Shown: positions 1 through 64,000 of the stretch, one piece after another
Numbering within the stretch: position 1 is the stretch's first letter
Layout: each line of letters starts with the position of its first letter
Source of the DNA: Candidatus Acetothermia bacterium
Lineage (GTDB): Bacteria > Bipolaricaulota > Bipolaricaulia > RBG-16-55-9 > JANLFV01
Length of the DNA stretch: 64,000 nucleotides
Assembly: GCA_024653345.1 (NCBI GenBank)
Contig: JANLFV010000005.1
Location: 64,790 to 128,789 of the forward strand
Reading direction: 5' to 3'
Made by a program: the position numbers and the translations under genes
The notes under the pieces: generated by a model
Database searches by the model: none
What the model was told of the DNA's origin: nothing
The model's input: only the letters and a program-made list of their open reading frames with translations

Positions 1-55
1 CGCAACCTCGCCCTCCGTGGCTATCGCTCTTCTCTTCCCCTCTCCCCGGTCTGGC

Positions 56-691
56 CTAGGGCTTCTCAACCAAGACCTCCCAGTGGCTCGAGCGATAGAC
101 CTGCTCGCGGACCCTCTCGACAAGCTCGAGCTCGAGGATCGAGAATGCCCGGAGCACCTCCTCCAGCTCCTCCCGGTCGCTGAAGTGATGGGGGATATCG
201 CGGTCTTCGCCGATGTCGGGGATGAAGGTATCGGGCTCGATCTCCCGCCCCCGGCCGTAGCGGTAGCTCCGCTTCGACTGGAAGGTCAAGAGCGCCAGCC
301 CGCCGGGCCTCAAGGTCCGGTGGATCTCGGCGAGGGCCTTCCGCATCTGCTCCAGGGTCCCGTGGTAGATCACATGGATGCTGATCGCCCCGTCGAAGGA
401 GCCGTCGGGGTAGGGGATCGCGGTCATATCGCTCTGCTTCAGTTCGGCCTTCAGGCCCTCCTCTTCCAGCCAGCGACGGGCCAGCTCGAGCCCGGTCGGG
501 GAGATGTCGATCCCGCAGACCTCGAACCCCTCCCTAGCGAGGTAGACCAGGTGCCGGCCGGTCCCGCAGCCGAGGTCGAGGACCCTCCGGAAGCCCCGTT
601 CTTTTGAGAGGCCGGCGAACTCCACGCCCCTCGGGTAGGGCTCGCGCCAGCGGAACTCCTCCCGCTTGAAGAGCTCATCCCAGGTGGGCAT
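56..691 (-). CDS. class I SAM-dependent methyltransferase
   Basis: A 211-residue cytosolic methyltransferase of the TehB/UbiE-like class. Motif I (VLDLGCGTGRH, about residues 38-48) binds S-adenosylmethionine, the acidic residue of motif II follows in GIDIS, and a motif IV-like stretch (PYPDGSFDGAISI) and post-motif LRPGG are present. The substrate cannot be read from the sequence. It is the last gene of a minus-strand operon, 3 bases after the DUF5615 gene. A GGGAGG Shine-Dalgarno sits 7 bases before the ATG at 691. Length is normal for the family. Confidence 0.85.
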   Translation of the reverse strand: MPTWDELFKREEFRWREPYPRGVEFAGLSKERGFRRVLDLGCGTGRHLVYLAREGFEVCGIDISPTGLELARRWLEEEGLKAELKQSDMTAIPYPDGSFDGAISIHVIYHGTLEQMRKALAEIHRTLRPGGLALLTFQSKRSYRYGRGREIEPDTFIPDIGEDRDIPHHFSDREELEEVLRAFSILELELVERVREQVYRSSHWEVLVEKP

Positions 692-694
692 CGA

Positions 695-1075
695 TTATCC
701 CTCCCCAGCTCTTGGGAGCGGCCGCTGACGCACCCGTCCGCGCTCGACGACGGTGAACTTCCCCTCCAACTCCAGGTCTCCCATGCTTAGGAGCTTGGAA
801 AGCTGGTCTGCCGGTTCATCGGGGGTCGTCGGAACAAGACGGAAGTAGACCACCCCGGCAGGAACTGGGAATCTACGCTTATAGATCAATTCACCATAGT
901 CCCGATCGAAGGTGAGCATAATGCGATGCTCACGAGCAGCGCGGCTCAAGAGGTCTCGATCTTTGGCACCGGGTGAGCTTTGGATAACGGCCACCACATC
1001 GTGGCCAGCCATCTGTAAGCGATGCGCGCTCTTCAGGGGAAAGTTCTCGTTGGCCAGAAATCTTGTGGCCCTCAA
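695..1075 (-). CDS. DUF5615 family PIN-like protein, putative toxin
   Basis: A 126-residue protein with the DUF5615 (Mut7-C-like PIN fold) pattern: N-terminal FLANENFP with its conserved acidic residue, DVV..I....PG..D..LL..A, and the metal-site motif LTFDRDYGELIY. Such proteins are predicted nucleases encoded beside DUF433 proteins. The start overlaps the stop of the DUF433 gene by 4 bases (ATGA), which implies translational coupling and a toxin-antitoxin-like module. The last residues (RQRPLPRAGEG) look like read-out into repeat-like GC sequence. Toxicity is inferred from family and context only. Confidence 0.75.
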   Translation of the reverse strand: MRATRFLANENFPLKSAHRLQMAGHDVVAVIQSSPGAKDRDLLSRAAREHRIMLTFDRDYGELIYKRRFPVPAGVVYFRLVPTTPDEPADQLSKLLSMGDLELEGKFTVVERGRVRQRPLPRAGEG

Positions 1076-1314
1076 GTCGATATAGGGTATAGAGCCTCTT
1101 CTCTCAGGCAGTCGGCCGCGAAAGCGAATACGGCCTGCAGAGCCTCAGGGCTGAGGGTCGGATAGTTCTCCAGGATCTCCTCCTCCTTCCACCCTGCGGC
1201 AAAGAGATCGAGGATGAAGTCCACCGCCAAGCGCGTGCCTTTTACTACCGGCTTGCCCAGCAGGATCTCCGGGTCAGAGTGGATGTATTCTCGCCAGTCC
1301 ATGTCCGAACTCAT
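1072..1314 (-). CDS. DUF433 domain protein, putative antitoxin
   Basis: About 80 residues matching DUF433: WREYIHSDPEILLGKPVVKG, then a helix-turn-helix-like half with FILDLFAAGWKEEEILENYP and the ending LSPEALQAVFAFAADCL. Family members are VapB-like small DNA-binding proteins paired with DUF5615. The open frame runs further upstream, but the family N-terminus begins at MSSDMDWREY or MDWREY, so the start is 1314 or 1302. Neither has a strong ribosome site. The stop overlaps the partner's start. Confidence 0.7.
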   Translation of the reverse strand: MSSDMDWREYIHSDPEILLGKPVVKGTRLAVDFILDLFAAGWKEEEILENYPTLSPEALQAVFAFAADCLREEALYPIST

Positions 1315-1366
1315 TATGCCTGGAGGGGGAAGCAAAGTCAAAGCAGTTGTTAGTTGTTCGACAGGC

Positions 1367-2335
1367 TCAAGCCTCCATCGTCTCCCAGGCCGCGTCACGG
1401 CAGTAATCATACCCCCCGGCCAGCTCCTCCCCAGCTTCAAGATGCCGGAGGACGAACTGGCCGCAGTTGCTCCCGATCTTGTTCTCCTCGACCTCGCCGA
1501 TGCTCACGAGAACCTCGTAGCCGGCGGCCTGAAGCTCTCGGACCACGGCGTAGTCGCCATCCGGGCGGTAAGGGTCGATATAGGATGCCAGGCCGCTCTT
1601 CCGGGCCCGATGGGTCGGGTTGAGCGGGGTGAGCTTCACCAAGAACTTTTCGGGAGAGAAGTAGTGGGCCAAGACCTCGGCCTCGAGCGGGGCGCCCTTC
1701 GCCAGGGCGAAGTTGAGGGTGATCTTCCGGTCGCCCTCCTCGGGCTCGCAGAACCGCTCGCCGTAGTCCGCGATCTCGGGGAAGGCCCACTTCCTCGCCG
1801 GGATCAGCTCATCCCTTAGCTCGGGGTCGGTGGTGTGGAGCGAGAACTGGAGCTGGAACCGCCCGCCGGAGTAATGTTTCCTTTTGAGCTGGAGGAGCGC
1901 CTCGAAGAAGCCGTCCGTCCCGTAGGGGGCGATCGTGGAGAGCGAGGGCAAGAGCCCCGGGGCATCATACCGCTCGGGCAGCTCCTCCAAAACCTCGAGC
2001 ACATCGGGATTGAGGGCCGGCTCGCCCATCCGGGCGAACTGGATCTTGAACTTCTTCACGGGAATGCGGCCGTCGGGGAACCTCTTCTTCACCAGGTAGT
2101 CGATCTGGGCCAGGATCTGCTCCTTTGAGAGCCGCCCGCGATACCCTCCCCCGGCGTCGCACATCTTGCAGCCCACGGGGCAGCCCACCAGCGTCGAGAC
2201 GAGGAGCACCCACTTCTCCTCTCGAGGGAGCGGGGGCGAGAGGGCCTCGACGAACTCGATCGGCCGCCCACCGTCGAGCTCGGCGATGTAAACCCTTGCC
2301 ACCTCTTCCTTCCCCGTCGTCCCGAGGATTCTCAT
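1367..2335 (-). CDS. RlmN/Cfr-like radical SAM protein with altered cysteine
   Basis: A 322-residue radical SAM protein. The cluster motif CxxxCxxC is C52, C56, C59 (GCPVGCKMC), followed by RMGEPALN and NPTHRARKSG as in the RlmN rRNA/tRNA methylsynthase family. The C-terminal NCGQF motif keeps the cysteine (C291) that carries the methyl group in RlmN. The second essential cysteine, seven residues before the cluster in RlmN, is leucine here (L45). The usual N-terminal RNA-binding accessory domain is mostly absent. A canonical methyltransferase role is therefore doubtful. The start overlaps the FAD-reductase stop (ATGA). Confidence 0.7.
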   Translation of the reverse strand: MRILGTTGKEEVARVYIAELDGGRPIEFVEALSPPLPREEKWVLLVSTLVGCPVGCKMCDAGGGYRGRLSKEQILAQIDYLVKKRFPDGRIPVKKFKIQFARMGEPALNPDVLEVLEELPERYDAPGLLPSLSTIAPYGTDGFFEALLQLKRKHYSGGRFQLQFSLHTTDPELRDELIPARKWAFPEIADYGERFCEPEEGDRKITLNFALAKGAPLEAEVLAHYFSPEKFLVKLTPLNPTHRARKSGLASYIDPYRPDGDYAVVRELQAAGYEVLVSIGEVEENKIGSNCGQFVLRHLEAGEELAGGYDYCRDAAWETMEA

Positions 2336-3219
2336 TGCCCCTCCTTGAGCCTTTGGTAGATCCTCATCGCCGTCTCGAGCCCGTCCCCCACGGCGATCGC
2401 GGTCTGACGGAACGGCCCGCGCCGGACATCGCCCACGAGGTAGAGAAGCCCTCCGGCCTCGAGCTCCGCGAGCCTCCCCCGGAGCCCCGTGGCCAGATAG
2501 TCTAGCTGCGGGACCCGTCCGATGGCAAATATAGCGTAGTCGAGCTCGAGGGGCCAGCTCCTCCCCGGGCTGATTAGCCCGAGGCGGAGGCCCCTCGCGG
2601 AGCCCTTAGTCTCCGTGACCATAGTGTTCTCATGATAATGAATCCTCGGGCTGGCCCGGGCCCGCTCCCACAGCAGCGGGAGGCACCTCATCCTCCCGGA
2701 GCGGTTGAGGATGTGAACTTCATTCCCTCTCGAGGCGAGGTTGAGGGCGTAGTCGAAGGCCGCGTCCCCGGCCCCGACGACCCCGATCCTCGCTCCCGTG
2801 AGCTCACGAAGAGGGTAAACCTCGTAGAAGACTCTCCCCTTGGCCTCCTCGGGGATCGGGCAGTCGGTGAACTCCCTCGGCTTAGTCCCCGAGGCTAAGA
2901 CCGCGACCTTGGCGGTCAGCCGGCGCTCGTCGGTCTCGATCAGGAAGGCCCCGCCGCTATGGTCTAGCCGGCGGACCTCCTCGAAAGAGACCTGAACGCC
3001 GACCCGCTCGAGCTGCTCCGCAAAGAGCCGGACCAGCTCCTCGCCCCGGATCCCGCCGGGGAAGCCGGGGTAGTTTTCGACTAGGTTGGCATTCAGGAGC
3101 AAGCCGCCGACCCGCTCCCGCTCCAGAAGCAGCGGCTCGAGCCCCGAGCGCTTGAGCTGCAGGGCCGCGGCCAGCCCCGCCGGCCCGGCCCCGGTGATCA
3201 CGACTTCAGCCTTAGTCAT
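2332..3219 (-). CDS. FAD/NAD(P)-dependent oxidoreductase, thioredoxin-reductase fold
   Basis: A 295-residue two-dinucleotide-fold flavoprotein. The FAD motif VITGAGPAGLAAAL lies at the N-terminus, the NAD(P) motif IGVVGAGDAAFDYAL near residue 150, and the second FAD motif YLVGDVRRG near the C-terminus. The CxxC redox pair of true thioredoxin reductases is missing, which points to ferredoxin-NADP reductase-like or another electron-transfer role. The open frame extends upstream, but ATG at 3219 has a strong GAGGGGAAAGG site and matches the family N-terminus. It overlaps the isochorismatase gene by 8 bases. Confidence 0.8.
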   Translation of the reverse strand: MTKAEVVITGAGPAGLAAALQLKRSGLEPLLLERERVGGLLLNANLVENYPGFPGGIRGEELVRLFAEQLERVGVQVSFEEVRRLDHSGGAFLIETDERRLTAKVAVLASGTKPREFTDCPIPEEAKGRVFYEVYPLRELTGARIGVVGAGDAAFDYALNLASRGNEVHILNRSGRMRCLPLLWERARASPRIHYHENTMVTETKGSARGLRLGLISPGRSWPLELDYAIFAIGRVPQLDYLATGLRGRLAELEAGGLLYLVGDVRRGPFRQTAIAVGDGLETAMRIYQRLKEGQ

Positions 3220-3946
3220 CCTTTCCCCTCTCGAGCAGGGCGAGGAGCTCCTCGGCCAGCACGGGGTGGGCGAAGCCGTGGGCCAAATTGAGCAGGCTCG
3301 CCCGGTGGAAGGCCGCGTTGTAGCTGGCGGTCCCGTCGATGACAAAGAAGACCTCGAACCCGCGGACGAAGGCGGACCGGGCGGTCGTCTCGCAGCAGAG
3401 GTGGGCCATCACCCCCGAGATCGTGACTTGCTCTACCCCTCTCTCGCGGAGGAGCTGCTTCAGCGGGGTCTTGTAGAAGGCATCATACTGAGCCTTCTCG
3501 AGGATCAAGGGCTCCACACCTCGCCGGGAGGGCGCCATCTCCGCCCCTCCCCCTCGAGCTTGAGGGGGGAGGGAGCGGGTGGGGGTGGCGAAGAGCTCCG
3601 GGACCAGCTCGCTCAAGGGGTCCTCCCGCCTGAGCAGCTCCCGCCACCACTTGCCCATCTGGCCGGCATCCTCTTCGGTGTTGAGGTGCCGGGTGAGGAC
3701 CACCGGTCGGCCTCGCTCGGAGAAGGCTTCGATCAAGGCTTTCACCCTGGGGAGGATCGCCCCCGCGCTGGGGATGTAGGCATGCGAATCCTCCTCCAGG
3801 AAGTAGCGCTGCATGTCCAGGACCAGGAGGGCCGCCCGCTCGAGGCGGAACTCGAAGGGGTGCCGCTCGCGGAGGGGGAGGACGGACTCGAGCATCCCCC
3901 GGGCTTGGCGAGCAATGGATTCGCCGGTAAAGTAAGCTTCCTTCAT
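3212..3946 (-). CDS. isochorismatase-family cysteine hydrolase
   Basis: A 244-residue cysteine hydrolase. The triad is visible as Asp in LLVLDMQ (about residue 44), Lys in LEKAQYDAF and Cys in VMAHLCCETTAR. The cis-peptide region precedes the cysteine as in nicotinamidase/isochorismatase enzymes. Substrate is unknown. Residues about 119-139 (PTRSLPPQARGGG...) are low-complexity and are encoded by a copy of the dispersed palindromic repeat, an in-frame insertion before the catalytic lysine. The start has a GGGGAGAG site. Confidence 0.8.
   Translation of the reverse strand: MKEAYFTGESIARQARGMLESVLPLRERHPFEFRLERAALLVLDMQRYFLEEDSHAYIPSAGAILPRVKALIEAFSERGRPVVLTRHLNTEEDAGQMGKWWRELLRREDPLSELVPELFATPTRSLPPQARGGGAEMAPSRRGVEPLILEKAQYDAFYKTPLKQLLRERGVEQVTISGVMAHLCCETTARSAFVRGFEVFFVIDGTASYNAAFHRASLLNLAHGFAHPVLAEELLALLERGKDD
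3544..3588 (+). repeat. dispersed palindromic repeat inside a coding gene
   Basis: The run CCCCTCCCCCTCGAG plus its inverted partner CTTGAGGGGGGAGGG belongs to the same family as copies at 25486-25520, 25697-25781, 45014-45050 and 47990-48040. Here it is read in frame within the isochorismatase gene and adds about 20 residues. Confidence 0.55.
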
Positions 3947-3976
3947 CTCTCCCCACCAGGTGGAGAGGCCATGGCC

Positions 3977-4297
3977 CTAGCCGCCGGTCTCCCGCCAGAG
4001 CCAGGCCAGGTAATCAGGGTTGCCCTCGGCAATGGGCATAGCCAGGATCTCCGGGACCTCGTAGGGGTGCAGCTCCTTGATCCGGGCCTCGATCTTGGGG
4101 TAGTCGGCCGCCCGGGCCTTGATGAGGCAGAGCCACTCCCGGGCCTCCTCGAGCCTCCCCTTCCACCAGTAGTGGCTCTCGACCGGCCCGAGGAGCTGGA
4201 CGCAGCCTGCAAGCCGCTCAACGAGGACCCGCTCGGCCAGCTCCCTGGCCTTCTCTTCCGAATCGACGGCCGTGAGGACCTGGATGAACTCGCTCAT
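3977..4297 (-). CDS. cutA: CutA divalent-cation tolerance protein
   Basis: A 106-residue protein covering the whole CutA1 family: FIQVLTAVDSEEKARELA, LVERLAGCVQ, the Y/W-rich SHYWWKGRLEEAREW, IKELHPYEVPEI and a C-terminal YLAWL. CutA is a trimeric, very stable ferredoxin-fold protein linked to copper and other divalent-metal tolerance. It sits 6 bases after a 65-residue ORF and about 30 bases before the isochorismatase gene, all on one strand. Confidence 0.92.
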   Translation of the reverse strand: MSEFIQVLTAVDSEEKARELAERVLVERLAGCVQLLGPVESHYWWKGRLEEAREWLCLIKARAADYPKIEARIKELHPYEVPEILAMPIAEGNPDYLAWLWRETGG

Positions 4298-4303
4298 CGG
4301 GCT

Positions 4304-4501
4304 TCAGTCCGGGACCGGACTGCGCTTCATCTCGAGGATCAGGGCCATGGCCTCCGCGCTCTCCTGTCGGATCCGATGGAGGGCGAGCGCGAGCTTGCTC
4401 CCCTGCCCGCCAGTCCGGTCGGCCAGCTCGGAGGCCTCGGCCAGATACGGCCCGGCCTGCTCGATCAGCTCCTGTAGCCTCTCCAGCACCGCTTGCTCCA
4501 T
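4304..4501 (-). CDS. small conserved-looking helical protein
   Basis: A 65-residue, Leu/Ala/Glu-rich, probably all-helical soluble protein (LQELIEQAGPYLAEASELA ... LALALHRIRQESAEAMALIL). No family recognised. It is likely real because a strong GGGAGGTGAA site lies 8 bases before the ATG, it begins the operon that continues into cutA with a 6-base gap, and a consensus promoter lies just upstream. Confidence 0.6.
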   Translation of the reverse strand: MEQAVLERLQELIEQAGPYLAEASELADRTGGQGSKLALALHRIRQESAEAMALILEMKRSPVPD

Positions 4502-4569
4502 GAGGGTTCACCTCCCTTCCCGACGACCCAGACGAGGTGCGCACCATCTCCCGCCCGGCCTTTCAACCA

Positions 4570-4598
4570 TTCATACTCCCCAGCCGCGGGGGTGTCAA
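4570..4598 (-). promoter_or_regulatory. sigma-70 promoter for the cutA operon
   Basis: On the minus strand, TTGACA (4593-4598), a 17-base spacer and TATGAA (4570-4575), about 70 bases upstream of the first operon gene. Confidence 0.6.
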
Positions 4599-4727
4599 CA
4601 CGCTGTGAGAGGCCCCTACCGGATCGAACAAGAGTGCTTCTCGCGAGCGCGCTATCGGGGGGCATTAGGGAGCAGCCGGCCACTCCTTGGCACTATAGAG
4701 CTATAAGGCTGTCAGAGGTGAGCGCCC

Positions 4728-4787
4728 ATGGCGCGAGTCCGGCTGCAGGTCTATCTCGAGGAGAGGCAGTATCAGCGGCTGGGGGAG
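4728..4787 (+). pseudogene. N-terminal fragment of a ribbon-helix-helix antitoxin
   Basis: MARVRLQVYLEERQYQRLGE resembles the start of VapB/CopG-type RHH antitoxins, preceded by a weak GGTGAG. After about 20 codons similarity ends, and the continuing frame overlaps an antisense membrane-protein remnant. No partner toxin follows. Low certainty. Confidence 0.3.
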
Positions 4788-4811
4788 GTCCCTAAGTTCC
4801 ATTGCGGCCGC

Positions 4812-5071
4812 TCAAGGCTTACGCGCCATGCGTCGCTCGCTGACCAGGATACCCGCGGCAAACCCAACCGCAATTATGACGGCCCAGCGATCATTAAGTA
4901 TAGTGGTAGCACCTACTAATTGCCCTCCAATCAGGACATAGCTCGCCAAATACAGGACGACCAATGCGCCTAACCCTACGGCACGGCGAACAAGCCCCAG
5001 GGGAAGAGCCTCTCAGCTAGAAATTGGGCCACGACCAGAGCGCCAAAGACGATGTGAGGCAAATCGAGCAT
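4812..5071 (-). pseudogene. frameshifted small integral membrane protein
   Basis: Read on the minus strand, ATG at 5071 gives MLDLPHIVFGALVVAQFLAERLFP in one frame. One frame over, it continues as VRRAVGLGALVVLYLA, SYVLIGGQLVGATT and DRWAVIIAVGFAAGILVSER, ending at TGA 4812. Together these make about 86 residues with three hydrophobic helices. The break lies at a CCCC run near 5000. It is either a one-base disruption or a sequencing error. No family recognised. Confidence 0.4.
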
Positions 5072-5206
5072 CTTCTCGCCGAATACCTGCCGCCGTTGCG
5101 ATTTCACGCATGCCTTAGTCGCCGGGGAAGACTACCCGGCTCCGAGCCGGACCAGCCGGGCCGGGCGGGGGTCGGGAGGGTGCATTGCAAGAGCTCCTTC
5201 CGGGGC

Positions 5207-5401
5207 TTAGTCTAACTCGATGGTCACTAATTCTTCCTGTTCCTTCGGCTCAACGGGGGTCAGAAGCATGTCCTCAGCCCCGATCTTCAGGGACTTGAGC
5301 AGCTCCTCCTTGGTCTTCTCCTGGGCATTCACGCCCGGGAGGTCCACAAGCCAGCCGATCCACCACTCACCGCTTCTCTTCACCACGGCTCTAAACTTCA
5401 T
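5207..5401 (-). CDS. hicB: HicB-like antitoxin
   Basis: A 64-residue HicB-type partial RNase-H-fold protein: FRAVVKRSGEWWIGWLVDLPGVNAQ followed by a helix with EELLKSLKIGAEDML. HicB antitoxins neutralise HicA and repress the operon. This one lacks an obvious C-terminal DNA-binding domain. Its ATG directly abuts the hicA stop codon, in the usual hicA-hicB order. Confidence 0.8.
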   Translation of the reverse strand: MKFRAVVKRSGEWWIGWLVDLPGVNAQEKTKEELLKSLKIGAEDMLLTPVEPKEQEELVTIELD

Positions 5402-5602
5402 CTAGTGCTCCCTCCTCACCTCAGCGGGGAAGGGGATCTCCAAATCCTTGCAGATCTTCCGCGCGAGCTCATCGACTATCTCTGTATGCCTGGGGACCTG
5501 GGTCCGATATCTCCCCCGGGCAAAGATGCTATGCCTGCGCCCCTCTCGCAGAAGAACTGCCCCGTGTTCGGTGATATGCCGAATGAGCTCTTTCCGCTTC
5601 AT
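5402..5602 (-). CDS. hicA: HicA-like mRNA interferase toxin
   Basis: A 66-residue double-stranded-RNA-binding-like toxin. KRKELIRHITEHGAVLLREGRRHSIF carries the catalytic-type histidine that normally sits in a GGSH context, and VPRHTEIVDELARKICKDLEI follows as in HicA. HicA cleaves mRNA and is held by HicB. It is the first gene of the pair, with a short leader after a good promoter. Confidence 0.85.
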   Translation of the reverse strand: MKRKELIRHITEHGAVLLREGRRHSIFARGRYRTQVPRHTEIVDELARKICKDLEIPFPAEVRREH

Positions 5603-5618
5603 CCCCGGCCTGCGATCC

Positions 5619-5648
5619 AGTATACCTCCGCTCCAACGCGGCGGGCAA
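5619..5648 (-). promoter_or_regulatory. hicAB promoter
   Basis: Minus-strand TTGCCC (5643-5648), 18-base spacer, TATACT (5619-5624). The predicted transcript starts about 10 bases before the hicA ATG. Between here and the IS630 element (5911) I see a 7-bp inverted repeat (5785-5800), a coding remnant and little else. Confidence 0.5.
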
Positions 5649-5818
5649 GGGGCAGGGGCCTATCTTGCAGTATAGCAGCTTAAGTTATGTCGGGTAAGCA
5701 AGGGCAGGAAGAGACTGCGAAAACCAGGACCCCCAGGGCTCGCTTGCCCGGGAGCCGACCCTCGCAGTCAGTCGTCCCTTTAAGCTAGGCTAGAGCCTAG
5801 CCTAGTCGGTGGCGATGA

Positions 5819-5908
5819 TCATGCAGCAGTCACCGCCGGGCGTTGCTGAAGGATGGCATCGAGCAGGTCCAGCACAAATCGTCTCGCTCGGAAGATCTCC
5901 AAGAGCAC
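5819..5908 (-). pseudogene. C-terminal coding remnant cut by IS630 insertion
   Basis: A 29-codon open frame ending in TGA at 5819 (LLEIFRARRFVLDLLDAIL, then QQRPAVTAA) reads like the amphipathic tail of a protein. It runs straight into the TA target duplication of the IS630 element. It may be the 3' end of an interrupted gene, or chance. No family recognised. Confidence 0.25.
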
Positions 5909-5910
5909 TA

Positions 5911-7055
5911 GATAGGTGCACAGAATAATTGAACAGGCGACCACTCGTCGTGGCATGATGGGTCATGTCCAACCATCAGCCCCAACGGAGGTGGCCGCCG
6001 ATGAGAAGTATCGTCCTTACCCCGCCCCAGCGCCAAGTCCTCATCCGCCAGATGAAGCGGGAGACCAAACCCAGCCGGAGATTGAGAATGCACATCGTCT
6101 TGCTTTGTGCTGATGGCTACCGCCCCAGCCAGATCGCCCGGGTGTTGTATTGCTCTCGCACCACAGTCTACACCACCGCCCGGCGCTTCACAACCTTCGC
6201 CGATCAGAGGCCCCGTGGCCCGGCAGCGGCCCTCGATCAGCGCGCACAGCAGCGCCTGGAGCGGCTGGTGGAGCAGGAGCACAACTTCCTCCGCTCGCGC
6301 TGGACCTGCCCCCTCTTGGCCTGGCAACTCCTCCGCGAGCGTGGCCTGGCCGTCAGCCGAGAGACGATCCGCCGCGCCTTGCACCGCCTCGGCTTCCGCT
6401 GGCGCAGGCCGCGACCGGTCCCGCCACCCAGGAACCCTGAAGAGAAGCGGCAGCGGCTCCTCCAGATCTTGGCAGCACTGCGGCAGTTGGCTCGTGCCGA
6501 GGGCTTCTTCTTCCAGGACGAGACCAGACTGGAGCTCAACCCCAAGCTCGGCTTCGCCTGGATGAGGCGAGGGCATCAGCAGCCGCTGCCCACTCCAGGG
6601 ACCAACCGCAAGGTCTGGCTCTCGGGGGCGCTCAACTGGCTGACGGGCAGATTGCATTGGGTGGTGGGGCCGCGGAAGGACAGTGAGCTGTTCCTGAGGC
6701 TGCTGGAGGAACTGCGCTGGAGCTACCGCTGCCACCGGCGGTTGCACCTGGCCTTGGACAACATCTGGGGAGCAAGCTGGTGCGCGCGTGCCTGGCCAAC
6801 AGTGGGGGGAGGCTCTGCCTCCATCCGTTGCCGGCCTGGAGTCCTGAGGCCAATCCTATGGAGTCGCTCTGGTGGGGCTTGCATGAGGCGATCACCCGCA
6901 ACCATCGCTGTGCAGACTTGAGAGAGCTGCTGGGCTATGCCGAGGGCTACTTAGCCCAGGGGCAACCTTTCCGCCCCGCCCTGGGGCAGGTCTACCGGGA
7001 GCTGGAGCGCTCCCCGCCCTAAGGGCCCACTGTCCAATCATCTTGTGCTCCTATC
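5911..7055 (+). mobile_element. IS630-family insertion sequence
   Basis: A 1145-bp element bounded by imperfect inverted repeats: the left end GATAGGTGCACAGAATAATT (5911-5930) matches the reverse complement of the right end, GATAGGAGCACAAGATGATT (7036-7055), with a few mismatches, and the match continues to ACAG. TA dinucleotides at 5909-5910 and 7056-7057 form the target duplication expected of IS630/Tc1 elements. It contains one DDE transposase. A 142-bp internally deleted relative lies at 53441-53582. Confidence 0.85.
6001..7022 (+). CDS. IS630-family transposase, reading frame shifted once
   Basis: N-terminal helix-turn-helix (LCADGYRPSQIARVLYCSRT) is followed by an RNase-H-fold DDE core: first Asp in FFFQDETRLEL, second Asp in LHLALDN, and Glu in SPEANPMESLWW. 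The second and third acids lie in different frames. A -1 shift in the GGGG run at 6767-6770 is needed to join them into about 340 residues, the usual size. The shift could be programmed or a mutation, and the slippery site is poor. ATG 6001 has a GGAGG site, so it is preferred over 5965. Confidence 0.75.
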
Positions 7056-7057
7056 TA

Positions 7058-7390
7058 GCGCTGTTTCGCAGATACCCCAACACCAACAGGCGGCAGATTG
7101 TGGCCTTAGCCGGACTCGATCCGCTCGAACATCGCTCGGGGAGTTCGGTGCACAAGAAGTCGAGGATCAGCAAGCGGGGGAGCAATGAGATTCGGAAGCG
7201 ACTGTATGAAGCGACCCTGTCGGCAGCCCGGTTCAATCTGGAGGTGAGGGAGATCTATCGGCGGCTGAAGGAGAGGGGGAAGCCGGAGAAGGTGGCGCGG
7301 ATCGCGGCGGCGAGGAAGCTCTTGCTTATCGCCCATGCGATCTACAAGAGCGGCGAGCCTTATCGCACGCCGGGGGAGGCATCAACTTGA
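7058..7390 (+). pseudogene. C-terminal fragment of an IS110-family transposase
   Basis: The frame through LALFRRYPNTNRRQIVALAG, LDPLEHRSGSSV, RISKRGSNEIRKRLYEA, ERGKPEKVARIAAARKLLL and AIYKSGEPY is the conserved C-terminal Transposase_20 domain of IS110/IS116 elements. The N-terminal DEDD domain is absent and the fragment begins at the IS630 insertion site. Its 3' end lies just before GGGGTCAGATAC-type terminal sequence (about 7400-7420), which is fused to the 3' end of the adjacent surface gene. Confidence 0.75.
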
Positions 7391-9048
7391 CGGGCGATAC
7401 AGTATCTGACCCCATTCCCTCTTCTTAGCAGGGCATTCCCCGCGGCCTGCCCAGCGAAGACCGGCCTCCCGGAGAGGTCCCAGACTCGGACGGCGATCGA
7501 CTCGATCCCTCGGCCTTGGACGATAAAGCGCGAGCCGGTGAAGGCCACCTTCTCGACCGTCAGGGCAGCTGTGCTTGGAGCCAGCCCAGCGGCCGCGGCG
7601 GCGGAGCCGCTCACAGGCGTCCCGCCGATCCAGAGCGCGATCAGCTCCAGCATCTTGCTATCGTCGATCGTCTGGCCCCCGGTGTTCGGGACCGCCTCGC
7701 CGTTGATCCAGAACGAGATCGCGCGGAGGATCTCCTGGTCGCCGATCACCAGGTCGGGATTGGCCGCACCCGGCGGATCGCCCGGGACGAGTGCCGCGAT
7801 CGCCTGCTCGATCGAGAGCCCTCCCGGCGGAGGAGGCCCGCCGACGGTGACGGTGAAGGTCCAAGCGGCCATCCCGAGGTGGCCGGAGTTGTCCGCGGCC
7901 CAAAGCTGGACGAAGACCTCGCCCCTGGCCAGCGAGAGCCCGAGCTGGCTGAGGTTCACGCTGAACTTCTCCCCGTCCCAGCCCACGCCGCGGTCGCCCT
8001 TCCGGAACTCCCTCAGCCCCTGGGCGTCCCAGAGCCTCAAGAGAAGCGTCTCGGGATTCACGCCGCTCCCGGGATCGAGGACCCGAGCGGAGACCGCCGG
8101 CTGAGCAATTCCCACCGGCCCAAAAGGCTGGAGCTCGAAGAACTCCGGCGGGGCGAGGTCCGAGACCTGCCCCACGGTCAGCTCGCCATTGACCAGCAGG
8201 GGGTGCATCAGCCGGCCCTGGTCGTCGAACATGCTCACCACCTCGACCTTCAGGGCGCTCTCGCCGAGCAGGACGCCCTTGAATTGGACCCGCCCGAGCA
8301 CGATCCCCGCATCGCCCTGCTTCACGATGTTCTCATCGTCGCTGGCTGAGAAGTCGATGGAGTTCTTGTCTACGGCCACCTGGGCCTGGGCCTGCCCGGC
8401 GAAGGCGATGAACACCACGCCGAGGATGTCGGCGAGATCGCCCTCAGCCAGGCTGACCCGGACCCGGTAGCTCGAGAGGCCCTCGGGGGCCTCAGTGAGG
8501 ATGACCGGCACTTCCACGACCGCGCCGGCATAGACGCTGTCGCTCCCTCCCACAACTGCCGGGAGCCCAGGGGTGAGGTTGCTATAGACTCGCAACTCCC
8601 CAGCCTGGGTGGCGACATCGAAGGGATTCCCCAGGTCGTCCCTCATCTCTCCGACCAGGACCTCTAACGAGCTCTGGCCCGTGAGCGTCCCGCGGAGACG
8701 CAGCACGGCCAGCGTAATCCCCGAGGCCCCGGCCTCGACCTGATGGAGCCGATCGACCGATTTGATCTTAACGCTATCTCTGTCCGGAGCGAGCTCCACC
8801 CGCGCGTCCTCGCGGAAGGTCTCGGGGAAGGAGAGGGCCTCGACCTCCCCGACCACACCGGTCCCAAGCCGGACCGTAAGCTCGAACTCTGCCAGCCCCC
8901 GAGGAGCGCTGTTTAGGATCACCGCTAGCTCCGTCGCCGCACCGAGCGGGGACTGCCCCTGGCCGATGGTCACCGTCTGGGCTAGGCCAACGCCAGCCGC
9001 TGAGGAGACAGCCAGCAATGCCAATAGGATGCCAGTGAAGGCTCTCAT
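7360..9048 (-). CDS. secreted cohesin-like surface protein, 3' end truncated by IS110
   Basis: A signal peptide (MRAFTGILLALLAVSSAAGVGLAQ) precedes two related beta-sandwich modules resembling cohesin domains, an Ig-like module, and a duplicated dockerin-like helical segment (IGDQEILRAISFWINGEAVP and IDDSKMLELIALWIGGTPV). Last comes the beginning of a FlgD-Ig-like C-terminal domain (VRVWDLSGRPVFAGQAAGNAL). The paralogue at 9264-13250 continues with about 35 more residues. Here the frame instead runs into IS110-derived sequence after residue about 540. ATG 9048 has a TAGGAGGTGG site. Whether the truncated protein is still sorted is unknown. Confidence 0.65.
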   Translation of the reverse strand: MRAFTGILLALLAVSSAAGVGLAQTVTIGQGQSPLGAATELAVILNSAPRGLAEFELTVRLGTGVVGEVEALSFPETFREDARVELAPDRDSVKIKSVDRLHQVEAGASGITLAVLRLRGTLTGQSSLEVLVGEMRDDLGNPFDVATQAGELRVYSNLTPGLPAVVGGSDSVYAGAVVEVPVILTEAPEGLSSYRVRVSLAEGDLADILGVVFIAFAGQAQAQVAVDKNSIDFSASDDENIVKQGDAGIVLGRVQFKGVLLGESALKVEVVSMFDDQGRLMHPLLVNGELTVGQVSDLAPPEFFELQPFGPVGIAQPAVSARVLDPGSGVNPETLLLRLWDAQGLREFRKGDRGVGWDGEKFSVNLSQLGLSLARGEVFVQLWAADNSGHLGMAAWTFTVTVGGPPPPGGLSIEQAIAALVPGDPPGAANPDLVIGDQEILRAISFWINGEAVPNTGGQTIDDSKMLELIALWIGGTPVSGSAAAAAGLAPSTAALTVEKVAFTGSRFIVQGRGIESIAVRVWDLSGRPVFAGQAAGNALLRRGNGVRYCIARQVDASPGVR

Positions 9049-9182
9049 GACCCCACCTCCTAGGATCGTGAGCTTCAACATCGGACCATCTTAGCAGATG
9101 GGCCTCTAGAAAGGAAAAGTGTGGGTGGCAAGAGGGGGATAAGCTCAGCTGGGCCTTGAAGGGGGCGGCGTGAGGAAAACTA

Positions 9183-9210
9183 GAGCCCCCGAGCTTCTGC
9201 TCGGGGGCTC
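9183..9210 (-). terminator. Rho-independent terminator of the surface locus
   Basis: A perfect 12-bp stem, GAGCCCCCGAGC / GCTCGGGGGCTC, with a TTCT loop. It is followed on the minus strand by TAGTTTTCC. It lies about 55 bases after the stop of the 9264-13250 gene. Confidence 0.85.
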
Positions 9211-9263
9211 CTCATCTCCGTCCATCAGCGTGCGCACGGGTCATACGTGCGCACGTTCAGATC

Positions 9264-12200
9264 CTACCTCAAGACGACCAACTTGCGGACCTCGGTCTGC
9301 ACGACCGCTCCGTCCGCGCCACGGACGGTCACGGCGTAGAGATAGACGCCGTTGGCCCAGGCTCCGCCGTCCACCGCCAGGGCATTCCCCGTGGCCTTCC
9401 CGGAGAAGACCAAGCTCCCGGCGAGGTTCCAGACCCTAGCCTCGACGGAGGCCACGCCGACGCCCTCGACCACGAACCTCGAGCCGGTGAACTTGACCGC
9501 GTCCACCTTGAGGGCCACCGGCGCACCGGCGACCTCAATAGAGAGCGGTCTCACCGCACCGGAACCGTCGCTCGTGGTGTAGCTCCCGGCGATGGTGTAG
9601 CTCCCCGGGGCGGCGTCGGCGGGGACGGTGACCTTATAGCTCACGGTCCCGGCCCCGAGGACGAGCCACTTGGTCTCGCTCGGCTTGTAGAAGGCCGAGC
9701 TGTTCTCCAGTGGGGTGATCGTCCAGCCGGCCGGCAGGCTCTCGGTCAGCAGCAGCCCCTTCACCTCGCCGTTGAAAGCCACGGTGACGGTGAAGGCCTC
9801 CCCAGGCGCCACCCTGGAGGGTGACGCCTGGTGGTTGATCTCTACTGCTGACCTAGTGGCGAAAAAACTGCCGAGCCACTCGAAGAAGTTGAAGCCCTTC
9901 TTCTGGGGCTGAGCCGACTGGCCCGCGGCCATCGCGACCGGGGTCCCGTCGATCCACATCCCGACGAGCTGGAGGATCTTGGCATCGTCGATCTTCAGCC
10001 CGTCGGTCCCGGGGACGATGGTGTCCTCGACCCAGAGCTCGACCGCCCAGGTGATGTCCGGGTCCTCGATGATCGTCGGGCTCCCGGAGTGCTGGGCCAC
10101 GGCCTGCTCAATGGTGAGCATGATCGGCCCGGTGACATGGACATTGATCGTCTTGCTATCGTCATTGGTCTTCAGCTCGACGGTGAAGTCACCGCCCTCG
10201 GTGAACTTGTAGTCGAAGGTCACCGTCGTCGCCGCTGAGGGGTTGATCGTCTTAGTGACGGACTTGGTCCCGACAACCGTCCCGCCCTTGCTCACGATGA
10301 GGGTGATCTCCTGGGTCCCCTCTTCCGTCCCGGTGTTCTGGATCTCGGCGATATACTGGACAGCCACGCCCTTGTCCGCGCTGGTCGGGCCGGTGAAGGA
10401 CTTGATGGTGAACATGTAGCTCGGGCAGATCAAGTCGCTGGAGCAGACCGGCTTGTCCAGGAACGGCTTGTAGTTGACCTTATCAGTCACGCGGTCGCCG
10501 ATCCCGTTGGGGTTCGTGCTGTGCTTCGGCCCGGAGGGCTCGCCCCACCAGTTGTTGGTGGCGTCGATCGACTCACCCGGCTGGAGCGCGCTCGCATCGA
10601 CCCCGAACTTCTCGTTCCGGGCGATGTTGTTCTGGTTGATCGCGTTGTCCATGACCTTGCGGACCTCGACTCCGACAGCATTCCTCCGGATCGCATTGTC
10701 ATGGATCTTCGTCCCGGTAGAGTTGAGCAGCACGCCGGTCCCGAGGCCATTGGCCCCGTGGATCTGGTTCTCGGAGACCTCGATCCCCGTCCCGCGCTGG
10801 ATGACATCGATCGAGACGCCGATCCCGTTCCCGACGAGCTTGTTGCCCTTGATGATCCCAGTGATCAAGTCCCGGCCAGCATAGAGGGCGATTCCCTCCT
10901 TAGTGTTATTCTCGGCAGTGTTGCCTTCGATTGTGATGTTCTGGCCGATCTGCCGCCCGGCCGCGCCCGTCCGGATGCCCGCGTAGTTGCCGCTCGCGGT
11001 GTTGTTCCGGACGGTGATGTTGCTCAGGTCCTCGTTGGCGTTGACCTGGACCCCGTCCCCGACGGTGTCGCGGTTCCGGTCGTTCCCGGCGAAGTGGCTG
11101 TTCTCGACCAGGATGTTGCTCACATTCCGGGTCCCGCTCACCTGGACGCCGTGGTCATTGTTCGTGTCGCAGGTCGTCGGGTCGATGGTCACATTCCGGA
11201 CAGAGTCACCGGCGATCAGGATCCCCGAGCCGCGCCCGACCGCGCCGCGGGTGCCGTTGAAGTTGAAGGCCCCGTCCTTGATCTTGACGGTGTCGATGTC
11301 CCCGGCGACGACGGTAGCGGCTTCAGGCTTACCACCGGCGCTGGCGTCGGACTCCAGCCGGAGGCCGAAGGTCCCGTTGCCGTTCCCGGTCGTGTTCGTG
11401 ACGGTGACCATGCTCTGGTCGCCGTTGTCAGTGGCCAGCGCGATCCCATCGCCGTTGTCTCCAACATCATAGGTATTCCCGCCAATTCCGGGTTCGGCCT
11501 GGCTCTCGATCGCGGTGACATTCGTGAAGGTGATCTCGCGGATGTCGCCGCTGCGGACTGTAGGCAAGTCAGTATCGGTCTCCAGGCGGAAGCCGCCGAG
11601 GAAGTTCCTTGTGGCGTTCTCGTTCTCGAAGCTGATCCGGGAGATCTCCGCCCGCTCGGTCCGCATGAAGACCCCGAACCCGAGGCCGGATGAGCCAGCA
11701 GGGGCTGCTCCCGGTGCTGCAGAGGGGTTCCCACCGTTCTCGCGATAGTCGTTCCCGGAGAAGGTGATGCTCTCGATCCGGAAGCCTTCGCCCCACGCCA
11801 CAGCACTACCATTGATTGTGGAGTCATGGTAGACGCCGAAGCCATCGCCGTAGGGCGCTTCAATTACCAGTCCAATGTAGTCACCCACGCCGTTGTTGTG
11901 GAACTTGTTGTTGGTGACGGTGGAGCGGTCGAAGTCGCCGTTGTTGGCGATGCAGACGCCGTTGTTGAAGTTCTGGCGGAAGTCGTTCCCGTCCAAGAGC
12001 AGGCTCTCTACGCGCCCGTTGGCCTCGATGGCCAAGCCATTCCCGTGACGGCAGGGGACGAGCGAGGACGCGGGCGGGAAGGTCTCGTCCCAGCCGCGGT
12101 TGCTGTTGATCGCGTTGTTGACGATCTTCAGGTCGCGGACATCTGTGATATTCTGTGTTATGTAGATGCCGTTACCTTGTCCTGTCCCTGGAACGGCAGC

Positions 12201-13250
12201 TGGGCCGTTGTGTGTGATGCCTTGGTCCGGCGTGGCGCCTCTGTTGTTGCTGATGGTCACGTTCTCACCGAGCCGCCCGATGTGGTCAAACGCGATGCCG
12301 TTCCTGGTGTTGAACTGGATCAGGTTCCGGTCAATGATTGTGTCTCGAACCTCAGTGACCGGCCCGCAGAACCGGATCCCGTCAGCCGGAGGAGTCGCCG
12401 CCCCAGCCCGGTAGATCTCGTTGTTGATGATCGCCAGCTGCTCGACGGTCGTGCTGTTGAAGAAATGGATGTTAGCGAAGTTAACTGGAAGCACCCTGGG
12501 GCTGCCGGCTCCCACGGGTAGGGGGACCCCGTTGCCGTTGTCGTCGAAGATGTTACCATCGATGACGACATTCCTGGCCAAGCCTCTCCGTCCGATTGCG
12601 CCGACAGTGTTGTCGAACTGCAAGCCATCGCCAGCGTTATTGCGGATCTCGTTGTTCAAGATCCGGATGGTGTCGATGGCATTGATAGCCATGTAAGTGA
12701 ACAGGATGGCCTCAGCGCCGTTGGCGCGGAGTGTGTTGTTCTGGATCGTGATGTTCTCAATTGCGGGTGCTGGAGTTACACCGGGCGGAGGAGCACCAAC
12801 ACCGCAGGTCGTGTTTAGAGGATCAGTGACGCAGATCCCTGCACCAGCAGTGTTTGTGATCGTGAACCCCTGGTCTGCAGCCGGCCCGCCGATGGTGACG
12901 CCGCGGTTGACGATGTTGACGAGGCCACCAGCACGAGCGCCAGTGATGATAGTTGCAGTAGCACCGTTTGTGGACCGCAGTGTCAAGTTCTCGATGAAGA
13001 TATTTGCCGCTAATGCCCCTAGGTTATAGGTGCCAGGGAAGACGACGCAGGTATCGCCGGCCGCGGCGACCTTGCCCGCGTCAGGCCCGGCTCCGAGTGG
13101 CGCGCCGGTGACGCAGTTCACCAGGTCAGGGGCGGTCGTGACCCTTAGCTCCTTCCCGAAGGCCGTCCCGCTGATTGCCAGCGCCAACATTAACACGATT
13201 GACGCGATGAAAGCCGTCCGAGATTTCGGTCCGAATCTACTCAGTTTCAA
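9264..13250 (-). CDS. giant secreted right-handed beta-helix protein with sorting-type C-terminus
   Basis: About 1328 residues. From the TTG start the signal peptide is LKLSRFGPKSRTAFIASIVL followed by MLALAISGTAFG. Residues about 45-900 are Asn/Gly/Ile-rich NosD-like parallel beta-helix repeats (patterns such as ITIQNNTLRANGAEAI). A CARDB-like adhesion module follows, then the dockerin-like pair (DITWAVELWVEDTIVPGT and IDDAKILQLVGMWIDGTPV), a DUF11/NEW3-like domain, and a C-terminal FlgD-like domain ending GVYLYAVTV...VRKLVVLR. AGGAGG lies 6 bases before TTG 13250, and the ATG inside AGGAGGTATG is out of frame. A polysaccharide-binding or degrading surface role is plausible but unproven. Confidence 0.75.
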   Translation of the reverse strand: MKLSRFGPKSRTAFIASIVLMLALAISGTAFGKELRVTTAPDLVNCVTGAPLGAGPDAGKVAAAGDTCVVFPGTYNLGALAANIFIENLTLRSTNGATATIITGARAGGLVNIVNRGVTIGGPAADQGFTITNTAGAGICVTDPLNTTCGVGAPPPGVTPAPAIENITIQNNTLRANGAEAILFTYMAINAIDTIRILNNEIRNNAGDGLQFDNTVGAIGRRGLARNVVIDGNIFDDNGNGVPLPVGAGSPRVLPVNFANIHFFNSTTVEQLAIINNEIYRAGAATPPADGIRFCGPVTEVRDTIIDRNLIQFNTRNGIAFDHIGRLGENVTISNNRGATPDQGITHNGPAAVPGTGQGNGIYITQNITDVRDLKIVNNAINSNRGWDETFPPASSLVPCRHGNGLAIEANGRVESLLLDGNDFRQNFNNGVCIANNGDFDRSTVTNNKFHNNGVGDYIGLVIEAPYGDGFGVYHDSTINGSAVAWGEGFRIESITFSGNDYRENGGNPSAAPGAAPAGSSGLGFGVFMRTERAEISRISFENENATRNFLGGFRLETDTDLPTVRSGDIREITFTNVTAIESQAEPGIGGNTYDVGDNGDGIALATDNGDQSMVTVTNTTGNGNGTFGLRLESDASAGGKPEAATVVAGDIDTVKIKDGAFNFNGTRGAVGRGSGILIAGDSVRNVTIDPTTCDTNNDHGVQVSGTRNVSNILVENSHFAGNDRNRDTVGDGVQVNANEDLSNITVRNNTASGNYAGIRTGAAGRQIGQNITIEGNTAENNTKEGIALYAGRDLITGIIKGNKLVGNGIGVSIDVIQRGTGIEVSENQIHGANGLGTGVLLNSTGTKIHDNAIRRNAVGVEVRKVMDNAINQNNIARNEKFGVDASALQPGESIDATNNWWGEPSGPKHSTNPNGIGDRVTDKVNYKPFLDKPVCSSDLICPSYMFTIKSFTGPTSADKGVAVQYIAEIQNTGTEEGTQEITLIVSKGGTVVGTKSVTKTINPSAATTVTFDYKFTEGGDFTVELKTNDDSKTINVHVTGPIMLTIEQAVAQHSGSPTIIEDPDITWAVELWVEDTIVPGTDGLKIDDAKILQLVGMWIDGTPVAMAAGQSAQPQKKGFNFFEWLGSFFATRSAVEINHQASPSRVAPGEAFTVTVAFNGEVKGLLLTESLPAGWTITPLENSSAFYKPSETKWLVLGAGTVSYKVTVPADAAPGSYTIAGSYTTSDGSGAVRPLSIEVAGAPVALKVDAVKFTGSRFVVEGVGVASVEARVWNLAGSLVFSGKATGNALAVDGGAWANGVYLYAVTVRGADGAVVQTEVRKLVVLR

Positions 13251-13327
13251 CTCATACCTCCTTCGTTGCTTATTTGTCCAATAATCTTCTCCACTCGCTC
13301 TCCTCGCGAAGTTTATCATCTTTCTCG

Positions 13328-14233
13328 CTAGAAGACAAACTCCGCGCTCAGGACCAGGGTGTCGCCCACGCCCTCGCCCGAGATCAGCTTATTCTGGACC
13401 CAGGCGAAGTCGATCAAGAGCGGCGCCAGGTTCAGGCCCGCGCCGGCGGTGAACCCGAGCTCCCCGCCCTCGGGGAGCGTGACCCCGGCTCGGATCCGGA
13501 CGACCTCGAGGTTGAACTCCGCCCCGAAGCGGATCGTGGCGGCGATGTCGCTCCCGAAGTCATACTCCGCGGCCAGGAGGAAGCCGTTCAGCATGTAGGC
13601 CCCGCCGAGGCGGAACATCGAGCCGACCTTGTCCACGGCCCCGGTGCTCCACTTGATCCTGGTGTCGCCGATGTCGAAGGCCGCCACCCCGAGGGAGAGG
13701 CCCTCGACCACGCCGCTCACCAGCAGGCCGGCGTCGAACCCGAAGCCGTTCCCGCTCGCCCCGGCCAGGGACTGGTTGTAGGCCTTGACTGTCCCCCCGG
13801 CGAACCCGATCCCGGCGATGTTCAGGGCGAAGGACCCGCCGAGGAGCATCTCGTTGTCGTTCACCGTGCCGATCTGGTTCCCGTTCTCGTCATACTGCGG
13901 GATCCCGGCGATGTTGATCCCCATGTAAGTGGCGGCCACGGAGAAGCCGGCGATGTTGGTGATCCCGCTTAAGAAGTTGAAGTTGATGTCGGCCATGAAC
14001 TTGTTCGTATACATCCCGCCGATCCGGGGGCCGCCCGCCAGGGCGATCCCCGCCGGGTTCCAGTAGGTGGCCGAGTAGGAGTCGGCGATGGCCACGAAGG
14101 CCCCGCCCATCCCGAGGGCCCGCGCATCCACGCCGTCACGGAACCCGGCGAAGGCCCCCACGCCCTCCTCGGCCAGGCCCACTACCCCGGCGATGAGGAT
14201 CAGCGCTAGTCCCAAGACGATTGCTCTTTTCAT
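13328..14233 (-). CDS. PorV/UPF0164-like outer-membrane beta-barrel
   Basis: A 301-residue protein with a signal peptide (MKRAIVLGLALILIAGVVGLA). It has the PorV/PorQ family entry FRDGVDARALGMGGAFVAI followed by YWNPAGIAL, alternating hydrophobic strands throughout, and a terminal Phe typical of barrels. PorV is the outer-membrane shuttle protein of type IX secretion, and related proteins occur in other diderms. It lies between two large secreted proteins with related C-terminal domains. A strong GAGGAGGTATAG site precedes ATG 14233. Confidence 0.7.
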   Translation of the reverse strand: MKRAIVLGLALILIAGVVGLAEEGVGAFAGFRDGVDARALGMGGAFVAIADSYSATYWNPAGIALAGGPRIGGMYTNKFMADINFNFLSGITNIAGFSVAATYMGINIAGIPQYDENGNQIGTVNDNEMLLGGSFALNIAGIGFAGGTVKAYNQSLAGASGNGFGFDAGLLVSGVVEGLSLGVAAFDIGDTRIKWSTGAVDKVGSMFRLGGAYMLNGFLLAAEYDFGSDIAATIRFGAEFNLEVVRIRAGVTLPEGGELGFTAGAGLNLAPLLIDFAWVQNKLISGEGVGDTLVLSAEFVF

Positions 14234-14280
14234 CTTAACTATACCTCCTCACTTTCGTTATCTCCATCCGCTCTTCCTCC

Positions 14281-14305
14281 CTGGAGGCCCCCTGCGGGGC
14301 CCCCA
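14281..14305 (-). terminator. GC-rich hairpin between surface genes
   Basis: CTGGAGGCCCC and GGGGCCCCCAG pair around CTGC, just after the 14328 stop codon. A second small stem (GAAGC/GCTTC) lies beside it. There is no U-run, so it may attenuate or stabilise the 3' end rather than terminate fully. Confidence 0.4.
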
Positions 14306-14327
14306 GGGAAGCTTCGCTTCTCTCCCA

Positions 14328-17300
14328 TCACCGGCGGATGACCAGCTTCATCACATTGCTGGTCTCGCTCCTGTTCTTCCCGATCGCCTGGATGATGTAG
14401 AGGTAGACGCCGTTCGCGCACTCCCCGCCGTTCCAGGAGAGGGTGCTCCCGGCCACCTCGCCCGAGTCGAAGACCATCCGACCAGCGAGATCATAGACCC
14501 AGACATGGATCTTCTGCACGCCCACACCGACGATCTTGAACATCGTCCGGACCGTGAGCGGGTTCGGCATGTTGAGGTAGCCAGTGACCCTTAGCTCGGC
14601 CGACTCGATGAAGACATCGTCATCGGAGGTGTCGGTCGGGTCGTCGGGGTCCTTGTAGCTGGCCTTGAGGGTGTCGCCCGGCTCGACGATCATCATCATG
14701 CCGGTCCCTGGCTCGCCGGAGGTGATCGGCTGGCTTAAGAAGACGCCGGTGTCCGGCCCGGTCTCGACGAGGTCGACCACGACCTTCGCGCCGGTCCGCG
14801 GGTTCTCCACGGTGAGCGCGCCCTTGATCGTGTCGACTACGCCGGCGGTCCGGTTCTCATCGCCATCCTCGACCGTGACATAGATGGTGTCGCCCACGAC
14901 GAACTTGGCCATGTCCCGGCCCTGAGAGTCGGTGAACCTTGTCCGGCTCGCGGTCGGTCCCGGCCAGATCGGTCTGGGGGCCAGCTCGGCCTTGGCCAGC
15001 CCGAAGTCGGTGGGGTTGTTCGGGTCATGATACATGACGAAGATCGTGTCGCGGTCCTCGATCTGGAGGACCCCATCGCCGACCATCGCCGGGGTCATCC
15101 CCTGCTCCGGCCGCCACATGGTGATCCCCTGGCCGTGGAAGACATGGGTGTTCGGCCCGGTCTCGACCATGACCATCGTCTCCTTGTCGCCGGTGTTCCG
15201 GTCGTAGAGGGTGACGACGAAGCTATCCGCCAGCTCTGACTGCTCGTCCTGGTCGCACTCCTCGATCTTGACGAACAGCTCCTGGCCCTTCTTCACCTTG
15301 TCGATCGGGTTCCAGGCCTCGGAGGTGAACCAGACCTTGTAGACTCCCGTGGCCTCGCCCTTCGGCCCTTCGCAGCTCGGCGCGCCGGCGCGAGCCGTGA
15401 AGACATCGCAGCTCTTCACTCTGGCTACGGCGTAGTCGCTGTCGAACGGGTCGTAGGTCCGCTGCTCCTTGTCCGCATACTCGACATAGATGGTGTCGCG
15501 GTTGTGCGCGGCGATGAAGCCTCGGAGGTCATCCTGCATGTCCTGCCGGCCGAACTCGGTCTCCGCGCCGATGAGCCTGATCCCGTCCCGGTTCCGGAAG
15601 ACGCCGGTGTTCAGGCCCGTCTCGACGAGCGGGACATGGAGCTCGCGCCCGCCGTTGGAGTTGTAGATGTTCACAAAGACGGTCTCTGCCAGGTCGCTAT
15701 CGACGTTCTCATCGTCGTCGCGGACGGTGACATAGATGTCCTCGACGATGTAGAACTCCTGCTTCTCCACGCCGTTCTCATTGGTGAAGGTCACCGTAGA
15801 GGGGTTCGGCTCGGCGACCTTGGCCACATCGAGGGCGAAGTCGCTCGGGTCGTTCGGGTCAGCGATCCCCGGCCCGACGACCGGCCCGGTGATGACCTTG
15901 ATCGGGGAGTCGAGCTGGACCGGGTTCATCCCGGTCGAGCGGGCCTTCCCCGTGATGACGAAGTCGCCGGCGACTGAAGAGGCCGTCGCCTTATAGGTCC
16001 ACTCCTTGGTCGCGCCAGGAGCTAAGTTCTGCTGGAAGTTCGAGACGCTCGCCGGGGTGAAGCCCTTGGGGAGCGTGTCCTTGTAGGCCACGAGATCGAG
16101 CGTCGTGGCCGTCTTGTTCGTGATCTTCACCGTGACATAGAAGGTCGCGCCGGGGGCCACGGAGTCGGGGACCGTCCGGGTGAACTCGATCCCGTCGCTG
16201 GTGGTAGCCGTCCCCTGGGCGACGACCGAGACCGTGCTCAGGCCCCTAGCCGCCGCAGTTGCCCCGACGGTGATCGTCGAGGAGACGGGGAAGGCATTGA
16301 TCCCCACGGCCTTGGCCGTCCCGGTGATCGTGTAGGTCCCGGGTGTAGAGCTAGCGGTCGCGGTGTAGGTGAAGGTCGCGGTCTTCCCGGCATCGAGGCT
16401 CGTGGCGAAGTCCGTCTTGCTCTCCGGGGTGAAGCCCGTGGGGAGCTTGTCGGAGAAGGCCGGGAGCTGCAGGGCCGCGCCGCTCTTGTTCGTCAGCTTG
16501 ACCGTGATGGTGAAGCTCGCTCCGGGGGCGACCGTCTTGGCGGAGAGCGCCCGGCAGAACTGAAGCTTCCCCGTGGCGTCGGTCGCACAGTCCTCAGTCA
16601 CGGGCGGCGGTGGGACCACCTCGCCCATTGGGGCGCGGTAGAAGGCCACGATCGTGTCCTTGTCCAGGACCTCGAGGACCAGGTCCTTGGAGGACTGGGG
16701 CGTCGTGCCGAACTTGTCCTGGAGCAGGACGCCGTCGACATTCCGGAAGATCCCGGTGTTCGGCCCCGTCTCGACGAGGGTGAGGATCTCGCTCGCCCCG
16801 GTCCGGGGGTTCATCAGGGTCACGCCCTCGATCGTCTCCACGGCCGTGGGGTCGCGGTTCTCATCGTCGTCCCACACGGTGACGAAGACATCGTTCCCGA
16901 CGTTCCAGAGGTTGACCTCCGTCCCGGCCCGATCGGTGATCTTGATCGTGGCGTAGGTGAACCCGATCTTCGCCAGGTCGGCGTCGATGTCGGACGGGTC
17001 GCTGGGGTCGGTGTAGAAGACATAGATGGTGTCGTTATCCTTCACTTCGAGGATCCCGTTGTTGGGGGTCGCGACCGCATTGTCCTTCAGGGGGGCGATG
17101 TAGAGCCCGGGGAAGTTGCGGAAGGTCCCGCTGTTCACCCCGATCTCCTGCATGACGAACCCGCCGTCGGTGGTCTCGACATCCCCGGTGTTGGGGTCGA
17201 CGACCTCGACGAGCGGGACTTTGCAGTGCTCGTCTGTCCCGGTTGCGGCGCACAGCTCATCCGTGAAGGTCCCTTGGATCAGCTCTACCTCATCGGAGTC

Positions 17301-17492
17301 GCGGTTCTCGTCCGGATCGATGATGGTGATGAAGAGCATCTCTCCCGTCCGCCAGCCCTTTATCGGTTGGCCGTTCACATCGGTGAACAGGACCTGGCCT
17401 TTGCTGGCGAGCGCCTGTGGAGAGAAGGCGATCACTGCGAGAGCGATAATGAGTAGAGCACTAAAGCCGATCAGCTTAACTCTGTTCTCCAC
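14328..17492 (-). CDS. large secreted DxDEN-repeat surface protein
   Basis: About 1054 residues with an N-terminal signal (LIGFSALLIIALAVIAFSPQ) and five degenerate repeats. Each carries a metal-site-like D.DEN(R/V) strand (WDDDENRD, RDDDENVD, EDGDENRT), an ETGPNTG(V/I)FRN turn and LEV.D.DTI.V.Y.DP. Two DUF11-like domains (TVAPGASFTITVKLTN and SVAPGATFYVTVKITN) lie between repeats 2 and 3. A FlgD-like C-terminal domain (VYDLAGRMVFDSG ... GVYLYIIQAIG) is shared with the neighbouring surface proteins. The ATG at 17498 sits directly on AAAGGAGGT, so GTG 17492, 7 bases from AGGAGG, is the likelier start. An S-layer or adhesin role is inferred. Confidence 0.75.
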   Translation of the reverse strand: MENRVKLIGFSALLIIALAVIAFSPQALASKGQVLFTDVNGQPIKGWRTGEMLFITIIDPDENRDSDEVELIQGTFTDELCAATGTDEHCKVPLVEVVDPNTGDVETTDGGFVMQEIGVNSGTFRNFPGLYIAPLKDNAVATPNNGILEVKDNDTIYVFYTDPSDPSDIDADLAKIGFTYATIKITDRAGTEVNLWNVGNDVFVTVWDDDENRDPTAVETIEGVTLMNPRTGASEILTLVETGPNTGIFRNVDGVLLQDKFGTTPQSSKDLVLEVLDKDTIVAFYRAPMGEVVPPPPVTEDCATDATGKLQFCRALSAKTVAPGASFTITVKLTNKSGAALQLPAFSDKLPTGFTPESKTDFATSLDAGKTATFTYTATASSTPGTYTITGTAKAVGINAFPVSSTITVGATAAARGLSTVSVVAQGTATTSDGIEFTRTVPDSVAPGATFYVTVKITNKTATTLDLVAYKDTLPKGFTPASVSNFQQNLAPGATKEWTYKATASSVAGDFVITGKARSTGMNPVQLDSPIKVITGPVVGPGIADPNDPSDFALDVAKVAEPNPSTVTFTNENGVEKQEFYIVEDIYVTVRDDDENVDSDLAETVFVNIYNSNGGRELHVPLVETGLNTGVFRNRDGIRLIGAETEFGRQDMQDDLRGFIAAHNRDTIYVEYADKEQRTYDPFDSDYAVARVKSCDVFTARAGAPSCEGPKGEATGVYKVWFTSEAWNPIDKVKKGQELFVKIEECDQDEQSELADSFVVTLYDRNTGDKETMVMVETGPNTHVFHGQGITMWRPEQGMTPAMVGDGVLQIEDRDTIFVMYHDPNNPTDFGLAKAELAPRPIWPGPTASRTRFTDSQGRDMAKFVVGDTIYVTVEDGDENRTAGVVDTIKGALTVENPRTGAKVVVDLVETGPDTGVFLSQPITSGEPGTGMMMIVEPGDTLKASYKDPDDPTDTSDDDVFIESAELRVTGYLNMPNPLTVRTMFKIVGVGVQKIHVWVYDLAGRMVFDSGEVAGSTLSWNGGECANGVYLYIIQAIGKNRSETSNVMKLVIRR

Positions 17493-17659
17493 TTGCATAC
17501 CTCCTTTGGTAGTTAGTCATAAAATTCCTCTCCGGCCATTCATGATCATCCTCCCCGATTCCGCGGTATGGATCACCTCCTAAACGCGAATATCGCGATC
17601 TTAACAGATAGATCATTCACCGAGCTCCTACCGTCTGGAGCGACCGGCAATTGTCCAGG

Positions 17660-17688
17660 AGTGTAGCACCAGGGGTGCCCCCTGTCAA
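17660..17688 (-). promoter_or_regulatory. proximal promoter of the surface operon
   Basis: Minus-strand TTGACA (17683-17688), 17-base spacer, TACACT (17660-17665). It lies about 165 bases upstream of the DxDEN-repeat gene, leaving a long leader. Confidence 0.7.
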
Positions 17689-17792
17689 GCCACCTCCCCT
17701 GGGGGCAGAGCGGCGGTCTGAGGGATGACAAACATAAGGGGTAAGGACCCTAGCCTCCATTCCTACCCTCTCTCGGCTCCAAACTTGGCAGC

Positions 17793-17821
17793 ATCCTAAC
17801 ATATTTCCGCCCCTTTGTCAA
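17793..17821 (-). promoter_or_regulatory. distal promoter of the surface operon
   Basis: Minus-strand TTGACA (17816-17821), 17-base spacer, TAGGAT (17793-17798), in tandem 133 bases above the proximal promoter. I see nothing else in the rest of the 483-base gap (17499-17981). Confidence 0.6.
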
Positions 17822-17981
17822 GTAACGGGCACCACATTTCCCCACTCTCTCTTGGGAGGAGCCACTTCCAACTCCGGGGTCATTGTATGAGGCCCCCTCT
17901 GTTCTGCTAAGGAAGTCCGTCTCTCACCCCGTTGATGGAGGTCGGAACTCCAGGGGAATTCTGTCCCCTGCTCCCGGAAGG

Positions 17982-18167
17982 CTAGAACTCACCGGCCTCG
18001 CCGCGCTCCTCCGCCGCAATCCGCTTCTCGAGCCACTTGTCGATGACGGTCTTCTTGAACCGCCAGCGGTTCCCCAGCTTCACCCCGGGGATCTCTCCCG
18101 CCTCGGCCTTGCGGTAAACCCAGTTCTTGCTGAAGGACAGGTAATCAGCCAGTTCTGCAGCCGTCAT
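17982..18167 (-). CDS. excisionase/MerR-type helix-turn-helix protein
   Basis: A 61-residue single-domain DNA-binding protein of the HTH_17 (excisionase/AlpA) type: MTAAELADYLSFSKNWVYRK, GEIPGVKLGNRWRFKKTVID, KWLEKRI. A longer open frame starts at 18251, but that codon lies inside the -35 box of a perfect promoter. ATG 18167 with GGAGAAAGAAG upstream is the real start. It could be a local regulator, possibly of the surface locus immediately downstream, or a domesticated excisionase. No integrase is nearby. Confidence 0.75.
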   Translation of the reverse strand: MTAAELADYLSFSKNWVYRKAEAGEIPGVKLGNRWRFKKTVIDKWLEKRIAAEERGEAGEF

Positions 18168-18222
18168 CACTTCTTTCTCCAAGTCTTCCTCCTCATCCTT
18201 GCTCCTTGAAAAGTTGCCTAAG

Positions 18223-18251
18223 ACTATAGCATGACCTCCCCGGTCTGTCAA
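18223..18251 (-). promoter_or_regulatory. consensus promoter of the HTH gene
   Basis: Minus-strand TTGACA (18246-18251), exactly 17 bases, TATAGT (18223-18228). I see no gene or structure in the remaining gap up to 18463. Confidence 0.75.
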
Positions 18252-18463
18252 GTCTTGCCGGACGATTGTCCCGCCACTTCCTCCCCGCTGAGATCACCCC
18301 CCTTCCCGCGTTTGCCGGCTCTTCTCCCTAGCTTTCCGCCTTAATCCCTCTCCCTGGCCTTGGAGAGCCTCACAATTGCCGCCGCTCCTTCTCAGAGCCC
18401 CCGACTCGCCCCGCTGCCGCTCGGCCTCTTTGTCAGCGGCCCTCATTCCCTTGGGGTGCACGC

Positions 18464-19132
18464 TCACCCGGGCCGGTTCGCCCGCTCCCAGTCCGCGCGG
18501 AAGCCCTCCAGCCCCAGGTCGGTGAGCGGATGCGCGAAGAGCGCCCGCAGGACGGCGTAGGGGACGGTAGCGATCTCCGCGCCGAGGAGGGCCGCCTCGA
18601 GGACATGGCGGGGGTGGCGGACGGAGGCGACGATCACCTCGGTGGGGAACCCGTAGTTGTCGAAGATCTGGAGGATCTGGGCCACCAGCTCCATCCCGTC
18701 CCCGCTCCGGTCGTCGATCCGCCCCACGAACGGGGAGACATAGCTCGCCCCGGCCTTGGCCGCGAGCAGCGCCTGCGTCGGGGAGAAGACGAGGGTCACA
18801 TTCGTCCTAATCCCCTCCGCGCTCAGCCGGCCGACGGCCTTCAGCCCCTCGAGGGTCATGGGGATCTTCACCACGACATGCTCGTGGATCGCGGCAAGCC
18901 GTCGCGCCTCCTCGACCATCGCCGGGGCCTGCTCGCTCGTGACCTCGGCGCTCACCGGGCCGTCGATCAGCCGGCAGATCTCATGGATCACCTCCTCGAA
19001 CCGGACGGGCGCGCCCGCCTTCCCCAGCTCCTTCGCCAGGAGCGAGGGGTTGGTCGTCACCCCCTCGATCAGGCCCCAACTGGCCGCCTCCCTGATCTCC
19101 TCCAGGTTCGCGGTGTCGATGAACAGCTTCAT
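18464..19132 (-). CDS. transaldolase / fructose-6-phosphate aldolase family
   Basis: A 222-residue short transaldolase. [13 protein letters not shown] at the N-terminus, [12 protein letters not shown], the Schiff-base lysine in [13 protein letters not shown], and [11 protein letters not shown] are all diagnostic. Short members act either as transaldolase in the non-oxidative pentose-phosphate pathway or as fructose-6-phosphate aldolase, and sequence alone does not decide. A GAGGAGGTTCCG site precedes ATG 19132. Monocistronic by spacing. Confidence 0.88.
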
Positions 19133-19227
19133 CGGAACCTCCTCAAAAGATCGTGTTCAGGTTGGCACATGCGCAAGTTTGCATCGGGATTCACCTCGAG
19201 ATCCTGACGCGCAGACCGGCACACATG

Positions 19228-20118
19228 TTACCATGCCCGCGGCTCGCGTAGTCGTCTGATCCGGTCCAAGTTTATCGGATCGGCGTCGGAGTCCAGCTTC
19301 GCGCTCTCCTGCGCCAGCTTCGGCGTCTCCAGGATGAACGGCAGGTCCCGCAGCTTAGGATGGTTGATGATCCTGGCGAAGCCCTCAAGGCCGATCTCCC
19401 CCTCGCCGATGTGCTGGTGGCGGTCCTTATGCGACCCGAGCTTGTATTGCGAGTCGTTGAGGTGGATCAGCGCGAGCCGCTCGAGGCCGATCTCTAGCTC
19501 CAGCTGCGCCAGTGTCTCCTCCAGGCCCCGGGCCGAGGCGATGTCGTAGCCCGCGGCGAAGCCGTGGCAGGTGTCGAAGCAGAGCCCGAGCCGCTCTCCC
19601 CCCCGATCCAGCTCCAGCAGCAATGCCAACTCCTCGAACCGCGAGCCGAGGACCGTCCCCTCCCCCGCGGTGTTCTCGAGCAGGAGCTTCACCGGCAGCC
19701 CGTCCGTCCGCCTCAGGACCTCTCTCAGCGCCGCTCGCGCCCGGGCCAGGCCCCACTCCTGGCCCATCCCCACATGGGCCCCGATGTGGGTGTTCACCTG
19801 GGGCACGCCGAGCGCGGCCGCCCGCTCCAGCTCCTTGACCACCGCCCCGATCGACCGCCGGTAGAGCTCCTCTCTCGGCGAGGCGAGGTTGATGAGATAG
19901 ATCGTGTGGATCACGATGTATTCCACCCGGCTCGCCGCCCAGCTCAAGCGGAACCGCGCGGCCTCCTCGGGGGGAAGCTCGCCCATCTTCCAGCTCCGGG
20001 CGTTGTGGGAGAAGATCTGGAGCGCGTTGATCCCCAGCTCCTCGGCCTGAGCGAAGACCCGCTCCAGCCCGCCGGCGATCGAGAGGTGGCAGCCCAAGAG
20101 CATCTCTTCCCAGGCCAT
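19228..20118 (-). CDS. nfo: endonuclease IV (AP endonuclease)
   Basis: A 296-residue TIM-barrel, Zn-dependent AP endonuclease for base-excision repair. Motifs in order: LGCHLSIAGGLE, LQIFSHNARSW, NTHIGAHVGMG, LLENTAGEGTVLG, LCFDTCHGFAAGYD, HLNDSQYKLGSHKDRHQHIG and FILETP. Together these supply the His, Glu and Asp zinc ligands. The start at 20118 has no ribosome site but lies 6 bases after a -10 box, so the mRNA is probably leaderless. Confidence 0.92.
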   Translation of the reverse strand: MAWEEMLLGCHLSIAGGLERVFAQAEELGINALQIFSHNARSWKMGELPPEEAARFRLSWAASRVEYIVIHTIYLINLASPREELYRRSIGAVVKELERAAALGVPQVNTHIGAHVGMGQEWGLARARAALREVLRRTDGLPVKLLLENTAGEGTVLGSRFEELALLLELDRGGERLGLCFDTCHGFAAGYDIASARGLEETLAQLELEIGLERLALIHLNDSQYKLGSHKDRHQHIGEGEIGLEGFARIINHPKLRDLPFILETPKLAQESAKLDSDADPINLDRIRRLREPRAW

Positions 20119-20124
20119 TCAATA

Positions 20125-20154
20125 ATCGTAACCGAAAGCGGCGCTCGAGCGCAA
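20125..20154 (-). promoter_or_regulatory. promoter giving a leaderless nfo mRNA
   Basis: Minus-strand TTGCGC (20149-20154), 18-base spacer, TACGAT (20125-20130). Only 6 bases separate the -10 box from the ATG at 20118. Confidence 0.45.
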
Positions 20155-20170
20155 AGCCGGCCTTCCCAAG

Positions 20171-20908
20171 CTAAGGAAGCGCGAGGAGATGGCCGATCTC
20201 CAGCCCGAGCCGCTCCAGCTTCCCGCCCTGCCTCCCGAGCTCGAGGGTCCCCCGCCAGCCCCGCTGGGGGGCCGGCCAGAAGCGGTAAGAGATAGTGAGG
20301 ATCTGGCCCGCCCCCTCGGGTTCGCCCGGGCTGGCGAGGAGGAGGGTGAGGCCCAGCTCGGCCCGCGCGCCCGGACGGAGGGCAAGCTGCAGGATCTGTT
20401 GGCTCGCCTCGAGCCTGTCCGGCGAGCTCCAGAACCCGAACCAGCGGTAGTAGGCGGTGAAGGCCTCGCCGTAGAGCGTCAGCCCCGCATCTGCCTGGAT
20501 GTCGGATCCATGCTCATACTCGTTCCGCCCGAGGCCGGCGGCGAGGACGAGCGCTTTGTAGTGGGGGACCTTGAGGTCGAGCTCGAGCGAGACCCGGCTC
20601 TTGGGGAAGAGGCCCGCGCCCAGGCTGAGGCTCGCCCCGCCGCAGATGAACAGATCAGGGCTGAGGTCGTAATGCATGGCATACCCCAGGCTCGCCCCGC
20701 GCGAGGCGCCCCGGCCCGCGCCGACGAGCTCCCAGATGCTGACCAGCTGCCCCGAGCGGGCCTCATAGCGAATCTTCACACCTCTCTCGGAGGAGGAGCG
20801 GGCGGAGTGGCGGTAGTAAGCGGCCAGCTCGAACTGGCCTTCTGGTTCAGCCAGGGCCAGCCCGGCCGCGAGGACGAGTAGGCCGAGCCCAAGCCCGAGG
20901 GGCTTCAT
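20171..20908 (-). CDS. YaiO-like outer-membrane beta-barrel protein
   Basis: A 245-residue protein with a signal peptide (MKPLGLGLGLLVLAAGLALA) and strand-rich repeats such as YEARSGQLVSIWELVGAG and ISYRFWPAP, resembling YaiO-type barrels, which often accompany family 2 glycosyltransferases. ATG 20908 has a GGGGAG site and overlaps the stop of the alternative glycosyltransferase frame (ATGA). The N-terminal 50 codons of the longer open frame are the glycosyltransferase tail in another frame. Export of an exopolysaccharide is the contextual guess. Confidence 0.6.
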   Translation of the reverse strand: MKPLGLGLGLLVLAAGLALAEPEGQFELAAYYRHSARSSSERGVKIRYEARSGQLVSIWELVGAGRGASRGASLGYAMHYDLSPDLFICGGASLSLGAGLFPKSRVSLELDLKVPHYKALVLAAGLGRNEYEHGSDIQADAGLTLYGEAFTAYYRWFGFWSSPDRLEASQQILQLALRPGARAELGLTLLLASPGEPEGAGQILTISYRFWPAPQRGWRGTLELGRQGGKLERLGLEIGHLLALP

Positions 20909-20933
20909 CTCTCGATCTCCCCGGCGCTGACGG

Positions 20934-22253
20934 TCAGATCCAAGCCCGCAGGGGCCTCGACGGGCCGCTCCTTGGGCCTCGGGCTCGGCAAGGCCCGGCC
21001 TCCCTCGGCCCAGGCCAGCCGGGCCGCGATCTCCATCCGGCTCCGATGCTCGGTCCGGACCCACGCCTTTGCTGCAGGGTGAGGAGCGCTTGGGCCACGA
21101 TCGGGACCCAGGTGAGCCCGAAGAGGAGCGAGTGGAAGTAGTAGCGGTAAGCCCGCCAGGGGGGCCGCTCGAGCAGCAGGGCGATCAGGCCGCAGCCGAA
21201 GGCCTGGAACTGGGCGAGATACATGAGATAGGCCAGGCCGAAGGCCGAGAGGAGCTCGCTCGGAAGGACCGCCCCCGAAGAGTGGGGAATGGCCAGCCGG
21301 AGGGCCCCGATCGCGGAGAGGATCACGAAGGCCAGGATAAGGCGGACCGGCTGGACGAGGTAGAGGAAGGCGTCCAGCTTGGCCCAGGACCGCTGGCGGA
21401 GGCCGAGGCTAAGCAGCCTCGGCCCGTGCTGCCAGGCCACTCTGATATGGCCTCGCATCCAGCGGAGCCGCTGGCGCCAGGACTGGCGGAGCGTGAGCGG
21501 CTTCTCATCGTAGATTCGCGCGTCGTGGGCCCAGGTGGTCCGCTGGCCCTCCAGGAGCGCGCGGACCTGGAACTCGAGGTCCTCGGTGAGGCAGTCCTCG
21601 CTCCAGCCGTAGCGGGCGAGGAGCCCGGTGGCGATGCACATCCCAGTCCCGCCGAGGGCGCTGCAGAGCCCGAGCCGGGAGCGGGCGAGCTGGAAGATCC
21701 TCGAGGTGGACCAGTAGGCCAGGGCGATCGAGCCCGCGATCCAGGAGTCGTCCGGGTTCTTGGTGTCGAGATAGGCCTGGATCACCCGCTCGCCCCGTGC
21801 CAGGCGGGCGTTCATGACCGCGAGGTAGTTCGGCGCGACCAGGTTGTCCGCATCCACGATGCAAACCGCGTCGTAGTCCAAGATCCGCTCCCGGAGCTGG
21901 GCGAAGCCCCAGTTGAGCGCCGCGGGCTTCCCCTTCCTCAGCCGATCCTGTCTCACTAGGAGCTCGGCCCCCGCCTGCCGGGCGGCCAGCGCGGTCCGGT
22001 CGTCGCAGTTGTCGGCGATCACGAAGACATCGAACAGCTCGCGCGGATAGTCCTGCGCCAGGATGCTCTGGACATTGAGGGCGATCACCTCCTCCTCATT
22101 GTGGGCGGGGATGAGGAAGGCGAAGCGGTGGCGCGGCCCGATCAGGGGGGTGGGCCGGGGCGGGAGGAAGCCGAAGAGGCTGACGCCCAGCTCGTAGAGC
22201 GCGAGCGCTAAGAGCCCGAGGAAGAGCGCTTCGAGGACGATGAGCTCGATCAT
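20934..22253 (-). CDS. membrane-bound family 2 glycosyltransferase, C-terminus frameshifted
   Basis: A 439-residue processive-type GT2. An N-terminal membrane helix is followed by FLIPAHNEEEVI, nucleotide-sugar motif CIVDADN, acceptor-site TEDLEFQ, QRLRW, and three C-terminal membrane helices. The last about 42 residues (after LLTLQQRR) are Gly/Pro/Arg-rich and unlike the family. One frame over, the DNA reads KAWVRTEHRSRMEIAARLAW ... GEIER, a normal tail for this family, and stops overlapping the next ATG. A one-base deletion near 21066-21080 is likely. Confidence 0.85.
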   Translation of the reverse strand: MIELIVLEALFLGLLALALYELGVSLFGFLPPRPTPLIGPRHRFAFLIPAHNEEEVIALNVQSILAQDYPRELFDVFVIADNCDDRTALAARQAGAELLVRQDRLRKGKPAALNWGFAQLRERILDYDAVCIVDADNLVAPNYLAVMNARLARGERVIQAYLDTKNPDDSWIAGSIALAYWSTSRIFQLARSRLGLCSALGGTGMCIATGLLARYGWSEDCLTEDLEFQVRALLEGQRTTWAHDARIYDEKPLTLRQSWRQRLRWMRGHIRVAWQHGPRLLSLGLRQRSWAKLDAFLYLVQPVRLILAFVILSAIGALRLAIPHSSGAVLPSELLSAFGLAYLMYLAQFQAFGCGLIALLLERPPWRAYRYYFHSLLFGLTWVPIVAQALLTLQQRRGSGPSIGAGWRSRPGWPGPREAGPCRARGPRSGPSRPLRAWI

Positions 22254-23017
22254 CCCGGAGGGAGGGCAAAGAGCGCCGCGGCGTTCCGGGTGGTCTGCTC
22301 CGCCACCTTCTCCCGAGGCAGCCCGGTGAGCTTCGCCACCTCCCGGGCGATGTAGCGGAGGTAGGCAGGCTCATTCCGCCTCCCGCGGTGCGGCAGAGGC
22401 GTGAGGAAGGGGGCGTCGGTCTCCAGCAGCAGCCGCGCGAGCGGGACTCGCTTGATGACATACCGCTGGCGGGCCTTGGGGAAGGTGACCGGCCCGCTGA
22501 ACCCAAGGTAAAAGCCCAGCCCGAGGAGGGCCTCGGCCTCCTCCAGGCCGCTCGAGAAGCTGTGGACCACCCCGCGGACGCCGGCCCCCTCGAGGGCCGC
22601 TAGGATATCATCATCGGCCTGGCGGTCGTGGACGATCACCGGCTTATTCAGCTTCGCGGCCAGCTTTAGCTGGGCCCGGAAGAGCTCGAGCTGGGCCTCC
22701 CGGGGGCTGTAGTTCCGGTAGTAGTCCAGCCCGATCTCCCCCAGGGCCACGACCCGCTCGGCTCTTGCCAGCTCCTCGAGCCTGGCGAGCGCCCTCTCCA
22801 AGTCCGCGGCATACCGCCTGGCCTCGTGGGGGTGGACCCCCACGGCGGCATAGATCTTGTGCTCGTGAGCCAACTCGACCGCGCGGGCGCTCGACTCGAG
22901 GTCGATCCCGACGGTGATGAGCCCGATCCCCGCCTCCCTCGCCCGCTGGACCACCGCCTCCCGGTCGGGGTCGAACTCCCTCATCTCGAGGTGGAGGTGG
23001 GTGTCGATCATTATCAT
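22250..23017 (-). CDS. tatD: TatD family metal-dependent hydrolase/DNase
   Basis: A 255-residue TIM-barrel metallohydrolase. Metal ligands are visible in IDTHLHLE, ALGEIGLDYY, PVIVHDR, GVVHSFS and LETDAPFLTP, and the C-terminal EVAKLTGLP...TTRNAAALF is typical. TatD acts as a 3'-5' exonuclease in DNA repair. Starts and stops overlap both neighbours by 4 bases (ATGA), showing tight coupling in a nnrDE-to-barrel operon. Confidence 0.9.
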   Translation of the reverse strand: MIMIDTHLHLEMREFDPDREAVVQRAREAGIGLITVGIDLESSARAVELAHEHKIYAAVGVHPHEARRYAADLERALARLEELARAERVVALGEIGLDYYRNYSPREAQLELFRAQLKLAAKLNKPVIVHDRQADDDILAALEGAGVRGVVHSFSSGLEEAEALLGLGFYLGFSGPVTFPKARQRYVIKRVPLARLLLETDAPFLTPLPHRGRRNEPAYLRYIAREVAKLTGLPREKVAEQTTRNAAALFALPPG

Positions 23018-23919
23018 TTGGCCAGCTCCTCCTCGATCACCTGCCGGAAGGCCTCGTATGGCTGGGCCCCGACGACCTTCCTCCCGTTGATGAAGAAGGT
23101 CGGGGTCCCCTCGACCCCCAGGCGCTTGGCCTCCGCGAGGTCGGCCTGGACGGCCTGGGCATACTCGCGTGAGGCGAGGCAGCGGTCGAACCGCTCGCTC
23201 TCCAGCCCCATCTCCCCGGCCAGGGCCCTAAGCCGCGCCGCGGTGAGGGCCTTCCCGCCCTCGTTCAGCGAGATGACGAAGAGCCGGTCATGATACTCCC
23301 AGAACCGGCCCTGCTCGTGGGCGCATAAGGCCGCGAGGGCCGCCTCGGTCGAGGGCTCGCCGTGGACCGGGAGGTGGCGGAAGACGAGCCGGACCTTCCC
23401 CGCCTCTACATAGTTCTCCTCGATCTCGGGGAGGGTGAGGGTGGCGAACTTGGCGCAGTAGGGGCAGAGGTAGTCGCTGAACTCGACCATCGTCACCTTC
23501 GCCTGGGGGTTCCCCTTCTCCGGCGGGAGCTTCGGGGCCGGCGGGGGCGGCTCATCCGCGGCTGTGACGACGATGTAGTCCGGCTTGGTCAGGGCGGCTC
23601 GCCGGCCCGCGCTATCAAAGATGGTGAGGCTGACGGTGTAGACCCCAGGAGCGGCGTAGGTGTGGGCGGGGTTCGGGGCGGCGCTCGATTCGCCGTCCCC
23701 GAAGGCCCACTCCCAGGCGATGATCGGCCTTTTCGGGTCGGATTGAGAGCGGTCCTCGAACTGGACCTCGAGGGGGGCCTTCCCCGAGGTCGGCGAGCCT
23801 AGGAAGTCGGGGACTAGCGGCTTGGGGAAAAGTTGGTCGCACCCCGGAAGGGCCAGGCTCAGCAGCGCCAGGCCGACCAGGAGTGCGACTACTCTTGGGC
23901 CCATCTCCGTCCTGTCCAC
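23014..23919 (-). CDS. PKD-domain/DsbA-like thioredoxin lipoprotein
   Basis: A 301-residue lipoprotein. The signal ends in the lipobox LALPGC (about residue 27). Residues about 38-120 form a PKD domain (AWEWAFGDG...HTYAAPGVYTVSLTI). After a proline-rich linker, residues about 137-301 form a DsbA/DsbG-type thioredoxin fold with CPYC and cis-proline in GVEGTPTFFING. It is probably a membrane-anchored thiol oxidase or isomerase. The start is GTG 23919 (GGAG upstream) or ATG 23904. A PKD-DsbA fusion is uncommon. Confidence 0.8.
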   Translation of the reverse strand: MDRTEMGPRVVALLVGLALLSLALPGCDQLFPKPLVPDFLGSPTSGKAPLEVQFEDRSQSDPKRPIIAWEWAFGDGESSAAPNPAHTYAAPGVYTVSLTIFDSAGRRAALTKPDYIVVTAADEPPPPAPKLPPEKGNPQAKVTMVEFSDYLCPYCAKFATLTLPEIEENYVEAGKVRLVFRHLPVHGEPSTEAALAALCAHEQGRFWEYHDRLFVISLNEGGKALTAARLRALAGEMGLESERFDRCLASREYAQAVQADLAEAKRLGVEGTPTFFINGRKVVGAQPYEAFRQVIEEELAK

Positions 23920-23920
23920 C

Positions 23921-24070
23921 TTACTCCAGCAGGGAGCCGCAGAGCGCGGCCGCTCCTTGGGCTCGGCTGGGGATGGGGCAGAAGTCGTCCCCGCAGCTAT
24001 CGCAGCCGCCGAGCAGGAGGAGCAGGCCTAATGCCAACACCAGCAGCCCGATCAGGATCTTCCCTTTCAT
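23921..24070 (-). CDS. 49-residue small lipoprotein
   Basis: MKGKILIGLLVLALGLLLLL is followed by a lipobox GGC, then a cysteine-rich 27-residue mature part (CDSCGDDFCPIPSRAQG...ALCGSLLE). It starts inside the nnrDE stop (ATGA at 24067-24070) and ends one base before the GTG of the PKD-DsbA gene, so it is fully embedded in the operon. Four cysteines after the lipid cysteine and the DsbA neighbour suggest disulfide chemistry. No family recognised. Confidence 0.6.
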   Translation of the reverse strand: MKGKILIGLLVLALGLLLLLGGCDSCGDDFCPIPSRAQGAAALCGSLLE

Positions 24071-25644
24071 TCGAACTCCTTCAGGACTTGGGGCAGCTTC
24101 TTCAGGAGGTCGCCCGCGATCATCGCTCGCTCGCCCGTCTCGGGCTTCAGGCGGTCCGCGGTCAGGCCGTGGAGGTAGACCCCGCAGACCGCGGCCTGCC
24201 AGGGCTCGAGCCCCTGGCCCAGGAATCCCGCGATCAGCCCGGTCAGGACATCCCCGCTCCCGCCGGAGGCGAGCCCCGAATTCCCGGTGCTATTGATGTA
24301 GCACCTCCCGTCGGGGGTGGCCACGACCGTCGGGACGCCCTTCAGCACCAAGATGACATTATATTCCTTGGCGAAGGCCCGCGCCGCCCCGACCCGGTCG
24401 GCCTCGATCTCAGCGATGGCCTTCTTATTCAGCCTCGAGAGCTCCCCCGGATGGGGGGTGAGGACCAGCGGGGCCTTGGCCTCCCTGATAGCCTCGGGCT
24501 CATCGCTCAAGTTGTTCAGCCCGTCGGCGTCGACGACCGCGGGGAGGCCCACCCGCTTGATCAGCTCCTTCACCAGGCGGGCCGTCTCGGGGTGGCGCGA
24601 GAGCCCCGGCCCGAGGGCCAGGACATCCTGGGGCTTCAGGCTCTCCTCGATCTCCCCCAGGGCCGCGAAGGCCAGGGAGCCATCGACCTCCGGCAAGGGG
24701 CGGGTGATCACCTCCGTCAGCTTCTCCTCGAGGATCGGGTTGAGGCTCGCGGGAATCCCGAGGGTCACGAGCCCCGCCCCGGCCCGCAAGGCCGCCTCCG
24801 CGGCCAAGGCCGCCGCGCCGGTGTAGCCCCGCGAGCCGGCCAGGACGAAGATCCGGCCGTAGTCGCCCTTGTGGCTGTAGGGCCTCCTTCTGGGGAGGGG
24901 GCTCGCCACCAGCTCGCGGTCGATCAGCTCGAGCTTCGAGTCGAAGCCCTCGACCAGCCCCCGGGGGTAGCCGACCTCGCCGACGACGAGCTCGCCGACG
25001 AACTCCCGTCCGGGGTAGAGGAGGAGCCCGAGCTTCGGCAAGCCCATGGTCACGGTCAGCCTGGCCCGGACGCAGGGGCCCTCGACCCTCCCGGTCTCGG
25101 CCTCGAGCCCCGAGGGGAGGTCCACGGCCACGACGAAGGCCCCGGCGGCGTTTATCAAATCGATCGCCCTCGCGTAGTAGCCCCGGACCGGGCCGGCGAT
25201 CCCCAGCCCCAAGAGGGCGTCGACGACGATGTCCGCCCTCTCCAGGGCAGCCGCGAGGTTGGCCAGGCCCGCCTCGTCGGGGAGATACTCGACCGCGGCC
25301 CCGGCCTTCTCCAGGATCGCGGCGTTCCTCTCCGCCGGCGGGGAGAGCTGCCCCTGGCCCCGCTCGGCGAGGATGAAGACCTTCACCTCAGCCCCGAGGT
25401 TCAGGAGGTGCCGGGCCGCCACCAGGCCGTCCCCGCCGTTGTTCCCCTTCCCGGCGACGACGACCACCCTCGGCCTCTTCCTTCGCCCTCCCCCTTCGAG
25501 GGAGAGGGAAGGGTTGAGGGCCCGCTCGACGATCGCCTGGGCCACGGACCGCCCGGCGTTCTCCATCAGCACCAGGACATCGAGCCCCAGCTCCTGGGCC
25601 CGGCGGTCGAGCTCCATCATCTGCGAGCCGGTGAGGACCTTCAT
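24067..25644 (-). CDS. nnr: bifunctional NAD(P)HX epimerase / ADP-dependent dehydratase
   Basis: A 525-residue fusion. The N-terminal YjeF_N epimerase domain (MKVLTGSQMMELDRRA, GNNGGDGLVAARHL, VDALLGLGIAGPVRG) is followed by a C-terminal ribokinase-like dehydratase domain (KGDYGRIFVLAGSRGYTGA, LTPHPGELSRL, GNSGLASGGSGDVLTG). It repairs hydrated NADH/NADPH. Residues about 42-56 (NPSLSLEGGGRRKRP), just before the GNNGGDG motif, are a dispersed palindromic repeat read in frame. First gene of an operon; its promoter lies at 25659-25687. Confidence 0.92.
   Translation of the reverse strand: MKVLTGSQMMELDRRAQELGLDVLVLMENAGRSVAQAIVERALNPSLSLEGGGRRKRPRVVVVAGKGNNGGDGLVAARHLLNLGAEVKVFILAERGQGQLSPPAERNAAILEKAGAAVEYLPDEAGLANLAAALERADIVVDALLGLGIAGPVRGYYARAIDLINAAGAFVVAVDLPSGLEAETGRVEGPCVRARLTVTMGLPKLGLLLYPGREFVGELVVGEVGYPRGLVEGFDSKLELIDRELVASPLPRRRPYSHKGDYGRIFVLAGSRGYTGAAALAAEAALRAGAGLVTLGIPASLNPILEEKLTEVITRPLPEVDGSLAFAALGEIEESLKPQDVLALGPGLSRHPETARLVKELIKRVGLPAVVDADGLNNLSDEPEAIREAKAPLVLTPHPGELSRLNKKAIAEIEADRVGAARAFAKEYNVILVLKGVPTVVATPDGRCYINSTGNSGLASGGSGDVLTGLIAGFLGQGLEPWQAAVCGVYLHGLTADRLKPETGERAMIAGDLLKKLPQVLKEFE
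25486..25520 (+). repeat. palindromic repeat copy inside nnr
   Basis: CCCTCCCCCTTCGAGGGAGA followed by GGGAAGGGTTGAGGG belongs to the dispersed family, here coding for NPSLSLEGGGRR in the epimerase domain. Confidence 0.6.
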
Positions 25645-25658
25645 CTCGTCGTCGAGGG

Positions 25659-25687
25659 ATTGTAAGCCATGCCCGGAAGGTGGTCAA
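25659..25687 (-). promoter_or_regulatory. promoter of the nnr operon
   Basis: Minus-strand TTGACC (25682-25687), 17-base spacer, TACAAT (25659-25664). The start codon follows 14 bases later, giving a very short leader without a clear ribosome site. Confidence 0.65.
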
Positions 25688-25696
25688 TCTCTCTTT

Positions 25697-25781
25697 CCCT
25701 CTCCCTCGAAGGGAGAGGGTCGGGGTGAGGGTGAGGCTGGCCCCCCTCATCCCGGCCTTCTCCCTCCCGGGGGCGAAGGGG
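25697..25781 (+). repeat. intergenic copies of the dispersed palindromic repeat
   Basis: CCCTCTCCCTCGAAGGGAGA (+GGG) at 25697-25719 is a perfect hairpin. It is followed by TCGGGGTGAGGG and a second unit, CCCTCATCCCGGCCTTCTCC, at 25744-25763 and beyond. The second unit recurs almost exactly at 45014-45050. Confidence 0.7.
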
Positions 25782-25816
25782 ATGGTGAGCGCGGTCCCCG
25801 GCCGGCGAAGGGGTTG

Positions 25817-25825
25817 TGATATAAT
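25817..25825 (+). promoter_or_regulatory. extended -10 promoter (TGATATAAT)
   Basis: TG-A-TATAAT at 25817-25825 precedes the FG-GAP lipoprotein gene by about 40 bases. No -35 box is evident. Confidence 0.5.
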
Positions 25826-25866
25826 CAGTCGCATAACTTGCGGGCATTGAGGGAGGCGAGGCCAAG

Positions 25867-27234
25867 ATGACCAGAGTGAAGGGCTGGGGCGCGCTAACGC
25901 TGCTGATCCTGCTGCTCTTGGGCGCGAGCGGCTGCGACCTGCTGTTCAGCCAGCCGCCGGTGGCGGCGATCCGGGCGAGTCCGACCGCGGGGAAGCCCCC
26001 GCTTACAGTCCAGTTCGACGGGGCCGCCTCTTATGACCCCGACGGCTCGATCACGGCCTACAACTGGGACTTCGGGGACGGGAGCAAGGCCGCCGGGGCG
26101 AAGGTGAGCCATACCTACGGCGCCCCAGGGTTCTACGCCGCGACGCTCACGGTCCAGGACGATGCCGGGAAGCGGGCCAGAGACATGGTGGTCATCCGGA
26201 ACTTCGCCTTCACCCGGACCGCGCTCCCCGCCGGTGACGGGCCCGCGGCCGGGGCGGTCGCGGACTTCAACCGGGATGGCAATGAGGACCTGTTCGTCGT
26301 GAACCAGTTCGGGGATGAGGCCACGATCCTCCTCGGAAGGGGGGACGGGAGCTTCGCTCCCTCCTCGATGAGGCTCGGGGACGGGCCGATCTATCTCGAG
26401 CCGGCCGACCTGGACCGCGACGGGCTCCTCGACCTGGCCGTGGCCAATCTGATCGCCTCGACCGTCTCCATCCTCTTGGGGAACGGTGACGGGAGCTTCA
26501 AGCGCTTCCAGGACCAGGCAGTCGGGACAGCCCCGATCTCGCTCGCGATCGTAGACCTCGACCGGGATGGGAACCTCGACCTGGCCGTGGTCAACGACTT
26601 CTGCGACGATATCCTCCTGCTCTGGGGCAAAGGCGACGGGAGCTTCGCCAAGGGCAACAGCCTGAGGGACGAGCGGCTGGCGAACTTGAAGTCCGTTACC
26701 GTGGGTGACTTCGACCGCGACGGGAACCCCGACCTGGCCGCCGTCGCTCAGGACAGCGGGAAGGCCGCGATCTTCCTGGGAAGCGGCCAGCGGGACTTCC
26801 CCCAGCGCTGGCTCTTCCCCGCTGGAACCTCCCCGACCGTCCTCCGCCAGGCCGATGTGAACGAGGACGGAAAGGAGGACCTGATCGTGGCCCAGCGGGG
26901 CGGCCCGGCGATCCTCCTCGGCTGGGGCACGGGCGCGCAGACCTTCCATCCCCCGGAAACCCTGGCGATGGAGGGCACGCCCGGCTCGCTCGGCCTCCTG
27001 GACCTCGATCGGGACGGGAACCTCGACCTCGCCGTCACGGACCGCGCGAGGGACCAGCTGAGCCTCTTCCTCGGGCGGGGAGACGGGAGCTTCGAGCCGC
27101 CGATAAGTTTCGATGTGGGCCGCGGCCCCACGGCGGTCCTGGCCCTGGACGCGAACCAAGACGGGAGGCTCGATCTAGTTACGACAGACCAGGACGGCGA
27201 CACCGTCACGCTTCTCCTCAATGCTACGCCCTAG
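25867..27234 (+). CDS. PKD-domain FG-GAP/VCBS-repeat lipoprotein
   Basis: A 455-residue lipoprotein with lipobox LGASGC near residue 23. A PKD domain covers residues about 30-115 (YNWDFGDGS...HTYGAPGFYAATLTV). Seven FG-GAP-type blades follow, each with a calcium loop such as DFNRDGNEDL, DLDRDGLLDL, DVNEDGKEDL and DANQDGRLDL, forming a predicted seven-bladed beta-propeller. The N-terminal module resembles that of the PKD-DsbA lipoprotein. It is probably extracytoplasmic, and ligand unknown. GGGAGGCGAGG precedes the ATG. Confidence 0.82.
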   Translation: MTRVKGWGALTLLILLLLGASGCDLLFSQPPVAAIRASPTAGKPPLTVQFDGAASYDPDGSITAYNWDFGDGSKAAGAKVSHTYGAPGFYAATLTVQDDAGKRARDMVVIRNFAFTRTALPAGDGPAAGAVADFNRDGNEDLFVVNQFGDEATILLGRGDGSFAPSSMRLGDGPIYLEPADLDRDGLLDLAVANLIASTVSILLGNGDGSFKRFQDQAVGTAPISLAIVDLDRDGNLDLAVVNDFCDDILLLWGKGDGSFAKGNSLRDERLANLKSVTVGDFDRDGNPDLAAVAQDSGKAAIFLGSGQRDFPQRWLFPAGTSPTVLRQADVNEDGKEDLIVAQRGGPAILLGWGTGAQTFHPPETLAMEGTPGSLGLLDLDRDGNLDLAVTDRARDQLSLFLGRGDGSFEPPISFDVGRGPTAVLALDANQDGRLDLVTTDQDGDTVTLLLNATP

Positions 27235-27243
27235 GAACTCGCT

Positions 27244-28218
27244 TCAGGCTGATACCTCCGCCCGTTCGCCGAGGAGGGCGAGGACCTCCTGAACCACCTC
27301 GGCCGCGGCTTTGGCGGTGACATCGATCCAGTGGGCCTCGGGGATCCTCTTGAAGAAGGTGAGCTGGCGCTTGGCTAGCCGCCTGGTATTTCGCTTGATG
27401 AGCCGGACCGCCTCCTCGAGCGAGAGCGCCCCCTCGAGGTAGGCGAAGGCCTCCTCGTAGCCGATCGTCCGGTAGGCCGGCATCTCGGGGTTGACCTGCC
27501 GCTTGAGCTGCCGCGCCTCTTCGATGAGGCCCTGAGCGAGCATCGCCTCGACCCGGGCGTCGAGCCTCTTGTAGAGCCTCTTGCGGTCCATCACGAGGCC
27601 GATCTTGATGAAGCTGTGGGGGAAGGGCTCGGACTGGGCTTGGAGCTCGCTCAAGGGTCGGCCGGTCAGCTCGTAGACCTCCAGGGCCCGGACGAGCCGC
27701 TGCCGGTCTTGGGGGTTGATCTTCTCCGCCGAGCGGGGGTCCACCTCCCTTAACCTTATATATAGCTCCTCCAGGGGCCGGGCGAGGAGCCTCCGCCGGA
27801 GGGCTAGATCGGCCTGCGGGCCGGGGAAGAGCCCCCCGACCAGGGCCTGCATGTAGAGCGTGCTCCCGCCCACGACGATCGGCCAGCGCCCGCGAGCGCG
27901 GATCTCCCCGATGAGCCTCGCCACATCCCTCCGGAATTCGGCCACATCGTAGCGCTCCTCAGGCGAGCGGATGTCGAGCAGGTGGTGCGGGACCAACCGG
28001 CGCTGCTCGGCCGTGGGCTTGGCCGTCCCGATCTCCAGCCCGCGGTAGAAGCCCCTCGAATCCGCGGAGATGATCTCCCCTCCCAGCCTCTGGGCCAGGC
28101 CGAGGGCCACCTCCGTCTTCCCCACCCCCGTCGGGCCGAAGATGAGGGGGATCTCCTTCGCCGCGCGCACACTATCAAGCGCGGAGGCGGAGTTCACTTC
28201 AAGACCGTCAACGCGCAC
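27244..28218 (-). CDS. miaA: tRNA dimethylallyltransferase
   Basis: Transfers the dimethylallyl group to A37 of tRNAs. P-loop FGPTGVGKTEVALG, ISADSRGFYRGLEIGTAKP, PHHLLDIRSPEERYDVAEF, VVGGSTLYMQAL and RRLAKRQLTFFKR are all present. GTG 28170 (VRAAKEIPLIFGP) agrees better with the family N-terminus than the frame start at 28218. Its usual partner miaB is at 62.4 kb. Confidence 0.92.
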   Translation of the reverse strand: MRVDGLEVNSASALDSVRAAKEIPLIFGPTGVGKTEVALGLAQRLGGEIISADSRGFYRGLEIGTAKPTAEQRRLVPHHLLDIRSPEERYDVAEFRRDVARLIGEIRARGRWPIVVGGSTLYMQALVGGLFPGPQADLALRRRLLARPLEELYIRLREVDPRSAEKINPQDRQRLVRALEVYELTGRPLSELQAQSEPFPHSFIKIGLVMDRKRLYKRLDARVEAMLAQGLIEEARQLKRQVNPEMPAYRTIGYEEAFAYLEGALSLEEAVRLIKRNTRRLAKRQLTFFKRIPEAHWIDVTAKAAAEVVQEVLALLGERAEVSA

Positions 28219-28245
28219 GCCTGCACATGTGCTAACCTGCCGAGG

Positions 28246-29238
28246 CTATTCTTCATTCATCAACAATTCCCGGAACTTCTTCAACTCCTGCTTCCGGCTG
28301 GGGTGCTTGAGCTTCTCCAGGGCCTTGATCTCGATCTGCCTCACCCGCTCCCGGGTGATGTTGAAGACCCTGGCCACATCCTTGAGGGTCCGGGGATGGC
28401 CGTCCTCCAGGCCGTATCTCAATTTCAGGATCTCCTTCTCCCGGTCCTCCAGCTGGGTGAGGGCGTGCTCCAGCTCCTCGGCCAGGAAGAGCTTGAGCGT
28501 CTCCTTGATCGGCGAGGGGGCCCGCTCGTCCTCGATGAAGTCCCCGAGGGTGTCCTCCTCATCCTCGCCGATCGGGCGCTCGAGCGAGGTCGTGTATTGG
28601 GCCACATTCTCCACCCGCTTGATCTTCTCCACCGGCATCCCCAGCTCCTCCGCCAGCTTGAGGAGGTCGGGGATCTCCCCGTGCTCCTGGACATGCTCCT
28701 TCTTCACCCGCTCCAGCTCCCGGACGGTCTCGATCATGTGGACGGGGATCCTGATGATCCTCGACTGGTCGGCGATCGCCCGGGTGATCGCCTGCCTGAT
28801 CCACCAGGTGGCATAAGTCGAGAATTTATAGCCTTTCGTCCAGTCGAACTTCTCCACCGCCCGCATCAGCCCGATGTTCCCCTCCTGGATCAGGTCGAGG
28901 AAGGAGAGCCCGCGCCCGATGTAGCGCTTGGCGATCGAGACGACCAGCCGGAGGTTCGAGAGGATCAGCCGCTCGCGCGCGTCGCGATCGCCCCGCTCGA
29001 TCGCCTGGGCCAGGGCCACCTCCTCCTCGCGGGTGAGGAGCGGGATCTTCCCGATGTCCTGGAGGTAGAGCTTCACCGGATCGCCGGCGTTGGTGGGAAG
29101 CTCCTTCTCCTCGACCTCCTCCGCCTCCGAGAGCTCCAGCTCCACCTCGAGGAACTCCGGAATGTAGTAAATCTCCTGCTCTTCGGCCTCCTCTGGCGAA
29201 GGGTTCCCCCGTAAGTCCCTCTGTTCCTCCATCGTCAT
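28246..29238 (-). CDS. rpoD: primary sigma factor RpoD/SigA
   Basis: A 330-residue group 1 or 2 sigma-70. Region 1.2 ([20 protein letters not shown]), regions 2.1-2.4 ([35 protein letters not shown]), region 3 ([15 protein letters not shown]) and region 4 ([20 protein letters not shown], then [10 protein letters not shown]) are complete. Region 1.1 is replaced by an acidic N-terminal stretch. It overlaps the 3' end of dnaG by 4 bases, the dnaG-rpoD order of the macromolecular synthesis operon, so it is the likely housekeeping sigma. TTGACA/TATAAT promoters in the window fit. Confidence 0.93.
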
Positions 29239-31013
29239 CTCCTTTGACCCTCGATGACACCCTTGCGCAAGGAGCGCAGCAGCCCCTGGCGCTCGCGCTG
29301 CTCCGCCAAGAGCCGCTGAGCCACCTCTCGTTCGCCGTGCTCCTCCGCCTCCAGAAGCTTCTGTTTCAGCTCGCGCAGCTCCCGCTCCAGCCGCGGGAGC
29401 CGGAGCGCCGCGAGCGCGTCGCGGATCGCCCTCTCCCGATCGGTGAACTCCACCTGGGAGAGAGCCAGCTCGGTCACCGTCCGTTGGTCAGCCTCCTCGA
29501 GGACCTCCAACAACCGCTCCGGCCGGAGAGGGCCGTCCCCCTGCTGGGCGAAGATTGCCTCGATCAGCCTGGGGTAGCGGGTGAAGTCCCGCGGCTCCAA
29601 CTCCTGCCGGGCCTGGTCGAGCGAGAGATCGCCCTGGATCAGGAAGTAGAGCAAGTGCTCCTCCGGCCCCCAGGGGGCTGCGGGACCGCCCGGTCGTGCG
29701 GCTCGCGCGCGCGGGCCGGGCTGAGCCTGGGCCGGCCGCCGCTGGCGGGCCACCTCCAGTTCGACCTCCTCCTCCGCCAGGCCGAAGGCCTCGGCCAAGC
29801 CCCGGATCAGCTCATGCCGGAGCGGCCGAGAGGCGATCCCCTCGATGAAGGAGCCGGCCTCGGCGAGGAGCCGCTCGACCCGGAGCGGGTCGCGGTCCGG
29901 GGCCTGCGCGGCCAGGTGGGCCACATAGAACTTGTGGAAGGGGAGGGCCTGCTCCCGGACGGCCTGGAAGGCCGCTGCCCCGCCCTCTCGGATCAGGCTA
30001 TCGGGGTCTTCCTCGCTGGGGAGGAGGGCCACGAGCACCTCGAGCCCGGCGTTCCGGAGCGCCCGCATCCCGCGAAGCGAGGCGGCCTCGCCCGCGGCGT
30101 CCCGGTCGTAGGCCAGAACCACCCGCTCGGCATACCGGCGCAGGAGCTGGGCTTGCTGCTCCGTGAGGGCCGTCCCCATCGTCGCGACCGCGTTCGTGAA
30201 TCCCGCTTGATGGAGGCTGATCGCATCGAGGTAGCCCTCGACGAGGATCAGCTCCGCGTAAGTCGCACTTCCTTTCGCCTGGCGGGCGAGATGGAGCGCG
30301 AAGAGCGCCTCGCCCTTGGTGAAGAGCGGCGTGTTCGCGATGTTCAGGTATTTCGGGTCGCCCTCGCGCTCGCGCAACAGCCGCCCGGCGAACCCGATCA
30401 CTCGCCCCTGGGGGTCGGCGAGAGGGAAGATCAGCCGGTCCCGAAAGCGGTCGTAGTAGCCGCCCTCCCGAGCTTGGACGACCAGCCCCAACTGGCTGAG
30501 CAGGCGCTGGTCCTCTTCCGTCCGGCCGAACCGGCGCAAGAGACTATCCCAGCCGGGGAGGGCGTAGCCGAGCCTGAACCTCTCGCAGGACTCCGCGGTG
30601 ATCCCCCTCTCGAGGAGATAGCGCCGGGCGGCCGTCCCGGGCTCGTCCTGGAGGTTCTTCTGGAAGTAATCGGCCACTCGCTCGTTCAGCTCGTAGAGCC
30701 GGGCGAGCGGGCTCCCCGGCCCGCGGCGGGCGAGTTCGACCCCCGTCTCGCGGCCCAGCCGCTCGACCGCCTCTTGGAAGGAGAGCCGCTCGATCTTCAT
30801 CAGGAACTTGAAGATGTCCCCGCCCTCGCCGCAGCCGAAGCAGTGGAAGAGCTTCTTCTCCGGGTCGAGGACCATGCTGGGGCGCTTGTCGGGATGGAAG
30901 GGGCAGATGGCCATGTAATTCTTCCCGCTCCGCTTGAGGGCGAGATAGCGGGAGAGGACCGCGACCGCGTCAACCCGCTCTCGGATCAGATCTAGCTCCT
31001 CTCGGGTGGCCAT
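29235..31013 (-). CDS. dnaG: DNA primase DnaG
   Basis: A 592-residue replication primase. CHC2 zinc finger with C37, H40, C58 and C61 ([10 protein letters not shown] ... [10 protein letters not shown]), the RNA-polymerase-like basic core ([20 protein letters not shown]), and TOPRIM with [15 protein letters not shown] and [16 protein letters not shown]-terminal helicase-interaction region, rich in Arg/Gln, includes a Pro/Ala/Arg linker ([17 protein letters not shown]). Its start overlaps the MBL gene. Confidence 0.95.
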
Positions 31014-31612
31014 CGCACCTGCAGTTCGCGGAGGAAGGGGTTGCTGATCCGCTCCCGGGCCAGGGTCGTCTCCGGCCCGTGGCCGGGATGGATCAGGAAA
31101 TCTCCGTCCAGCTCCATGATCCGCCGCAGGGAGCGGTCCATCGCCTCTTGAGAGCCGCCGGGGAGGTCGGTCCGCCCGATCGAGCCCGAAAAGAGCAGGT
31201 CCCCCACGAAGAGCCGCTCGTCGGCGAGGAAGACGACGCTCCCGGGCGAGTGGCCCGGGGTATGGAGGACCCGCAGGCTCTCCCCGTCCTTCCCGAGGGC
31301 GATCAGGGTGCCTTCTTCCAGGAGGCCGTCCGGCTCGAGGTCGGGGAGGAACCAGCGGAGGCCGTCGAGATCGGCCCCGTGAAGGAGGAGCTCGGCCTGG
31401 GGGAACTCGCGCTTGAGCCTGGGGGCCCCGCCGAGGTGGTCGGGATGGCCGTGGGTGAGGAGGATATACCTCACCCGCTGGCCGGCGAGCCGCTCGAGGA
31501 GCTGCTCCTCGTCCGCCCCGGGGTCGATGACTGCCGCCTCGCCGCCCCAGTTGAGGATATAGCAGTTCGTCTCGAGCTCTCCCAGGACGAGGCGCTCAAC
31601 TTCTAGCTTCAT
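30992..31612 (-). CDS. glyoxalase II-like metallo-beta-lactamase hydrolase
   Basis: A 206-residue MBL-fold hydrolase with LTHGHPDHLGG, HTPGHSPGSVVF, LFVGDLLFSGSIGRTD and a C-terminal HPGHGPETTL supplying the binuclear metal ligands. It belongs to the short GloB-like/YcbL group. A thioester or lactone substrate is likely but not determined. It overlaps dnaG (22 bases) and comF (17 bases). Confidence 0.85.
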   Translation of the reverse strand: MKLEVERLVLGELETNCYILNWGGEAAVIDPGADEEQLLERLAGQRVRYILLTHGHPDHLGGAPRLKREFPQAELLLHGADLDGLRWFLPDLEPDGLLEEGTLIALGKDGESLRVLHTPGHSPGSVVFLADERLFVGDLLFSGSIGRTDLPGGSQEAMDRSLRRIMELDGDFLIHPGHGPETTLARERISNPFLRELQVRWPPERS

Positions 31613-32354
31613 CGCTGGCCTCCCTCGCTCCCGCTCGGGCGACGGTCAGGACATAGACCTCCTCGTAGCCGGCCTCGCGGAGCGCCCGGCTGCACTCCTC
31701 GGCCGTCGCGCCCGTGGTGTAGACATCGTCGATGAGCAAGATCGCCCCGTGCTCCGCTTCCAGGCACGAGGCGAAGGCTCCGCGGACATTCGCTCGTCGC
31801 TCCTCCGGCCCGAGGGCCGTCTGCTCCAAAGTCTCCCGGACCTTGGCGAGCGCTGAGACCACGGGCAGCCCGGCGAGCCTCCCCAGCTGGCGAGCCAGCA
31901 GCTCCGCCTGGTTGAACCCCCGCTCGCGCTCCTTCCTCCTCGTCATCGGGACGAAGGTCAGGGCCTCGACCCGCGGCAATAGCTCAGCCCCGGCCTCGAG
32001 GAGGTAGCGTGCTAGCTCACGGGCCAGGGCCCGCTCGCCCCCGAACTTCAGGCCCTTGATCAGCTCCGCCAGGCCGGCCTCGTAGTAGCCGAAGCTCCGC
32101 GCCTCGGTGAAGAACCACGGCCGGTCGGCGCACTCCTTACAGAGGTCGGCCGCCGGATCGGCGAGCGGCGCGCCGCAGCGGGCGCATCCCGGCTCGTCCG
32201 GCCTCGGGCGGGGGAGCCCGGAATAACAGCTGAGGCAGAGGAGCCCGTCCTCTAACGGCTTGCCACAAAGGTAGCAGTGCGGCGGGTAGAGGAGCTTCAG
32301 CGCCCCTCGGGCGAACTGGTCCAGCAGCACCGCACTGCGCTCCGCGACGGTCAT
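31596..32354 (-). CDS. comF: ComF-like phosphoribosyltransferase
   Basis: A 252-residue protein. The N-terminal zinc-ribbon has four CxxC pairs (CYLCGK, CLSC, CARCGA, CKEC). The C-terminal type I PRTase fold includes PMTRRKERERGFNQAELLA and the PRPP loop LIDDVYTTGATAEEC. ComF proteins act in DNA uptake in competent bacteria, and many non-competent genomes also carry them. No other competence gene is visible here. Confidence 0.85.
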   Translation of the reverse strand: MTVAERSAVLLDQFARGALKLLYPPHCYLCGKPLEDGLLCLSCYSGLPRPRPDEPGCARCGAPLADPAADLCKECADRPWFFTEARSFGYYEAGLAELIKGLKFGGERALARELARYLLEAGAELLPRVEALTFVPMTRRKERERGFNQAELLARQLGRLAGLPVVSALAKVRETLEQTALGPEERRANVRGAFASCLEAEHGAILLIDDVYTTGATAEECSRALREAGYEEVYVLTVARAGAREASDEARS

Positions 32355-32524
32355 CTCTCAGGCCTCGTCGAGAAGCAGGGCCGGACGACCCTCAGCCGGT
32401 CTTCGTGGCCGCGGAGGTCGAGGAGGCGGGGGGCGATCGCCTCGCCCGGGCCGGGGAGAGGGAGCGCGAGAAGCCTGCTCGTCCCGGCCTCGATCACCAA
32501 GACCGCCGGTCTGCCACCGCTCAT
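32351..32524 (-). CDS. 57-residue protein coupled between pdxT and comF
   Basis: MSGGRPAVLVIEAGTSRLLA followed by LPLPGPGEAIAPRLLDLRGH and a basic tail. It starts inside the pdxT stop (ATGA, 32521-32524) and ends inside the comF start (ATGA, 32351-32354), which strongly supports translation. No family recognised. The beta-rich start (AVLVIEAGTSRLLALPL) suggests a small folded domain. Confidence 0.55.
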   Translation of the reverse strand: MSGGRPAVLVIEAGTSRLLALPLPGPGEAIAPRLLDLRGHEDRLRVVRPCFSTRPER

Positions 32525-33102
32525 CTCACCTCCCGCTCAGCGCCCAGGCTGAGGAAATAACGATGGAGCGAGAGGTTCCCCGTCAGCTCGGGATGGAAGC
32601 TGCTCACGAGGATGTTCCCCTCCCGGGCGAGGACCGGCACCCCGTCGTGATAGGCCAAGGCTTGGACATTCGGCCCGAGCCGCTCGATCTTCGGGGCCCG
32701 GATGAAAACGGCCCGGAGTGCCCCGAGCCCGGCGATCTCGAGGTCCTCTTCGAAGCTGTCGATCTGCCGGCCGTAGGCGTTCCTCCGGACGGCGATGTCG
32801 ATCAGCCCGAGCGGTTCGACCCCATCTCGCCCAGTTACCAGCTCCCGGGCCAGCAGGATCAGCCCGGCGCAGGTCCCGAAGATCGGGAGGCCCGCCCGGC
32901 CCAGTCGCCGCAGCTCGCGGTCTAGACCGCTCTCCCTTAGTAGAAGGGAGATGGCCGTCGACTCCCCGCCGGGGATGATCAGCCGCTCAACATCCTTGAG
33001 GTCCTCCGGCCGGCGGACCTCCACCCCCTGGGCGCCGAGCCGCTCCACCGCCCGGAGGTGCTCCCGGAAGTCGCCCTGCAGCGCCAGGACCCCGACTTTC
33101 AT
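32521..33102 (-). CDS. pdxT: pyridoxal 5'-phosphate synthase glutaminase subunit
   Basis: A 193-residue class I glutaminase. KVGVLALQGDFREHL, LIIPGGESTAI, nucleophile cysteine in FGTCAGLILLA, and the His-Glu pair in SSFHPEL. It supplies ammonia to PdxS for PLP synthesis. It lies 104 bases after pdxS, in the pdxS-pdxT order. The start follows AAGGTTAGT. Confidence 0.95.
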   Translation of the reverse strand: MKVGVLALQGDFREHLRAVERLGAQGVEVRRPEDLKDVERLIIPGGESTAISLLLRESGLDRELRRLGRAGLPIFGTCAGLILLARELVTGRDGVEPLGLIDIAVRRNAYGRQIDSFEEDLEIAGLGALRAVFIRAPKIERLGPNVQALAYHDGVPVLAREGNILVSSFHPELTGNLSLHRYFLSLGAEREVR

Positions 33103-33205
33103 ACTAACCTTAGTAGGTGTGCACTTTGGGAAGCTGGCACGCTAACGGTCACGGAGCGAGGCTCCCTTGCACACGCGCGAACGTGCGGACGCGCCAACGC
33201 TCGTC

Positions 33206-34081
33206 TCATCTCGTCTGGAGCAATTGCTCTTGGGGGATCTCTTCGATCGCGATCCCCTTCATCGGCTCGCCCAGGCCGGCACTGATCTCGGCCAACTTCT
33301 GGGGATCGCTGTAGTAGGTGACGGCCTGGACGATCGCCCTAGCCCGCCGCTCCGGGTCGCTCGACTTGAAGATCCCGCTCCCCACGAAGACCCCGTCCGC
33401 CCCGAGCTGCATCATCATCGCCGCATCGGCTGGGGTGGCAATTCCGCCCGCAGCGAAGTTCACCACCGGGAGCCGGCCGGCCTCGACGATCGCCTGGAGG
33501 ACCGCGAGCGGGGCGCCCAGCTCCTTCGCATACTCGACCAGCTCCTCCTCGGGCATGTGCTGGGCCTCGCGGACCTGCTTGTTGATCAACCGCATGTGCC
33601 GGACGGCCTCGATCACATTCCCCGTCCCCGCCTCCCCCTTGGTCCGGAGCATCGCCGCCCCCTCGGCCAGCCGGCGGGCCGCCTCCCCCAGGTCGCGACA
33701 GCCGCAGACGAACGGCACCCTGAAGCGCCACTTGTCGATGTGGTGCCAGGGATCGGCGGGGGTGAGCACTTCGGATTCATCGATGTAGTCCACTCCGAGG
33801 GCCTCGAGGATCTGGGCCTCGACAAAGTGGCCGATCCGGACCTTGGCCATCACCGGGATGGAGACCGCGGCCTGAATCTCCTTAATCTTCTGAGGATCGG
33901 CCATCCTCGCCACCCCTCCTGCGGCACGGATGTCGGCGGGCACGCGCTCGAGGGCCATCACCGCCACTGCTCCGGCCTCCTCGGCGATCCGGGCCTGCTC
34001 GGCGTTCGTCACGTCCATGATCACGCCCCCCTTGAGCATCTCGGCCAGCCCGCTCTTCACCTTGAAGGTCCCGCGTTCCAT
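33206..34081 (-). CDS. pdxS: pyridoxal 5'-phosphate synthase lyase subunit
   Basis: A 291-residue (beta/alpha)8 PLP synthase. [38 protein letters not shown], active-site lysine in [24 protein letters not shown], and [20 protein letters not shown] with phosphate-binding [11 protein letters not shown]. It builds PLP from ribose-5-phosphate, glyceraldehyde-3-phosphate and ammonia. GGAGGGAGG precedes ATG 34081 and a promoter lies just upstream. Confidence 0.97.
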
Positions 34082-34114
34082 TCCTCCCTCCTTTTCTCAC
34101 CAGATTGCACTGGA

Positions 34115-34143
34115 ATTATACCGACCCTGCCGGACTACCTCAA
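34115..34143 (-). promoter_or_regulatory. pdxST promoter
   Basis: Minus-strand TTGAGG (34138-34143), 17-base spacer, TATAAT (34115-34120). A CTCCCC/GGGGAG hairpin (34160-34176), resembling the dispersed repeat, lies just upstream. Confidence 0.6.
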
Positions 34144-34201
34144 GGGGACGGGCAAGGATCTCCCCGCCCCGGGGAGAGGAAACTGGGCTCCTCAGCGCGG
34201 G

Positions 34202-34825
34202 TCAGCTGGCGGCGGGCGCCGCGAGGGCGCGAGCGATCGCCTCTCGCCCGATCCTCCAGGCCCGGAGGTTCACCTCGGCGAAGCGGGGTGCGAACGCCTC
34301 TATCCGCTCCTCCAGGGCCGCGACGGGGAAGGGGAGGAGCTCAGTCGCGCTGAGCGCCCCGAGCATCACCATGTTCAGCGCCAGGGGGGAGCCGGCCTCC
34401 TGGGCCAGGGCCGTCGCGTCGAGCTTGAGGAACTGCTTCACATGCCCCTTGACCTCCGCGAAGGCCCGCTCGAGGTCGGGATATCTCCCCAAGCGGAGCG
34501 AGACGGTGATCGGCCTGATCGGATGGGTGTTGGTGATCACCCAGCCCTTTGGGGAGACCTTCTTTAGGGGGCCGAGCGCGCGGAGGGCCTCGAGCGGCTC
34601 GAAGGCCAGGAGCAGATCGGCCGCGCCCCGGCCGAGGATCGGGCTCCGATAGCCCCCGAGCAGGACCGCCGTCTCCACGATCCCCCCGCGCTGGGCCATC
34701 CCGTGAACCTCGCTCACGAGGGCCTCGACGCCCGAGCGGAGGGCCGCCTCGCCCAAGAGCCGGGCGGCGGTCAGCGAGCCCTGGCCCCCGACACCGATCA
34801 GATAAACCTTCAGCCGCTCAGGCAA
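34202..34825 (-). CDS. iorB: indolepyruvate:ferredoxin oxidoreductase, beta subunit
   Basis: A 207-residue gamma-domain subunit of 2-oxoacid:ferredoxin oxidoreductases: VYLIGVGGQGSLTAARLLGE, SEVHGMAQRGG, VITNTHPI and NMVMLGALSATELLPF. The true start is TTG 34825, with GAGGAGGAG 7 bases upstream, overlapping the stop of the preceding flavoprotein gene. Longer frames upstream are out-of-frame read-through. It works with IorA to convert aromatic 2-oxoacids to acyl-CoA. Confidence 0.88.
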   Translation of the reverse strand: MPERLKVYLIGVGGQGSLTAARLLGEAALRSGVEALVSEVHGMAQRGGIVETAVLLGGYRSPILGRGAADLLLAFEPLEALRALGPLKKVSPKGWVITNTHPIRPITVSLRLGRYPDLERAFAEVKGHVKQFLKLDATALAQEAGSPLALNMVMLGALSATELLPFPVAALEERIEAFAPRFAEVNLRAWRIGREAIARALAAPAAS

Positions 34826-36596
34826 CGGCTTTCTCCTCCTCCACTTCCGCCTCGACGAGGGCGTCGTTCGGGCAGAGCTGGGCGCAGACCCCACAGCCGT
34901 TGCACAGGACCTCATCGACTGCGATCTGGCCGTCGTCGGTGAGGGCGAGGGCCGGGCAGGCGAAGGTGTCGAGACAAGCGTTGCAGTTCGCGCACAGGCC
35001 GCAGGCCAGGCACCGCCGGGCCTCGGCGCGGGCCGCGGGCTCGTCGAGCCCGAGCTCGACCGGCCGGAAGTCCGCGATCCGCTCGCCCGCGGGAGCCTGG
35101 GGGAGCTCGACCCGCCGCTCCTCGGGGACCTCCGGAGGGTGATAGCGCTCCTCGCGCTCCGCATCGGCAGGGGAGTAGAAGCAGACCTTCTTGGCCTCCT
35201 TGGGGCGGAGGTAGCGGTCGATCCCGGCTGCAGCCCGCTTCCCGGCGGCGATCGCCGCGATGACCGTCGCCGGGCCACTCACTAGGTCCCCTCCGGCGAA
35301 GAGCTTCTCGACCGAGGTCATCATCCGGTCGTCCACCTCGATCCAGCCGTGGCTGGCCCGGGCTAGGCTCAGGCCCTGCCAGGGGCGGGGGTCCATCTCC
35401 TGGCCGATGGCCACGATCGCGGTCTCCGCCTCGAGTGCGAATTCCGAGCCGGGGATCGGGACCGGCCGCCGGCGGCCGCTGGCGTCCGGCTCCCCCAGCT
35501 CGGTGCGGACCAGTTCAATCCCGCGCAACCGGCCGTCGTCGGTAACGAACCGCACAGGCGAGACCAGCTCGAGCAGCTCGATCCCCTCAGCCTCGGCCTG
35601 CTCGAGTTGCTCGTGGTGGGCCGGCAGCTCGGCCCGCGAGCGACGATACAAGATGGCGACCTTTCGCCCTCCCAGCCGGAGGGCAGAGCGCGCGCTGTCG
35701 AGGGCCGCGTCCCCTCCACCGATCACGACTACGCGGGGCCCGACGTGCGGCCGCTCCCAGCCGAGGTTCACCCCGCGCAGGAAACGGAGGCCCTCGACCA
35801 CTCCTTCGGCCTCCTCACCTGGAATCCCTAACCGGAGGCCGCGCTGCGCCCCGACGGCGAGGAAGACGGCCTCGTAGCGCTGGAGCAGTTCTTCCAGGGG
35901 GACATCCTCGCCGACCTGGATCTTCCCTCTGAAGGTCACGCCCAGCTCGAGGACCTCTTCGAGCTCCTCCTCCAGGACGGCCCGCGGAAGGCGATACTCC
36001 GGAATCCCGCTCAGCATCAGCCCGCCCGGCTTTGCCAGCCGGTCGAAGACCGTCACGGAGTAGCCGCGAAGGCGGAGGTCGTGAGCTGCGGTCAACCCAG
36101 CCGGGCCGGCCCCGATCACCGCGACCTTGTGGCCGTTCTCTGCGATTTCGGCCCGCAGCTCGTCGAGGACCCTCCCGCGGAGCTCGGGGGTGACTCGCTC
36201 GGCCGCAAACCGCTTCAGGGCGTTGATCGCGATCGGCTGGTCGTAATCGCCCCGGATGCAGGCGGCCTCGCAGGGGTGGGGGCAGACCCAGCCCAGGGTC
36301 CGGGGGAAGGGGACGCGCGAGCGGATCAGCCGATAGGCCTCCTCATCGAGGCCAGCGGCGATCAGCCCGATGTAGCCCTGGACGCAGATGTTCGCCGGGC
36401 AGGCGGCAACGCAGGGCGGGAGGAGCATCTTCCGGGCTGGCCCGCTCCGGACCTTCTGGAGCGACCGGAAGGACTGATACAACAGCTCGCGCGGGACGGG
36501 GCAGCGGAAGCCCGGCTCGCCGTTCCAGCAGACCTTGCACCTCGTCGAATCGAGACGGACGAGCGCCACCTCAACCTCCGGAGCTGAGGAGGACAC
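34818..36596 (-). CDS. GltD-like FAD oxidoreductase with C-terminal 2[4Fe-4S] ferredoxin domain
   Basis: A 592-residue protein. An N-terminal cysteine-rich Fe-S region (CPANICVQGYIGL, CPHPCEAACIRGDYDQ) as in the glutamate synthase small subunit is followed by FAD (VAVIGAGPAGLTAAHDL) and NAD(P) (VVVIGGGDAALDSARSAL) domains. It ends with two ferredoxin clusters (CLACGLCANCNAC and CNGCGVCAQLCP). It lies between iorA and iorB and overlaps both, so it probably exchanges electrons between NAD(P)H and the Ior enzyme. The ferredoxin domain normally sits on IorA. Confidence 0.87.
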   Translation of the reverse strand: MSSSAPEVEVALVRLDSTRCKVCWNGEPGFRCPVPRELLYQSFRSLQKVRSGPARKMLLPPCVAACPANICVQGYIGLIAAGLDEEAYRLIRSRVPFPRTLGWVCPHPCEAACIRGDYDQPIAINALKRFAAERVTPELRGRVLDELRAEIAENGHKVAVIGAGPAGLTAAHDLRLRGYSVTVFDRLAKPGGLMLSGIPEYRLPRAVLEEELEEVLELGVTFRGKIQVGEDVPLEELLQRYEAVFLAVGAQRGLRLGIPGEEAEGVVEGLRFLRGVNLGWERPHVGPRVVVIGGGDAALDSARSALRLGGRKVAILYRRSRAELPAHHEQLEQAEAEGIELLELVSPVRFVTDDGRLRGIELVRTELGEPDASGRRRPVPIPGSEFALEAETAIVAIGQEMDPRPWQGLSLARASHGWIEVDDRMMTSVEKLFAGGDLVSGPATVIAAIAAGKRAAAGIDRYLRPKEAKKVCFYSPADAEREERYHPPEVPEERRVELPQAPAGERIADFRPVELGLDEPAARAEARRCLACGLCANCNACLDTFACPALALTDDGQIAVDEVLCNGCGVCAQLCPNDALVEAEVEEEKAVA

Positions 36597-38247
36597 AGGG
36601 ATGGCGAGAGATGACGGCCGTGACCTCCTCCTCGCTCTCTTTCAGCGCTTCCTCGAAGACCGCCGTGGCCTTCTGTAGGTCGACGGGATCGACTATGTGC
36701 ACATGCCTCACACCACAGCCTTGAAGGAGGGTCTCGATCGGGACCGCGGGCGCGGGCCCGGTCGCGCAGAACTCGAGCCCGGGATGGGGCTGAAGGCCGG
36801 TCATCGCCGTCGTCCGGTTGTCGAGGACGACCACCAGGAACTTGTGCCGGTTGTGCACGGCATTGACGATCGCCGGTATCCCGGCGTGGAAGAGGGTCGA
36901 GTCGCCGATGAACGCGATCACCCGCTGGTCGCTGGCCCGGGAGAAGCCTCCGGCCGTCCCGACGGACGAGCCCATGCAGAGCAAATGGTCGGCCATCGCG
37001 AGCGGCGGGAGGAGGCCGAGCGTGTAGCAGCCGATGTCGGTGGCGAAGATCGTCTTCTCGAACTCCGCGCCCAGGGCCAGCTTGAGCGCATAGTAGCTGG
37101 CCCGATGGGGGCAGCCGGGGCAGAGGACCGGCGGGCGGTCAGGGAGCCGATCGGGGCTCGTCCAGACCGGCTCAGGCTCGCTGTCACGGAGGCCCAGAAC
37201 TTCAGCGATCGCGCTCCGCACCCGATCGGGGTCATACTCGTAGAGCCGGGAGAGGCCGCCCGTCCCCTTCCCATAGATCTTGACCTTCAGCTCCAATTCC
37301 TGGGCCAGGGCCCGCAGGCTCCTCTCCAGGACCGGCTCGAGCTCCTCCACCACCAGGGCTCGCTCGACCGACCCCAGGAAGCGTGCCACGAGCTTCCTGG
37401 GTAGTGGATGGCTCATCCCGAGCTTGAGGACGCTCACCCGCCCCTCAACGCCCAAATCCTCCAGGGCATCGCGCACATAGCTGTAGGAGACGCCCGAGGT
37501 CACGATCCCCAGCTCCTCCCCCTCACCGAGGACGAAGTTGAACGGCGATTCCTCGGCCCTCGCCTCGGCCCGCTCGAGCCGCTCCAGGAGGAGCTTATGC
37601 AGCGGCCTGGCGACTGAGGGGACGATGACGAACCTGAAAGGGTCCTTGTGAAAGCGGCCCTTCACCTTCCGGTCCTCCGGGGCGGGCAGCGGCCCGACTT
37701 CCACCCCGGCCCGGCTGTGAGAGACCCTGGTGGTCGTCCTTAACAGGACCGGCAGCTCGAGCTCCTCGGAGAGGGGGAAGGCCGCTTTCGCCATCGCATA
37801 GGCCTCCTGAGGGTCGGCCGGCTCGAGGAGCGGCGCGCCGGCGAGGAGGGCATAGTAGCGGTTGTCCTGCTCGTTCTGGGAGGAGTGCATGCTCGGGTCG
37901 TCCGCGGTCACCACCACCAGCCCGGCCCGGGTCCCGGTGTAGAGCGTGCTCATGAACGCGTCCGCGGCCACATTCAGCCCGACATGCTTCATCGCCACGA
38001 GCGCGCGGACCCCGCAGAGCGCCGCGGCCGTGGCCAGCTCGAGCGCCACCTTCTCGTTGACCGAATACTCGAAGTAGATCCCGGTCTCCCGAGCCGACCG
38101 AGCGAGCGTGTCGCCGATCTCCGAGGCCGGTGTCCCGGGATAGGTCGTGGCGAACCCCAAGCCGGCCTCGAGCGCCCCGCGGGCGATCGCCTCATTCCCC
38201 AGCAGGAGGAGCCTCTCGCCCTTCTTCTCCTTCAATGCCCGCGGCAT
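36571..38247 (-). CDS. iorA: indolepyruvate:ferredoxin oxidoreductase, alpha subunit (no ferredoxin domain)
   Basis: A 558-residue TPP-dependent subunit: TYPGTPASEIGD, YSVNEKVALELATAAALCG, MKHVGLNVAADAFMS, CPGCPHRASYYAL and the TPP motif GDSTLFHAGIPAIVNAVHN. The usual C-terminal 2[4Fe-4S] domain is absent. The protein ends at HPCVLLSSGG, and equivalent cysteines are on the next gene's product. ATG 38247 lies 9 bases after a TGATATAAT box, suggesting a leaderless mRNA (GTG 38256 would precede the transcript start). Confidence 0.9.
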   Translation of the reverse strand: MPRALKEKKGERLLLLGNEAIARGALEAGLGFATTYPGTPASEIGDTLARSARETGIYFEYSVNEKVALELATAAALCGVRALVAMKHVGLNVAADAFMSTLYTGTRAGLVVVTADDPSMHSSQNEQDNRYYALLAGAPLLEPADPQEAYAMAKAAFPLSEELELPVLLRTTTRVSHSRAGVEVGPLPAPEDRKVKGRFHKDPFRFVIVPSVARPLHKLLLERLERAEARAEESPFNFVLGEGEELGIVTSGVSYSYVRDALEDLGVEGRVSVLKLGMSHPLPRKLVARFLGSVERALVVEELEPVLERSLRALAQELELKVKIYGKGTGGLSRLYEYDPDRVRSAIAEVLGLRDSEPEPVWTSPDRLPDRPPVLCPGCPHRASYYALKLALGAEFEKTIFATDIGCYTLGLLPPLAMADHLLCMGSSVGTAGGFSRASDQRVIAFIGDSTLFHAGIPAIVNAVHNRHKFLVVVLDNRTTAMTGLQPHPGLEFCATGPAPAVPIETLLQGCGVRHVHIVDPVDLQKATAVFEEALKESEEEVTAVISRHPCVLLSSGG

Positions 38248-38256
38248 AGGGCTCAC

Positions 38257-38265
38257 ATTATATCA
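38257..38265 (-). promoter_or_regulatory. extended -10 promoter of the ior cluster
   Basis: Minus-strand TGATATAAT, identical to the boxes before mnmA and the FG-GAP gene. The ATG follows 9 bases later. Confidence 0.55.
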
Positions 38266-38298
38266 GGAGGCCCGAGCGCGTGCAGTCGCGGGCGCGCG

Positions 38299-38328
38299 TT
38301 GACGCCGGTCCGGCGTTTGGGATAAGAT
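38299..38328 (+). promoter_or_regulatory. promoter of the MFS gene
   Basis: TTGACG (38299-38304), 18-base spacer, TAAGAT (38323-38328). It is divergent from the ior promoter, and the ATG at 38344 follows 15 bases later. Confidence 0.5.
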
Positions 38329-38343
38329 CCGGCCTATCCGGGG

Positions 38344-39645
38344 ATGGCCGGCACGAGCGGGGTCGAGGAGGTCCTCACCAGGGAGGTGGCAGGGCCGCGG
38401 CGGCTGGTCCGCGCGCTCCGCTCCAGGAACTATCGCCTCTACTTCGGCGGCCAGGGGCTCTCGCTCATCGGGACCTGGATGCAACGGGTGGCCATGAGCT
38501 GGCTGGTCTATCGCCTCACCGGCTCGACGCTCCTCTTGGGCGTGGTCGGCTTCGCCAGCCAGATTCCGACCTTCATCTTCGCCCCCTTCGCCGGGGTCCT
38601 GGCCGATCGTGTGAATCGCCGGACGGTGATCATCGTGACCCAGGCGCTCGCCATGCTCCAAGCACTGCTCCTGGCGGCGCTAGTCCTCACGGGCGCGATC
38701 GCGGTCTGGCAGATCGTCGTTCTGGGGGTCTTCCTGGGCGTGATCAATGCCTTCGACATGCCGGTCCGCCAATCGTTCGTGGTGGAGATGGTCGAGAATA
38801 AGGAGGATCTGGGGAATGCGATCGCCCTCAACTCCTCGATGGTGAACGGCGCGCGGCTGATCGGCCCCTCGATCGCCGGGGTGCTCGTGGCCGCCGTGGG
38901 GGAGGGGATCTGCTTCCTCATCAACGGGCTGAGCTACCTTGCCGTGATCGCGGCCCTGCTCGCGATGACGATCACGCGCCACGAGGTCCGGCCCCAGGGG
39001 CCCCACGGCTGGCGCGGGCTGCGGGAGGGCTTCCTCTACGCCTTCAACTTTGCCCCGATCAAGGCCGTCCTGCTGCTCTTGGCCCTGGTGAGCCTGGTGG
39101 GGATGCCCTACACGGTCCTCATGCCGGTCTTCGCCCAGGAGATCCTCCGCGGCGGGCCGAGCACCCTCGGCTTCCTCATGGGTGCCACGGGCGTCGGAGC
39201 CATGCTGGGCGGGATCTATCTGGCCTCGCGGCGGAGCGTCCTCGGCCTGGGAAGGTTCATCCCGCTCGCCACGGGGATCTTCGGCCTCGGCCTTGTGGCC
39301 TTCTCCCTCTCCCGCGCCCTGTGGCTCTCGCTACTCCTCCTGCTGGTCGTCGGCTTCGGGATGACCGCCCAGGCGGCCTCGAGCAACACCGTCCTCCAGA
39401 CGATCGTCGAGGAGGACAAGCGGGGGAGATTGATGAGCTTCTACACGATGGCCTTCATGGGGATGGTCCCCTTCGGTAGCCTGCTCGCCGGGGGCCTGGC
39501 CAGCCTGATCGGGACCCCGCGGACGGTGATGGTCGGCGGCTTGGTCTCCATCGCGGGCGGGCTCCTCTTCATCCAGCGGATCTCGGCCTATCTGCGGCGA
39601 GAGACGGCCCCCCAGAAGGTCTGCGAGATCTGGAAGAGCAGATGA
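38344..39645 (+). CDS. MFS transporter, EntS/enterobactin-exporter-like
   Basis: A 433-residue polytopic protein with about 11-12 hydrophobic helices. Features of the MFS_3/EntS group: LRSRNYRLYFGGQGLSLIGT, MSWLVYRLTGS, the loop motif GVLADRVNRRTVII, and FDMPVRQSFVVEMV with LGNAIALNSSMVNGARLIGP. It is likely a drug or siderophore-type exporter, substrate unknown. It begins a plus-strand run that continues into the M28 peptidase. Confidence 0.85.
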   Translation: MAGTSGVEEVLTREVAGPRRLVRALRSRNYRLYFGGQGLSLIGTWMQRVAMSWLVYRLTGSTLLLGVVGFASQIPTFIFAPFAGVLADRVNRRTVIIVTQALAMLQALLLAALVLTGAIAVWQIVVLGVFLGVINAFDMPVRQSFVVEMVENKEDLGNAIALNSSMVNGARLIGPSIAGVLVAAVGEGICFLINGLSYLAVIAALLAMTITRHEVRPQGPHGWRGLREGFLYAFNFAPIKAVLLLLALVSLVGMPYTVLMPVFAQEILRGGPSTLGFLMGATGVGAMLGGIYLASRRSVLGLGRFIPLATGIFGLGLVAFSLSRALWLSLLLLLVVGFGMTAQAASSNTVLQTIVEEDKRGRLMSFYTMAFMGMVPFGSLLAGGLASLIGTPRTVMVGGLVSIAGGLLFIQRISAYLRRETAPQKVCEIWKSR

Positions 39646-39658
39646 TCGGCCTTCCGGG

Positions 39659-40855
39659 ATGGCTCCCCGGCCCGGCATGGCGAGTGCGATGATGCCCCGC
39701 TTCTCTCCTCAGAGGCTGATCAGCCATGTCGAGGCCCTCGCCGGCCTCATCGGGCCGCGGGGGACCGGGCGAGCGGCTGAGGCGCGGGCCGCGAGCTGGC
39801 TCTGCGAGCGGCTCCGGGCTCTCGGACTGAGCCCTGCGGAAGAGCGCTTCCGGGCCGTCGCCGATATGAACTGGTTCCCCATCTCCGCCGCCGCGCTCAG
39901 CCTAAGCGGTGTGGTCCTCTACCCCTGGGCAGCTTGGCTCGCGGGGCTCCTCGCCTCCCTGGCGGTGGCGGTCCTCTGGTGCGCGCTCACCCGCGCCGAC
40001 AGCCCGCTCCGGCTTCTGCTGCCCCATGTCGCGAGCCGGAATGTCCGCGCTGCTATCCCGCCGCGCGGGAGGGTCGAGCGGAGGGTCGTGCTCCTCTCCC
40101 ATCTCGACAGCAACCGCTGCCGGTTCGCCTGGCGGGCGGGGAAGGCCCGAACAGCGAGGCTCGGCTCGGGCGCGACGCTCGCGATCTACGGCCTGAATGG
40201 GCTGCTCTACCTTCTCGGGGCGGCGAGCGGGTGGAAGTGGCCTTATTGGGCCTCGCTCCCCGGCGCGGGCTACGCCCTGGCGACGCTGCTCCTCCTGATC
40301 GCAGAGCTGGGCCAGCCCTACTCGCCCGGGGCGAACGACAACGCTTCCGGAGTGGCGGTGAACCTGGAGCTGGCGGGCCGGCTCGCACGGGAGCCGCTCG
40401 ACCGGACCGAGGTCTGGCACCTCTTCACCGGCGCGGAGGAGGTCGATCATCGCGGGCTGAAGCTCTTCCTGGAGAGGGAGAAAGGGCTGCGCGAGGCCTG
40501 GTTCATCGATCTGGAGGGGGTCGGCTCGGGCGAGCTCTGCTACCTCGTCGAGGCCGGGCTGATCAGGCGCTATCGGCCTGATCCGGAGCTCCTCGCCGTT
40601 GCAGAGCAAGTCGCGGCCCGCCGCGCGGAGCTGGGAGTGAGCCCGGCAAGGACGCTGGTGGTCGACGAGGTCCAGACCCTGCGGAGGCTCGGCTATCGGG
40701 CGATCACGATCGCGGGGCGGGACGAGCGGACGGCCTCGCTCCCCCATTGGCACACTGCTGAGGATGTGGTAGAGAATGTCTCAGGCGAGGCGCTCGTCCA
40801 GGCCGCGGAGTTCGTCTGGGCCATGCTCGAGGCGCTTGACCGGCAGGAGGGATGA
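39659..40855 (+). CDS. membrane-anchored M28-family metallopeptidase
   Basis: A 398-residue protein with two hydrophobic regions, WFPISAAALSLSGVVLYPWA and its continuation (about residues 73-110) and ATLAIYGLNGLLYLLGA (about 175-190), inserted in an aminopeptidase fold. Zinc ligands appear in LLSHLDS, PGANDNASGVAV, TGAEEVDHRG and LPHWHT. It is probably a membrane-associated aminopeptidase. The exact start is uncertain: ATG 39659 or 39677, neither with a good ribosome site. Confidence 0.75.
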   Translation: MAPRPGMASAMMPRFSPQRLISHVEALAGLIGPRGTGRAAEARAASWLCERLRALGLSPAEERFRAVADMNWFPISAAALSLSGVVLYPWAAWLAGLLASLAVAVLWCALTRADSPLRLLLPHVASRNVRAAIPPRGRVERRVVLLSHLDSNRCRFAWRAGKARTARLGSGATLAIYGLNGLLYLLGAASGWKWPYWASLPGAGYALATLLLLIAELGQPYSPGANDNASGVAVNLELAGRLAREPLDRTEVWHLFTGAEEVDHRGLKLFLEREKGLREAWFIDLEGVGSGELCYLVEAGLIRRYRPDPELLAVAEQVAARRAELGVSPARTLVVDEVQTLRRLGYRAITIAGRDERTASLPHWHTAEDVVENVSGEALVQAAEFVWAMLEALDRQEG

Positions 40856-40856
40856 G

Positions 40857-41879
40857 ATGAAGGCGCTCGTGACCGGGGCCACAGGGTTCATCGGGGCAAA
40901 CATCGTCCGGGCATTGCTGGAGAGGAACTATCGCGTGAGGGCGCTCGTCCGACCTGACTCCAACAAGAGGAACCTTGAGGGGCTAGAGGTCGAGCTAGCG
41001 GTGGGCGATGTCCGCGATCTCGGCTCGATTCGGAGGGCGCTCGAGGGCTGCTCGCTCCTCTTCCACGGAGCGGCCCTTTACTCCTTCTGGGTCCGGCCAA
41101 GGAGCCTGATCTACGAGGTCAACGTCGAGGGGACACGGAACGCGCTCCAAGCGGCGCTAGAGCGGGGTGTGGAGCGAGTGGTCTACACCAGCTCGGTCGC
41201 CGCGCTCGGCCTCCCGCGGGATCGGGAGCCGGCGGACGAGCGGACCCCGGTCGAGCCGGAGACCATCGTGAGCGACTACAAGCGGAGCAAGTATCTGGCC
41301 CAGCAGGTGGCGCTGGAGTTCGCGAAGAAGCTGCCGGTGGTCATCGTCAATCCGAGCTTCCCCGTCGGGCCATACGACATCAAGCCCACGCCGACCGGGC
41401 GGGTGATCGTGGACTTCCTCAACCGGAGGATGCCGGCCTATGTCGAGACGGGGATGAATGTGGTCGATGTCGAGGATGTGGCGCTGGGCCATCTCCTGGC
41501 CGCGGAGAAGGGGAGGGTCGGGGAGTGCTACATCCTCGGCGGGGAGAACCTGACGATGCGGGAGCTGCTAGCTCTTCTCGAGGAGATCACCGGCCTCCGT
41601 GCGCCGTGGGTCAGGCTCCCCTATTATCCGATCCTGGCGGCCTCTTACCTGAACGCGGCCTGGTGCGCGCTCACCGGGACGGTCCCGCGGATGACGCCGG
41701 AGACGATCCGCATGTCGCGCCACTACATGTTCTACGACCCGGGGAAGGCCGTGCGCGAGCTGGGCTTCCCCCAGACTCCGGCGCGCGAGGCCCTCCGGAA
41801 GGCGGTCGAGTGGTTCAAAGCGAACGGCTATGTCTCACCGCGAGCGGGAGATCGTCCCCGCCGCCCTGATCCGGGCTAG
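40857..41879 (+). CDS. hpnA: hopanoid-associated sugar epimerase-like NAD-dependent oxidoreductase
   Basis: A 340-residue extended short-chain dehydrogenase. NAD motif VTGATGFIGANIVRALL, active-site YxxxK in SDYKRSKYLAQQ, and the HpnA-specific stretch VNPSFPVGPYDIKPTPTGRV with ILGGENLTMRELLALLEEIT. HpnA members are linked to hopanoid side-chain synthesis, but no other hopanoid gene is here. ATG 40857 has a CAGGAGG site, 1 base after the peptidase stop; the longer frame from 40776 is read-through. The tail after KANGYVSPRAG looks non-conserved. Confidence 0.82.
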   Translation: MKALVTGATGFIGANIVRALLERNYRVRALVRPDSNKRNLEGLEVELAVGDVRDLGSIRRALEGCSLLFHGAALYSFWVRPRSLIYEVNVEGTRNALQAALERGVERVVYTSSVAALGLPRDREPADERTPVEPETIVSDYKRSKYLAQQVALEFAKKLPVVIVNPSFPVGPYDIKPTPTGRVIVDFLNRRMPAYVETGMNVVDVEDVALGHLLAAEKGRVGECYILGGENLTMRELLALLEEITGLRAPWVRLPYYPILAASYLNAAWCALTGTVPRMTPETIRMSRHYMFYDPGKAVRELGFPQTPAREALRKAVEWFKANGYVSPRAGDRPRRPDPG

Positions 41880-41908
41880 TGCTCTGTTGCACTTCCGTTG
41901 ATCAGGGG

Positions 41909-41945
41909 CTTCTCCTCCCCTAGAGGGAGACCTGCCTACGGAGGC
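41909..41945 (+). repeat. degenerate dispersed repeat between convergent genes
   Basis: CTTCTCCTCCCCTAGAGGGA and GACCTGCCTACGGAGGCG match the arrangement at 44954-44985 (CTTCCTCTCCCCAGTGGGAG, GCGCGCCTACGAGG). It lies between the hpnA-like gene and the PLD gene. Confidence 0.4.
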
Positions 41946-41969
41946 GTTCAAACCAAGCGTAACGGAGCG

Positions 41970-43775
41970 CTAGTCTAGCACCCTCACCTGCTCCGGGACG
42001 CGGAGGATGATCTCCGGGCCGTTGTATTCCCCAAGCTCGCCAGTCACCTCGATGAGCTTCCGGTCGTAGTCCAGCTCTGGCCTGATCCCCCGCTCGAGGA
42101 AGTTCGGCTCGTCCCGCTTGAAGATCACCGCGGTGAAGTTCCTCTTGTAGTCCCCGGCGGAGTCGAGGTAGATGACCCTCCCGGAGTCGTAGGTGCTCAC
42201 GACATAGAACCGGACGGTCACGACCTTCCCGAGATAGCGCTTGAGGTCCCGCTCGGCCTCCTCCGCGCTCAAGGTCCCAGGGACCAGCTCGACCAGCTCG
42301 AGCTTCGGCCACTCCGGCTCGATACAAGCGGTAGCGGCGGCGCAGTCGTAGTCCTGGCAGTCGATGTAGCCGTTCCCGTTGTTGTCTGCATGGTCGTCGC
42401 AGTCGCACTCCCAGCTCGCCCCCGAGGCCGGACAGGCGGGGAGCCCGGCGGTGACCGCATACTCATTGGACCAATCGCTCACTTCTCCGCCGACGATGCT
42501 CCGGAGCCAGTAGTAGTAGGTCCTCCCCGGAAGGGCGGCCTCGTCGGCGAAATACCAGTGGTCGCCCGAGACCTGAAAGGTCTGCTCACATGGTCCGTAG
42601 GGGCTCGTGGCCCGGCAGATCTCATAGGAGTCGGGCTTCCTCTCTAGGTGTGGCCGCCACTCGACCCGGGCCGGGACATCCTGGGTGTTGTAGTGCTTGA
42701 GGGTCACTCGCGGCGGGCTCAAGGGATCGCGATCGTAGGCGAGGGCATCTTGATAGAGCCGCTCGAACTCGCCGGCGTAGCGCGCGGCCAGCTCGGGGCT
42801 GTGGATCACGACCAGGTCCTCATCGTTATGGTCCAGCCCGCTCGCGGTCCAGTTGGCTGAGCCGGTAATGACGATCTCTCGGTCGATGACGGCGAACTTG
42901 TGGTGGACCAGGCCGGGGAGGGCCTCGAGCAGGCCGGCCCCGAGGGCCAATAGCTCGTCCATCCTTGAGACGGCAAGGTTCTCGAACCCCCGGGAGTCGA
43001 AGACCGCCCGGACCTTCACTCCCCGCGCGAGGGCGGCCACCAAAGCCCAGTGGAGGGCCTCGTCGGTGTAGTAGAACATCGCCAGCTCGAGCTCCTCCCG
43101 GGCCTGGCCGATCAGCCGGAGCAAGGCCAGCCGCGGCCGGTCGCTCGGGCCGAAGTAGACCTCGACCGGGAGGCCCGCGACCTCGAACTCCTCGGGGGTG
43201 TCGTCCCGCTTGGCCGGGCCGAACCGCCCCGAGCGGAACATCTCCTCGAACTCCTGGATATAGGCCCGGGCGACCTCGCGGTCCCGGATCACTAGGTCAT
43301 TGTTGGCATCGTAGTAGAAGGAGCCCTCCGTCCAGTTGGCCGAGCCGGTCCAGACCAGCTCCTCATCGACGACCATGAACTTGTCGTGCATCAGGCGGTC
43401 ATTCCCGTCCAGCCTCACCTGAGCGCAGCTCAGGCCGCCGAGCTGGCCCTGGTATTCCTCAGCCTCGGTGAGGATGCGGAGCCTCACTCCGCGGGCGCAG
43501 GCCCCCTCGAGGGCCGCGATCACCTCGGGGTCGGTGACGGAGTAGACCGCGGCGTCGAGCTTCCTCTCGGCTCGGGCGAGCAGCTCGAGGAGCCTCCCCT
43601 TCAGCTCGCCGGCTTGGGCCTGGGGCCGGTCAAGCCGCGGGAGCCCGGCGAGCGGGTCGTTGAAGTAGGCGAGGAGCTGCTCCCCAAGCCCGGGTGTCGT
43701 CCGCTGGCAGGCCGCCCCAGCTAAGACGAGGAGGGCGAGGATCAGCGGCAAGAGCCAGCCGCGCCAGCCCTTCAT
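41970..43775 (-). CDS. phospholipase D-like lipoprotein with OB-fold C-terminus
   Basis: A 601-residue lipoprotein (lipobox LAGAAC near residue 23). Two HKD motifs with the GSANWT signature (LMHDKFMVVDEELVWTGSAN and VHHKFAVIDREIVITGSANW) form one bilobed PLD active site, so it is probably a nuclease or phosphodiesterase. A fibronectin-like region and an Asp/Cys-rich segment (ECDCDDHADNNGNGYIDCQD) follow. The last about 100 residues (KVVTVRFYVVSTYDSGRVIY, LIEVTGELGEYNGPEIILRV) resemble an OB-fold nucleic-acid-binding domain. The target may be extracellular DNA. Confidence 0.85.
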   Translation of the reverse strand: MKGWRGWLLPLILALLVLAGAACQRTTPGLGEQLLAYFNDPLAGLPRLDRPQAQAGELKGRLLELLARAERKLDAAVYSVTDPEVIAALEGACARGVRLRILTEAEEYQGQLGGLSCAQVRLDGNDRLMHDKFMVVDEELVWTGSANWTEGSFYYDANNDLVIRDREVARAYIQEFEEMFRSGRFGPAKRDDTPEEFEVAGLPVEVYFGPSDRPRLALLRLIGQAREELELAMFYYTDEALHWALVAALARGVKVRAVFDSRGFENLAVSRMDELLALGAGLLEALPGLVHHKFAVIDREIVITGSANWTASGLDHNDEDLVVIHSPELAARYAGEFERLYQDALAYDRDPLSPPRVTLKHYNTQDVPARVEWRPHLERKPDSYEICRATSPYGPCEQTFQVSGDHWYFADEAALPGRTYYYWLRSIVGGEVSDWSNEYAVTAGLPACPASGASWECDCDDHADNNGNGYIDCQDYDCAAATACIEPEWPKLELVELVPGTLSAEEAERDLKRYLGKVVTVRFYVVSTYDSGRVIYLDSAGDYKRNFTAVIFKRDEPNFLERGIRPELDYDRKLIEVTGELGEYNGPEIILRVPEQVRVLD

Positions 43776-43779
43776 CTCA

Positions 43780-44322
43780 TTAGCCCTTCTTCCACAGCCT
43801 CAGGACCGCCTGAGCCGCATTGAGGGCCGCGCGGTTGAGGGCCTCGAGGTCGGGCTCGCCCTCCCCCGGCGCGGTCACGAAGACCTGGTAGATCACGGGC
43901 CCGATCTGCCAGATCAGGCCCGCGGCGGCCGCGGCTCCCGGCCCCGAGGTATAGGCGAAGCCGGCCTGGCCGTCGATCTCGACCTCCTCCGCGCCGGGCC
44001 CGGTCGAGTCGAGCAGCACCTGCTCCGCGGCCTCGGCCTTCTTCCGGTCCTTGAACAGATAAGCGGTGATCCCCATCCGCTCGACCTTCCCCGCGAACTC
44101 CACCCCCGCGAGCGGGGCGAAGGAGACGAGCGAGGAATACCGCTCGCCGTCGAAGATCGGCTCGACATGGTCGAACCGGTTGACCAGCTCGAAGCCCGCG
44201 AGCTCGGCCGGCAGCAGCTCCTCCGGGGGCCGGACCGCGGGCCCGCCCACCAGCGCGACCACGAGGACCGCGGCCAGCACGGCCGCCCCGAGGACGACCG
44301 CCACGATGAGCCAGTTGTTCAT
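43780..44322 (-). CDS. membrane-anchored hypothetical protein
   Basis: A 180-residue protein with one N-terminal membrane helix (NWLIVAVVLGAAVLAAVLVV) and an extracytoplasmic domain that resembles DUF6599-like proteins (YSSLVSFAPLAGVEFAGKVE, KDRKKAEAAEQVLLDST). Function unknown. ATG 44322 has an AGGAGGTAG site. It lies 4 bases upstream of the PLD lipoprotein, so the pair is co-transcribed. Confidence 0.6.
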   Translation of the reverse strand: MNNWLIVAVVLGAAVLAAVLVVALVGGPAVRPPEELLPAELAGFELVNRFDHVEPIFDGERYSSLVSFAPLAGVEFAGKVERMGITAYLFKDRKKAEAAEQVLLDSTGPGAEEVEIDGQAGFAYTSGPGAAAAAGLIWQIGPVIYQVFVTAPGEGEPDLEALNRAALNAAQAVLRLWKKG

Positions 44323-44342
44323 CCCATCTACCTCCTCAATGA

Positions 44343-44371
44343 AGATTAACCCTGGCACCGGGGCGAGACAA
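44343..44371 (-). promoter_or_regulatory. promoter of the hypothetical-PLD operon
   Basis: Minus-strand TTGTCT (44366-44371), 17-base spacer, TAATCT (44343-44348). It is arranged back to back with the pfpI promoter. Confidence 0.4.
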
Positions 44372-44377
44372 GCTTAC

Positions 44378-44406
44378 TTGACCCCGAGCCCGCGGACTGC
44401 TAGGCT
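44378..44406 (+). promoter_or_regulatory. promoter of the PfpI-family gene
   Basis: TTGACC (44378-44383), 17-base spacer, TAGGCT (44401-44406), about 24 bases before the ATG. Confidence 0.5.
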
Positions 44407-44429
44407 CGGCACCGGAGGCTAGACCGGAG

Positions 44430-44927
44430 ATGAAACTTAAGGGGAAGCGGGTCGCGCTCCTGGTGGCCGATCTCTATCAAGAGCTGGAGTTCTGGTATCC
44501 CTACTACCGGCTGAGGGAGGAGGGGGCCGAGGTGGTCCCCGTCGGGCCCGAGGCCACGACTTACAAGAGCAAGCTCGGCTACCCCGCGGAGGCGAAGCGG
44601 GCGGCCAAGGAAGTCAAGGCCGAGGAGTTCGAGGCCGTCGTGATCCCTGGCGGCTATGCCCCTGATTTGATGCGCCGCTCGCCGGAGATGATCCGGCTGG
44701 TCCGCGAGGCCTACGAGAAGGGGAGGGTCGTGGCCGCGATCTGCCACGCTGGCTGGCTGCTCGCCTCCGCCGGGATCATGAACTTCTCCTCCATCAAGGA
44801 CGACCTGATCCACGCCGGGGCGGAGTGGGTCGATCAGGAGGTCGTCCGTGATGGGAACATCATCACCTCGCGGTTTCCTGATGACCTTCCTGCCTTTTGC
44901 CGGGCGATCATCGCCGCTTTGGGTTAG
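44430..44927 (+). CDS. DJ-1/PfpI family protein
   Basis: A 165-residue single-domain protein: KRVALLVADLYQELEFWYPY, acid residue region, VVIPGGYAPDLMRR, nucleophile cysteine with histidine in VAAICHAGWLLASAGI, and the C-terminal DGNIITSRFPDDLPAF. Members are described as intracellular proteases or protein/nucleotide deglycases. Activity here is not predictable beyond a reactive Cys at a nucleophile elbow. Monocistronic. Confidence 0.87.
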   Translation: MKLKGKRVALLVADLYQELEFWYPYYRLREEGAEVVPVGPEATTYKSKLGYPAEAKRAAKEVKAEEFEAVVIPGGYAPDLMRRSPEMIRLVREAYEKGRVVAAICHAGWLLASAGIMNFSSIKDDLIHAGAEWVDQEVVRDGNIITSRFPDDLPAFCRAIIAALG

Positions 44928-44953
44928 CGCTCTACCACACCTCTGGTAAAAGA

Positions 44954-45050
44954 CTTCCTCTCCCCAGTGGGAGGCGCGCCTACGAGGATTGAGGTGAGGG
45001 GCCACCCCCACAGCCCTCATCCCGGCCTTCCCCCTCGAGGGGGAAGAGGG
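44954..45050 (+). repeat. two dispersed palindromic repeat units
   Basis: Unit one (44954-44985) pairs CTCCCCAGTGGGAG. Unit two (45014-45050), CCCTCATCCCGGCCTTCCCC + CTCGAGGGGGAAGAGGG, is nearly identical to that at 25744-25781. The gap between pfpI and the alcohol dehydrogenase otherwise holds nothing recognisable. Confidence 0.6.
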
Positions 45051-45082
45051 TGCCGCGCCGGGCTCCCGAGCAGTTGAGGTTG

Positions 45083-46105
45083 TTAGGGGACGAGGACGAC
45101 CTTCCCGAAGACCTTCCGCTCCTCCAAGAGCCTTTGGGCCTCCGCGGCCTCCCGGAGGGGCATGACCCTGTGGATCACCGGCTTGAGCCTCCCGGCCCAG
45201 AGCAGCCTCAAGACCTCGTGCAGCTCCTTCGTCGAGGCCATCGTCGAGCCTATAATGCGGAGTTGGTTCCAGAAGATCAGCCGGATCTCGGTCTGGGGGT
45301 TCGGCCCGCTCGTGGCCCCGTAGGTCACGAGCCTCCCGTTCTTGGCCAGGCTCCCCAGGCTCTTGACCCAGGTCTCCGCGCCGATCGAGTCGAGCACGAC
45401 ATCGACGCCCCGCCTGTTCGTGAGCCGGCGGATTTCCTTATCGAACTCGACCTCTTTATAGTTGATTAAGAAGTCGGCCCCCAGGCGCTTCGCGCCCTCG
45501 AGCTTCTCCTCGCTCGAGGCGGTCACGAAGACCCGCGCTCCCACGAGCTTGGCGAGCTGGATCGCGGCCGTGGCCACCCCGCCCCCCGCGCCCAAGATCA
45601 AGACATCCTCGCCGGGGCGCAAGCCCGCTCGGGAGATGAGCGCCCGCCAGGCGGTCATGAAGACCAAGGGCGCGGCCGCGGCCTCCTCGAAGGGGACATG
45701 TTCCGGCAGCGGGATAACATTTTTAGCCGGGACCTTCACGAGCTCGGCGTAGCCCCCGTCGGTCTGCTCACCGAGGATCTTGTAATGGATGCAGAGGCTG
45801 TCCTCGCCCGCGAGGCAGTATTCGCACTTACCGCAGGAGAGATTGGGGTTGGCGATCACCCGCTGGCCCCGCTCGAGCCCCTGGACCCGCTCGCCCACCC
45901 TCTCGATGGTCCCGGCCACATCAGCCCCGGAGATGTGAGGGAGGTTCACCCCCGGGAGGCCGCGCCTCACCCAGATGTCCAGAAAATTCACGGAGGTGGC
46001 CCTCACCCGGATAAGGACCTCCTCCGGGCCGATCACGGGCTCGGGGACCTCCTCGTATCTCAGGACGCTAAGATCGCCGTGCTCATGGAAGACGACCGCC
46101 TTCAT
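45083..46105 (-). CDS. medium-chain alcohol dehydrogenase/quinone oxidoreductase family
   Basis: A 340-residue MDR protein. MKAVVFHEHGDLSVLRYEEV, the structural zinc lobe with four cysteines (CGKCEYCLAGEDSLC), the Rossmann motif LGAGGGVATAAIQLAKLVGA, and LLEERKVFGKVVL. The catalytic-zinc position shows HISGADVAGTIERVG rather than the usual GHE, so the class is uncertain between Zn-dependent ADH and quinone reductase. ATG 46105 has GAGGTG 6 bases upstream and is preferred over GTG 46114. Confidence 0.83.
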   Translation of the reverse strand: MKAVVFHEHGDLSVLRYEEVPEPVIGPEEVLIRVRATSVNFLDIWVRRGLPGVNLPHISGADVAGTIERVGERVQGLERGQRVIANPNLSCGKCEYCLAGEDSLCIHYKILGEQTDGGYAELVKVPAKNVIPLPEHVPFEEAAAAPLVFMTAWRALISRAGLRPGEDVLILGAGGGVATAAIQLAKLVGARVFVTASSEEKLEGAKRLGADFLINYKEVEFDKEIRRLTNRRGVDVVLDSIGAETWVKSLGSLAKNGRLVTYGATSGPNPQTEIRLIFWNQLRIIGSTMASTKELHEVLRLLWAGRLKPVIHRVMPLREAAEAQRLLEERKVFGKVVLVP

Positions 46106-46133
46106 CGGGATCACCTCATAGTCTCGCTGGCCG

Positions 46134-46163
46134 ATGATAGGCCGGCTCGAGCTCGAAGATCAA
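46134..46163 (-). promoter_or_regulatory. promoter of the MDR dehydrogenase
   Basis: Minus-strand TTGATC (46158-46163), 18-base spacer, TATCAT (46134-46139). Confidence 0.45.
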
Positions 46164-46203
46164 ATGGCCTGACCGGCCGATTGGCCTATCGCCACATGGG
46201 TTG

Positions 46204-46212
46204 TGCTATAAT
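46204..46212 (+). promoter_or_regulatory. extended -10 promoter (TGCTATAAT)
   Basis: TG-C-TATAAT lies about 68 bases upstream of the protease-FGE gene. No clear -35 box. Confidence 0.5.
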
Positions 46213-46279
46213 CTGGCTGGCCGAAAGCTCAAGGTGATCTGGTGCTCGAGCCAGGAGCAAGAAGAGGAGGGAGGAAACT

Positions 46280-47830
46280 ATGAAACGGGGAGAGGCCAAC
46301 TTCAAGCGAGTGTCATCGTCCATCCTGCGTAGAGCGCTGCTCGGAGCCCTCTTGGCCGCGCTCATCGTCGGCTCCGCGGCGACGGTCGTGCTCACGCAGA
46401 CTGACATCTCCGCGATCGTCGAGCGGGTCCGGCCCGCGGTCGTGGAGATCGTGACCAACAAGGGCCAAGAGAGCGGGTTCATCATCACCGCGGACGGGGC
46501 GGTGCTGACCGCCTACCATGTGGTCAAGGGGGCGACCAGCATCAGGGTCCTCTTGCCGAGCGGCTCGAGCTACAGCGCCTGGGTGGAGAAATATGATGAG
46601 ACCTACACCAGCGGCGGCAGTGATGTGGCCCTGCTCCGGATCAGCGCGAGCGGCCTCCCCACGGTGAGCTTGGGAGATTCCGATACGGTCAAGATCGGGC
46701 AATCCATCATCGTCATGGGCTATCCCCTGGACATGGGGTTCAGCGTCACCAGGGGGATTATCAGCAGCCTAGTCGACTTCGGCGGGGGCCGGAAGGTCTT
46801 TGTGATCGACGCAGCCGTGAACCCCGGCAACAGCGGCGGGCTGCTCTTGAACGACCAGGGCCAGGTGATCGGGATCGTCTTCGGCAAGGCCAATGTCCCC
46901 GGGATCACGGTCGAGGGGATCAACTTCGCCACGCCCATAAACACCGCGCGGAGGGAGTTGGGGCTGAGCATGCCCGCGCCGGAGCAGCCGCCGACTACCC
47001 CGAGACCGGCAGGAATGGTGCTCATCCCCGCAGGGAGCTTCCAGATGGGGGACAGGTTCAGCGAGGGCGACTCCGACGAGCGGCCGGTGCACACGGTCTA
47101 TGTGAGCGCGTTCTATATGGACAAATACGAGGTGACCAAGGCCCTGTGGGACGAGGTGGCGCGCTGGGCTGCAGCTCATGGATACGACATCATGCCCGAG
47201 TGCGGCTCTGGGAAGGGGCCGGACCATCCGGTCTACGATGTCACCTGGTATGAGGTAGTGAAGTGGCTCAATGCCCGGAGCGAGAAGGAGGGGTTGACGG
47301 CCTGCTACTACACGGACAGCACGCAGCGGATGGTCTACCGGACGGGGAACCTGAACCTGTCGAATGATGCCGTGAAGTGGAGCGGGTGTGGTTATCGGCT
47401 GCCGACGGAGGCGGAGTGGGAGAAGGCGGCGCGCGGGGGCTGCGAGGGCCATCGCTTCCCCTGGCGCGATACGGACACGATCCAGCACAGCCGGGCGAAC
47501 TACTACAGCAGCTCCGACTACAGCTATGACACGAGCCCGACGCGGGGTTATCACCCCAGCTACGCCACGGGTGATTACCCGTATACCAGTCCGGTGGGGA
47601 GCTTTGCGGCAAACGGGTATGGGCTCTACGACATCGCGGGGAACGTGTGGGAGTGGGTCTGGGACCGGTATGACCGAAGCTACTACTCATCCTCGCCCGG
47701 GACTGATCCTCGGGGTCCTAATGGAGGCTCGTCCCGCGTGGTACGCGGCGGCAGTTGGGGCTACGATGCGCCCGCTGCCGGGTTGCGTATCGCGGCCACA
47801 GCACGCCCGGCGGCAGCGGCCACTTCATAG
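46280..47830 (+). CDS. DegP-type serine protease fused to FGE/lectin-fold variable domain (DGR-type target)
   Basis: 516 residues. An N-terminal membrane/signal segment (about residues 18-40) is followed by a trypsin-like S1C domain (about 42-235) with triad His in TAYHVVKG, Asp in SDVALLRIS and Ser in NPGNSGGLLL; no PDZ is seen. A linker leads to a formylglycine-generating-enzyme/C-type-lectin-fold domain (about 247-516: MVLIPAGSFQMGD, RLPTEAEWEKAARGG, YGLYDIAGNVWEWVWD, VVRGGSW). The C-terminus enters a hypervariable cassette. One base missing there shifts the frame and ends the protein early, before GFRAVRPAGQ, which is intact in the next frame. GGAGGGAGG precedes the ATG. Confidence 0.82.
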   Translation: MKRGEANFKRVSSSILRRALLGALLAALIVGSAATVVLTQTDISAIVERVRPAVVEIVTNKGQESGFIITADGAVLTAYHVVKGATSIRVLLPSGSSYSAWVEKYDETYTSGGSDVALLRISASGLPTVSLGDSDTVKIGQSIIVMGYPLDMGFSVTRGIISSLVDFGGGRKVFVIDAAVNPGNSGGLLLNDQGQVIGIVFGKANVPGITVEGINFATPINTARRELGLSMPAPEQPPTTPRPAGMVLIPAGSFQMGDRFSEGDSDERPVHTVYVSAFYMDKYEVTKALWDEVARWAAAHGYDIMPECGSGKGPDHPVYDVTWYEVVKWLNARSEKEGLTACYYTDSTQRMVYRTGNLNLSNDAVKWSGCGYRLPTEAEWEKAARGGCEGHRFPWRDTDTIQHSRANYYSSSDYSYDTSPTRGYHPSYATGDYPYTSPVGSFAANGYGLYDIAGNVWEWVWDRYDRSYYSSSPGTDPRGPNGGSSRVVRGGSWGYDAPAAGLRIAATARPAAAATS

Positions 47831-47871
47831 GCTTCCGGGCTGTGCGGCCTGCAGGTCAGTGAGGTGAGCTG
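47742..47871 (+). other. variable region 1 (VR1) with flanking conserved ends, DGR-type
   Basis: Identical 17-nt 5' flank (47742-47758, TACGCGGCGGCAGTTGG), hypervariable core (47759-47829), and a 42-nt 3' flank (47830-47871, beginning GGCTTCCGGGCTGTGCGG) identical to VR2. With one base restored the core reads SWGYDAPACRVAYRGHSTPG and then GSGHFIGFR, aligned to SWFIIASYCQVATRGGGAPG in VR2. The fixed residues are A, C, VA, RG and PG; the rest vary. Confidence 0.75.
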
Positions 47872-47892
47872 GAGTGAGGCGGAGCGGCTGGT

Positions 47893-47948
47893 TTCAGGTC
47901 GAGCAAGCGGAGCGGTCCCGTCCCGGAGGGCGGGATGCGAGACCTGAA
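47893..47948 (+). other. post-VR1 nested hairpin
   Basis: The outer stem TTCAGGTC / GACCTGAA (47893-47900 with 47941-47948) encloses the inner hairpin TCCCG-CCC GGA GGG-CGGGA (47916-47935, one bulged T). The same structure follows VR2 with a compensated base pair. The position 3' of the variable region matches hairpins at known DGR target sites. Confidence 0.6.
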
Positions 47949-47989
47949 GCGGTCGCGGAGCCGGCTGTTGGATCGTGAGCAAAGCGCCG

Positions 47990-48040
47990 CTCCCCCTCCC
48001 ATCGGATGGGAGAGGGAAGCCCACAGGGCCGGGTGAGGGC
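47990..48040 (+). repeat. dispersed palindromic repeat copy
   Basis: CTCCCCCTCCCATCGGATGG + GAGAGGG followed by GGGCCGGGTGAGGGC. The remaining gap to 48194 also has a GGCAGGTGTGCCTGCC stretch (48057 onward) that recurs as GGGCAGGTGTGCTTGCC at 48859. Confidence 0.5.
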
Positions 48041-48194
48041 CGCCGGGGCTGGCCGTCGGGCAGGTGTGCCTGCCATGACGGCAGGACACGCCCCAACGAG
48101 ATTGCGGCCTTTGATCGGCAGTGAAGGATGCAGAGCGCTCGTCCATCCCTTATAATGATTGTGCCGTCTCTAGGATCAACGGAAGGAGTAAGTG

Positions 48195-48392
48195 ATGGCA
48201 CGTCAAGCAAGTAAAACAGTCACATCCGAAGAGTCTCCTGCTGAGGTCGAGCGCAAGCTGAAAGCCCTCAAGGAAGTAGCCGGGTTGCTGAGCGACTTGT
48301 CTCCCGAGGGAATGAGGGCGTTCTTGGAAGCCGCCAAACGCAGGCCACTCTTCGAGGATGGGCCTTCCGAGAAATGCCAGACTACCTCTTAG
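48195..48392 (+). CDS. putative antitoxin upstream of a PIN toxin
   Basis: A 65-residue soluble, charged, helical protein (PAEVERKLKALKEVAGLLSD, LSPEGMRAFLEAAKRRPLF). No DNA-binding motif is obvious. Its 3' end overlaps the VapC start by 19 bases, the standard antitoxin-toxin order. GGAAGGAG precedes ATG 48195, and TATAAT at 48151-48156 is a possible -10 box. Confidence 0.65.
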   Translation: MARQASKTVTSEESPAEVERKLKALKEVAGLLSDLSPEGMRAFLEAAKRRPLFEDGPSEKCQTTS

Positions 48393-48778
48393 ATACGAAC
48401 ATTCTCATCGAGATCTTAAGAAACAGCCCCACCGTTCTGGCACATATGAGAGCGGCCATCACTGCCGGACGTGATGTGCAGATCAACGCCCTCAGCTATT
48501 ACGAGACCCGACGCGGCCTGCTTAACACTCTTAGAGCCGATAAGCTCCGCAAGTTCGACGCCTTTTGCCGGGTATTCGGGATCGTCCATCTCGATCAAGC
48601 AGCGCTGGATCGAGCCAGCGAAATCTACGCTGATTTGGAGAAGAAGGGCGAACTGATCGAGGATGCTGACATTCTCATCGCCGGGATGGCACTGGTCAAC
48701 CACGCTGTGCTGGTGACCGATGACATAAGCCATTTCAAGCGCGTGGTTGGCTTGGCGCTCGAAAACTGGATGAAATAG
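48374..48778 (+). CDS. vapC: VapC-type PIN-domain ribonuclease toxin
   Basis: A 134-residue PIN domain: first acidic cluster YLLDTNILIEILR, second acid in NALSYYETRRGL, and the C-terminal acids in LIEDADILIAGMA and LVTDDISHF. It is a predicted endoribonuclease acting on tRNA, rRNA or mRNA. Paired with the small upstream ORF. Confidence 0.88.
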   Translation: MPDYLLDTNILIEILRNSPTVLAHMRAAITAGRDVQINALSYYETRRGLLNTLRADKLRKFDAFCRVFGIVHLDQAALDRASEIYADLEKKGELIEDADILIAGMALVNHAVLVTDDISHFKRVVGLALENWMK

Positions 48779-48901
48779 GAATCGCTCTCGCCTCAAGTAG
48801 TCAGGATCGCACGGTCAATCCCGGCGATCACCCCTGGAACCGGCCTGGGGTGCGCGATGGGCAGGTGTGCTTGCCGTAAACGGGCAAGGCCTTGATATCC
48901 C

Positions 48902-48930
48902 TTGCCCCACTTTACTTCATCAACTATAAT
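48902..48930 (+). promoter_or_regulatory. promoter of the RelBE-like pair
   Basis: TTGCCC (48902-48907), 17-base spacer, TATAAT (48925-48930), about 36 bases before the antitoxin ATG. Confidence 0.6.
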
Positions 48931-48966
48931 GCTCAACGGACGATCCGACACAAGGTGAGGATGGCG

Positions 48967-49176
48967 ATGCTGAAGATCAAGAAGCGCTACGTCGTCAATG
49001 AGCGCAACGAGCCCGTGGCCGTGCAGCTTGATCTGGAAACCTTCGCCAAGATCGAGCGCCTGCTGGAAGACTATGCCCTGGGGCAAAGCATAAGAGCAGT
49101 CAAAGACGAACGCTCCCTGGATTTGAGAGAGGCCCAGCGGCGCTATGCGCGCCTGAAGAAAACCGGCAATGAATGA
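48967..49176 (+). CDS. RelB/Phd-type antitoxin
   Basis: A 69-residue protein, MLKIKKRYVVNERNEPVAVQ followed by LDLETFAKIERLLEDYALGQ and an Arg/Glu-rich C-terminal helix. It matches Phd/YefM- or RelB-like antitoxins that begin with a short beta-strand DNA-binding unit. AAGGTGAGG is 6 bases before ATG 48967, while the upstream ATG 48961 touches that site. Its stop overlaps the toxin start (ATGA). Confidence 0.75.
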   Translation: MLKIKKRYVVNERNEPVAVQLDLETFAKIERLLEDYALGQSIRAVKDERSLDLREAQRRYARLKKTGNE

Positions 49177-49451
49177 ACTGGCAAGTTGTCTATAAGCCCA
49201 CCTTCCTTAGGGAGTTGGCACGACTCCCAGCGGAGGTGCGCGCACGGGTTGAGACCTTTGCTTTTGAGGTGATGCCCAGGACAACCAATCCCTATGCTCT
49301 GTCAGGCGTCGAGAAGCTCAAAGGGTATCGGGAATATTACAAAGTGCGTTTCGGAGACTATCGTATTGGCCTCAGGTTCGACAAGAAAGCCAAGACAATC
49401 GAATTCTGCAGAGTCTTACATCGCCGTGATCTGTATCGTTACTTCCCTTGA
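49173..49451 (+). CDS. RelE/ParE-family toxin
   Basis: A 92-residue RelE-fold protein: WQVVYKPTFLRELARLPAEV, RTTNPYALSGVEKLKGYREY, the core YKVRFGDYRIGLRFD, and the C-terminal VLHRRDLYRYFP. RelE members cut mRNA on the ribosome and ParE members poison gyrase; the C-terminal HRRDLYR favours RelE. Translationally coupled to the antitoxin. Confidence 0.87.
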   Translation: MNWQVVYKPTFLRELARLPAEVRARVETFAFEVMPRTTNPYALSGVEKLKGYREYYKVRFGDYRIGLRFDKKAKTIEFCRVLHRRDLYRYFP

Positions 49452-49457
49452 TATAAT
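49449..49457 (+). promoter_or_regulatory. extended -10 promoter of mnmA (TGATATAAT)
   Basis: The box ends 9 bases before ATG 49467 and sits on the last codon and stop of the RelE-like gene. The mRNA would be essentially leaderless. Confidence 0.55.
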
Positions 49458-49466
49458 CTCGCTGTG

Positions 49467-50534
49467 ATGCGCGTCCTGGTGGCGATGAGCGGTGGGGTCG
49501 ATTCAAGTGTCGCGGCCCTCCTGCTCAAGAGGGAAGGGCACGAGGTCCTCGGCGCGACCCTGAACCTCTGGAGCTACGCCGGGCGGCTCGAACCCTACAA
49601 CAACTGCTGCTCCCTCGAGGTCGCGGCCGTAGCCAAGCAGTTGGGCATCGAGCACCATTTCCTAGATTATGGCCGGCTCTTCGAGCGGGAGGTCGTCCGC
49701 CGGACGATTCAGAAATATCTGCGCGGGCGGACCCCGAACCCCTGCATCTGGTGCAACGCGCTCGTCCGGTTCCCCGCGCTGTTGGCCGAGGCCGAGCGGC
49801 TGGGCTGCGACTACCTCGCCACCGGGCACTATGCCCGGGTCATCAAAGAGAACGGAGTTCATCACCTCCTCCGCGGCCGCGACCTCGAGAAGGACCAGTC
49901 TTACTTCCTCTACCGGCTCACCCAAAGGGAGCTCGCCAAGCTCATCTTCCCTGTCGGGGATTATCTCAAGGAGGAGGTCTTCACCATTGCCAAGGAGTCC
50001 GGCCTCCTGGTCAAGCCCCGTGAGAGCCAGGACCTTTGCTTCGTCCCTGATAACGACTATCGCCGGTTCTTGCTGGACCACTCCAGGGACGGGATCCGGC
50101 CGGGCGAGATCGTCGATACCTCGGGCCGGGTCCTGGGCCGGCATGAGGGGCTCCCATTCTATACCATCGGCCAGCGGCGGGGCCTGGGGCTCGCCTCGGG
50201 CGAGCGGCTCTATGTCCTGGCCCTCGAGCCCGAGCGGAATAGGCTGATCGTCGGCCCGGAGGAGGCCCTCTACTCCCGCGGCCTGATCGCCTCGGAGGTC
50301 AATTGGCTCGGCGGCCCGCCCGGCGCGGGCGAGCTTGAGGTCGAGGTCAAGGTCCGCTATCGCACCCCTCCGGCGAGGGCGCGGGTCGAGCCCCTCGGCG
50401 ACGGCCGGGCGCGGGTCATCTTCGCCGAGCCGCAGCGGGCCATCACCCTCGGCCAGGCGGCCGTCTTCTATCGGGACGAGCGGGTCCTCGGCGGTGGGGT
50501 GATCGAGAGAATCTTGAGCGATGCTGAGGCTTAG
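49467..50534 (+). CDS. mnmA: tRNA-specific 2-thiouridylase
   Basis: 355 residues. PP-loop VAMSGGVDSSVAALLL, catalytic cysteines in TPNPCIWCN and SQDLCFV, LATGHYARV, and GRHEGLPFYTIGQRRGLG. It thiolates U34 of Lys, Glu and Gln tRNAs. ATG 49467 is chosen over GTG 49464. The upstream gene's TGATATAAT leaves almost no leader. The 3' end overlaps the ABC ATPase by 14 bases. Confidence 0.94.
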   Translation: MRVLVAMSGGVDSSVAALLLKREGHEVLGATLNLWSYAGRLEPYNNCCSLEVAAVAKQLGIEHHFLDYGRLFEREVVRRTIQKYLRGRTPNPCIWCNALVRFPALLAEAERLGCDYLATGHYARVIKENGVHHLLRGRDLEKDQSYFLYRLTQRELAKLIFPVGDYLKEEVFTIAKESGLLVKPRESQDLCFVPDNDYRRFLLDHSRDGIRPGEIVDTSGRVLGRHEGLPFYTIGQRRGLGLASGERLYVLALEPERNRLIVGPEEALYSRGLIASEVNWLGGPPGAGELEVEVKVRYRTPPARARVEPLGDGRARVIFAEPQRAITLGQAAVFYRDERVLGGGVIERILSDAEA

Positions 50535-51273
50535 CGGGATCGAGAAGGGCATCCTCCGGAATGGCCTCCCCCTCAAGGTCCTCGCCGGGCTCGACCTCGA
50601 GGTCGGGGAGGGGGAGTTCGTCTCGCTCCTCGGGCCGAGCGGCTGCGGGAAGACGACCCTACTCAACATCGTCGCCGGGCTCATCCGGCCCGACTCGGGG
50701 CGGATCTTCTTCAACGGGCGGGAGGTCTCGAGCTGCCGCGGCCATGTAGCCTACATGCAGCAAGACGACCTTCTCTTGCCCTGGCGGACGGCCCTGGAGA
50801 ACGCCATTCTCGGGCCGGAGCTGAAGGGGGCCGATCTCCACCGGGCACGGCACGAGGCCGAGGGGCTCTTCCACCGCTTCGGGCTCGAAGGCTTCGAGGA
50901 CCACTACCCCGCGGAGCTCTCGGGCGGGATGCGCCAGCGGGTGGCCCTGATCCGGACCTTGCTCACCGGGAAGAGGCTCTTCCTCCTCGATGAGCCCTTC
51001 GGCTCGCTCGATGCCATGACCCGCTCCGTCCTCCACCGCTACCTCCTCGGGGTCTTTGAGGAGTTCGAGAAGACGATCCTCTTCGTCACCCACGACCTGG
51101 AGGAGGCCCTCCTCCTCTCCGATCGGGTCTATCTTCTCACCGCCCGGCCCGCCCGGGTCAAGGCCCTCCTCGAGGTCCCGCTCCCCAGGCCGCGGGACCG
51201 CGGAGAGCCCAGGTTCATCCGGCTGGAGCGGGAGCTCGAGCGCTTGGTCCAGGAGGAGCTCCATGTGGCCTAA
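50521..51273 (+). CDS. ABC transporter ATP-binding protein (nitrate/sulfonate/pyrimidine type)
   Basis: 250 residues. Walker A LLGPSGCGKTTLLN, Q-loop YMQQDDLLLPWRT, signature LSGGMRQRVALIRTLL, Walker B LFLLDEPFGSLDAMT and H-loop VTHDLEEALLLSDRV. It is of the SsuB/TauB/ThiZ importer group. It overlaps mnmA and the permease gene. No substrate-binding protein is encoded next to it, so the substrate is unknown. Confidence 0.9.
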   Translation: MLRLSGIEKGILRNGLPLKVLAGLDLEVGEGEFVSLLGPSGCGKTTLLNIVAGLIRPDSGRIFFNGREVSSCRGHVAYMQQDDLLLPWRTALENAILGPELKGADLHRARHEAEGLFHRFGLEGFEDHYPAELSGGMRQRVALIRTLLTGKRLFLLDEPFGSLDAMTRSVLHRYLLGVFEEFEKTILFVTHDLEEALLLSDRVYLLTARPARVKALLEVPLPRPRDRGEPRFIRLERELERLVQEELHVA

Positions 51274-52021
51274 GGCTCGAGATTACCTCCCTCCGCTCGG
51301 GCTCCTCCTCGCCCTCTTTGGGCTCTGGGAGCTGGTGGCCTGGCGGCTCGAATTGCCCTTCATCCTCCCCGCCCCGAGCGCGATCTTCATCAGGATGGCC
51401 TCGGACTGGCTCCTCCTCCTCCGCCATGCCTTAGTGACGCTTGAGGAGGTCCTCTTGGGGCTCGCGATCGCCTTTATTTTCGGGCTCGCCCTGGCCTTGC
51501 TCATCTTCCACTCCAAGACCCTCGAGCGGGCCATCTATCCCCTGGTCATCGCCGTCCAGAATGTCCCGGTCTTCGCGATCGCCCCGATCCTGGTCCTCTG
51601 GCTCGGCTATGGCCTCTTCTCGAAGGTGGCCGTGGCCGCGTTGATCATCTTCTTCCCGCTGGTGGTGAACACCGTCGACGGGCTTCGCTCGACCGATCGC
51701 GGGCTCGTGGACTTATTCAGGGTGCTTGAGGCCAGCCGGGGCCAGCTCCTCCTCAAGCTCCATTTGCCCCACGCACTACCGTTCATCCTCTCCGGCTGCA
51801 AGGTCGGGGTCACCCTCGCGGTCGTCGGCGCTGTCATTGGCGAGTGGGTCGGCTCGAACGCCGGCTTAGGCTTCCTGATGGTCCAGGCGAACGCCCGGCT
51901 CAAGATTGATCTTCTATTTGCGGCCATCTTCTGGCTCGCGGCCCTGAGCATCGCGCTCTTCGGCCTCGTCTCAGCCATCGAGCGGGCGGCGCTGCCGTGG
52001 CGGAGGGTTGGACAGGGATGA
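51263..52021 (+). CDS. ABC transporter permease (SsuC/TauC/ThiX type)
   Basis: 252 residues with about six membrane helices: LPPLGLLLALFGLWELVAW, LPFILPAPSAIFIRM, ALVTLEEVLLGLAIAFIFGL, and the coupling EAA-loop region (LRSTDRGLVDLFRVLEASRG...LPHALPFILSG) followed by VVGAVIGEWVGSNAGLGFLM. ATG 51263 with AGGAGG is the start; the longer frame is read-through of the ATPase gene. It lacks an adjacent binding protein. Confidence 0.9.
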   Translation: MWPKARDYLPPLGLLLALFGLWELVAWRLELPFILPAPSAIFIRMASDWLLLLRHALVTLEEVLLGLAIAFIFGLALALLIFHSKTLERAIYPLVIAVQNVPVFAIAPILVLWLGYGLFSKVAVAALIIFFPLVVNTVDGLRSTDRGLVDLFRVLEASRGQLLLKLHLPHALPFILSGCKVGVTLAVVGAVIGEWVGSNAGLGFLMVQANARLKIDLLFAAIFWLAALSIALFGLVSAIERAALPWRRVGQG

Positions 52022-52040
52022 GCAGAAGCGAGCTGCTACT

Positions 52041-52070
52041 TTGTCAGGGAAGAGGAGAGTGTGCTATGAT
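52041..52070 (+). promoter_or_regulatory. promoter upstream of the second FGE-fold gene
   Basis: TTGTCA (52041-52046), 18-base spacer, TATGAT (52065-52070) with TGC before it. About 165 bases of leader follow with no recognised structure. Confidence 0.55.
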
Positions 52071-52238
52071 GACTTTGTCGCCCGTTCTGGCTGAAGTGGG
52101 CCGGGAGAGGGCCAGGCAGAGAGGGTTGAAGCGCTAGCGGTAAAGTTCATCCCTTTGTGGCGGCAGACTTAAGACACAACTGGAGTGAAGCTCCCTTCCT
52201 TCCCCGCCCGAGCCCGTTGGGCCGCAAAAGGAGGTTCT

Positions 52239-52473
52239 ATGCGCATCGCAAAGCTTATCGGGACCGGCGCGGCCTTGGGGCTTCTAGCCCTTCTCATCTT
52301 AGCTGCGGGGGAATGGCAGACAAAGTGGGTTAGCCCAGGGTTGCACCGTTAATTCTGTCATCTGTTTGGCTGAGGGCAGTTGGCAGGAGAACCTCACGAT
52401 CAGAACGGACAACCTGATCATGCGTGGGCAGGGACCCAGCCGGACCTTCGTGACTGGTTCGTTCCTGATTTAA
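52239..52473 (+). pseudogene. broken N-terminal part of the second FGE-fold gene
   Basis: AAAAGGAGG precedes ATG 52239, which encodes a signal peptide (MRIAKLIGTGAALGLLALLI, LAAG). At the GGGGG run 52307-52311 the frame must shift by one base to continue as GLAQGCTVNSVICLAEGSWQ and ENLTIRTDNLIMRGQGPSRT, the start of a right-handed beta-helix. That frame meets TAA at 52471-52473 and then runs on in frame into the FGE domain. Two lesions, or sequencing errors, separate the signal from the rest. Confidence 0.55.
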
Positions 52474-53316
52474 GTGGCCGGCCAATTCACTGTGGAAAGC
52501 CTGACTCTCCAGAGTAGTGTGGCCGGGGCAGCGCCGTCAGGGATGGTGCTGATCCCGGCGGGGAGCTTCGAGATGGGGGACAGCTTCGGCGAGGGGGACC
52601 CCGACGAGCGGCCCGTGCACAAGGTCTTTGTGAGCGCGTTCTACATGGACAAGTATGAGGTGACCAAGGCCCTGTGGGACGAGGTGGCCAACTGGGCGGC
52701 GGTGCACGGCTACGACATCGGGCCGAGTAGCGGTTCAGGAAATGGGGCAAACCACCCGGTCACCGACGTGTCGTGGTATGAGGCGGTGAAATGGGCCAAT
52801 GCGCGTAGTGAGAGGGAAGGCTTGACGCCGTGCTACTACACCAGTTCAAGCCAATCCACGGTCTACCGGACGGGGGGTGTGGATGTGCCGATAGAGTGCG
52901 TGAAGTGGAGTGGGTGCGGGTGTCGGTTGCCGACGGAGGCGGAGTGGGAGAAGGCCGCAAGAGGCGGCTTATCAGGCCAGCGCTACCCGTGGGGCAATGA
53001 CATCGACTGTGCGAGAGCCAATTACTACCCTTGCGTTGGTAACACGACCCCGGTGGGGAGCTACCCGCCTAATGGGTATGGGCTCTACGACATGGCAGGG
53101 AACGTGTGGGAGTGGGTGTGGGACTGGCACGACTCGGGTTATTACTCGCGTTCGCCGGAGGCTGACCCCCGTGGCCCGGCGTCGGGCTCGTTCCGCGTGT
53201 TACGCGGCGGCAGTTGGTTCATCATCGCGTCCTACTGCCAGGTTGCGACTCGCGGCGGCGGCGCGCCCGGCCGCGCCTGCATGGGCTTCCGGGCTGTGCG
53301 GCCTGCAGGTCAGTGA
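52474..53316 (+). CDS. FGE/C-type-lectin-fold protein with hypervariable C-terminus (DGR-type target)
   Basis: 280 residues from GTG 52474. A short beta-helix-like lead (FTVESLTLQSSVAG) is followed by an FGE-sulfatase-fold domain (MVLIPAGSFEMGD, ERPVHKVFVSAFYMDKYEVT, RLPTEAEWEKAARGG, YGLYDMAGNVWEWVWDW, VLRGGSW). The C-terminal cassette is intact in frame and ends GFRAVRPAGQ. It is the paralogue of the domain at 47.0-47.8 kb. In DGR target proteins this fold displays variable ligand-binding residues rather than acting as an enzyme. Export depends on the damaged 5' part, so it may be inactive. Confidence 0.75.
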   Translation: MAGQFTVESLTLQSSVAGAAPSGMVLIPAGSFEMGDSFGEGDPDERPVHKVFVSAFYMDKYEVTKALWDEVANWAAVHGYDIGPSSGSGNGANHPVTDVSWYEAVKWANARSEREGLTPCYYTSSSQSTVYRTGGVDVPIECVKWSGCGCRLPTEAEWEKAARGGLSGQRYPWGNDIDCARANYYPCVGNTTPVGSYPPNGYGLYDMAGNVWEWVWDWHDSGYYSRSPEADPRGPASGSFRVLRGGSWFIIASYCQVATRGGGAPGRACMGFRAVRPAGQ

Positions 53317-53325
53317 GGTGAGCTG
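53201..53325 (+). other. variable region 2 (VR2), DGR-type
   Basis: The 5' flank 53201-53217 is identical to that of VR1, the core is 53218-53283, and the 3' flank 53284-53325 is identical over 42 nt. Against VR1 the core has a two-codon gap and changes in 14 codons, with the third base kept in nearly all of them. Confidence 0.75.
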
Positions 53326-53340
53326 AGGCGGAGCGGCGGA

Positions 53341-53395
53341 TTCCGGTCGAGCCAGCGGAGCGGTCCCGCCCGGAGGGCGGGAGGCGAGACCGGAA
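53341..53395 (+). other. post-VR2 nested hairpin
   Basis: Outer stem TTCCGGTC / GACCGGAA (53341-53348 with 53388-53395). Perfect inner hairpin TCCCGCCC GGA GGGCGGGA (53364-53382). The fourth outer pair is C-G here and A-T after VR1, a compensatory change. Confidence 0.65.
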
Positions 53396-53440
53396 GCGGA
53401 CGCGGAGCTGGGGCTTTCGCCTCGTGAGGACAGCGCCCTA

Positions 53441-53582
53441 GATAGGTGCACAGAATAATTGAACAGGGGGCCACCTGTCGTGGCATGATGGGTCATTCCT
53501 CTTGCCCGGCCCTGGGCAGGTCTACCGGGAGCTGGAGCGCTCCCCGCGCTAAGGGCCCCCTGTCCAATCATCTTGTGCTATC
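53441..53582 (+). mobile_element. IS630-derived miniature element (MITE-like)
   Basis: 142 bp flanked by TA (53439-53440 and 53583-53584). The first about 55 bp match the left end of the IS630 element at 5911, including GATAGGTGCACAGAATAATT. The last about 80 bp match its right end, including the transposase tail codons GQVYRELERSP and TGTCCAATCATCTTGTGC. The transposase interior is deleted. Confidence 0.85.
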
Positions 53583-53679
53583 TAAATAAGTGAAGAGGCT
53601 CTCTAACATCATCGGATAAGCAGAAGAGAAGAGGTGGGTTATCCCGACTCTACCCAGCCCTTGTGGTTGAGCAAAGCGC

Positions 53680-53709
53680 GGGGGCCGGGCGGGACCCCGC
53701 TCGGCCCCC
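53680..53709 (-). terminator. GC-rich hairpin downstream of the S74 lipoprotein gene
   Basis: GGGGGCCG (53680-53687) pairs with CGGCCCCC (53702-53709) around further complementary bases. It lies about 65 bases after the stop at 53775. There is no U-run on the minus strand. Confidence 0.4.
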
Positions 53710-53774
53710 ACGACATCAATGCGCGCTCCTCCGAGAGACTGAGTTCCCTTGCCTAACAAGCTTAACCCGAAGGC

Positions 53775-55688
53775 CTATTTCTCTCCGGCCAACTCCGAGA
53801 CCATCCGCTCCAGCGCCTCCAGCCGGGATCGCAAGTCCTCGACCTCTTGGGTCAGGCGCGCAATCTGCTCGTCCTTCTCCAGGCTGAGCTGGTAGAGGGC
53901 CTGGATGGAGATGAGCGCGATCCCATCAGCGTCGCTGCTGTTGATGTAGCGCTCGCTCTCCCCCAGGCCGAAGGCGGCGTAGAAGTCCTGGGCCATCGGC
54001 CCGATGTGCCGGATCGAGGGGTCCTGGGACCTCATGTTCCACTCGCTGATCGGGATCTGGCTCAGCCTCTCGAGGATCAGCCGCCCGTCGACGGGACTGA
54101 AGTTCTCCTTCAGCTCGCGGTCGCTGATCGCGGACCAGGCGTTCGAGCCAGGGGTGAGGTAAACTCCGGCCGTAGGTTTGCCTGTCCCATCGACTGCGGA
54201 GACGAACCGCGCCCCGCCGGTGGAGCGGACGCTGAATTCGTTGGCTGCCGTGGACTCGAAATAGAAGCCAGTTAGGTGATCAGCCCACACGAAGCTCCCA
54301 TCATGATTTGCTTTGGCTTGGGTTCCGGCGGCAAAGGATGCTACGCCAGCAGCGAGGTTCCCTGAGCCCCCACAAGCTGTGGATGCTTCACCATTGGCAG
54401 CATTGCCAGTGCCGCCGCAGACTGTAGCGACTTCTCCGTTCGTTCTGTTCCCCGAGCCTCCACTTATGGTAGATACTGAACCGATGGCAATATTGGCATC
54501 ACCGCCGCAGATTGTTGCCAAGACTCCGCTCACTGTGTTCTTCGCGCCCCCACCTATTGTCCCCCAATGAGCTGTCACCTCGTTGTAGCATGGAGGGTCC
54601 ACACAGATAGCTGCCCCACCCCCGGCGATTGTGGCCCCTTCGACCCCCGGATCGACGCTGTTCAGGCGGAACCCGCCGATGATGTTCGGCGAGGCAGCAG
54701 GCTCAATCCGCAGTGCCCTGTAGTTGTTCACCCGGATCTCCAGAGCCACATTGTCGGTGGTGCCGAGGAAGTTGGTGGTTGGGTCGGTGCCGGCATTACC
54801 GGTGAGCGACCAGGCTCCGCCGGTGGCCACTGGCTCACAAGTCACGGTCCCGTCGGCGTTGATGACCCGGATCGCGTTCCCCGAGGAGCATGAGCCGGTA
54901 ACTCGGCGCTGGATCTGTGTCGTATCCACATCCTCTGCTGCGATGCTGCCGTTGACGATCTTGCTCGAGTCCACCGAGTTCCCGGCGAGCATGGCGAGCG
55001 TGATCCCGCCATTGGCCACGCTGAAGGTCGTGCCGACGAGGCTGAGGCCCGCGCCCGCGGAGTAGGTGGTGTCGCTGTCTGCCGAACAAATCCAGTCGGT
55101 GCCATTCCACTTCAGGACTTGGCCGGTGGAGCAGCCGGTGAGAAGGCTCAGGGTTACATCCCCGCTCGTCCCGCCCCCACTCAACCCCAACCCGGCGAGC
55201 ACGGCGGTGATGTCGCCCCCGCCCATGGGCTGGCAGGCCACCGTCCCGTCCTCGCCGATCTCCCGGATGGCATTCCCTACTGAGCAAGTGCCCGTCACCC
55301 GCCGCTGGACCTCCGCGGTGTTCACATCTGCAGCGCCGAGGCTCCCATCCACGACCTTGCCCGAGTTCACCGAGTTCGCGCCCAGTTTGCTGGCAGTGAC
55401 CGATCCGTCGGCGATCGCTGCCTCCTTCACGCAACCAGTGCAGACGATCTCGCTCTCCAGCTTGAGGTTCCCCACCACATGGAGCTTCTCCGCGGGGTTG
55501 GCTGTCCCGATCCCAACTCGATCGGTGATCGTGGTCAGCCGGACCACCGTCCCATCATCCGTCCAGCCACCACCCACTGCGGTCCCGCCCCCTGCGGGCG
55601 GCGCGGGATACTCGCAGGAGACCAAGATAGCCCCCAGGACGAGGATCAGGCCGAAGGCCAGAAAGAGCCGAAAAGCCGTGCCTCTCAT
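53775..55688 (-). CDS. surface lipoprotein with YadA-head-like repeats and S74 chaperone domain
   Basis: 637 residues from ATG 55688 (AAAGGAG upstream; the longer frame lacks a site). Lipobox near LGAILVSC. Two copies of a module [18 protein letters not shown] / [18 protein letters not shown] follow, then trimeric-autotransporter head-like repeats ([38 protein letters not shown]). The C-terminal intramolecular chaperone of the peptidase S74 family ([20 protein letters not shown] ... [17 protein letters not shown]) and a coiled coil close the protein. S74 domains trimerise beta-helical fibres and cut themselves off at the Ser of the SDRELKEN region. A phage-tail-fibre-like surface appendage is inferred. 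Confidence 0.8.
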
Positions 55689-55881
55689 CGTTACTCCTTT
55701 CCGTATACGCGATTCTGTCTCTGCAGGAGAATCTTGCTGGAAGAGCCTCTCACCTCCGAACTCCTCTTTCGCCAAATCTTTAGACCGCTCGCCCTTCCAC
55801 GGCTAAGGAATCGGGTTTTCTTTGAAGGTGATGTTCATCACCGCTGCCGGACCTGAAGGCTCGGTGGTAGACCGCCTGCGG

Positions 55882-57969
55882 CTAGGCGAGGAGGATACGG
55901 GCGTCGAGTGCCAGGATGCCTTCCTCACGCAGGAGCAGCGGGTTGATGTCCAGTTCGGCGATCCGCGGCTGCTCGATGAGAAGCTGCGAGACCTTCAGGA
56001 TTGCCTCGACCAGGCTCTCCTTGTCGAGCGGTCGCCTCCCGCGGAAGCCGGCGATCAGCCGATCAAGGCCGCTCTCGGCGATCATCTGCTCCGCATCAGC
56101 GCGGGTCAGCGGCGTGACGCGCACGGCGGTCTTGGCCAACAGCTCAGCGTAGATCCCGCCGAGGCCGAGGAGCACCGCCGGACCGAAGGCCCGCTCCCTT
56201 CTCCCCCCGAGGATCAGCTCCTCCCCGCCGGAGGCCATCCGCTGGAGGAGGAAGCCCTCGATCCTGGCCTGCGGCAGGCGCTGGCGGACCCCAGCGAGCA
56301 GGGCCTCGCACGCCTGGGCCAGCTGAGACCCGTCGGTGATGTCGAGCGCGAGCCCGCCGAACTCGGTCTTATGAAGCAGCTCGGGCGAGATAACCTTCGC
56401 CGCTAGGGGATAGCCGAGGTGCTCCGCAGCCTGGAGGGCCTCTCTGGCGGTTCTGACTTTGACCCACGGCGCGGTCGGAATTCCCAATAGTTCGAGAAGC
56501 GTGAGGCTCTCGTCGAGGGGGAGAGCTCCTCCCGCCCGGTTCCGGAGAAGCTCGCTGATCCTGCCGTCGGTTCGAGGGTTAGCGCCGGTCGGGACCCTTA
56601 CACCCTCCAAGCTCCGGCGCCTGAGGTAGTAGTCCCGAGCCGCGGCCAGCGCGCCCAGGGCATCCTCAATCCCCAGGAAGAAGGGCCAATCGAGCTCCTG
56701 CTCCAGCCTGGCCAGCTCCTCCCGCTCGGTGAGAACCGTGAGCGCCACCGGCTTCCCGTAGCGGTGCGAGAGGGCCTTCACTCTTGTCACCAGCTCGCGC
56801 GTCTCGCGAGCCTCCGTGTTCGCCGCATAGGTGTGGACGAGGAGGACCGCGTCCACCTCGGCCATGCGGAGGCATTCCTCAGTGATCCAGGCATAGAGCC
56901 TGAGGTCGAACAGGTCGCCTAAGTCCAACGGGTTGGTTGGCTTGATCACCTTCGCCCGGAAGAGGCCCTGGACCTTGCTCAGGAAGGCCTGGGGGAACCG
57001 GTAGAGCTCAAACCCCGTGGCTTCCGCACCGTCCGCCGCGATCACGGCGTGGCCTCCGGTGCGGGCGATGACTGCTAGCCGGTTGCCGCGCACTGGGGGC
57101 AAGAAGAGGGCCTTGGCGCAGTTCACCGCGGCCCGGAAGTCGGGGACCCGGATGAGCCCCGATTGGAGCGCGGCCGCGCTTACCACGCGATCATCGTTGG
57201 CCAGGGCAGCCGTATGGGACCTGGCGATCGCGCTGCTCGCGGTCCCTCGATGGGCCTTGTGCAGCAGGATCGGCTTCCTTGCAGTCCGGGCTAGCTCCAT
57301 CAGCCGCCGCCCATCCTCGATCCCCTCGAGGTAGAGGATGATCAGCTCCGTCCCCGGATCGGCGAGCAGGTATTCGAGGTAGTCGATCTCGTCGAGGTCG
57401 AGCTTGTTCCCGATGCTGACGATCTTGTTCACTCCCAGGCCGGAAACAGAGAGGAGGTTGGCGTAGGTGAGGGCCACACCCCCGCTCTGGGAGACTACAG
57501 AGATCTTGCCCGGTCTGGCCGCGGTGGGGCTCAAGAGGACGAACGGCAGGGCGAGCCCGTTCTCGAGGTTGATGATCGAGAGGCAGTTCGGCCCGACGAA
57601 GCGGATTTCCCACCGCCTCGCCACCTCGAGGAGCCGGTCTTCTAGCGCCCTCCCCTCCTCGGAGAACTCCGAGAACCCCGCGGACTCGATGACCGCCCAC
57701 TTGATCCCCTTCCGGCCGCAGCGGTCCAGAAGCTCAGGGACCAGGGGAGCAGGTGTGAGGAAGACCGCGAGGTCTATGCCCTGTGGCAGCTCCTCGACCG
57801 CGCTATAGATCTGGACCCCGAAGACCTCACCCCGCTCCCTGCCGATCGCGTAGATCTTCCCCCGATAGCCGAACTGCTGAAGGTTGGCGATGATGTTCTT
57901 CCCCATGTTCTCCGGCTTCGCGGAGACACCGAGGACCACCAGGCTCTCGGGGTAGAAGATCGCTCTCAT
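55882..57969 (-). CDS. ADP-forming acetyl/acyl-CoA synthetase, fused alpha and beta
   Basis: 695 residues. The alpha half has CoA-binding VVLGVSAKPENMGKNIIANL, ligase domain VVSQSGGVALTYANLL, and the phospho-histidine in ARSHTAALANDDRV. The beta half is an ATP-grasp domain (LLELLGIPTAPWVKVRTARE, AAKVISPELLHKTEFGGLAL) with metal-site acids near IAELDINPLLL. The enzyme makes ATP from acyl-CoA in archaeal and anaerobic fermentations and would consume the aryl-acyl-CoA made by IorAB. Confidence 0.9.
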   Translation of the reverse strand: MRAIFYPESLVVLGVSAKPENMGKNIIANLQQFGYRGKIYAIGRERGEVFGVQIYSAVEELPQGIDLAVFLTPAPLVPELLDRCGRKGIKWAVIESAGFSEFSEEGRALEDRLLEVARRWEIRFVGPNCLSIINLENGLALPFVLLSPTAARPGKISVVSQSGGVALTYANLLSVSGLGVNKIVSIGNKLDLDEIDYLEYLLADPGTELIILYLEGIEDGRRLMELARTARKPILLHKAHRGTASSAIARSHTAALANDDRVVSAAALQSGLIRVPDFRAAVNCAKALFLPPVRGNRLAVIARTGGHAVIAADGAEATGFELYRFPQAFLSKVQGLFRAKVIKPTNPLDLGDLFDLRLYAWITEECLRMAEVDAVLLVHTYAANTEARETRELVTRVKALSHRYGKPVALTVLTEREELARLEQELDWPFFLGIEDALGALAAARDYYLRRRSLEGVRVPTGANPRTDGRISELLRNRAGGALPLDESLTLLELLGIPTAPWVKVRTAREALQAAEHLGYPLAAKVISPELLHKTEFGGLALDITDGSQLAQACEALLAGVRQRLPQARIEGFLLQRMASGGEELILGGRRERAFGPAVLLGLGGIYAELLAKTAVRVTPLTRADAEQMIAESGLDRLIAGFRGRRPLDKESLVEAILKVSQLLIEQPRIAELDINPLLLREEGILALDARILLA

Positions 57970-57972
57970 CGA

Positions 57973-59088
57973 CTAGAAAATTGTGTAGTTCGCAGTGATG
58001 GAGAACTCCTTTGTCCAGTCTTCATAGCCGGTCTCCCACTTCAGGCTCAGGCCGGCCGCCACATTCCAGCCGCCGCTGACTTGGAAGAGGGCCTTCAGAT
58101 CGACCGCTTGACTATCGACTTCCGGCTCCGCTGGCTGCTTCAGGCGGAGGAAGTTGTAGCTGAAGGTGTAGCTGAGCGCGGGACCGGCCCGATGGAAGTA
58201 GCTCACCACAGCGCTCAAAGAGTAGTTCTCGAGCAGCTCGAAGGAGGAGCTGAAGTCCGCCTTGGCCAGGAGCTGAGCATTCGGGGCGGGGGCGGCAGCG
58301 TAGTTCGCCCCGGCGAACACGAGGGAGTCCTGTGCGTGTCCCAGGGGATCAAGGACCTCGTAGCCCACGCCGCCGCGGACATCCCAGCCGCAGAGGCGCT
58401 CTCCTCCGACCGCCAGGACGATCTCCTCGATCCGCAACCCCTCGACCGCCCCGAGCTTCCCCGCGGTCACCAGGCCCGTCCGCTCGATCAACTCCGTGAT
58501 CTTCTGCACAAGCTGCTCTAGCTTCTCGTATTCCGCCCGCTTGCCGATCTCCTGTGCCACGGCCATCAGGGTCTGGTCAGGGAGCGGCTGAGAGATGCTC
58601 TTCATGCCCAGGAGCATCTCCCCGATCCGCATCGCCTTCGCCAGCGGGGTGACATCGCGGAAGCGGCCATACCCTGCCCCGGTGATCGCATTCAGACCGA
58701 GATTCTTGTATGCGGATGAGGCGCGGAGGACCAGGCTCCCGAAGCCGAACAGGTCGCTCTCCTTGAGATACATCTGGTAGCTGCCGGACCCGATTCCGCT
58801 GTAGCCCAGTGCGCCGTTGTTGTAGCTGATCTTGAGGTTTGCGGTGGAGTTGTAGCCGTAGGAGGCGGAATCGAAGAAGCTGCTGAAGTCTAGGGCCGCG
58901 GAGCCCGCGGAGATGTTCCCCCGATTGTCCCGGTATTGGTCGTCGAAGAACCGGTAGTTCAGAGCTAGGCCGAGGTTTGTGTAGCGGCTCTCCGGCTGAG
59001 TGTAGCTGCAGAGCGGCACCGCCAACCCGCCGATCGCCAGGCCGGCCACGAGCAACCCCCCAACCAGCAACGCCAGAACCTTACGCAT
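57973..59088 (-). CDS. predicted outer-membrane beta-barrel, unknown family
   Basis: 371 residues from ATG 59088 (GAGGTGATCAAG upstream). Signal peptide MRKVLALLVGGLLVAGLAIG, then strand-rich sequence with many aromatic/Gly residues (YTNLGLALNYRFFDDQY, LKISYNNGALGYSGIGSGSY), a central helical segment (EYEKLEQLVQKITELIERT), and a terminal Phe (SITANYTIF). No named family recognised. It sits 3 bases upstream of the acyl-CoA synthetase gene, perhaps only by operon chance. Confidence 0.6.
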   Translation of the reverse strand: MRKVLALLVGGLLVAGLAIGGLAVPLCSYTQPESRYTNLGLALNYRFFDDQYRDNRGNISAGSAALDFSSFFDSASYGYNSTANLKISYNNGALGYSGIGSGSYQMYLKESDLFGFGSLVLRASSAYKNLGLNAITGAGYGRFRDVTPLAKAMRIGEMLLGMKSISQPLPDQTLMAVAQEIGKRAEYEKLEQLVQKITELIERTGLVTAGKLGAVEGLRIEEIVLAVGGERLCGWDVRGGVGYEVLDPLGHAQDSLVFAGANYAAAPAPNAQLLAKADFSSSFELLENYSLSAVVSYFHRAGPALSYTFSYNFLRLKQPAEPEVDSQAVDLKALFQVSGGWNVAAGLSLKWETGYEDWTKEFSITANYTIF

Positions 59089-59177
59089 CTTGATCACCTC
59101 TTCCTCCAGTTTTATGGTCCAGTTTGAGAGTTTACACCATCACCGCCCCAACGGGCAATGATCTCCGTTACGCTCGA

Positions 59178-60098
59178 CTATCTCCGCTCCGGGGAGGAGA
59201 GCAGCCTCTTGATCTGATCGAGCGCCTCCTCAGCCGCCGCTGCCCCGGCAGCGATCCCTCGCGCCGCTTGATGGTAGCGTGGAGGGTTATCCGCTAGCTT
59301 CGGTCGGATGAGAACATCCGGCGGGAAGAGCCGGAGGTTCAGCTCAACGATCCGCCGCTGGAGGACGACTGAGGCGAGGATGAGGATGCTCACGACGCTC
59401 GGTGCGCTCCGGCGGAGCACCTCTTGCTCCTTCTGCGTGAGGCGCCGCCGCGGCGCGAGCCCGCCCAGAGGGATCAGCCCGCCAAAGTGCCCCTCGAGGA
59501 ACTTCCTCGCTCGCTTGGAGAGCCCGGGACGGGCATTCCGCTGCGGGTAGTAGCCCAGGTCGACGGCGATCACGATCTCTGCTCCCAGTCGGCGGGCCAC
59601 ATCGACGGGCAGGGGGTTGACCAACCCGCCGTCGACTAGCAGTCGCCCCTCGTGCTCGACGGGGACGAACAGGCCGGGGATGGAGGAGCTGGCCCGAATC
59701 GCCTCCACCAGCGGGCCCTCTTGAAGGACGACCTCATTGCCGGTGTCGATGTCCGTAGCTACGGCCGCGAACTTGATCGGGAGGGCTTCGATCCTGACAT
59801 CCCCGAGCAGGGCCTGGAGCATCTTGAGGATGTTGCTCCCGCTCGACCAGCCCCGCAGCGGGAAGGTGGGGAGGAAGCTCTTGGCGACCCTGAGCAGGTC
59901 GGTCTTCAGCCACTCCTCCTCGACTCTGGCGATCGGGACGCCCGCGGCGTAAGCTCCGCCGACCATCGCCCCCATCGAGGTCCCCACGATGATGTCGATC
60001 GGGATCCCATGCTCTTCCAGGACTCTGAGGACGCCCGCGTGGGCCGCGCCCCGCGGCCCGCCGCTGGAGAGTGCCAAGCCGACGACCGGCCTCGCCAT
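59178..60098 (-). CDS. patatin-like phospholipase
   Basis: 306 residues. Oxyanion loop SSGGPRGAAHAGVL, nucleophile serine in IVGTSMGAMVGGAYAAG, and dyad aspartate in LLVDGGLVNPLPVDVARR. It resembles the RssA/YlbK group of lipid acyl hydrolases, intracellular or membrane associated. ATG 60098 has AAAGGAGG. TAGAAT at 60168-60173 (minus) is a possible -10 box. Confidence 0.87.
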   Translation of the reverse strand: MARPVVGLALSSGGPRGAAHAGVLRVLEEHGIPIDIIVGTSMGAMVGGAYAAGVPIARVEEEWLKTDLLRVAKSFLPTFPLRGWSSGSNILKMLQALLGDVRIEALPIKFAAVATDIDTGNEVVLQEGPLVEAIRASSSIPGLFVPVEHEGRLLVDGGLVNPLPVDVARRLGAEIVIAVDLGYYPQRNARPGLSKRARKFLEGHFGGLIPLGGLAPRRRLTQKEQEVLRRSAPSVVSILILASVVLQRRIVELNLRLFPPDVLIRPKLADNPPRYHQAARGIAAGAAAAEEALDQIKRLLSSPERR

Positions 60099-60296
60099 CA
60101 GATCCCTCCTTTCCCCCGCTGCCATTGGCCCTGAGCCAGGCTTAAGCTCGAACTAATGCCTTCCAGCATTCTAGCACCAGAAGCAGCATGAGAGGCAATC
60201 ACCCGAGTCCTTGGGGAGGCCCCTACTCGGCAGACCGGTCCAAGCGGGGCTTCTTCCCACTTGATCTCTCCCCTGAGGTTAGCTAACAATGGGCCG

Positions 60297-60986
60297 ATGG
60301 TGCGGCCGGTGGGATTGGAGGAGCTATTCGACCTCGACCCAGCGAAGACCCCCTACGGGGAGATCTTCGAGGGGATCAACTACATCTGGGATGTCCTGGA
60401 GAGGATCCCGGAGCTTGCCGCGCGGGCCAGGCCGATCGTCAGGGCCAAAGAGGTCAAGGGTGCTCATATCTTCGGAGCTGTCGAGATCGGTGAGGGGACG
60501 GTCGTCGAGCCGGGCGCCGTGATCCGCGGGCCGACGATCATCGGCGAAGGATGCCAGATCAGAAGCGGGGCCTACATCCGAGGGAATGCCCTCATCGGCC
60601 ACGGTGTGATCATCGGCCACAGCTCGGAGATCAAGAACTGCTTGATCCACAACGAGGCCCAGCTCCCGCACCTCGCCTATGTCGGCGACTCGGTCCTCGG
60701 CTGGCGGAGCCACCTCGGCGCGGGAGTGATAGTTTCAAACTTGAAGGTCACCCGAGAGCCCGTGGTCGTGAGAGTCAACGATGAGGTCTACAAGACCGGC
60801 TTGAGGAAGTTCGGCGCGATCATCGGCGATGAGGTCGAGATCGGCTGCAATGCCGTGCTGAACCCTGGAACAATCCTAGGGAAGCGAACCCTGGCCTATG
60901 CACTCACCTCCCTTTCGGGGTATTATCCCCCGGGTTCGCTGATCAAGCTCCGCCAGAGCTTGGAGCTCGTGGAAAGGAGGCAATGA
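60297..60986 (+). CDS. GlmU-like left-handed beta-helix sugar-phosphate acyl/nucleotidyltransferase
   Basis: 229 residues. A short N-terminal region (LEELFDLDPAKTPYGEIFEG) replaces the pyrophosphorylase domain. Hexapeptide repeats follow (IFGAVEIGEGTVVEPGAVIR, GPTIIGEGCQIRSGAYIRGN, GAIIGDEVEIGCNAVLNPGT). It resembles the GlmU acetyltransferase half. Its stop overlaps the glmM start, so it probably supplies N-acetylation of glucosamine-1-phosphate for UDP-GlcNAc, an inference from pairing. The start is uncertain (60297 has only a weak site). Confidence 0.7.
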   Translation: MVRPVGLEELFDLDPAKTPYGEIFEGINYIWDVLERIPELAARARPIVRAKEVKGAHIFGAVEIGEGTVVEPGAVIRGPTIIGEGCQIRSGAYIRGNALIGHGVIIGHSSEIKNCLIHNEAQLPHLAYVGDSVLGWRSHLGAGVIVSNLKVTREPVVVRVNDEVYKTGLRKFGAIIGDEVEIGCNAVLNPGTILGKRTLAYALTSLSGYYPPGSLIKLRQSLELVERRQ

Positions 60987-62320
60987 TGGGGCTCTTTGGC
61001 ACGGACGGTGTGCGGGGCGTGGCGAATGTCGAGCTCTCCCCGGAGCTGGCGCTGGCCCTCGGCCGGGCAGCAGTCTCCCTGAGGGACGAGCGGAATAGAG
61101 CCCTCATTGGGAGGGACACGCGCCGCTCGGGAGAGATGCTCTCTTCTGCCCTAGCTGCTGGGCTGGCTTCGGTGGGGATCGAGGTTCTCGACGCTGGGAT
61201 AATCCCCACCCCAGCGATCCCGTTCCTGGTCCAAAGGTATGATGCCTCATTCGGGGTTGTCATCTCGGCCTCGCATAATCCCCCCGAGGATAATGGGATA
61301 AAGTTCTTCGACCGGGCCGGGTTTAAGATCAGCGAGGAGCTGGAGGCGAAGCTGGACCAGGCAATCGACGATGGCATCCCAATCCGCCCCTCGGGCCGGG
61401 AGATCGGCCGGATCCGGCCCGTGCCCGAGGCAGCTCAGCTCTACCTAGAGCGGCTGATCGCGCTCGCGCGCGAGAGGCTAGGCGGCTCGAAGCTGCGGCT
61501 GGTCGTCGACTGCGCGAGCGGCGCGACCTCGGGGATCGCAGCGAAGCTGTTCTCTCAGCTCGGGCTGGAGGCGATCATCATCCACGATCAGCCCGACGGG
61601 GACAACATCAACCTCGCCTGCGGCTCGACCGATCTCCGCTCGCTCCAGGAGGCCGTTCGCCTCTACCGAGCTGATCTAGGGGTGGCCTACGACGGTGACG
61701 GTGACCGCGCGCTCTTCGTTGACGCTGAAGGGCGGGAGGTCGATGGCGACGCCATCTTGCTCATCTCTGCCTTGGCGATGCACCGTGCGGGGGCGCTCTC
61801 CCCTCCCCGCGTCGTGGCGACGGTGATGAGCAACCTCGGTCTGGAAGAGCACCTCAGGGCCGAAGGGATCGAGCTAGTCCGGACGAGCGTGGGCGACCGC
61901 TATGTCGCCGCTGAGATCGAGAAATGGGGCTGCTCCCTCGGTGGGGAGCAGTCGGGGCACATCATCTTCCGGGACTGCTCGACCACGGGCGACGGGCTGA
62001 TCACCACGGTCCAGGTCCTCTCGATCCTAGAGCGGACGGGCAGGCCGCTGGCCGAGCTGGCCGGTCAGTTCCGCCGCTATCCCCAGGTCCAGCACAACAT
62101 CCCCGTGCGGAACCCGGGGATCTTTCATGAGAACAAGAGGCTGGAGGAGGCAATTGCCTCCTACCGCGCCCGTCTCGACGGGGTGGGGCGGCTCGTGGTT
62201 CGGCCCTCGGGAACTCAGCCGTTGATCCGGGTGATGGTTGAGGGGAAGGACGAGAGGCTCATCCGGCAGGTCGGGCAGGAATTGAGCCGGCTGATCGAGC
62301 AAGAGCTGAATCACCCCTAG
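60986..62320 (+). CDS. glmM: phosphoglucosamine mutase
   Basis: 444 residues. LFGTDGVRGVAN, phosphoserine loop ISASHNPPEDNGIKFF (Ser near residue 96), metal-binding AYDGDGDRALFVD, sugar-binding GGEQSGHIIF and phosphate-binding VRPSGTQPLIRVM. It interconverts glucosamine-6- and -1-phosphate for cell-wall synthesis. The second ATG (60986) is better spaced from AAAGGAGG than the first (60983). Confidence 0.93.
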   Translation: MGLFGTDGVRGVANVELSPELALALGRAAVSLRDERNRALIGRDTRRSGEMLSSALAAGLASVGIEVLDAGIIPTPAIPFLVQRYDASFGVVISASHNPPEDNGIKFFDRAGFKISEELEAKLDQAIDDGIPIRPSGREIGRIRPVPEAAQLYLERLIALARERLGGSKLRLVVDCASGATSGIAAKLFSQLGLEAIIIHDQPDGDNINLACGSTDLRSLQEAVRLYRADLGVAYDGDGDRALFVDAEGREVDGDAILLISALAMHRAGALSPPRVVATVMSNLGLEEHLRAEGIELVRTSVGDRYVAAEIEKWGCSLGGEQSGHIIFRDCSTTGDGLITTVQVLSILERTGRPLAELAGQFRRYPQVQHNIPVRNPGIFHENKRLEEAIASYRARLDGVGRLVVRPSGTQPLIRVMVEGKDERLIRQVGQELSRLIEQELNHP

Positions 62321-62328
62321 CCCTCTCG

Positions 62329-62357
62329 TTGCGGCGCTCCGCCGCTCTCGGTATAGT
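62329..62357 (+). promoter_or_regulatory. promoter giving a leaderless miaB mRNA
   Basis: TTGCGG (62329-62334), 17-base spacer, TATAGT (62352-62357). ATG 62366 follows after 8 bases and has no ribosome site. Confidence 0.5.
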
Positions 62358-62365
62358 CATTGAAG

Positions 62366-63667
62366 ATGGGAATAGTTTACATCCACACCTGGGGCTGCCA
62401 GCTCAACGAGCATAAGTCGGAGGAGATCGCCGGGACTCTCGAGCGGACGGGCTTTCAGCTCACCGAGCGGCTAGAGGAGGCCGAGGTGGTGATCTTCAAC
62501 ACCTGCACCGTCCGGGAGAAGGCGGTGGAGAAGGTTCTGGGGAAGCTCGGCGAGGTCAACCGCCTCCGGGCTCGCGGGAGGGTGATCCTCCTCGGCATCG
62601 GCGGCTGCCTCTCCCAGGCTGAGGGGGAGCGGCTCCTTCGCCGCGCTCGGGGGGTAAGGATCGACTTCCTCTTCGGGACCTCAGCTAGCGACATCAAGCG
62701 GCTCCCCGAGATCATCGCCCGCGCGAGGGAAGGGCAGCCAGTCATTGCCGTCGGCCAGCCGGCGGGGCTCGACCACCTCCCGGCCCGGCGGGCCAGCTCG
62801 TTCAAGGCTTATGTCACGATTACCGAGGGGTGCGACCACTTCTGCTCCTACTGCATCGTCCCTTACACTCGGGGCCGCCTACGAAGCCGGCCGATGGAGG
62901 AGGTCCAGGCCGAGGTCGAGGAACTCGCCCGCCAGGGCTATAAGGAGGTCACCCTCCTCGGTCAGAATGTGAATGCCTACGGGAAGGACCTCTTCGGGGA
63001 GGGGCGCTTCGCGGCCCTCCTCCGTCGAGTAGCTGAGACGGGAATCCGCCGGATCAGGTTCACCTCTTCCCATCCTGAGGACATGACTGAAGACCTCCTG
63101 AGGACGATCGCCCAGCTTCCCAATGTCTCCAAGCAGCTCCACATCGCCGCCCAGTCCGGCTCGGACCGGGTGCTGAAGGACATGCGCCGGCCCTATACGA
63201 AGGCCGAATTTCTGGAGAAGGTCGAGCTGGCCAAGCGCCTGATCCCTGGAGTGAACATCACCACCGACCTCATCGTCGGCTACCCCACCGAGACCGAGGA
63301 GGACTTCCAGGAGACGATCGACCTAGTCGAGCAGGCCCGGTTCGGGAGCGCCTTCATCTTCAAGTTCTCCCCCAGGCCGGGGACGATCGCCGCGGCGAAA
63401 TACGGCGATCCAATCCCGCAGGAGGTCAAGGAGCGCCGCCATCGAGTGCTCCTCGAGCTGCAGCGCAGGATCAGCGAGGAAGAGAGCGCAAAGCTCATTG
63501 GGGCCGAGGTCGAGGTCTTGGTCGAAGGCCAGGTTGGCCCCAACTGCTACGGGAAGGCGCAAGACGGCCGGACGGTCACCTTCAGCGGGCGAGGGTGCGC
63601 CCCTGGTGAGCTTGTGGCGGTTAGAGTAGCGAAGACGGCGTGGGGAACCCTGCTCGGGACAGCATGA
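62366..63667 (+). CDS. miaB: tRNA-2-methylthio-N6-dimethylallyladenosine synthase
   Basis: 433 residues. The N-terminal UPF0004 cluster cysteines lie in TWGCQLNEHKSEE, FNTCTVREKA and GIGGCLSQAEG. The radical SAM cluster is GCDHFCSYCIVPYTRG, and the C-terminal TRAM domain starts near LIGAEVEVLVEGQ. It methylthiolates the i6A37 product of MiaA, also encoded in this window. ATG 62366 is preferred over TTG 62360. Confidence 0.94.
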   Translation: MGIVYIHTWGCQLNEHKSEEIAGTLERTGFQLTERLEEAEVVIFNTCTVREKAVEKVLGKLGEVNRLRARGRVILLGIGGCLSQAEGERLLRRARGVRIDFLFGTSASDIKRLPEIIARAREGQPVIAVGQPAGLDHLPARRASSFKAYVTITEGCDHFCSYCIVPYTRGRLRSRPMEEVQAEVEELARQGYKEVTLLGQNVNAYGKDLFGEGRFAALLRRVAETGIRRIRFTSSHPEDMTEDLLRTIAQLPNVSKQLHIAAQSGSDRVLKDMRRPYTKAEFLEKVELAKRLIPGVNITTDLIVGYPTETEEDFQETIDLVEQARFGSAFIFKFSPRPGTIAAAKYGDPIPQEVKERRHRVLLELQRRISEEESAKLIGAEVEVLVEGQVGPNCYGKAQDGRTVTFSGRGCAPGELVAVRVAKTAWGTLLGTA

Positions 63668-63671
63668 TGAG

Positions 63672-64000
63672 ATGATTGAGCGAAGGCGCACTCGGGTCGT
63701 CAAGGTGGGAAGCCTCGCGCTTGGCGGCGCCAACCCGATCCGGGTCCAGTCGATGACCAACACCGACACTCGTAATGTCGCCGCGACCGTGGCCCAGATC
63801 AGGCAGCTCGAGGAGACAGGGTGCGAGCTCGTTCGCGTCGCGGTCCCGGACATGGAGGCCGCTGCGAAGCTGGGCGAGATCAAGCGGCAGATCGCAATCC
63901 CCCTCGTCGCGGACATCCACTACAATCACAAGCTGGCGCTTCGCGCGCTCGAGGAGGGGGTCGACAAGCTCCGCCTCAACCCGGGCAACATCGCCAAGCG
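63672..64000 (+). CDS. ispG: 4-hydroxy-3-methylbut-2-enyl-diphosphate synthase (partial)
   Basis: The first 109 codons before the window edge: MIERRRTRVVKVGSLALGGA, NPIRVQSMTNTDTRNVAATV, RVAVPDMEAA and PLVADIHYNHKLALRALEEG, then the LRLNPGNI motif of IspG/GcpE. It catalyses the Fe-S-dependent reductive step of the MEP isoprenoid pathway. It starts 4 bases after the miaB stop. The C-terminal cluster cysteines are outside the window. Confidence 0.93.
   Translation, partial: MIERRRTRVVKVGSLALGGANPIRVQSMTNTDTRNVAATVAQIRQLEETGCELVRVAVPDMEAAAKLGEIKRQIAIPLVADIHYNHKLALRALEEGVDKLRLNPGNIAK

Follow-up and report, generated by a model that had tools for sequence, protein, structure and literature searches.

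Two FGE-fold genes end in unlike cores set between identical flanks in the window analysed here (the whole stretch of 64,000 nucleotides, G000:C27:64790-128789), which raises the question of whether these cores were written by a diversity-generating retroelement (DGR) and whether such an element is still present. DGRs are bacterial systems that randomise chosen letters in their own genes. The source assembly, G000, is of 1.71 Mb in 31 contigs and is 92% complete. The features to which the text refers are listed below.

46280..47830, + strand: gene 1, with a trypsin-like peptidase domain (residues 65-199) and an FGE-sulfatase domain (244-508) (Pfam PF13365, PF03781; alignment with gene 2)
47742..47758, + strand: 17-nt 5' flank of variable repeat 1, identical to 53201-53217 (sequence identity)
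47759..47829, + strand: variable-repeat core 1, 71 nt, with a 1-nt deletion after 47770 (alignment)
47830..47871, + strand: 42-nt 3' flank 1, identical to 53284-53325; candidate initiation-of-mutagenic-homing (IMH) site (identity; function inferred)
47860-47862, + strand: ancestral stop TGA of gene 1, within 42-nt 3' flank 1
47893..47948, + strand: hairpin/cruciform 1, outer arms TTCAGGTC / GACCTGAA
47963..47988, + strand: putative decayed trace of a displaced FGE terminus (GGCTgTtGgaTCGTGAGcAaAGCGCC), less convincing than that at 53412 (sequence)
52239..52542, + strand: disrupted N-terminal region of gene 2 (tblastn against the unbroken homologues of G044:C55 and G059)
52474..53316, + strand: gene 2, a 280-aa open frame with an FGE-sulfatase domain (Pfam; AlphaFold2 mean pLDDT 89)
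53201..53217, + strand: 17-nt 5' flank of variable repeat 2 (sequence identity)
53218..53283, + strand: variable-repeat core 2, 66 nt, in frame (alignment)
53284..53325, + strand: 42-nt 3' flank 2, candidate IMH site (identity; function inferred)
53341..53395, + strand: hairpin/cruciform 2, outer arms TTCCGGTC / GACCGGAA
53412..53435, + strand: displaced FGE terminus (coding for GFRLVRTA elsewhere), outside gene 2 and 3' of the hairpin (identical to the genuine C-terminal end in G013; likewise arranged in G069)

Two further elements were seen around these genes. Between them, at 48187-49451, lie two small toxin-antitoxin-like pairs (PIN-like and RelE/ParE-like, judged by eye), and directly 3' of the displaced terminus, at 53440-53583, there is a 144-bp MITE-like element with imperfect terminal inverted repeats of ~30 bp (AGATAGGTGCACAGAATAATTGAACAGGGGGCC / GGGCCCCCTGTCCAATCATCTTGTGCTATCT).

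Flanks, cores and fold

The preliminary description had claimed identical flanks of 17 and 42 nt around unlike cores of 71 and 66 nt, and these were recovered exactly. The register of the cores was restored by opening a 1-nt gap behind the GCG of core 1 that ends at 47770, upon which variable repeat 1 reads W GYDA(x)RCRVAYRGHSTPGGSGHFIGFR and variable repeat 2 reads WFIIASYCQVATRGGGAPGRACMGFR. With this gap 13 comparable codons differ and the third base is unchanged in 11 of them, as had been described. The core differences fall at codon positions 1, 2 and 3 in the numbers 10, 9 and 2, while those of the gene bodies (228 codons, 74-75% identity) number 47, 36 and 91. The contrast between 19:2 in the cores and 83:91 in the bodies (positions 1 and 2 against position 3; p = 1e-4) indicated that the core pattern was not ordinary drift. 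FGE paralogues of other phyla were also considered as a negative control for the codon pattern; they proved unclean, as many of them themselves look DGR-written.

The 42-nt match sits within a longer homologous 3' stretch, with the hairpin region 88% identical, and is thus no isolated island. Between the two genes, the third base is identical in 35 of 37 codons in the repeat and flanks and in 137 of 228 in the body. However, the body of gene 1 is no closer to gene 2 (74-75%) than to its homologue in G069, a genome of another family (76%), and the identity across the 42-nt flank is found between the two window genes only, indicating that the gene ends were homogenised within the window genome. 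A shared template would explain this homogenisation. Furthermore, the near-zero divergence of the repeats outside adenine sites places homing recently relative to the split of the genes, which would sit better with machinery that was present until recently.

In both genes the variable repeat lies at the 3' end of a C-type-lectin/FGE-fold gene, as judged from Pfam and fold matches, and a 3' site is common to the two targets (the 42-nt identity), its IMH function being putative. The AlphaFold2 model of gene 2 (mean pLDDT 89) had as its top structural match in VIA-align 2 the DGR variable protein TvpA (PDB 2y3c; Z 32.3, rmsd 2.2 over 244 residues), with which it shares the FGE/C-type-lectin fold. 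Catalytic FGEs ranked after TvpA in this comparison and some of them ranked first by Foldseek; the phage DGR protein Mtd was also among the matches. Unlike the window genes, the gene of TvpA is intact and its host species has complete DGRs.

Comparison with templates of class relatives

FGE DGRs were found in three genomes of the same class, G062, G031 and G044, with targets homologous to the window genes. In G062:C66 the target is accompanied by an HRDC gene, a reverse transcriptase (RT, 2908-3912) and a template (3985-4078); in G031:C32 the cassette is the same except for its variable repeat. On G044:C54 the target lies with an HRDC-like frame, part of an RT and a template consisting mostly of AAC codons. 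These loci resemble the window genes in their targets (~60-70% identity), in the register of variable codons and in an AAT at the same place. Both window cores have a T-ending codon at one variable position only (TAT, ACT), and this position is AAT in the G044 and G062 templates. However, the relatives retain HRDC, template and RT (the last only in part in G044), and none of the three was found in the window genome.

Of the 24 sites that are adenine in the G044 template, the window cores differ at 17, compared with 4 of the 53 remaining sites (Fisher p = 2.6e-8); for the G062 template the counts are 16 of 23 and 5 of 54. Both templates come from other families. When the G044 template was shifted along the cores, the matches fell from 17 to 2-14. 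Three of its four non-adenine exceptions have an A in one copy, so that a single one (T vs C) is not derivable from adenine. The earlier proposal that the core differences trace to adenines of one common template was therefore upheld with the templates of relatives. Together with the hairpin shared by the two genes (see below) and the TvpA-like fold, these templates back the DGR origin of both cores, which we regard as well supported by the sequence comparisons.

Two side observations concern related loci. The DGRs of G031:C32 (L142) and G062:C66 (L141) are nearly identical, but G031 has no hairpin 3' of its variable repeat, either because it was truly deleted or because the palindrome collapsed in assembly. 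FGE genes from Verrucomicrobia, an Akkermansia-named MAG, Kiritimatiellae and KSB1 (L072, L079, L085, L096) have variable regions of nearly all AAC (WNNNANN...), as if unmutated or freshly reset to the template.

Missing machinery and broken genes

The G000 assembly, 92% complete, gave no match to PF00078 and none to the DGR RT of G062. Searches of G000 for a template repeat with two patterns and the 3' flank returned only the two variable repeats and no AAC-rich copy, and the HRDC protein of G044 had no match in the window genome, in a search that had no positive control. No HRDC or RT remnants were found 3' of the window genes, and the same-genus genome G001 (73% complete) had neither an RT nor an FGE match. 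RTs of the same-order genomes G002 and G010 were examined as candidates; the one on G002 C85 reads as group II intron-like, judging from its sequence, has no template nearby and was not counted as a DGR. The preliminary description had held that a DGR would be contradicted either by the lack of a template repeat or a DGR-type RT in the complete genome or by core differences foreign to the adenines of one template. The former is what the assembly presents, so that an active DGR was not supported here, whereas the adenine explanation of the cores stands. Given the 92% completeness, the absences refute an active DGR in the assembled part but not the origin of the pattern.

Furthermore, the genes themselves are broken. 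The frame of gene 1 stops early at 47828-47830 as a result of the 1-nt gap inside its variable repeat, a point absent from the preliminary description. In gene 2, a signal-peptide frame from 52239 stops at 52350-52352 and the N-terminal segment continues in another frame, where a TAA at 52471-52473 stands in place of a Gln of the homologues (tblastn; intact in G044:C55 and G059). A third FGE gene (C28:75819-76684) is frameshifted. The deletion in gene 1 falls in a C run and could be a run-length error, whereas the nonsense codon of gene 2 is not such an error; ten other window genes gave full-length family matches, indicating that the breaks do not reflect general sequence error. With all three candidate targets broken and the machinery absent, the targets look like leftovers, and the breakage points to a relict. 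A similar decay may recur elsewhere: G069 carries what seem to be the first HRDC codons (MDMRVVTLRYQ; L150 3966-4020) 3' of its hairpin, followed by unrelated sequence, as read by eye and not recovered by tblastn, and is perhaps a truncated DGR. This short HRDC-like start and the partial RT of G044 suggest that FGE-type DGRs may decay repeatedly.

Hairpin and displaced gene end

A GC-rich inverted repeat lies 3' of the stop codon in both window genes, with modest fold z-scores (-1.65 and -1.93). The inner hairpin motif, AGCGGTCCCG-N(0-3)-CGGAGGGCGGGA, had four matches in 100 genomes of the window organism's class, all of them 3' of an FGE variable repeat: in the two window genes, in G069 and in G062, where it stands beside an intact RT. 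The outer stems of the window hairpins are unlike each other and that of G062 is an unrelated paired stem, indicating that pairing is kept while the sequence changes. The motif was not found in the viral contigs searched. One viral contig (L199) with a 20-mer of the 3' flank had no FGE sequence around it and was taken as a chance match.

In BPP-1, homing requires a hairpin/cruciform (PMC3240598). The window genes share with it a GC-rich inverted repeat shortly 3' of the variable repeat, in which the stem letters are free if pairing is kept (PMC3240598). However, the window hairpins, at ~55 nt and with two tiers, are much larger than that of BPP-1, and their apical loop is not the 4-nt GRNA of phage DGRs. 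The hairpin was probably the recognition mark for homing.

The 24-mer GGCTTTCGCCTCGTGAGGACAGCG (up to 3 mismatches) forms the C-terminal coding end (GFRLVRTA or near) of FGE genes in six genomes of the class, whereas its copies in G069 and in the window (53412) are found outside the gene, past the hairpin. The simplest reading is an insertion, ahead of the old gene end, of a new tail that brought its own stop and hairpin. We also entertain, as a speculation that we would not expect to hold, that the 3' module (new C-terminus, stop and hairpin) is a transferable address tag, which would have been inserted at a conserved GGCTTYCG site of an FGE gene, pushing the old end downstream and making the gene rewritable by a DGR elsewhere in the cell or community. 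On one viral contig (L288, IMGVR_UViG_3300035659_001580), the opening part of an FGE gene with 69% identity to gene 2 accompanies frames resembling a DNA methylase and a terminase small subunit, so that a mobile carrier of such targets is conceivable.

Origin of the cores

We consider it probable that the two genes are leftover targets of a DGR that has since been lost, or, less likely, lies unassembled, and that their cores were DGR-written. The RT would have copied a template RNA, placing random bases opposite adenines, and cDNA from one shared template would have taken the place of the 3' end in each of the two FGE-fold genes, so that their flanks and non-adenine sites stayed alike, with the hairpin just 3' of each repeat as the probable recognition mark. 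RT, template and accessory gene would later have been lost, and the targets would now be decaying. The concordance with adenine sites of the relatives' templates, the gene breaks, the absences from the assembly and the association with the hairpin were observed directly, whereas loss, as opposed to non-assembly, is a likelihood: the DGR loci of relatives break contigs (G062:C66 ends 72 nt past its template), and the assembly is incomplete and in many contigs. A DGR still present in the organism, absent from the assembly or acting from a mobile element or another replicon, is accordingly a serious though less probable alternative. The 92% completeness, the recent homogenisation of two gene ends and the short DGR contigs of relatives, which end at repeats, are all in its favour, and trans-acting DGRs have been discussed for Thiohalocapsa (PMC10907252). 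However, every candidate target in the genome (3/3) is broken, RT, HRDC and template left no trace in the assembly (for HRDC in the search lacking a positive control), and the same-genus G001 is likewise without RT or FGE match.

An origin without any retroelement, by ordinary duplication followed by 3'-end gene conversion and positive selection on a surface loop, seems very unlikely to us. Gene conversion alone could yield identical flanks, and FGE C-termini are variable in other phyla too, but conversion would have homogenised the cores as well, selection does not explain the constant third base in 11 of 13 changed codons, and the agreement with adenine columns in other genomes' templates would be left unexplained. 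Least credible of all is chance similarity or an assembly artefact: the genome is a metagenome assembly and the gap of gene 1 lies within a C run, yet the 17- and 42-nt flanks are exact, and hairpins and a matching anatomy are present in several independently assembled genomes.

Relation to known systems

Stranded DGR targets are a kind already known. Isolates of Treponema denticola have leftover targets whose repeats differ from the template of relatives mostly at adenines, in a genome with neither RT nor template repeat (TR), and the intact loci there have an HRDC accessory gene (PMC4891356). The present case differs in that the targets are frameshifted or truncated, the templates come solely from other families, and the host is an uncultured Bipolaricaulota relative. 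Candidatus Bipolaricaulota was among the named relatives in the closest FGE-search matches, and in the literature searched we found no paper connecting DGRs with Bipolaricaulota. What is new here is the hairpin common to both genes and the displaced gene end beyond it. The finding adds DGR-written genes for a little-studied phylum and shows the remains of a decaying DGR. A large survey stated that its own approach would miss DGR targets without a neighbouring RT (PMC8144416); the near-exclusive link between the hairpin and the FGE variable repeat offers a sequence tag for finding such remote or stranded targets.

Follow-up and report, generated by a model that had tools for sequence, protein, structure and literature searches.

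Background

Experimental knowledge of target recognition by DGRs comes mainly from one phage system. In BPP-1, a hairpin or cruciform increases the efficiency of homing; the structure of its stem is required, not the sequence of the stem, and the sequence of the loop matters (PMC3240598). Deletion of the stem-loop strongly reduces retrohoming, and recent reconstitution work points to a stem-loop that holds the target open while the cDNA pairs (PMC12875486). In RecQ-type helicases, HRDC domains work on DNA duplexes and junctions; such domains have been discussed for DGRs, in a text that leaves hairpins and inverted repeats unmentioned (PMC4891356).

The present analysis concerns two elements in a window of 64,000 nucleotides, the whole stretch of DNA analysed, from the genome of Candidatus Acetothermia bacterium (G000, GCA_024653345.1; 1.71 Mb, 31 contigs, 92% complete). 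By analogy with BPP-1, these elements are probably, at roughly 85%, target-side recognition structures of a DGR, marking a variable region (VR) for mutagenic homing. They share with DGR target hairpins in general a structured inverted repeat 3' of the VR, its absence from the flank of the template repeat (TR), and compensatory changes. They depart from the BPP-1 type, in which one stem of 7-10 bp carries a GRNA loop of 4 nt (PMC3240598), in their 3-nt GGA loops and nested structure.

Variable regions and target genes

The closest named relatives of the FGE protein are Bipolaricaulota, and in both target genes the VR is C-terminal in a C-type-lectin/FGE-like domain (PF03781), as is usual for DGR target genes. 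The features are as follows, in window positions.

46280-47830, + strand: target gene 1 (ORF), in which a trypsin-like protease domain (PF13365) precedes and is fused to an FGE-sulfatase (C-type-lectin-like) domain (PF03781)
47734-47855, + strand: VR1, approximate limits (adenine test), with a 1-nt deletion near 47771
52474-53316, + strand: target gene 2 (ORF), an FGE-sulfatase-fold protein (PF03781, E 8e-58) with VR2 at its C-terminus
53193-53309, + strand: VR2, approximate limits (adenine test)
53411-53439, + strand: remnant of an alternative FGE-gene 3' end, GGGCTTTCGCCTCGTGAGGACAGCGCC (96-97% over 27-29 nt)

With the TRs of related DGRs as reference, substitutions in VR1 fall on 18 of 24 template-A sites and on 5 of the 61 remaining sites (p 2e-9), and those in VR2 on 18 of 21 and 5 of 60, respectively. 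The two VRs differ from each other at 15/21 template-adenine positions and at 2/60 others (p 8e-10). By this adenine test both are genuine DGR variable regions. The deletion in VR1 puts its C-terminal part out of frame and cuts the frame of target gene 1 short, the reading in the other frame going on as ...CRVAYRGHSTPGGSGHFIGFRAVRPAGQ; VR2 is 6 nt shorter than related template repeats and stays in frame. Between the two target genes, at 48374-49451, lie a PIN-domain gene and a RelB/ParE-type toxin-antitoxin pair.

In the G000 assembly, no DGR-type RT was found (neither the RVT_1 family nor the related RT gave a match), no template repeat (the TR query matches just VR1 and VR2) and no HRDC accessory (no relative of the HRDC gene of L016). 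The same three components were likewise not found in G069, which is 78% complete, and an RT is present in the relatives G062, G031, L057 and L153. The window is therefore not classed as a complete DGR, and its VRs may be orphan or trans targets: they appear either to be orphaned or to be served by machinery outside the assembly. A variable region in L033 is followed, 59 nt on, by an adenine-rich template-like copy (pair 8722-8794 / 8854-8926), and no RT relative was found in the genome carrying both.

Structure of the two elements

The distance from the end of the VR to the element is about 30-40 nt. The 8-bp stems reported by the first-pass annotation after each VR were recovered at the same positions, and around them the following parts can be distinguished.

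47893-47900, + strand: element 1 outer stem, 5' arm TTCAGGTC (stem search; DNA folding)
47903-47905, + strand: element 1 second helix, GCA pairing with TGC at 47936-47938 (folding, alignment)
47907-47913, + strand: element 1 mini-hairpin GC-GGA-GC
47916-47935, + strand: element 1 inner hairpin TCCCGTCCC-GGA-GGGCGGGA, GGA loop at 47925-47927, one T more than in VR2
47941-47948, + strand: element 1 outer stem, 3' arm GACCTGAA (stem search; DNA folding)
53341-53348, + strand: element 2 outer stem, 5' arm TTCCGGTC (stem search; DNA folding)
53351-53353, + strand: element 2 second helix, GCC pairing with GGC at 53383-53385 (folding)
53355-53361, + strand: element 2 mini-hairpin GC-GGA-GC
53364-53382, + strand: element 2 inner hairpin TCCCGCCC-GGA-GGGCGGGA, GGA loop at 53372-53374
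53388-53395, + strand: element 2 outer stem, 3' arm GACCGGAA (stem search; DNA folding)

Each element thus holds a second GGA hairpin, the GC-GGA-GC in its 5' spacer. The GC hairpin with a GGA loop described earlier inside both stems is perfect after VR2, where an 8-bp stem closes a GGA triloop, whereas after VR1 it is imperfect, one additional T (CCCGTCCC) forming a bulge or a T.G mismatch, so that VR2 is the cleaner copy. Together with the 1-nt deletion in VR1, this extra T suggests decay of target 1, or a sequencing error. The compensated replacement of A-T (VR1) by C-G (VR2) noted before is real and falls on the fourth pair of the 8-bp stem; a further both-sided change had been overlooked, in the second helix, which reads GCA/TGC in VR1 and GCC/GGC in VR2 (again A-T to C-G). 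As substitutions between the window copies are few, covariation between these two copies rests on two pairs.

With DNA parameters, folding gave z = -4.8 for the VR2 element and -3.4 for that of VR1, with 0/200 shuffles folding as well, and z ranged from -3.4 to -5.8 across the window copies, G069 and L057; RNA folding of the element was also good. An Rfam scan of 46000-54500 returned a single match, attributed to chance.

Isolated 8-bp stems at this spacing begin at 119 positions of the window, whose GC content is 66%, so that an 8-bp stem alone proves little; what is above chance is the combination of stem and hairpin, its position and its conservation. Moreover, the flanks of VR1 and VR2 are duplicates of each other. 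Given such duplication and such frequent stems, the elements could be paralogous GC-rich flanks that have simply inherited a functionless inverted repeat. This is hardly credible, since two pairs changed on both sides, conservation of the element extends to G069 and to a second phylum, and the held-out flanks described below lie far above the dinucleotide-shuffled expectation, a result that simple inheritance does not predict.

Copies in related genomes

A search with the flank through 100 genomes of the class yielded two further copies, in G069 and G062. The G069 copy has an 11-bp outer stem (GATTCAGGTCA/TGACCTGAATC) enclosing the same inner hairpin as the window copies. In G062 the element stands directly between the VR gene and a run of HRDC gene, RT and template repeat, and 16 of the 18 VR/TR differences are at adenines. 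The same architecture was found in L153 and in L057, a DGR of the Kiritimatiellae, where the outer stem is again of 11 bp (GTGTCCGGTCG/CGACCGGACAC). L057 also carries, at 9698-11300, many near-identical short inserts within and between genes, the RT reading frame included; they encode repeated EAVPPGGG/EGRPPCRP-like peptides and form a dispersed repeat family in which the frame is kept.

The outer stems of VR1, VR2, G069, L057 and L153 were aligned by hand, because the inner hairpins slip out of register when MAFFT includes the Kiritimatiellae copy. Of 55 cells, 52 are pairable (50 Watson-Crick and 2 G.T), and both-sided changes occur at 5 of the 11 positions. The additional copies thus keep the fold, substitutions preserve pairing more often than they break it, and the selection on structure proposed in the first-pass annotation is supported. 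The branched form was found in two bacterial phyla, accompanying a single class of DGRs.

The search also delimited where the element is absent. Weak DNA matches of the flank in the class members L017-L031 were set aside as mostly chance matches within genes, and viral contigs held one distant RT, without the element. No element follows the VRs of the FGE genes L032, L033, L035 and L036, which come from the nearest named relatives. In G000 it was found after the two VRs only, all other matches being chance matches of 15-30 nt.

Copies lacking the stems would speak against such selection; overall this is not what was seen, but one genome nearly identical to G062 is without the element. G031 differs from G062 by 3 mismatches in 1772 nt over HRDC, RT and TR (99.8%), its VR is diversified differently, and it lacks exactly the element of about 56 nt, the boundaries of which are CGCGG direct repeats. 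The presence/absence sites are L130 (G031), minus strand near 9188, and L111 (G062), about 2328-2384. Any one of three events would account for the absence, namely slippage deletion of a palindrome, an insertion, or misassembly, and in BPP-1 weak homing continues without the hairpin (PMC3240598, PMC12875486).

This presence or absence between direct repeats is what would be expected of a palindromic mobile element (REP/MITE-like) that happened to insert beside these genes. The gene ends point the same way. The GGGCTTTCGCCTCGTGAGGACAGCGCC-type end (GFRLVRTAP-stop) directly closes the FGE gene in L032 and L035, without a hairpin element, and a second FGE-gene 3' end of this kind stands behind the element in window VR2 and also in G069; the element, together with the GFRAVRPAGQ end, seems to have been inserted in front of an older gene end. 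Chance mobility is nevertheless very improbable, as the G000 copies are confined to the two VR flanks and, across phyla, the sequence diverges while structure and position remain constant.

Flanks of variable regions and template repeats

The survey was extended to RT relatives in the phylum of L057, at loci where a TR/VR pair with adenine-biased differences was identifiable. It comprised 38 VR flanks, the window and G069 copies included, with expectations from dinucleotide shuffles. GGA-triloop hairpins with stems of at least 2 bp numbered 48 (10 expected), and GCGGAGC occurred 30 times (2.4 expected). GNA triloops on stems of at least 5 bp were present in 13 of the 38 VR flanks, against 0.5 expected, and in 2 of 34 TR flanks. 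Flanks of TRs showed no excess of either GGA hairpins (9, with 7 expected) or GCGGAGC (0, with 0.9 expected). The loops are strongly oriented, 64 GGA loops lying on the sense (coding) strand and 3 on the antisense strand, or 17 and 0 when stems of at least 4 bp are considered.

The recurrent plan comprises an outer stem, a short helix of the GCC/GGC type and a pair of GGA hairpins, one of which is long and the other often just GC-GGA-GC. A perfect outer stem of 7-9 bp is by itself non-specific, being equally common after TRs; only its combination with GGA hairpins is specific to VR flanks. A GAGGGACGA motif is conserved in several VR flanks (e.g. L164, L042, L171 and L175), often between complementary bases, and is likely a variant of the GGA hairpin, in which G-C and two G.A mismatches would close the GGA triloop.

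A prediction was fixed beforehand for held-out genomes: loci whose RT is at least 60% identical to that of G062 should have two GGA hairpins enclosed by an outer stem on the 3' side of the VR, and no such structure past the TR. A search of 346 genomes from the class to which G379 belongs gave two new loci above this identity, L186 (RT 69%) and L187 (RT 67%), and both have an outer stem around two GGA hairpins. In L187 the outer stem of 11 pairs contains one T.G mismatch, so that it passes a perfect-stem filter of 6 bp and not of 7 bp, and it agrees with the written prediction only if the mismatch is allowed. Over the whole held-out set, in which most RTs are less similar to that of G062 than the threshold, 6 of 10 VR flanks passed at 7 bp, with about 0.01 expected from shuffles. 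The full design at 7 bp followed 0 of 43 TRs, as expected of a target-side signal.

The same data bear on a role in RNA, as an intrinsic terminator or 3' mRNA stabiliser of FGE genes unconnected with homing, which the position just past the stop codons and the good RNA fold would suit. Such a role is very improbable: the stem is not followed by a T-tract (GAAGCGGACGCGG), the element is specific to VR flanks and absent after TRs, the preference for GGA loops and the conservation of the outer stem extend over different target genes, and the G062 copy sits in a run of closely packed DGR genes.

Accessory type

When accessories were typed via Pfam and similarity, a GGA hairpin or the related GAGGGACGA loop was found in 28 of 35 HRDC-type flanks and in 0 of 5 Avd-type flanks (p 0.001). 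Seven of the 35 HRDC-type flanks are without GGA hairpins, and in one of these, L156, the VR end was probably set too early. The Avd-type flanks L039, L065 and L085 have one plain hairpin each, with loops GCA, GTAA or GTA. RT ancestry covaries with accessory type among the sampled loci, which makes the association with HRDC a lead and not a demonstrated dependence. Given the action of HRDC domains on junctions, the HRDC protein would be the natural candidate reader of a branched target. A tentative and somewhat doubtful extension is that HRDC-type DGRs use a distinct signal, a branched DNA with two GGA triloops read by a junction-binding HRDC protein, in place of the single hairpin of the Avd type, and that the recognition systems co-evolved.

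Proposed function

The homing-hairpin reading, already put forward from the window alone, gains support from the adenine test, the HRDC/RT/TR loci of relatives, the absence after TRs and, by analogy, the published work on BPP-1 (PMC3240598, PMC12875486). The position, the restriction to the VR side, the retention of structure over sequence and the purine loop on the sense strand fit the role of the BPP-1 hairpin, and the element may well promote homing as that hairpin does.

On the sense strand, the outer stem, the GCC/GGC-type helix and the two GGA-loop hairpins would fold into a branched hairpin of three-way form or, where the duplex is supercoiled, into a branched cruciform. This structure would keep the target open or recruit the homing complex, in this DGR class RT, template RNA and the HRDC-domain protein, and mutagenised cDNA would then replace the VR. 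In DNA, a d(GNA) triloop is unusually stable when a C-G pair closes it, a property that would speak for action as DNA; the element presumably acts in that form, its branch being read by HRDC or the RT.

Should the branched signal go with HRDC accessories in cellular genomes, a testable role for the HRDC protein would follow. It would also help to locate DGR targets distant from any RT, as in G000, and would supply a further tag that can be transplanted for directed evolution in vivo.

Comparison with known systems

Integron attC sites are, like the elements described here, folded single-strand recombination sites 3' of genes. Their core is RYYYAAC/GTTRRRY, which is absent from the element, and an attC site was therefore rejected.

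Among DGRs, the hairpins of the nanoarchaeal DUSEL4 system have trinucleotide GRA loops, which GGA fits; unlike the window elements, they lie inside the target gene of an archaeal host, and the available part of that source describes no enclosing stem or second hairpin (PMC4372165). HRDC-accessory DGRs, e.g. that of Treponema denticola, have the HRDC gene beside the RT in cellular genomes (PMC4891356), and the DGR relatives found in this analysis are of this HRDC-accessory type. Unlike in the Treponema denticola type, an RT and HRDC of G000's own were not found in its assembly.

With BPP-1 and phage-related DGRs (PMC3240598), the elements share a GC-rich inverted repeat just 3' of the VR in which structure and not sequence is kept. 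As in the BPP-1 type, the sense-strand loop is conserved and purine-rich, and the distance from the VR is 4-34 bp there and about 30-40 here. Unlike BPP-1, whose accessory is Avd, the window elements belong to an HRDC-type DGR and consist of an outer stem around two GGA-triloop hairpins. Single DGR hairpins with GRNA tetraloops or GRA triloops have been described, and the open literature searched, a scope outside which lies the large DGR survey (DOI 10.1093/nar/gkx1150), contains no nested two-hairpin form. The basic role of the DGR target hairpin is known; its branched, triloop-based form seems to be new and apparently undescribed.
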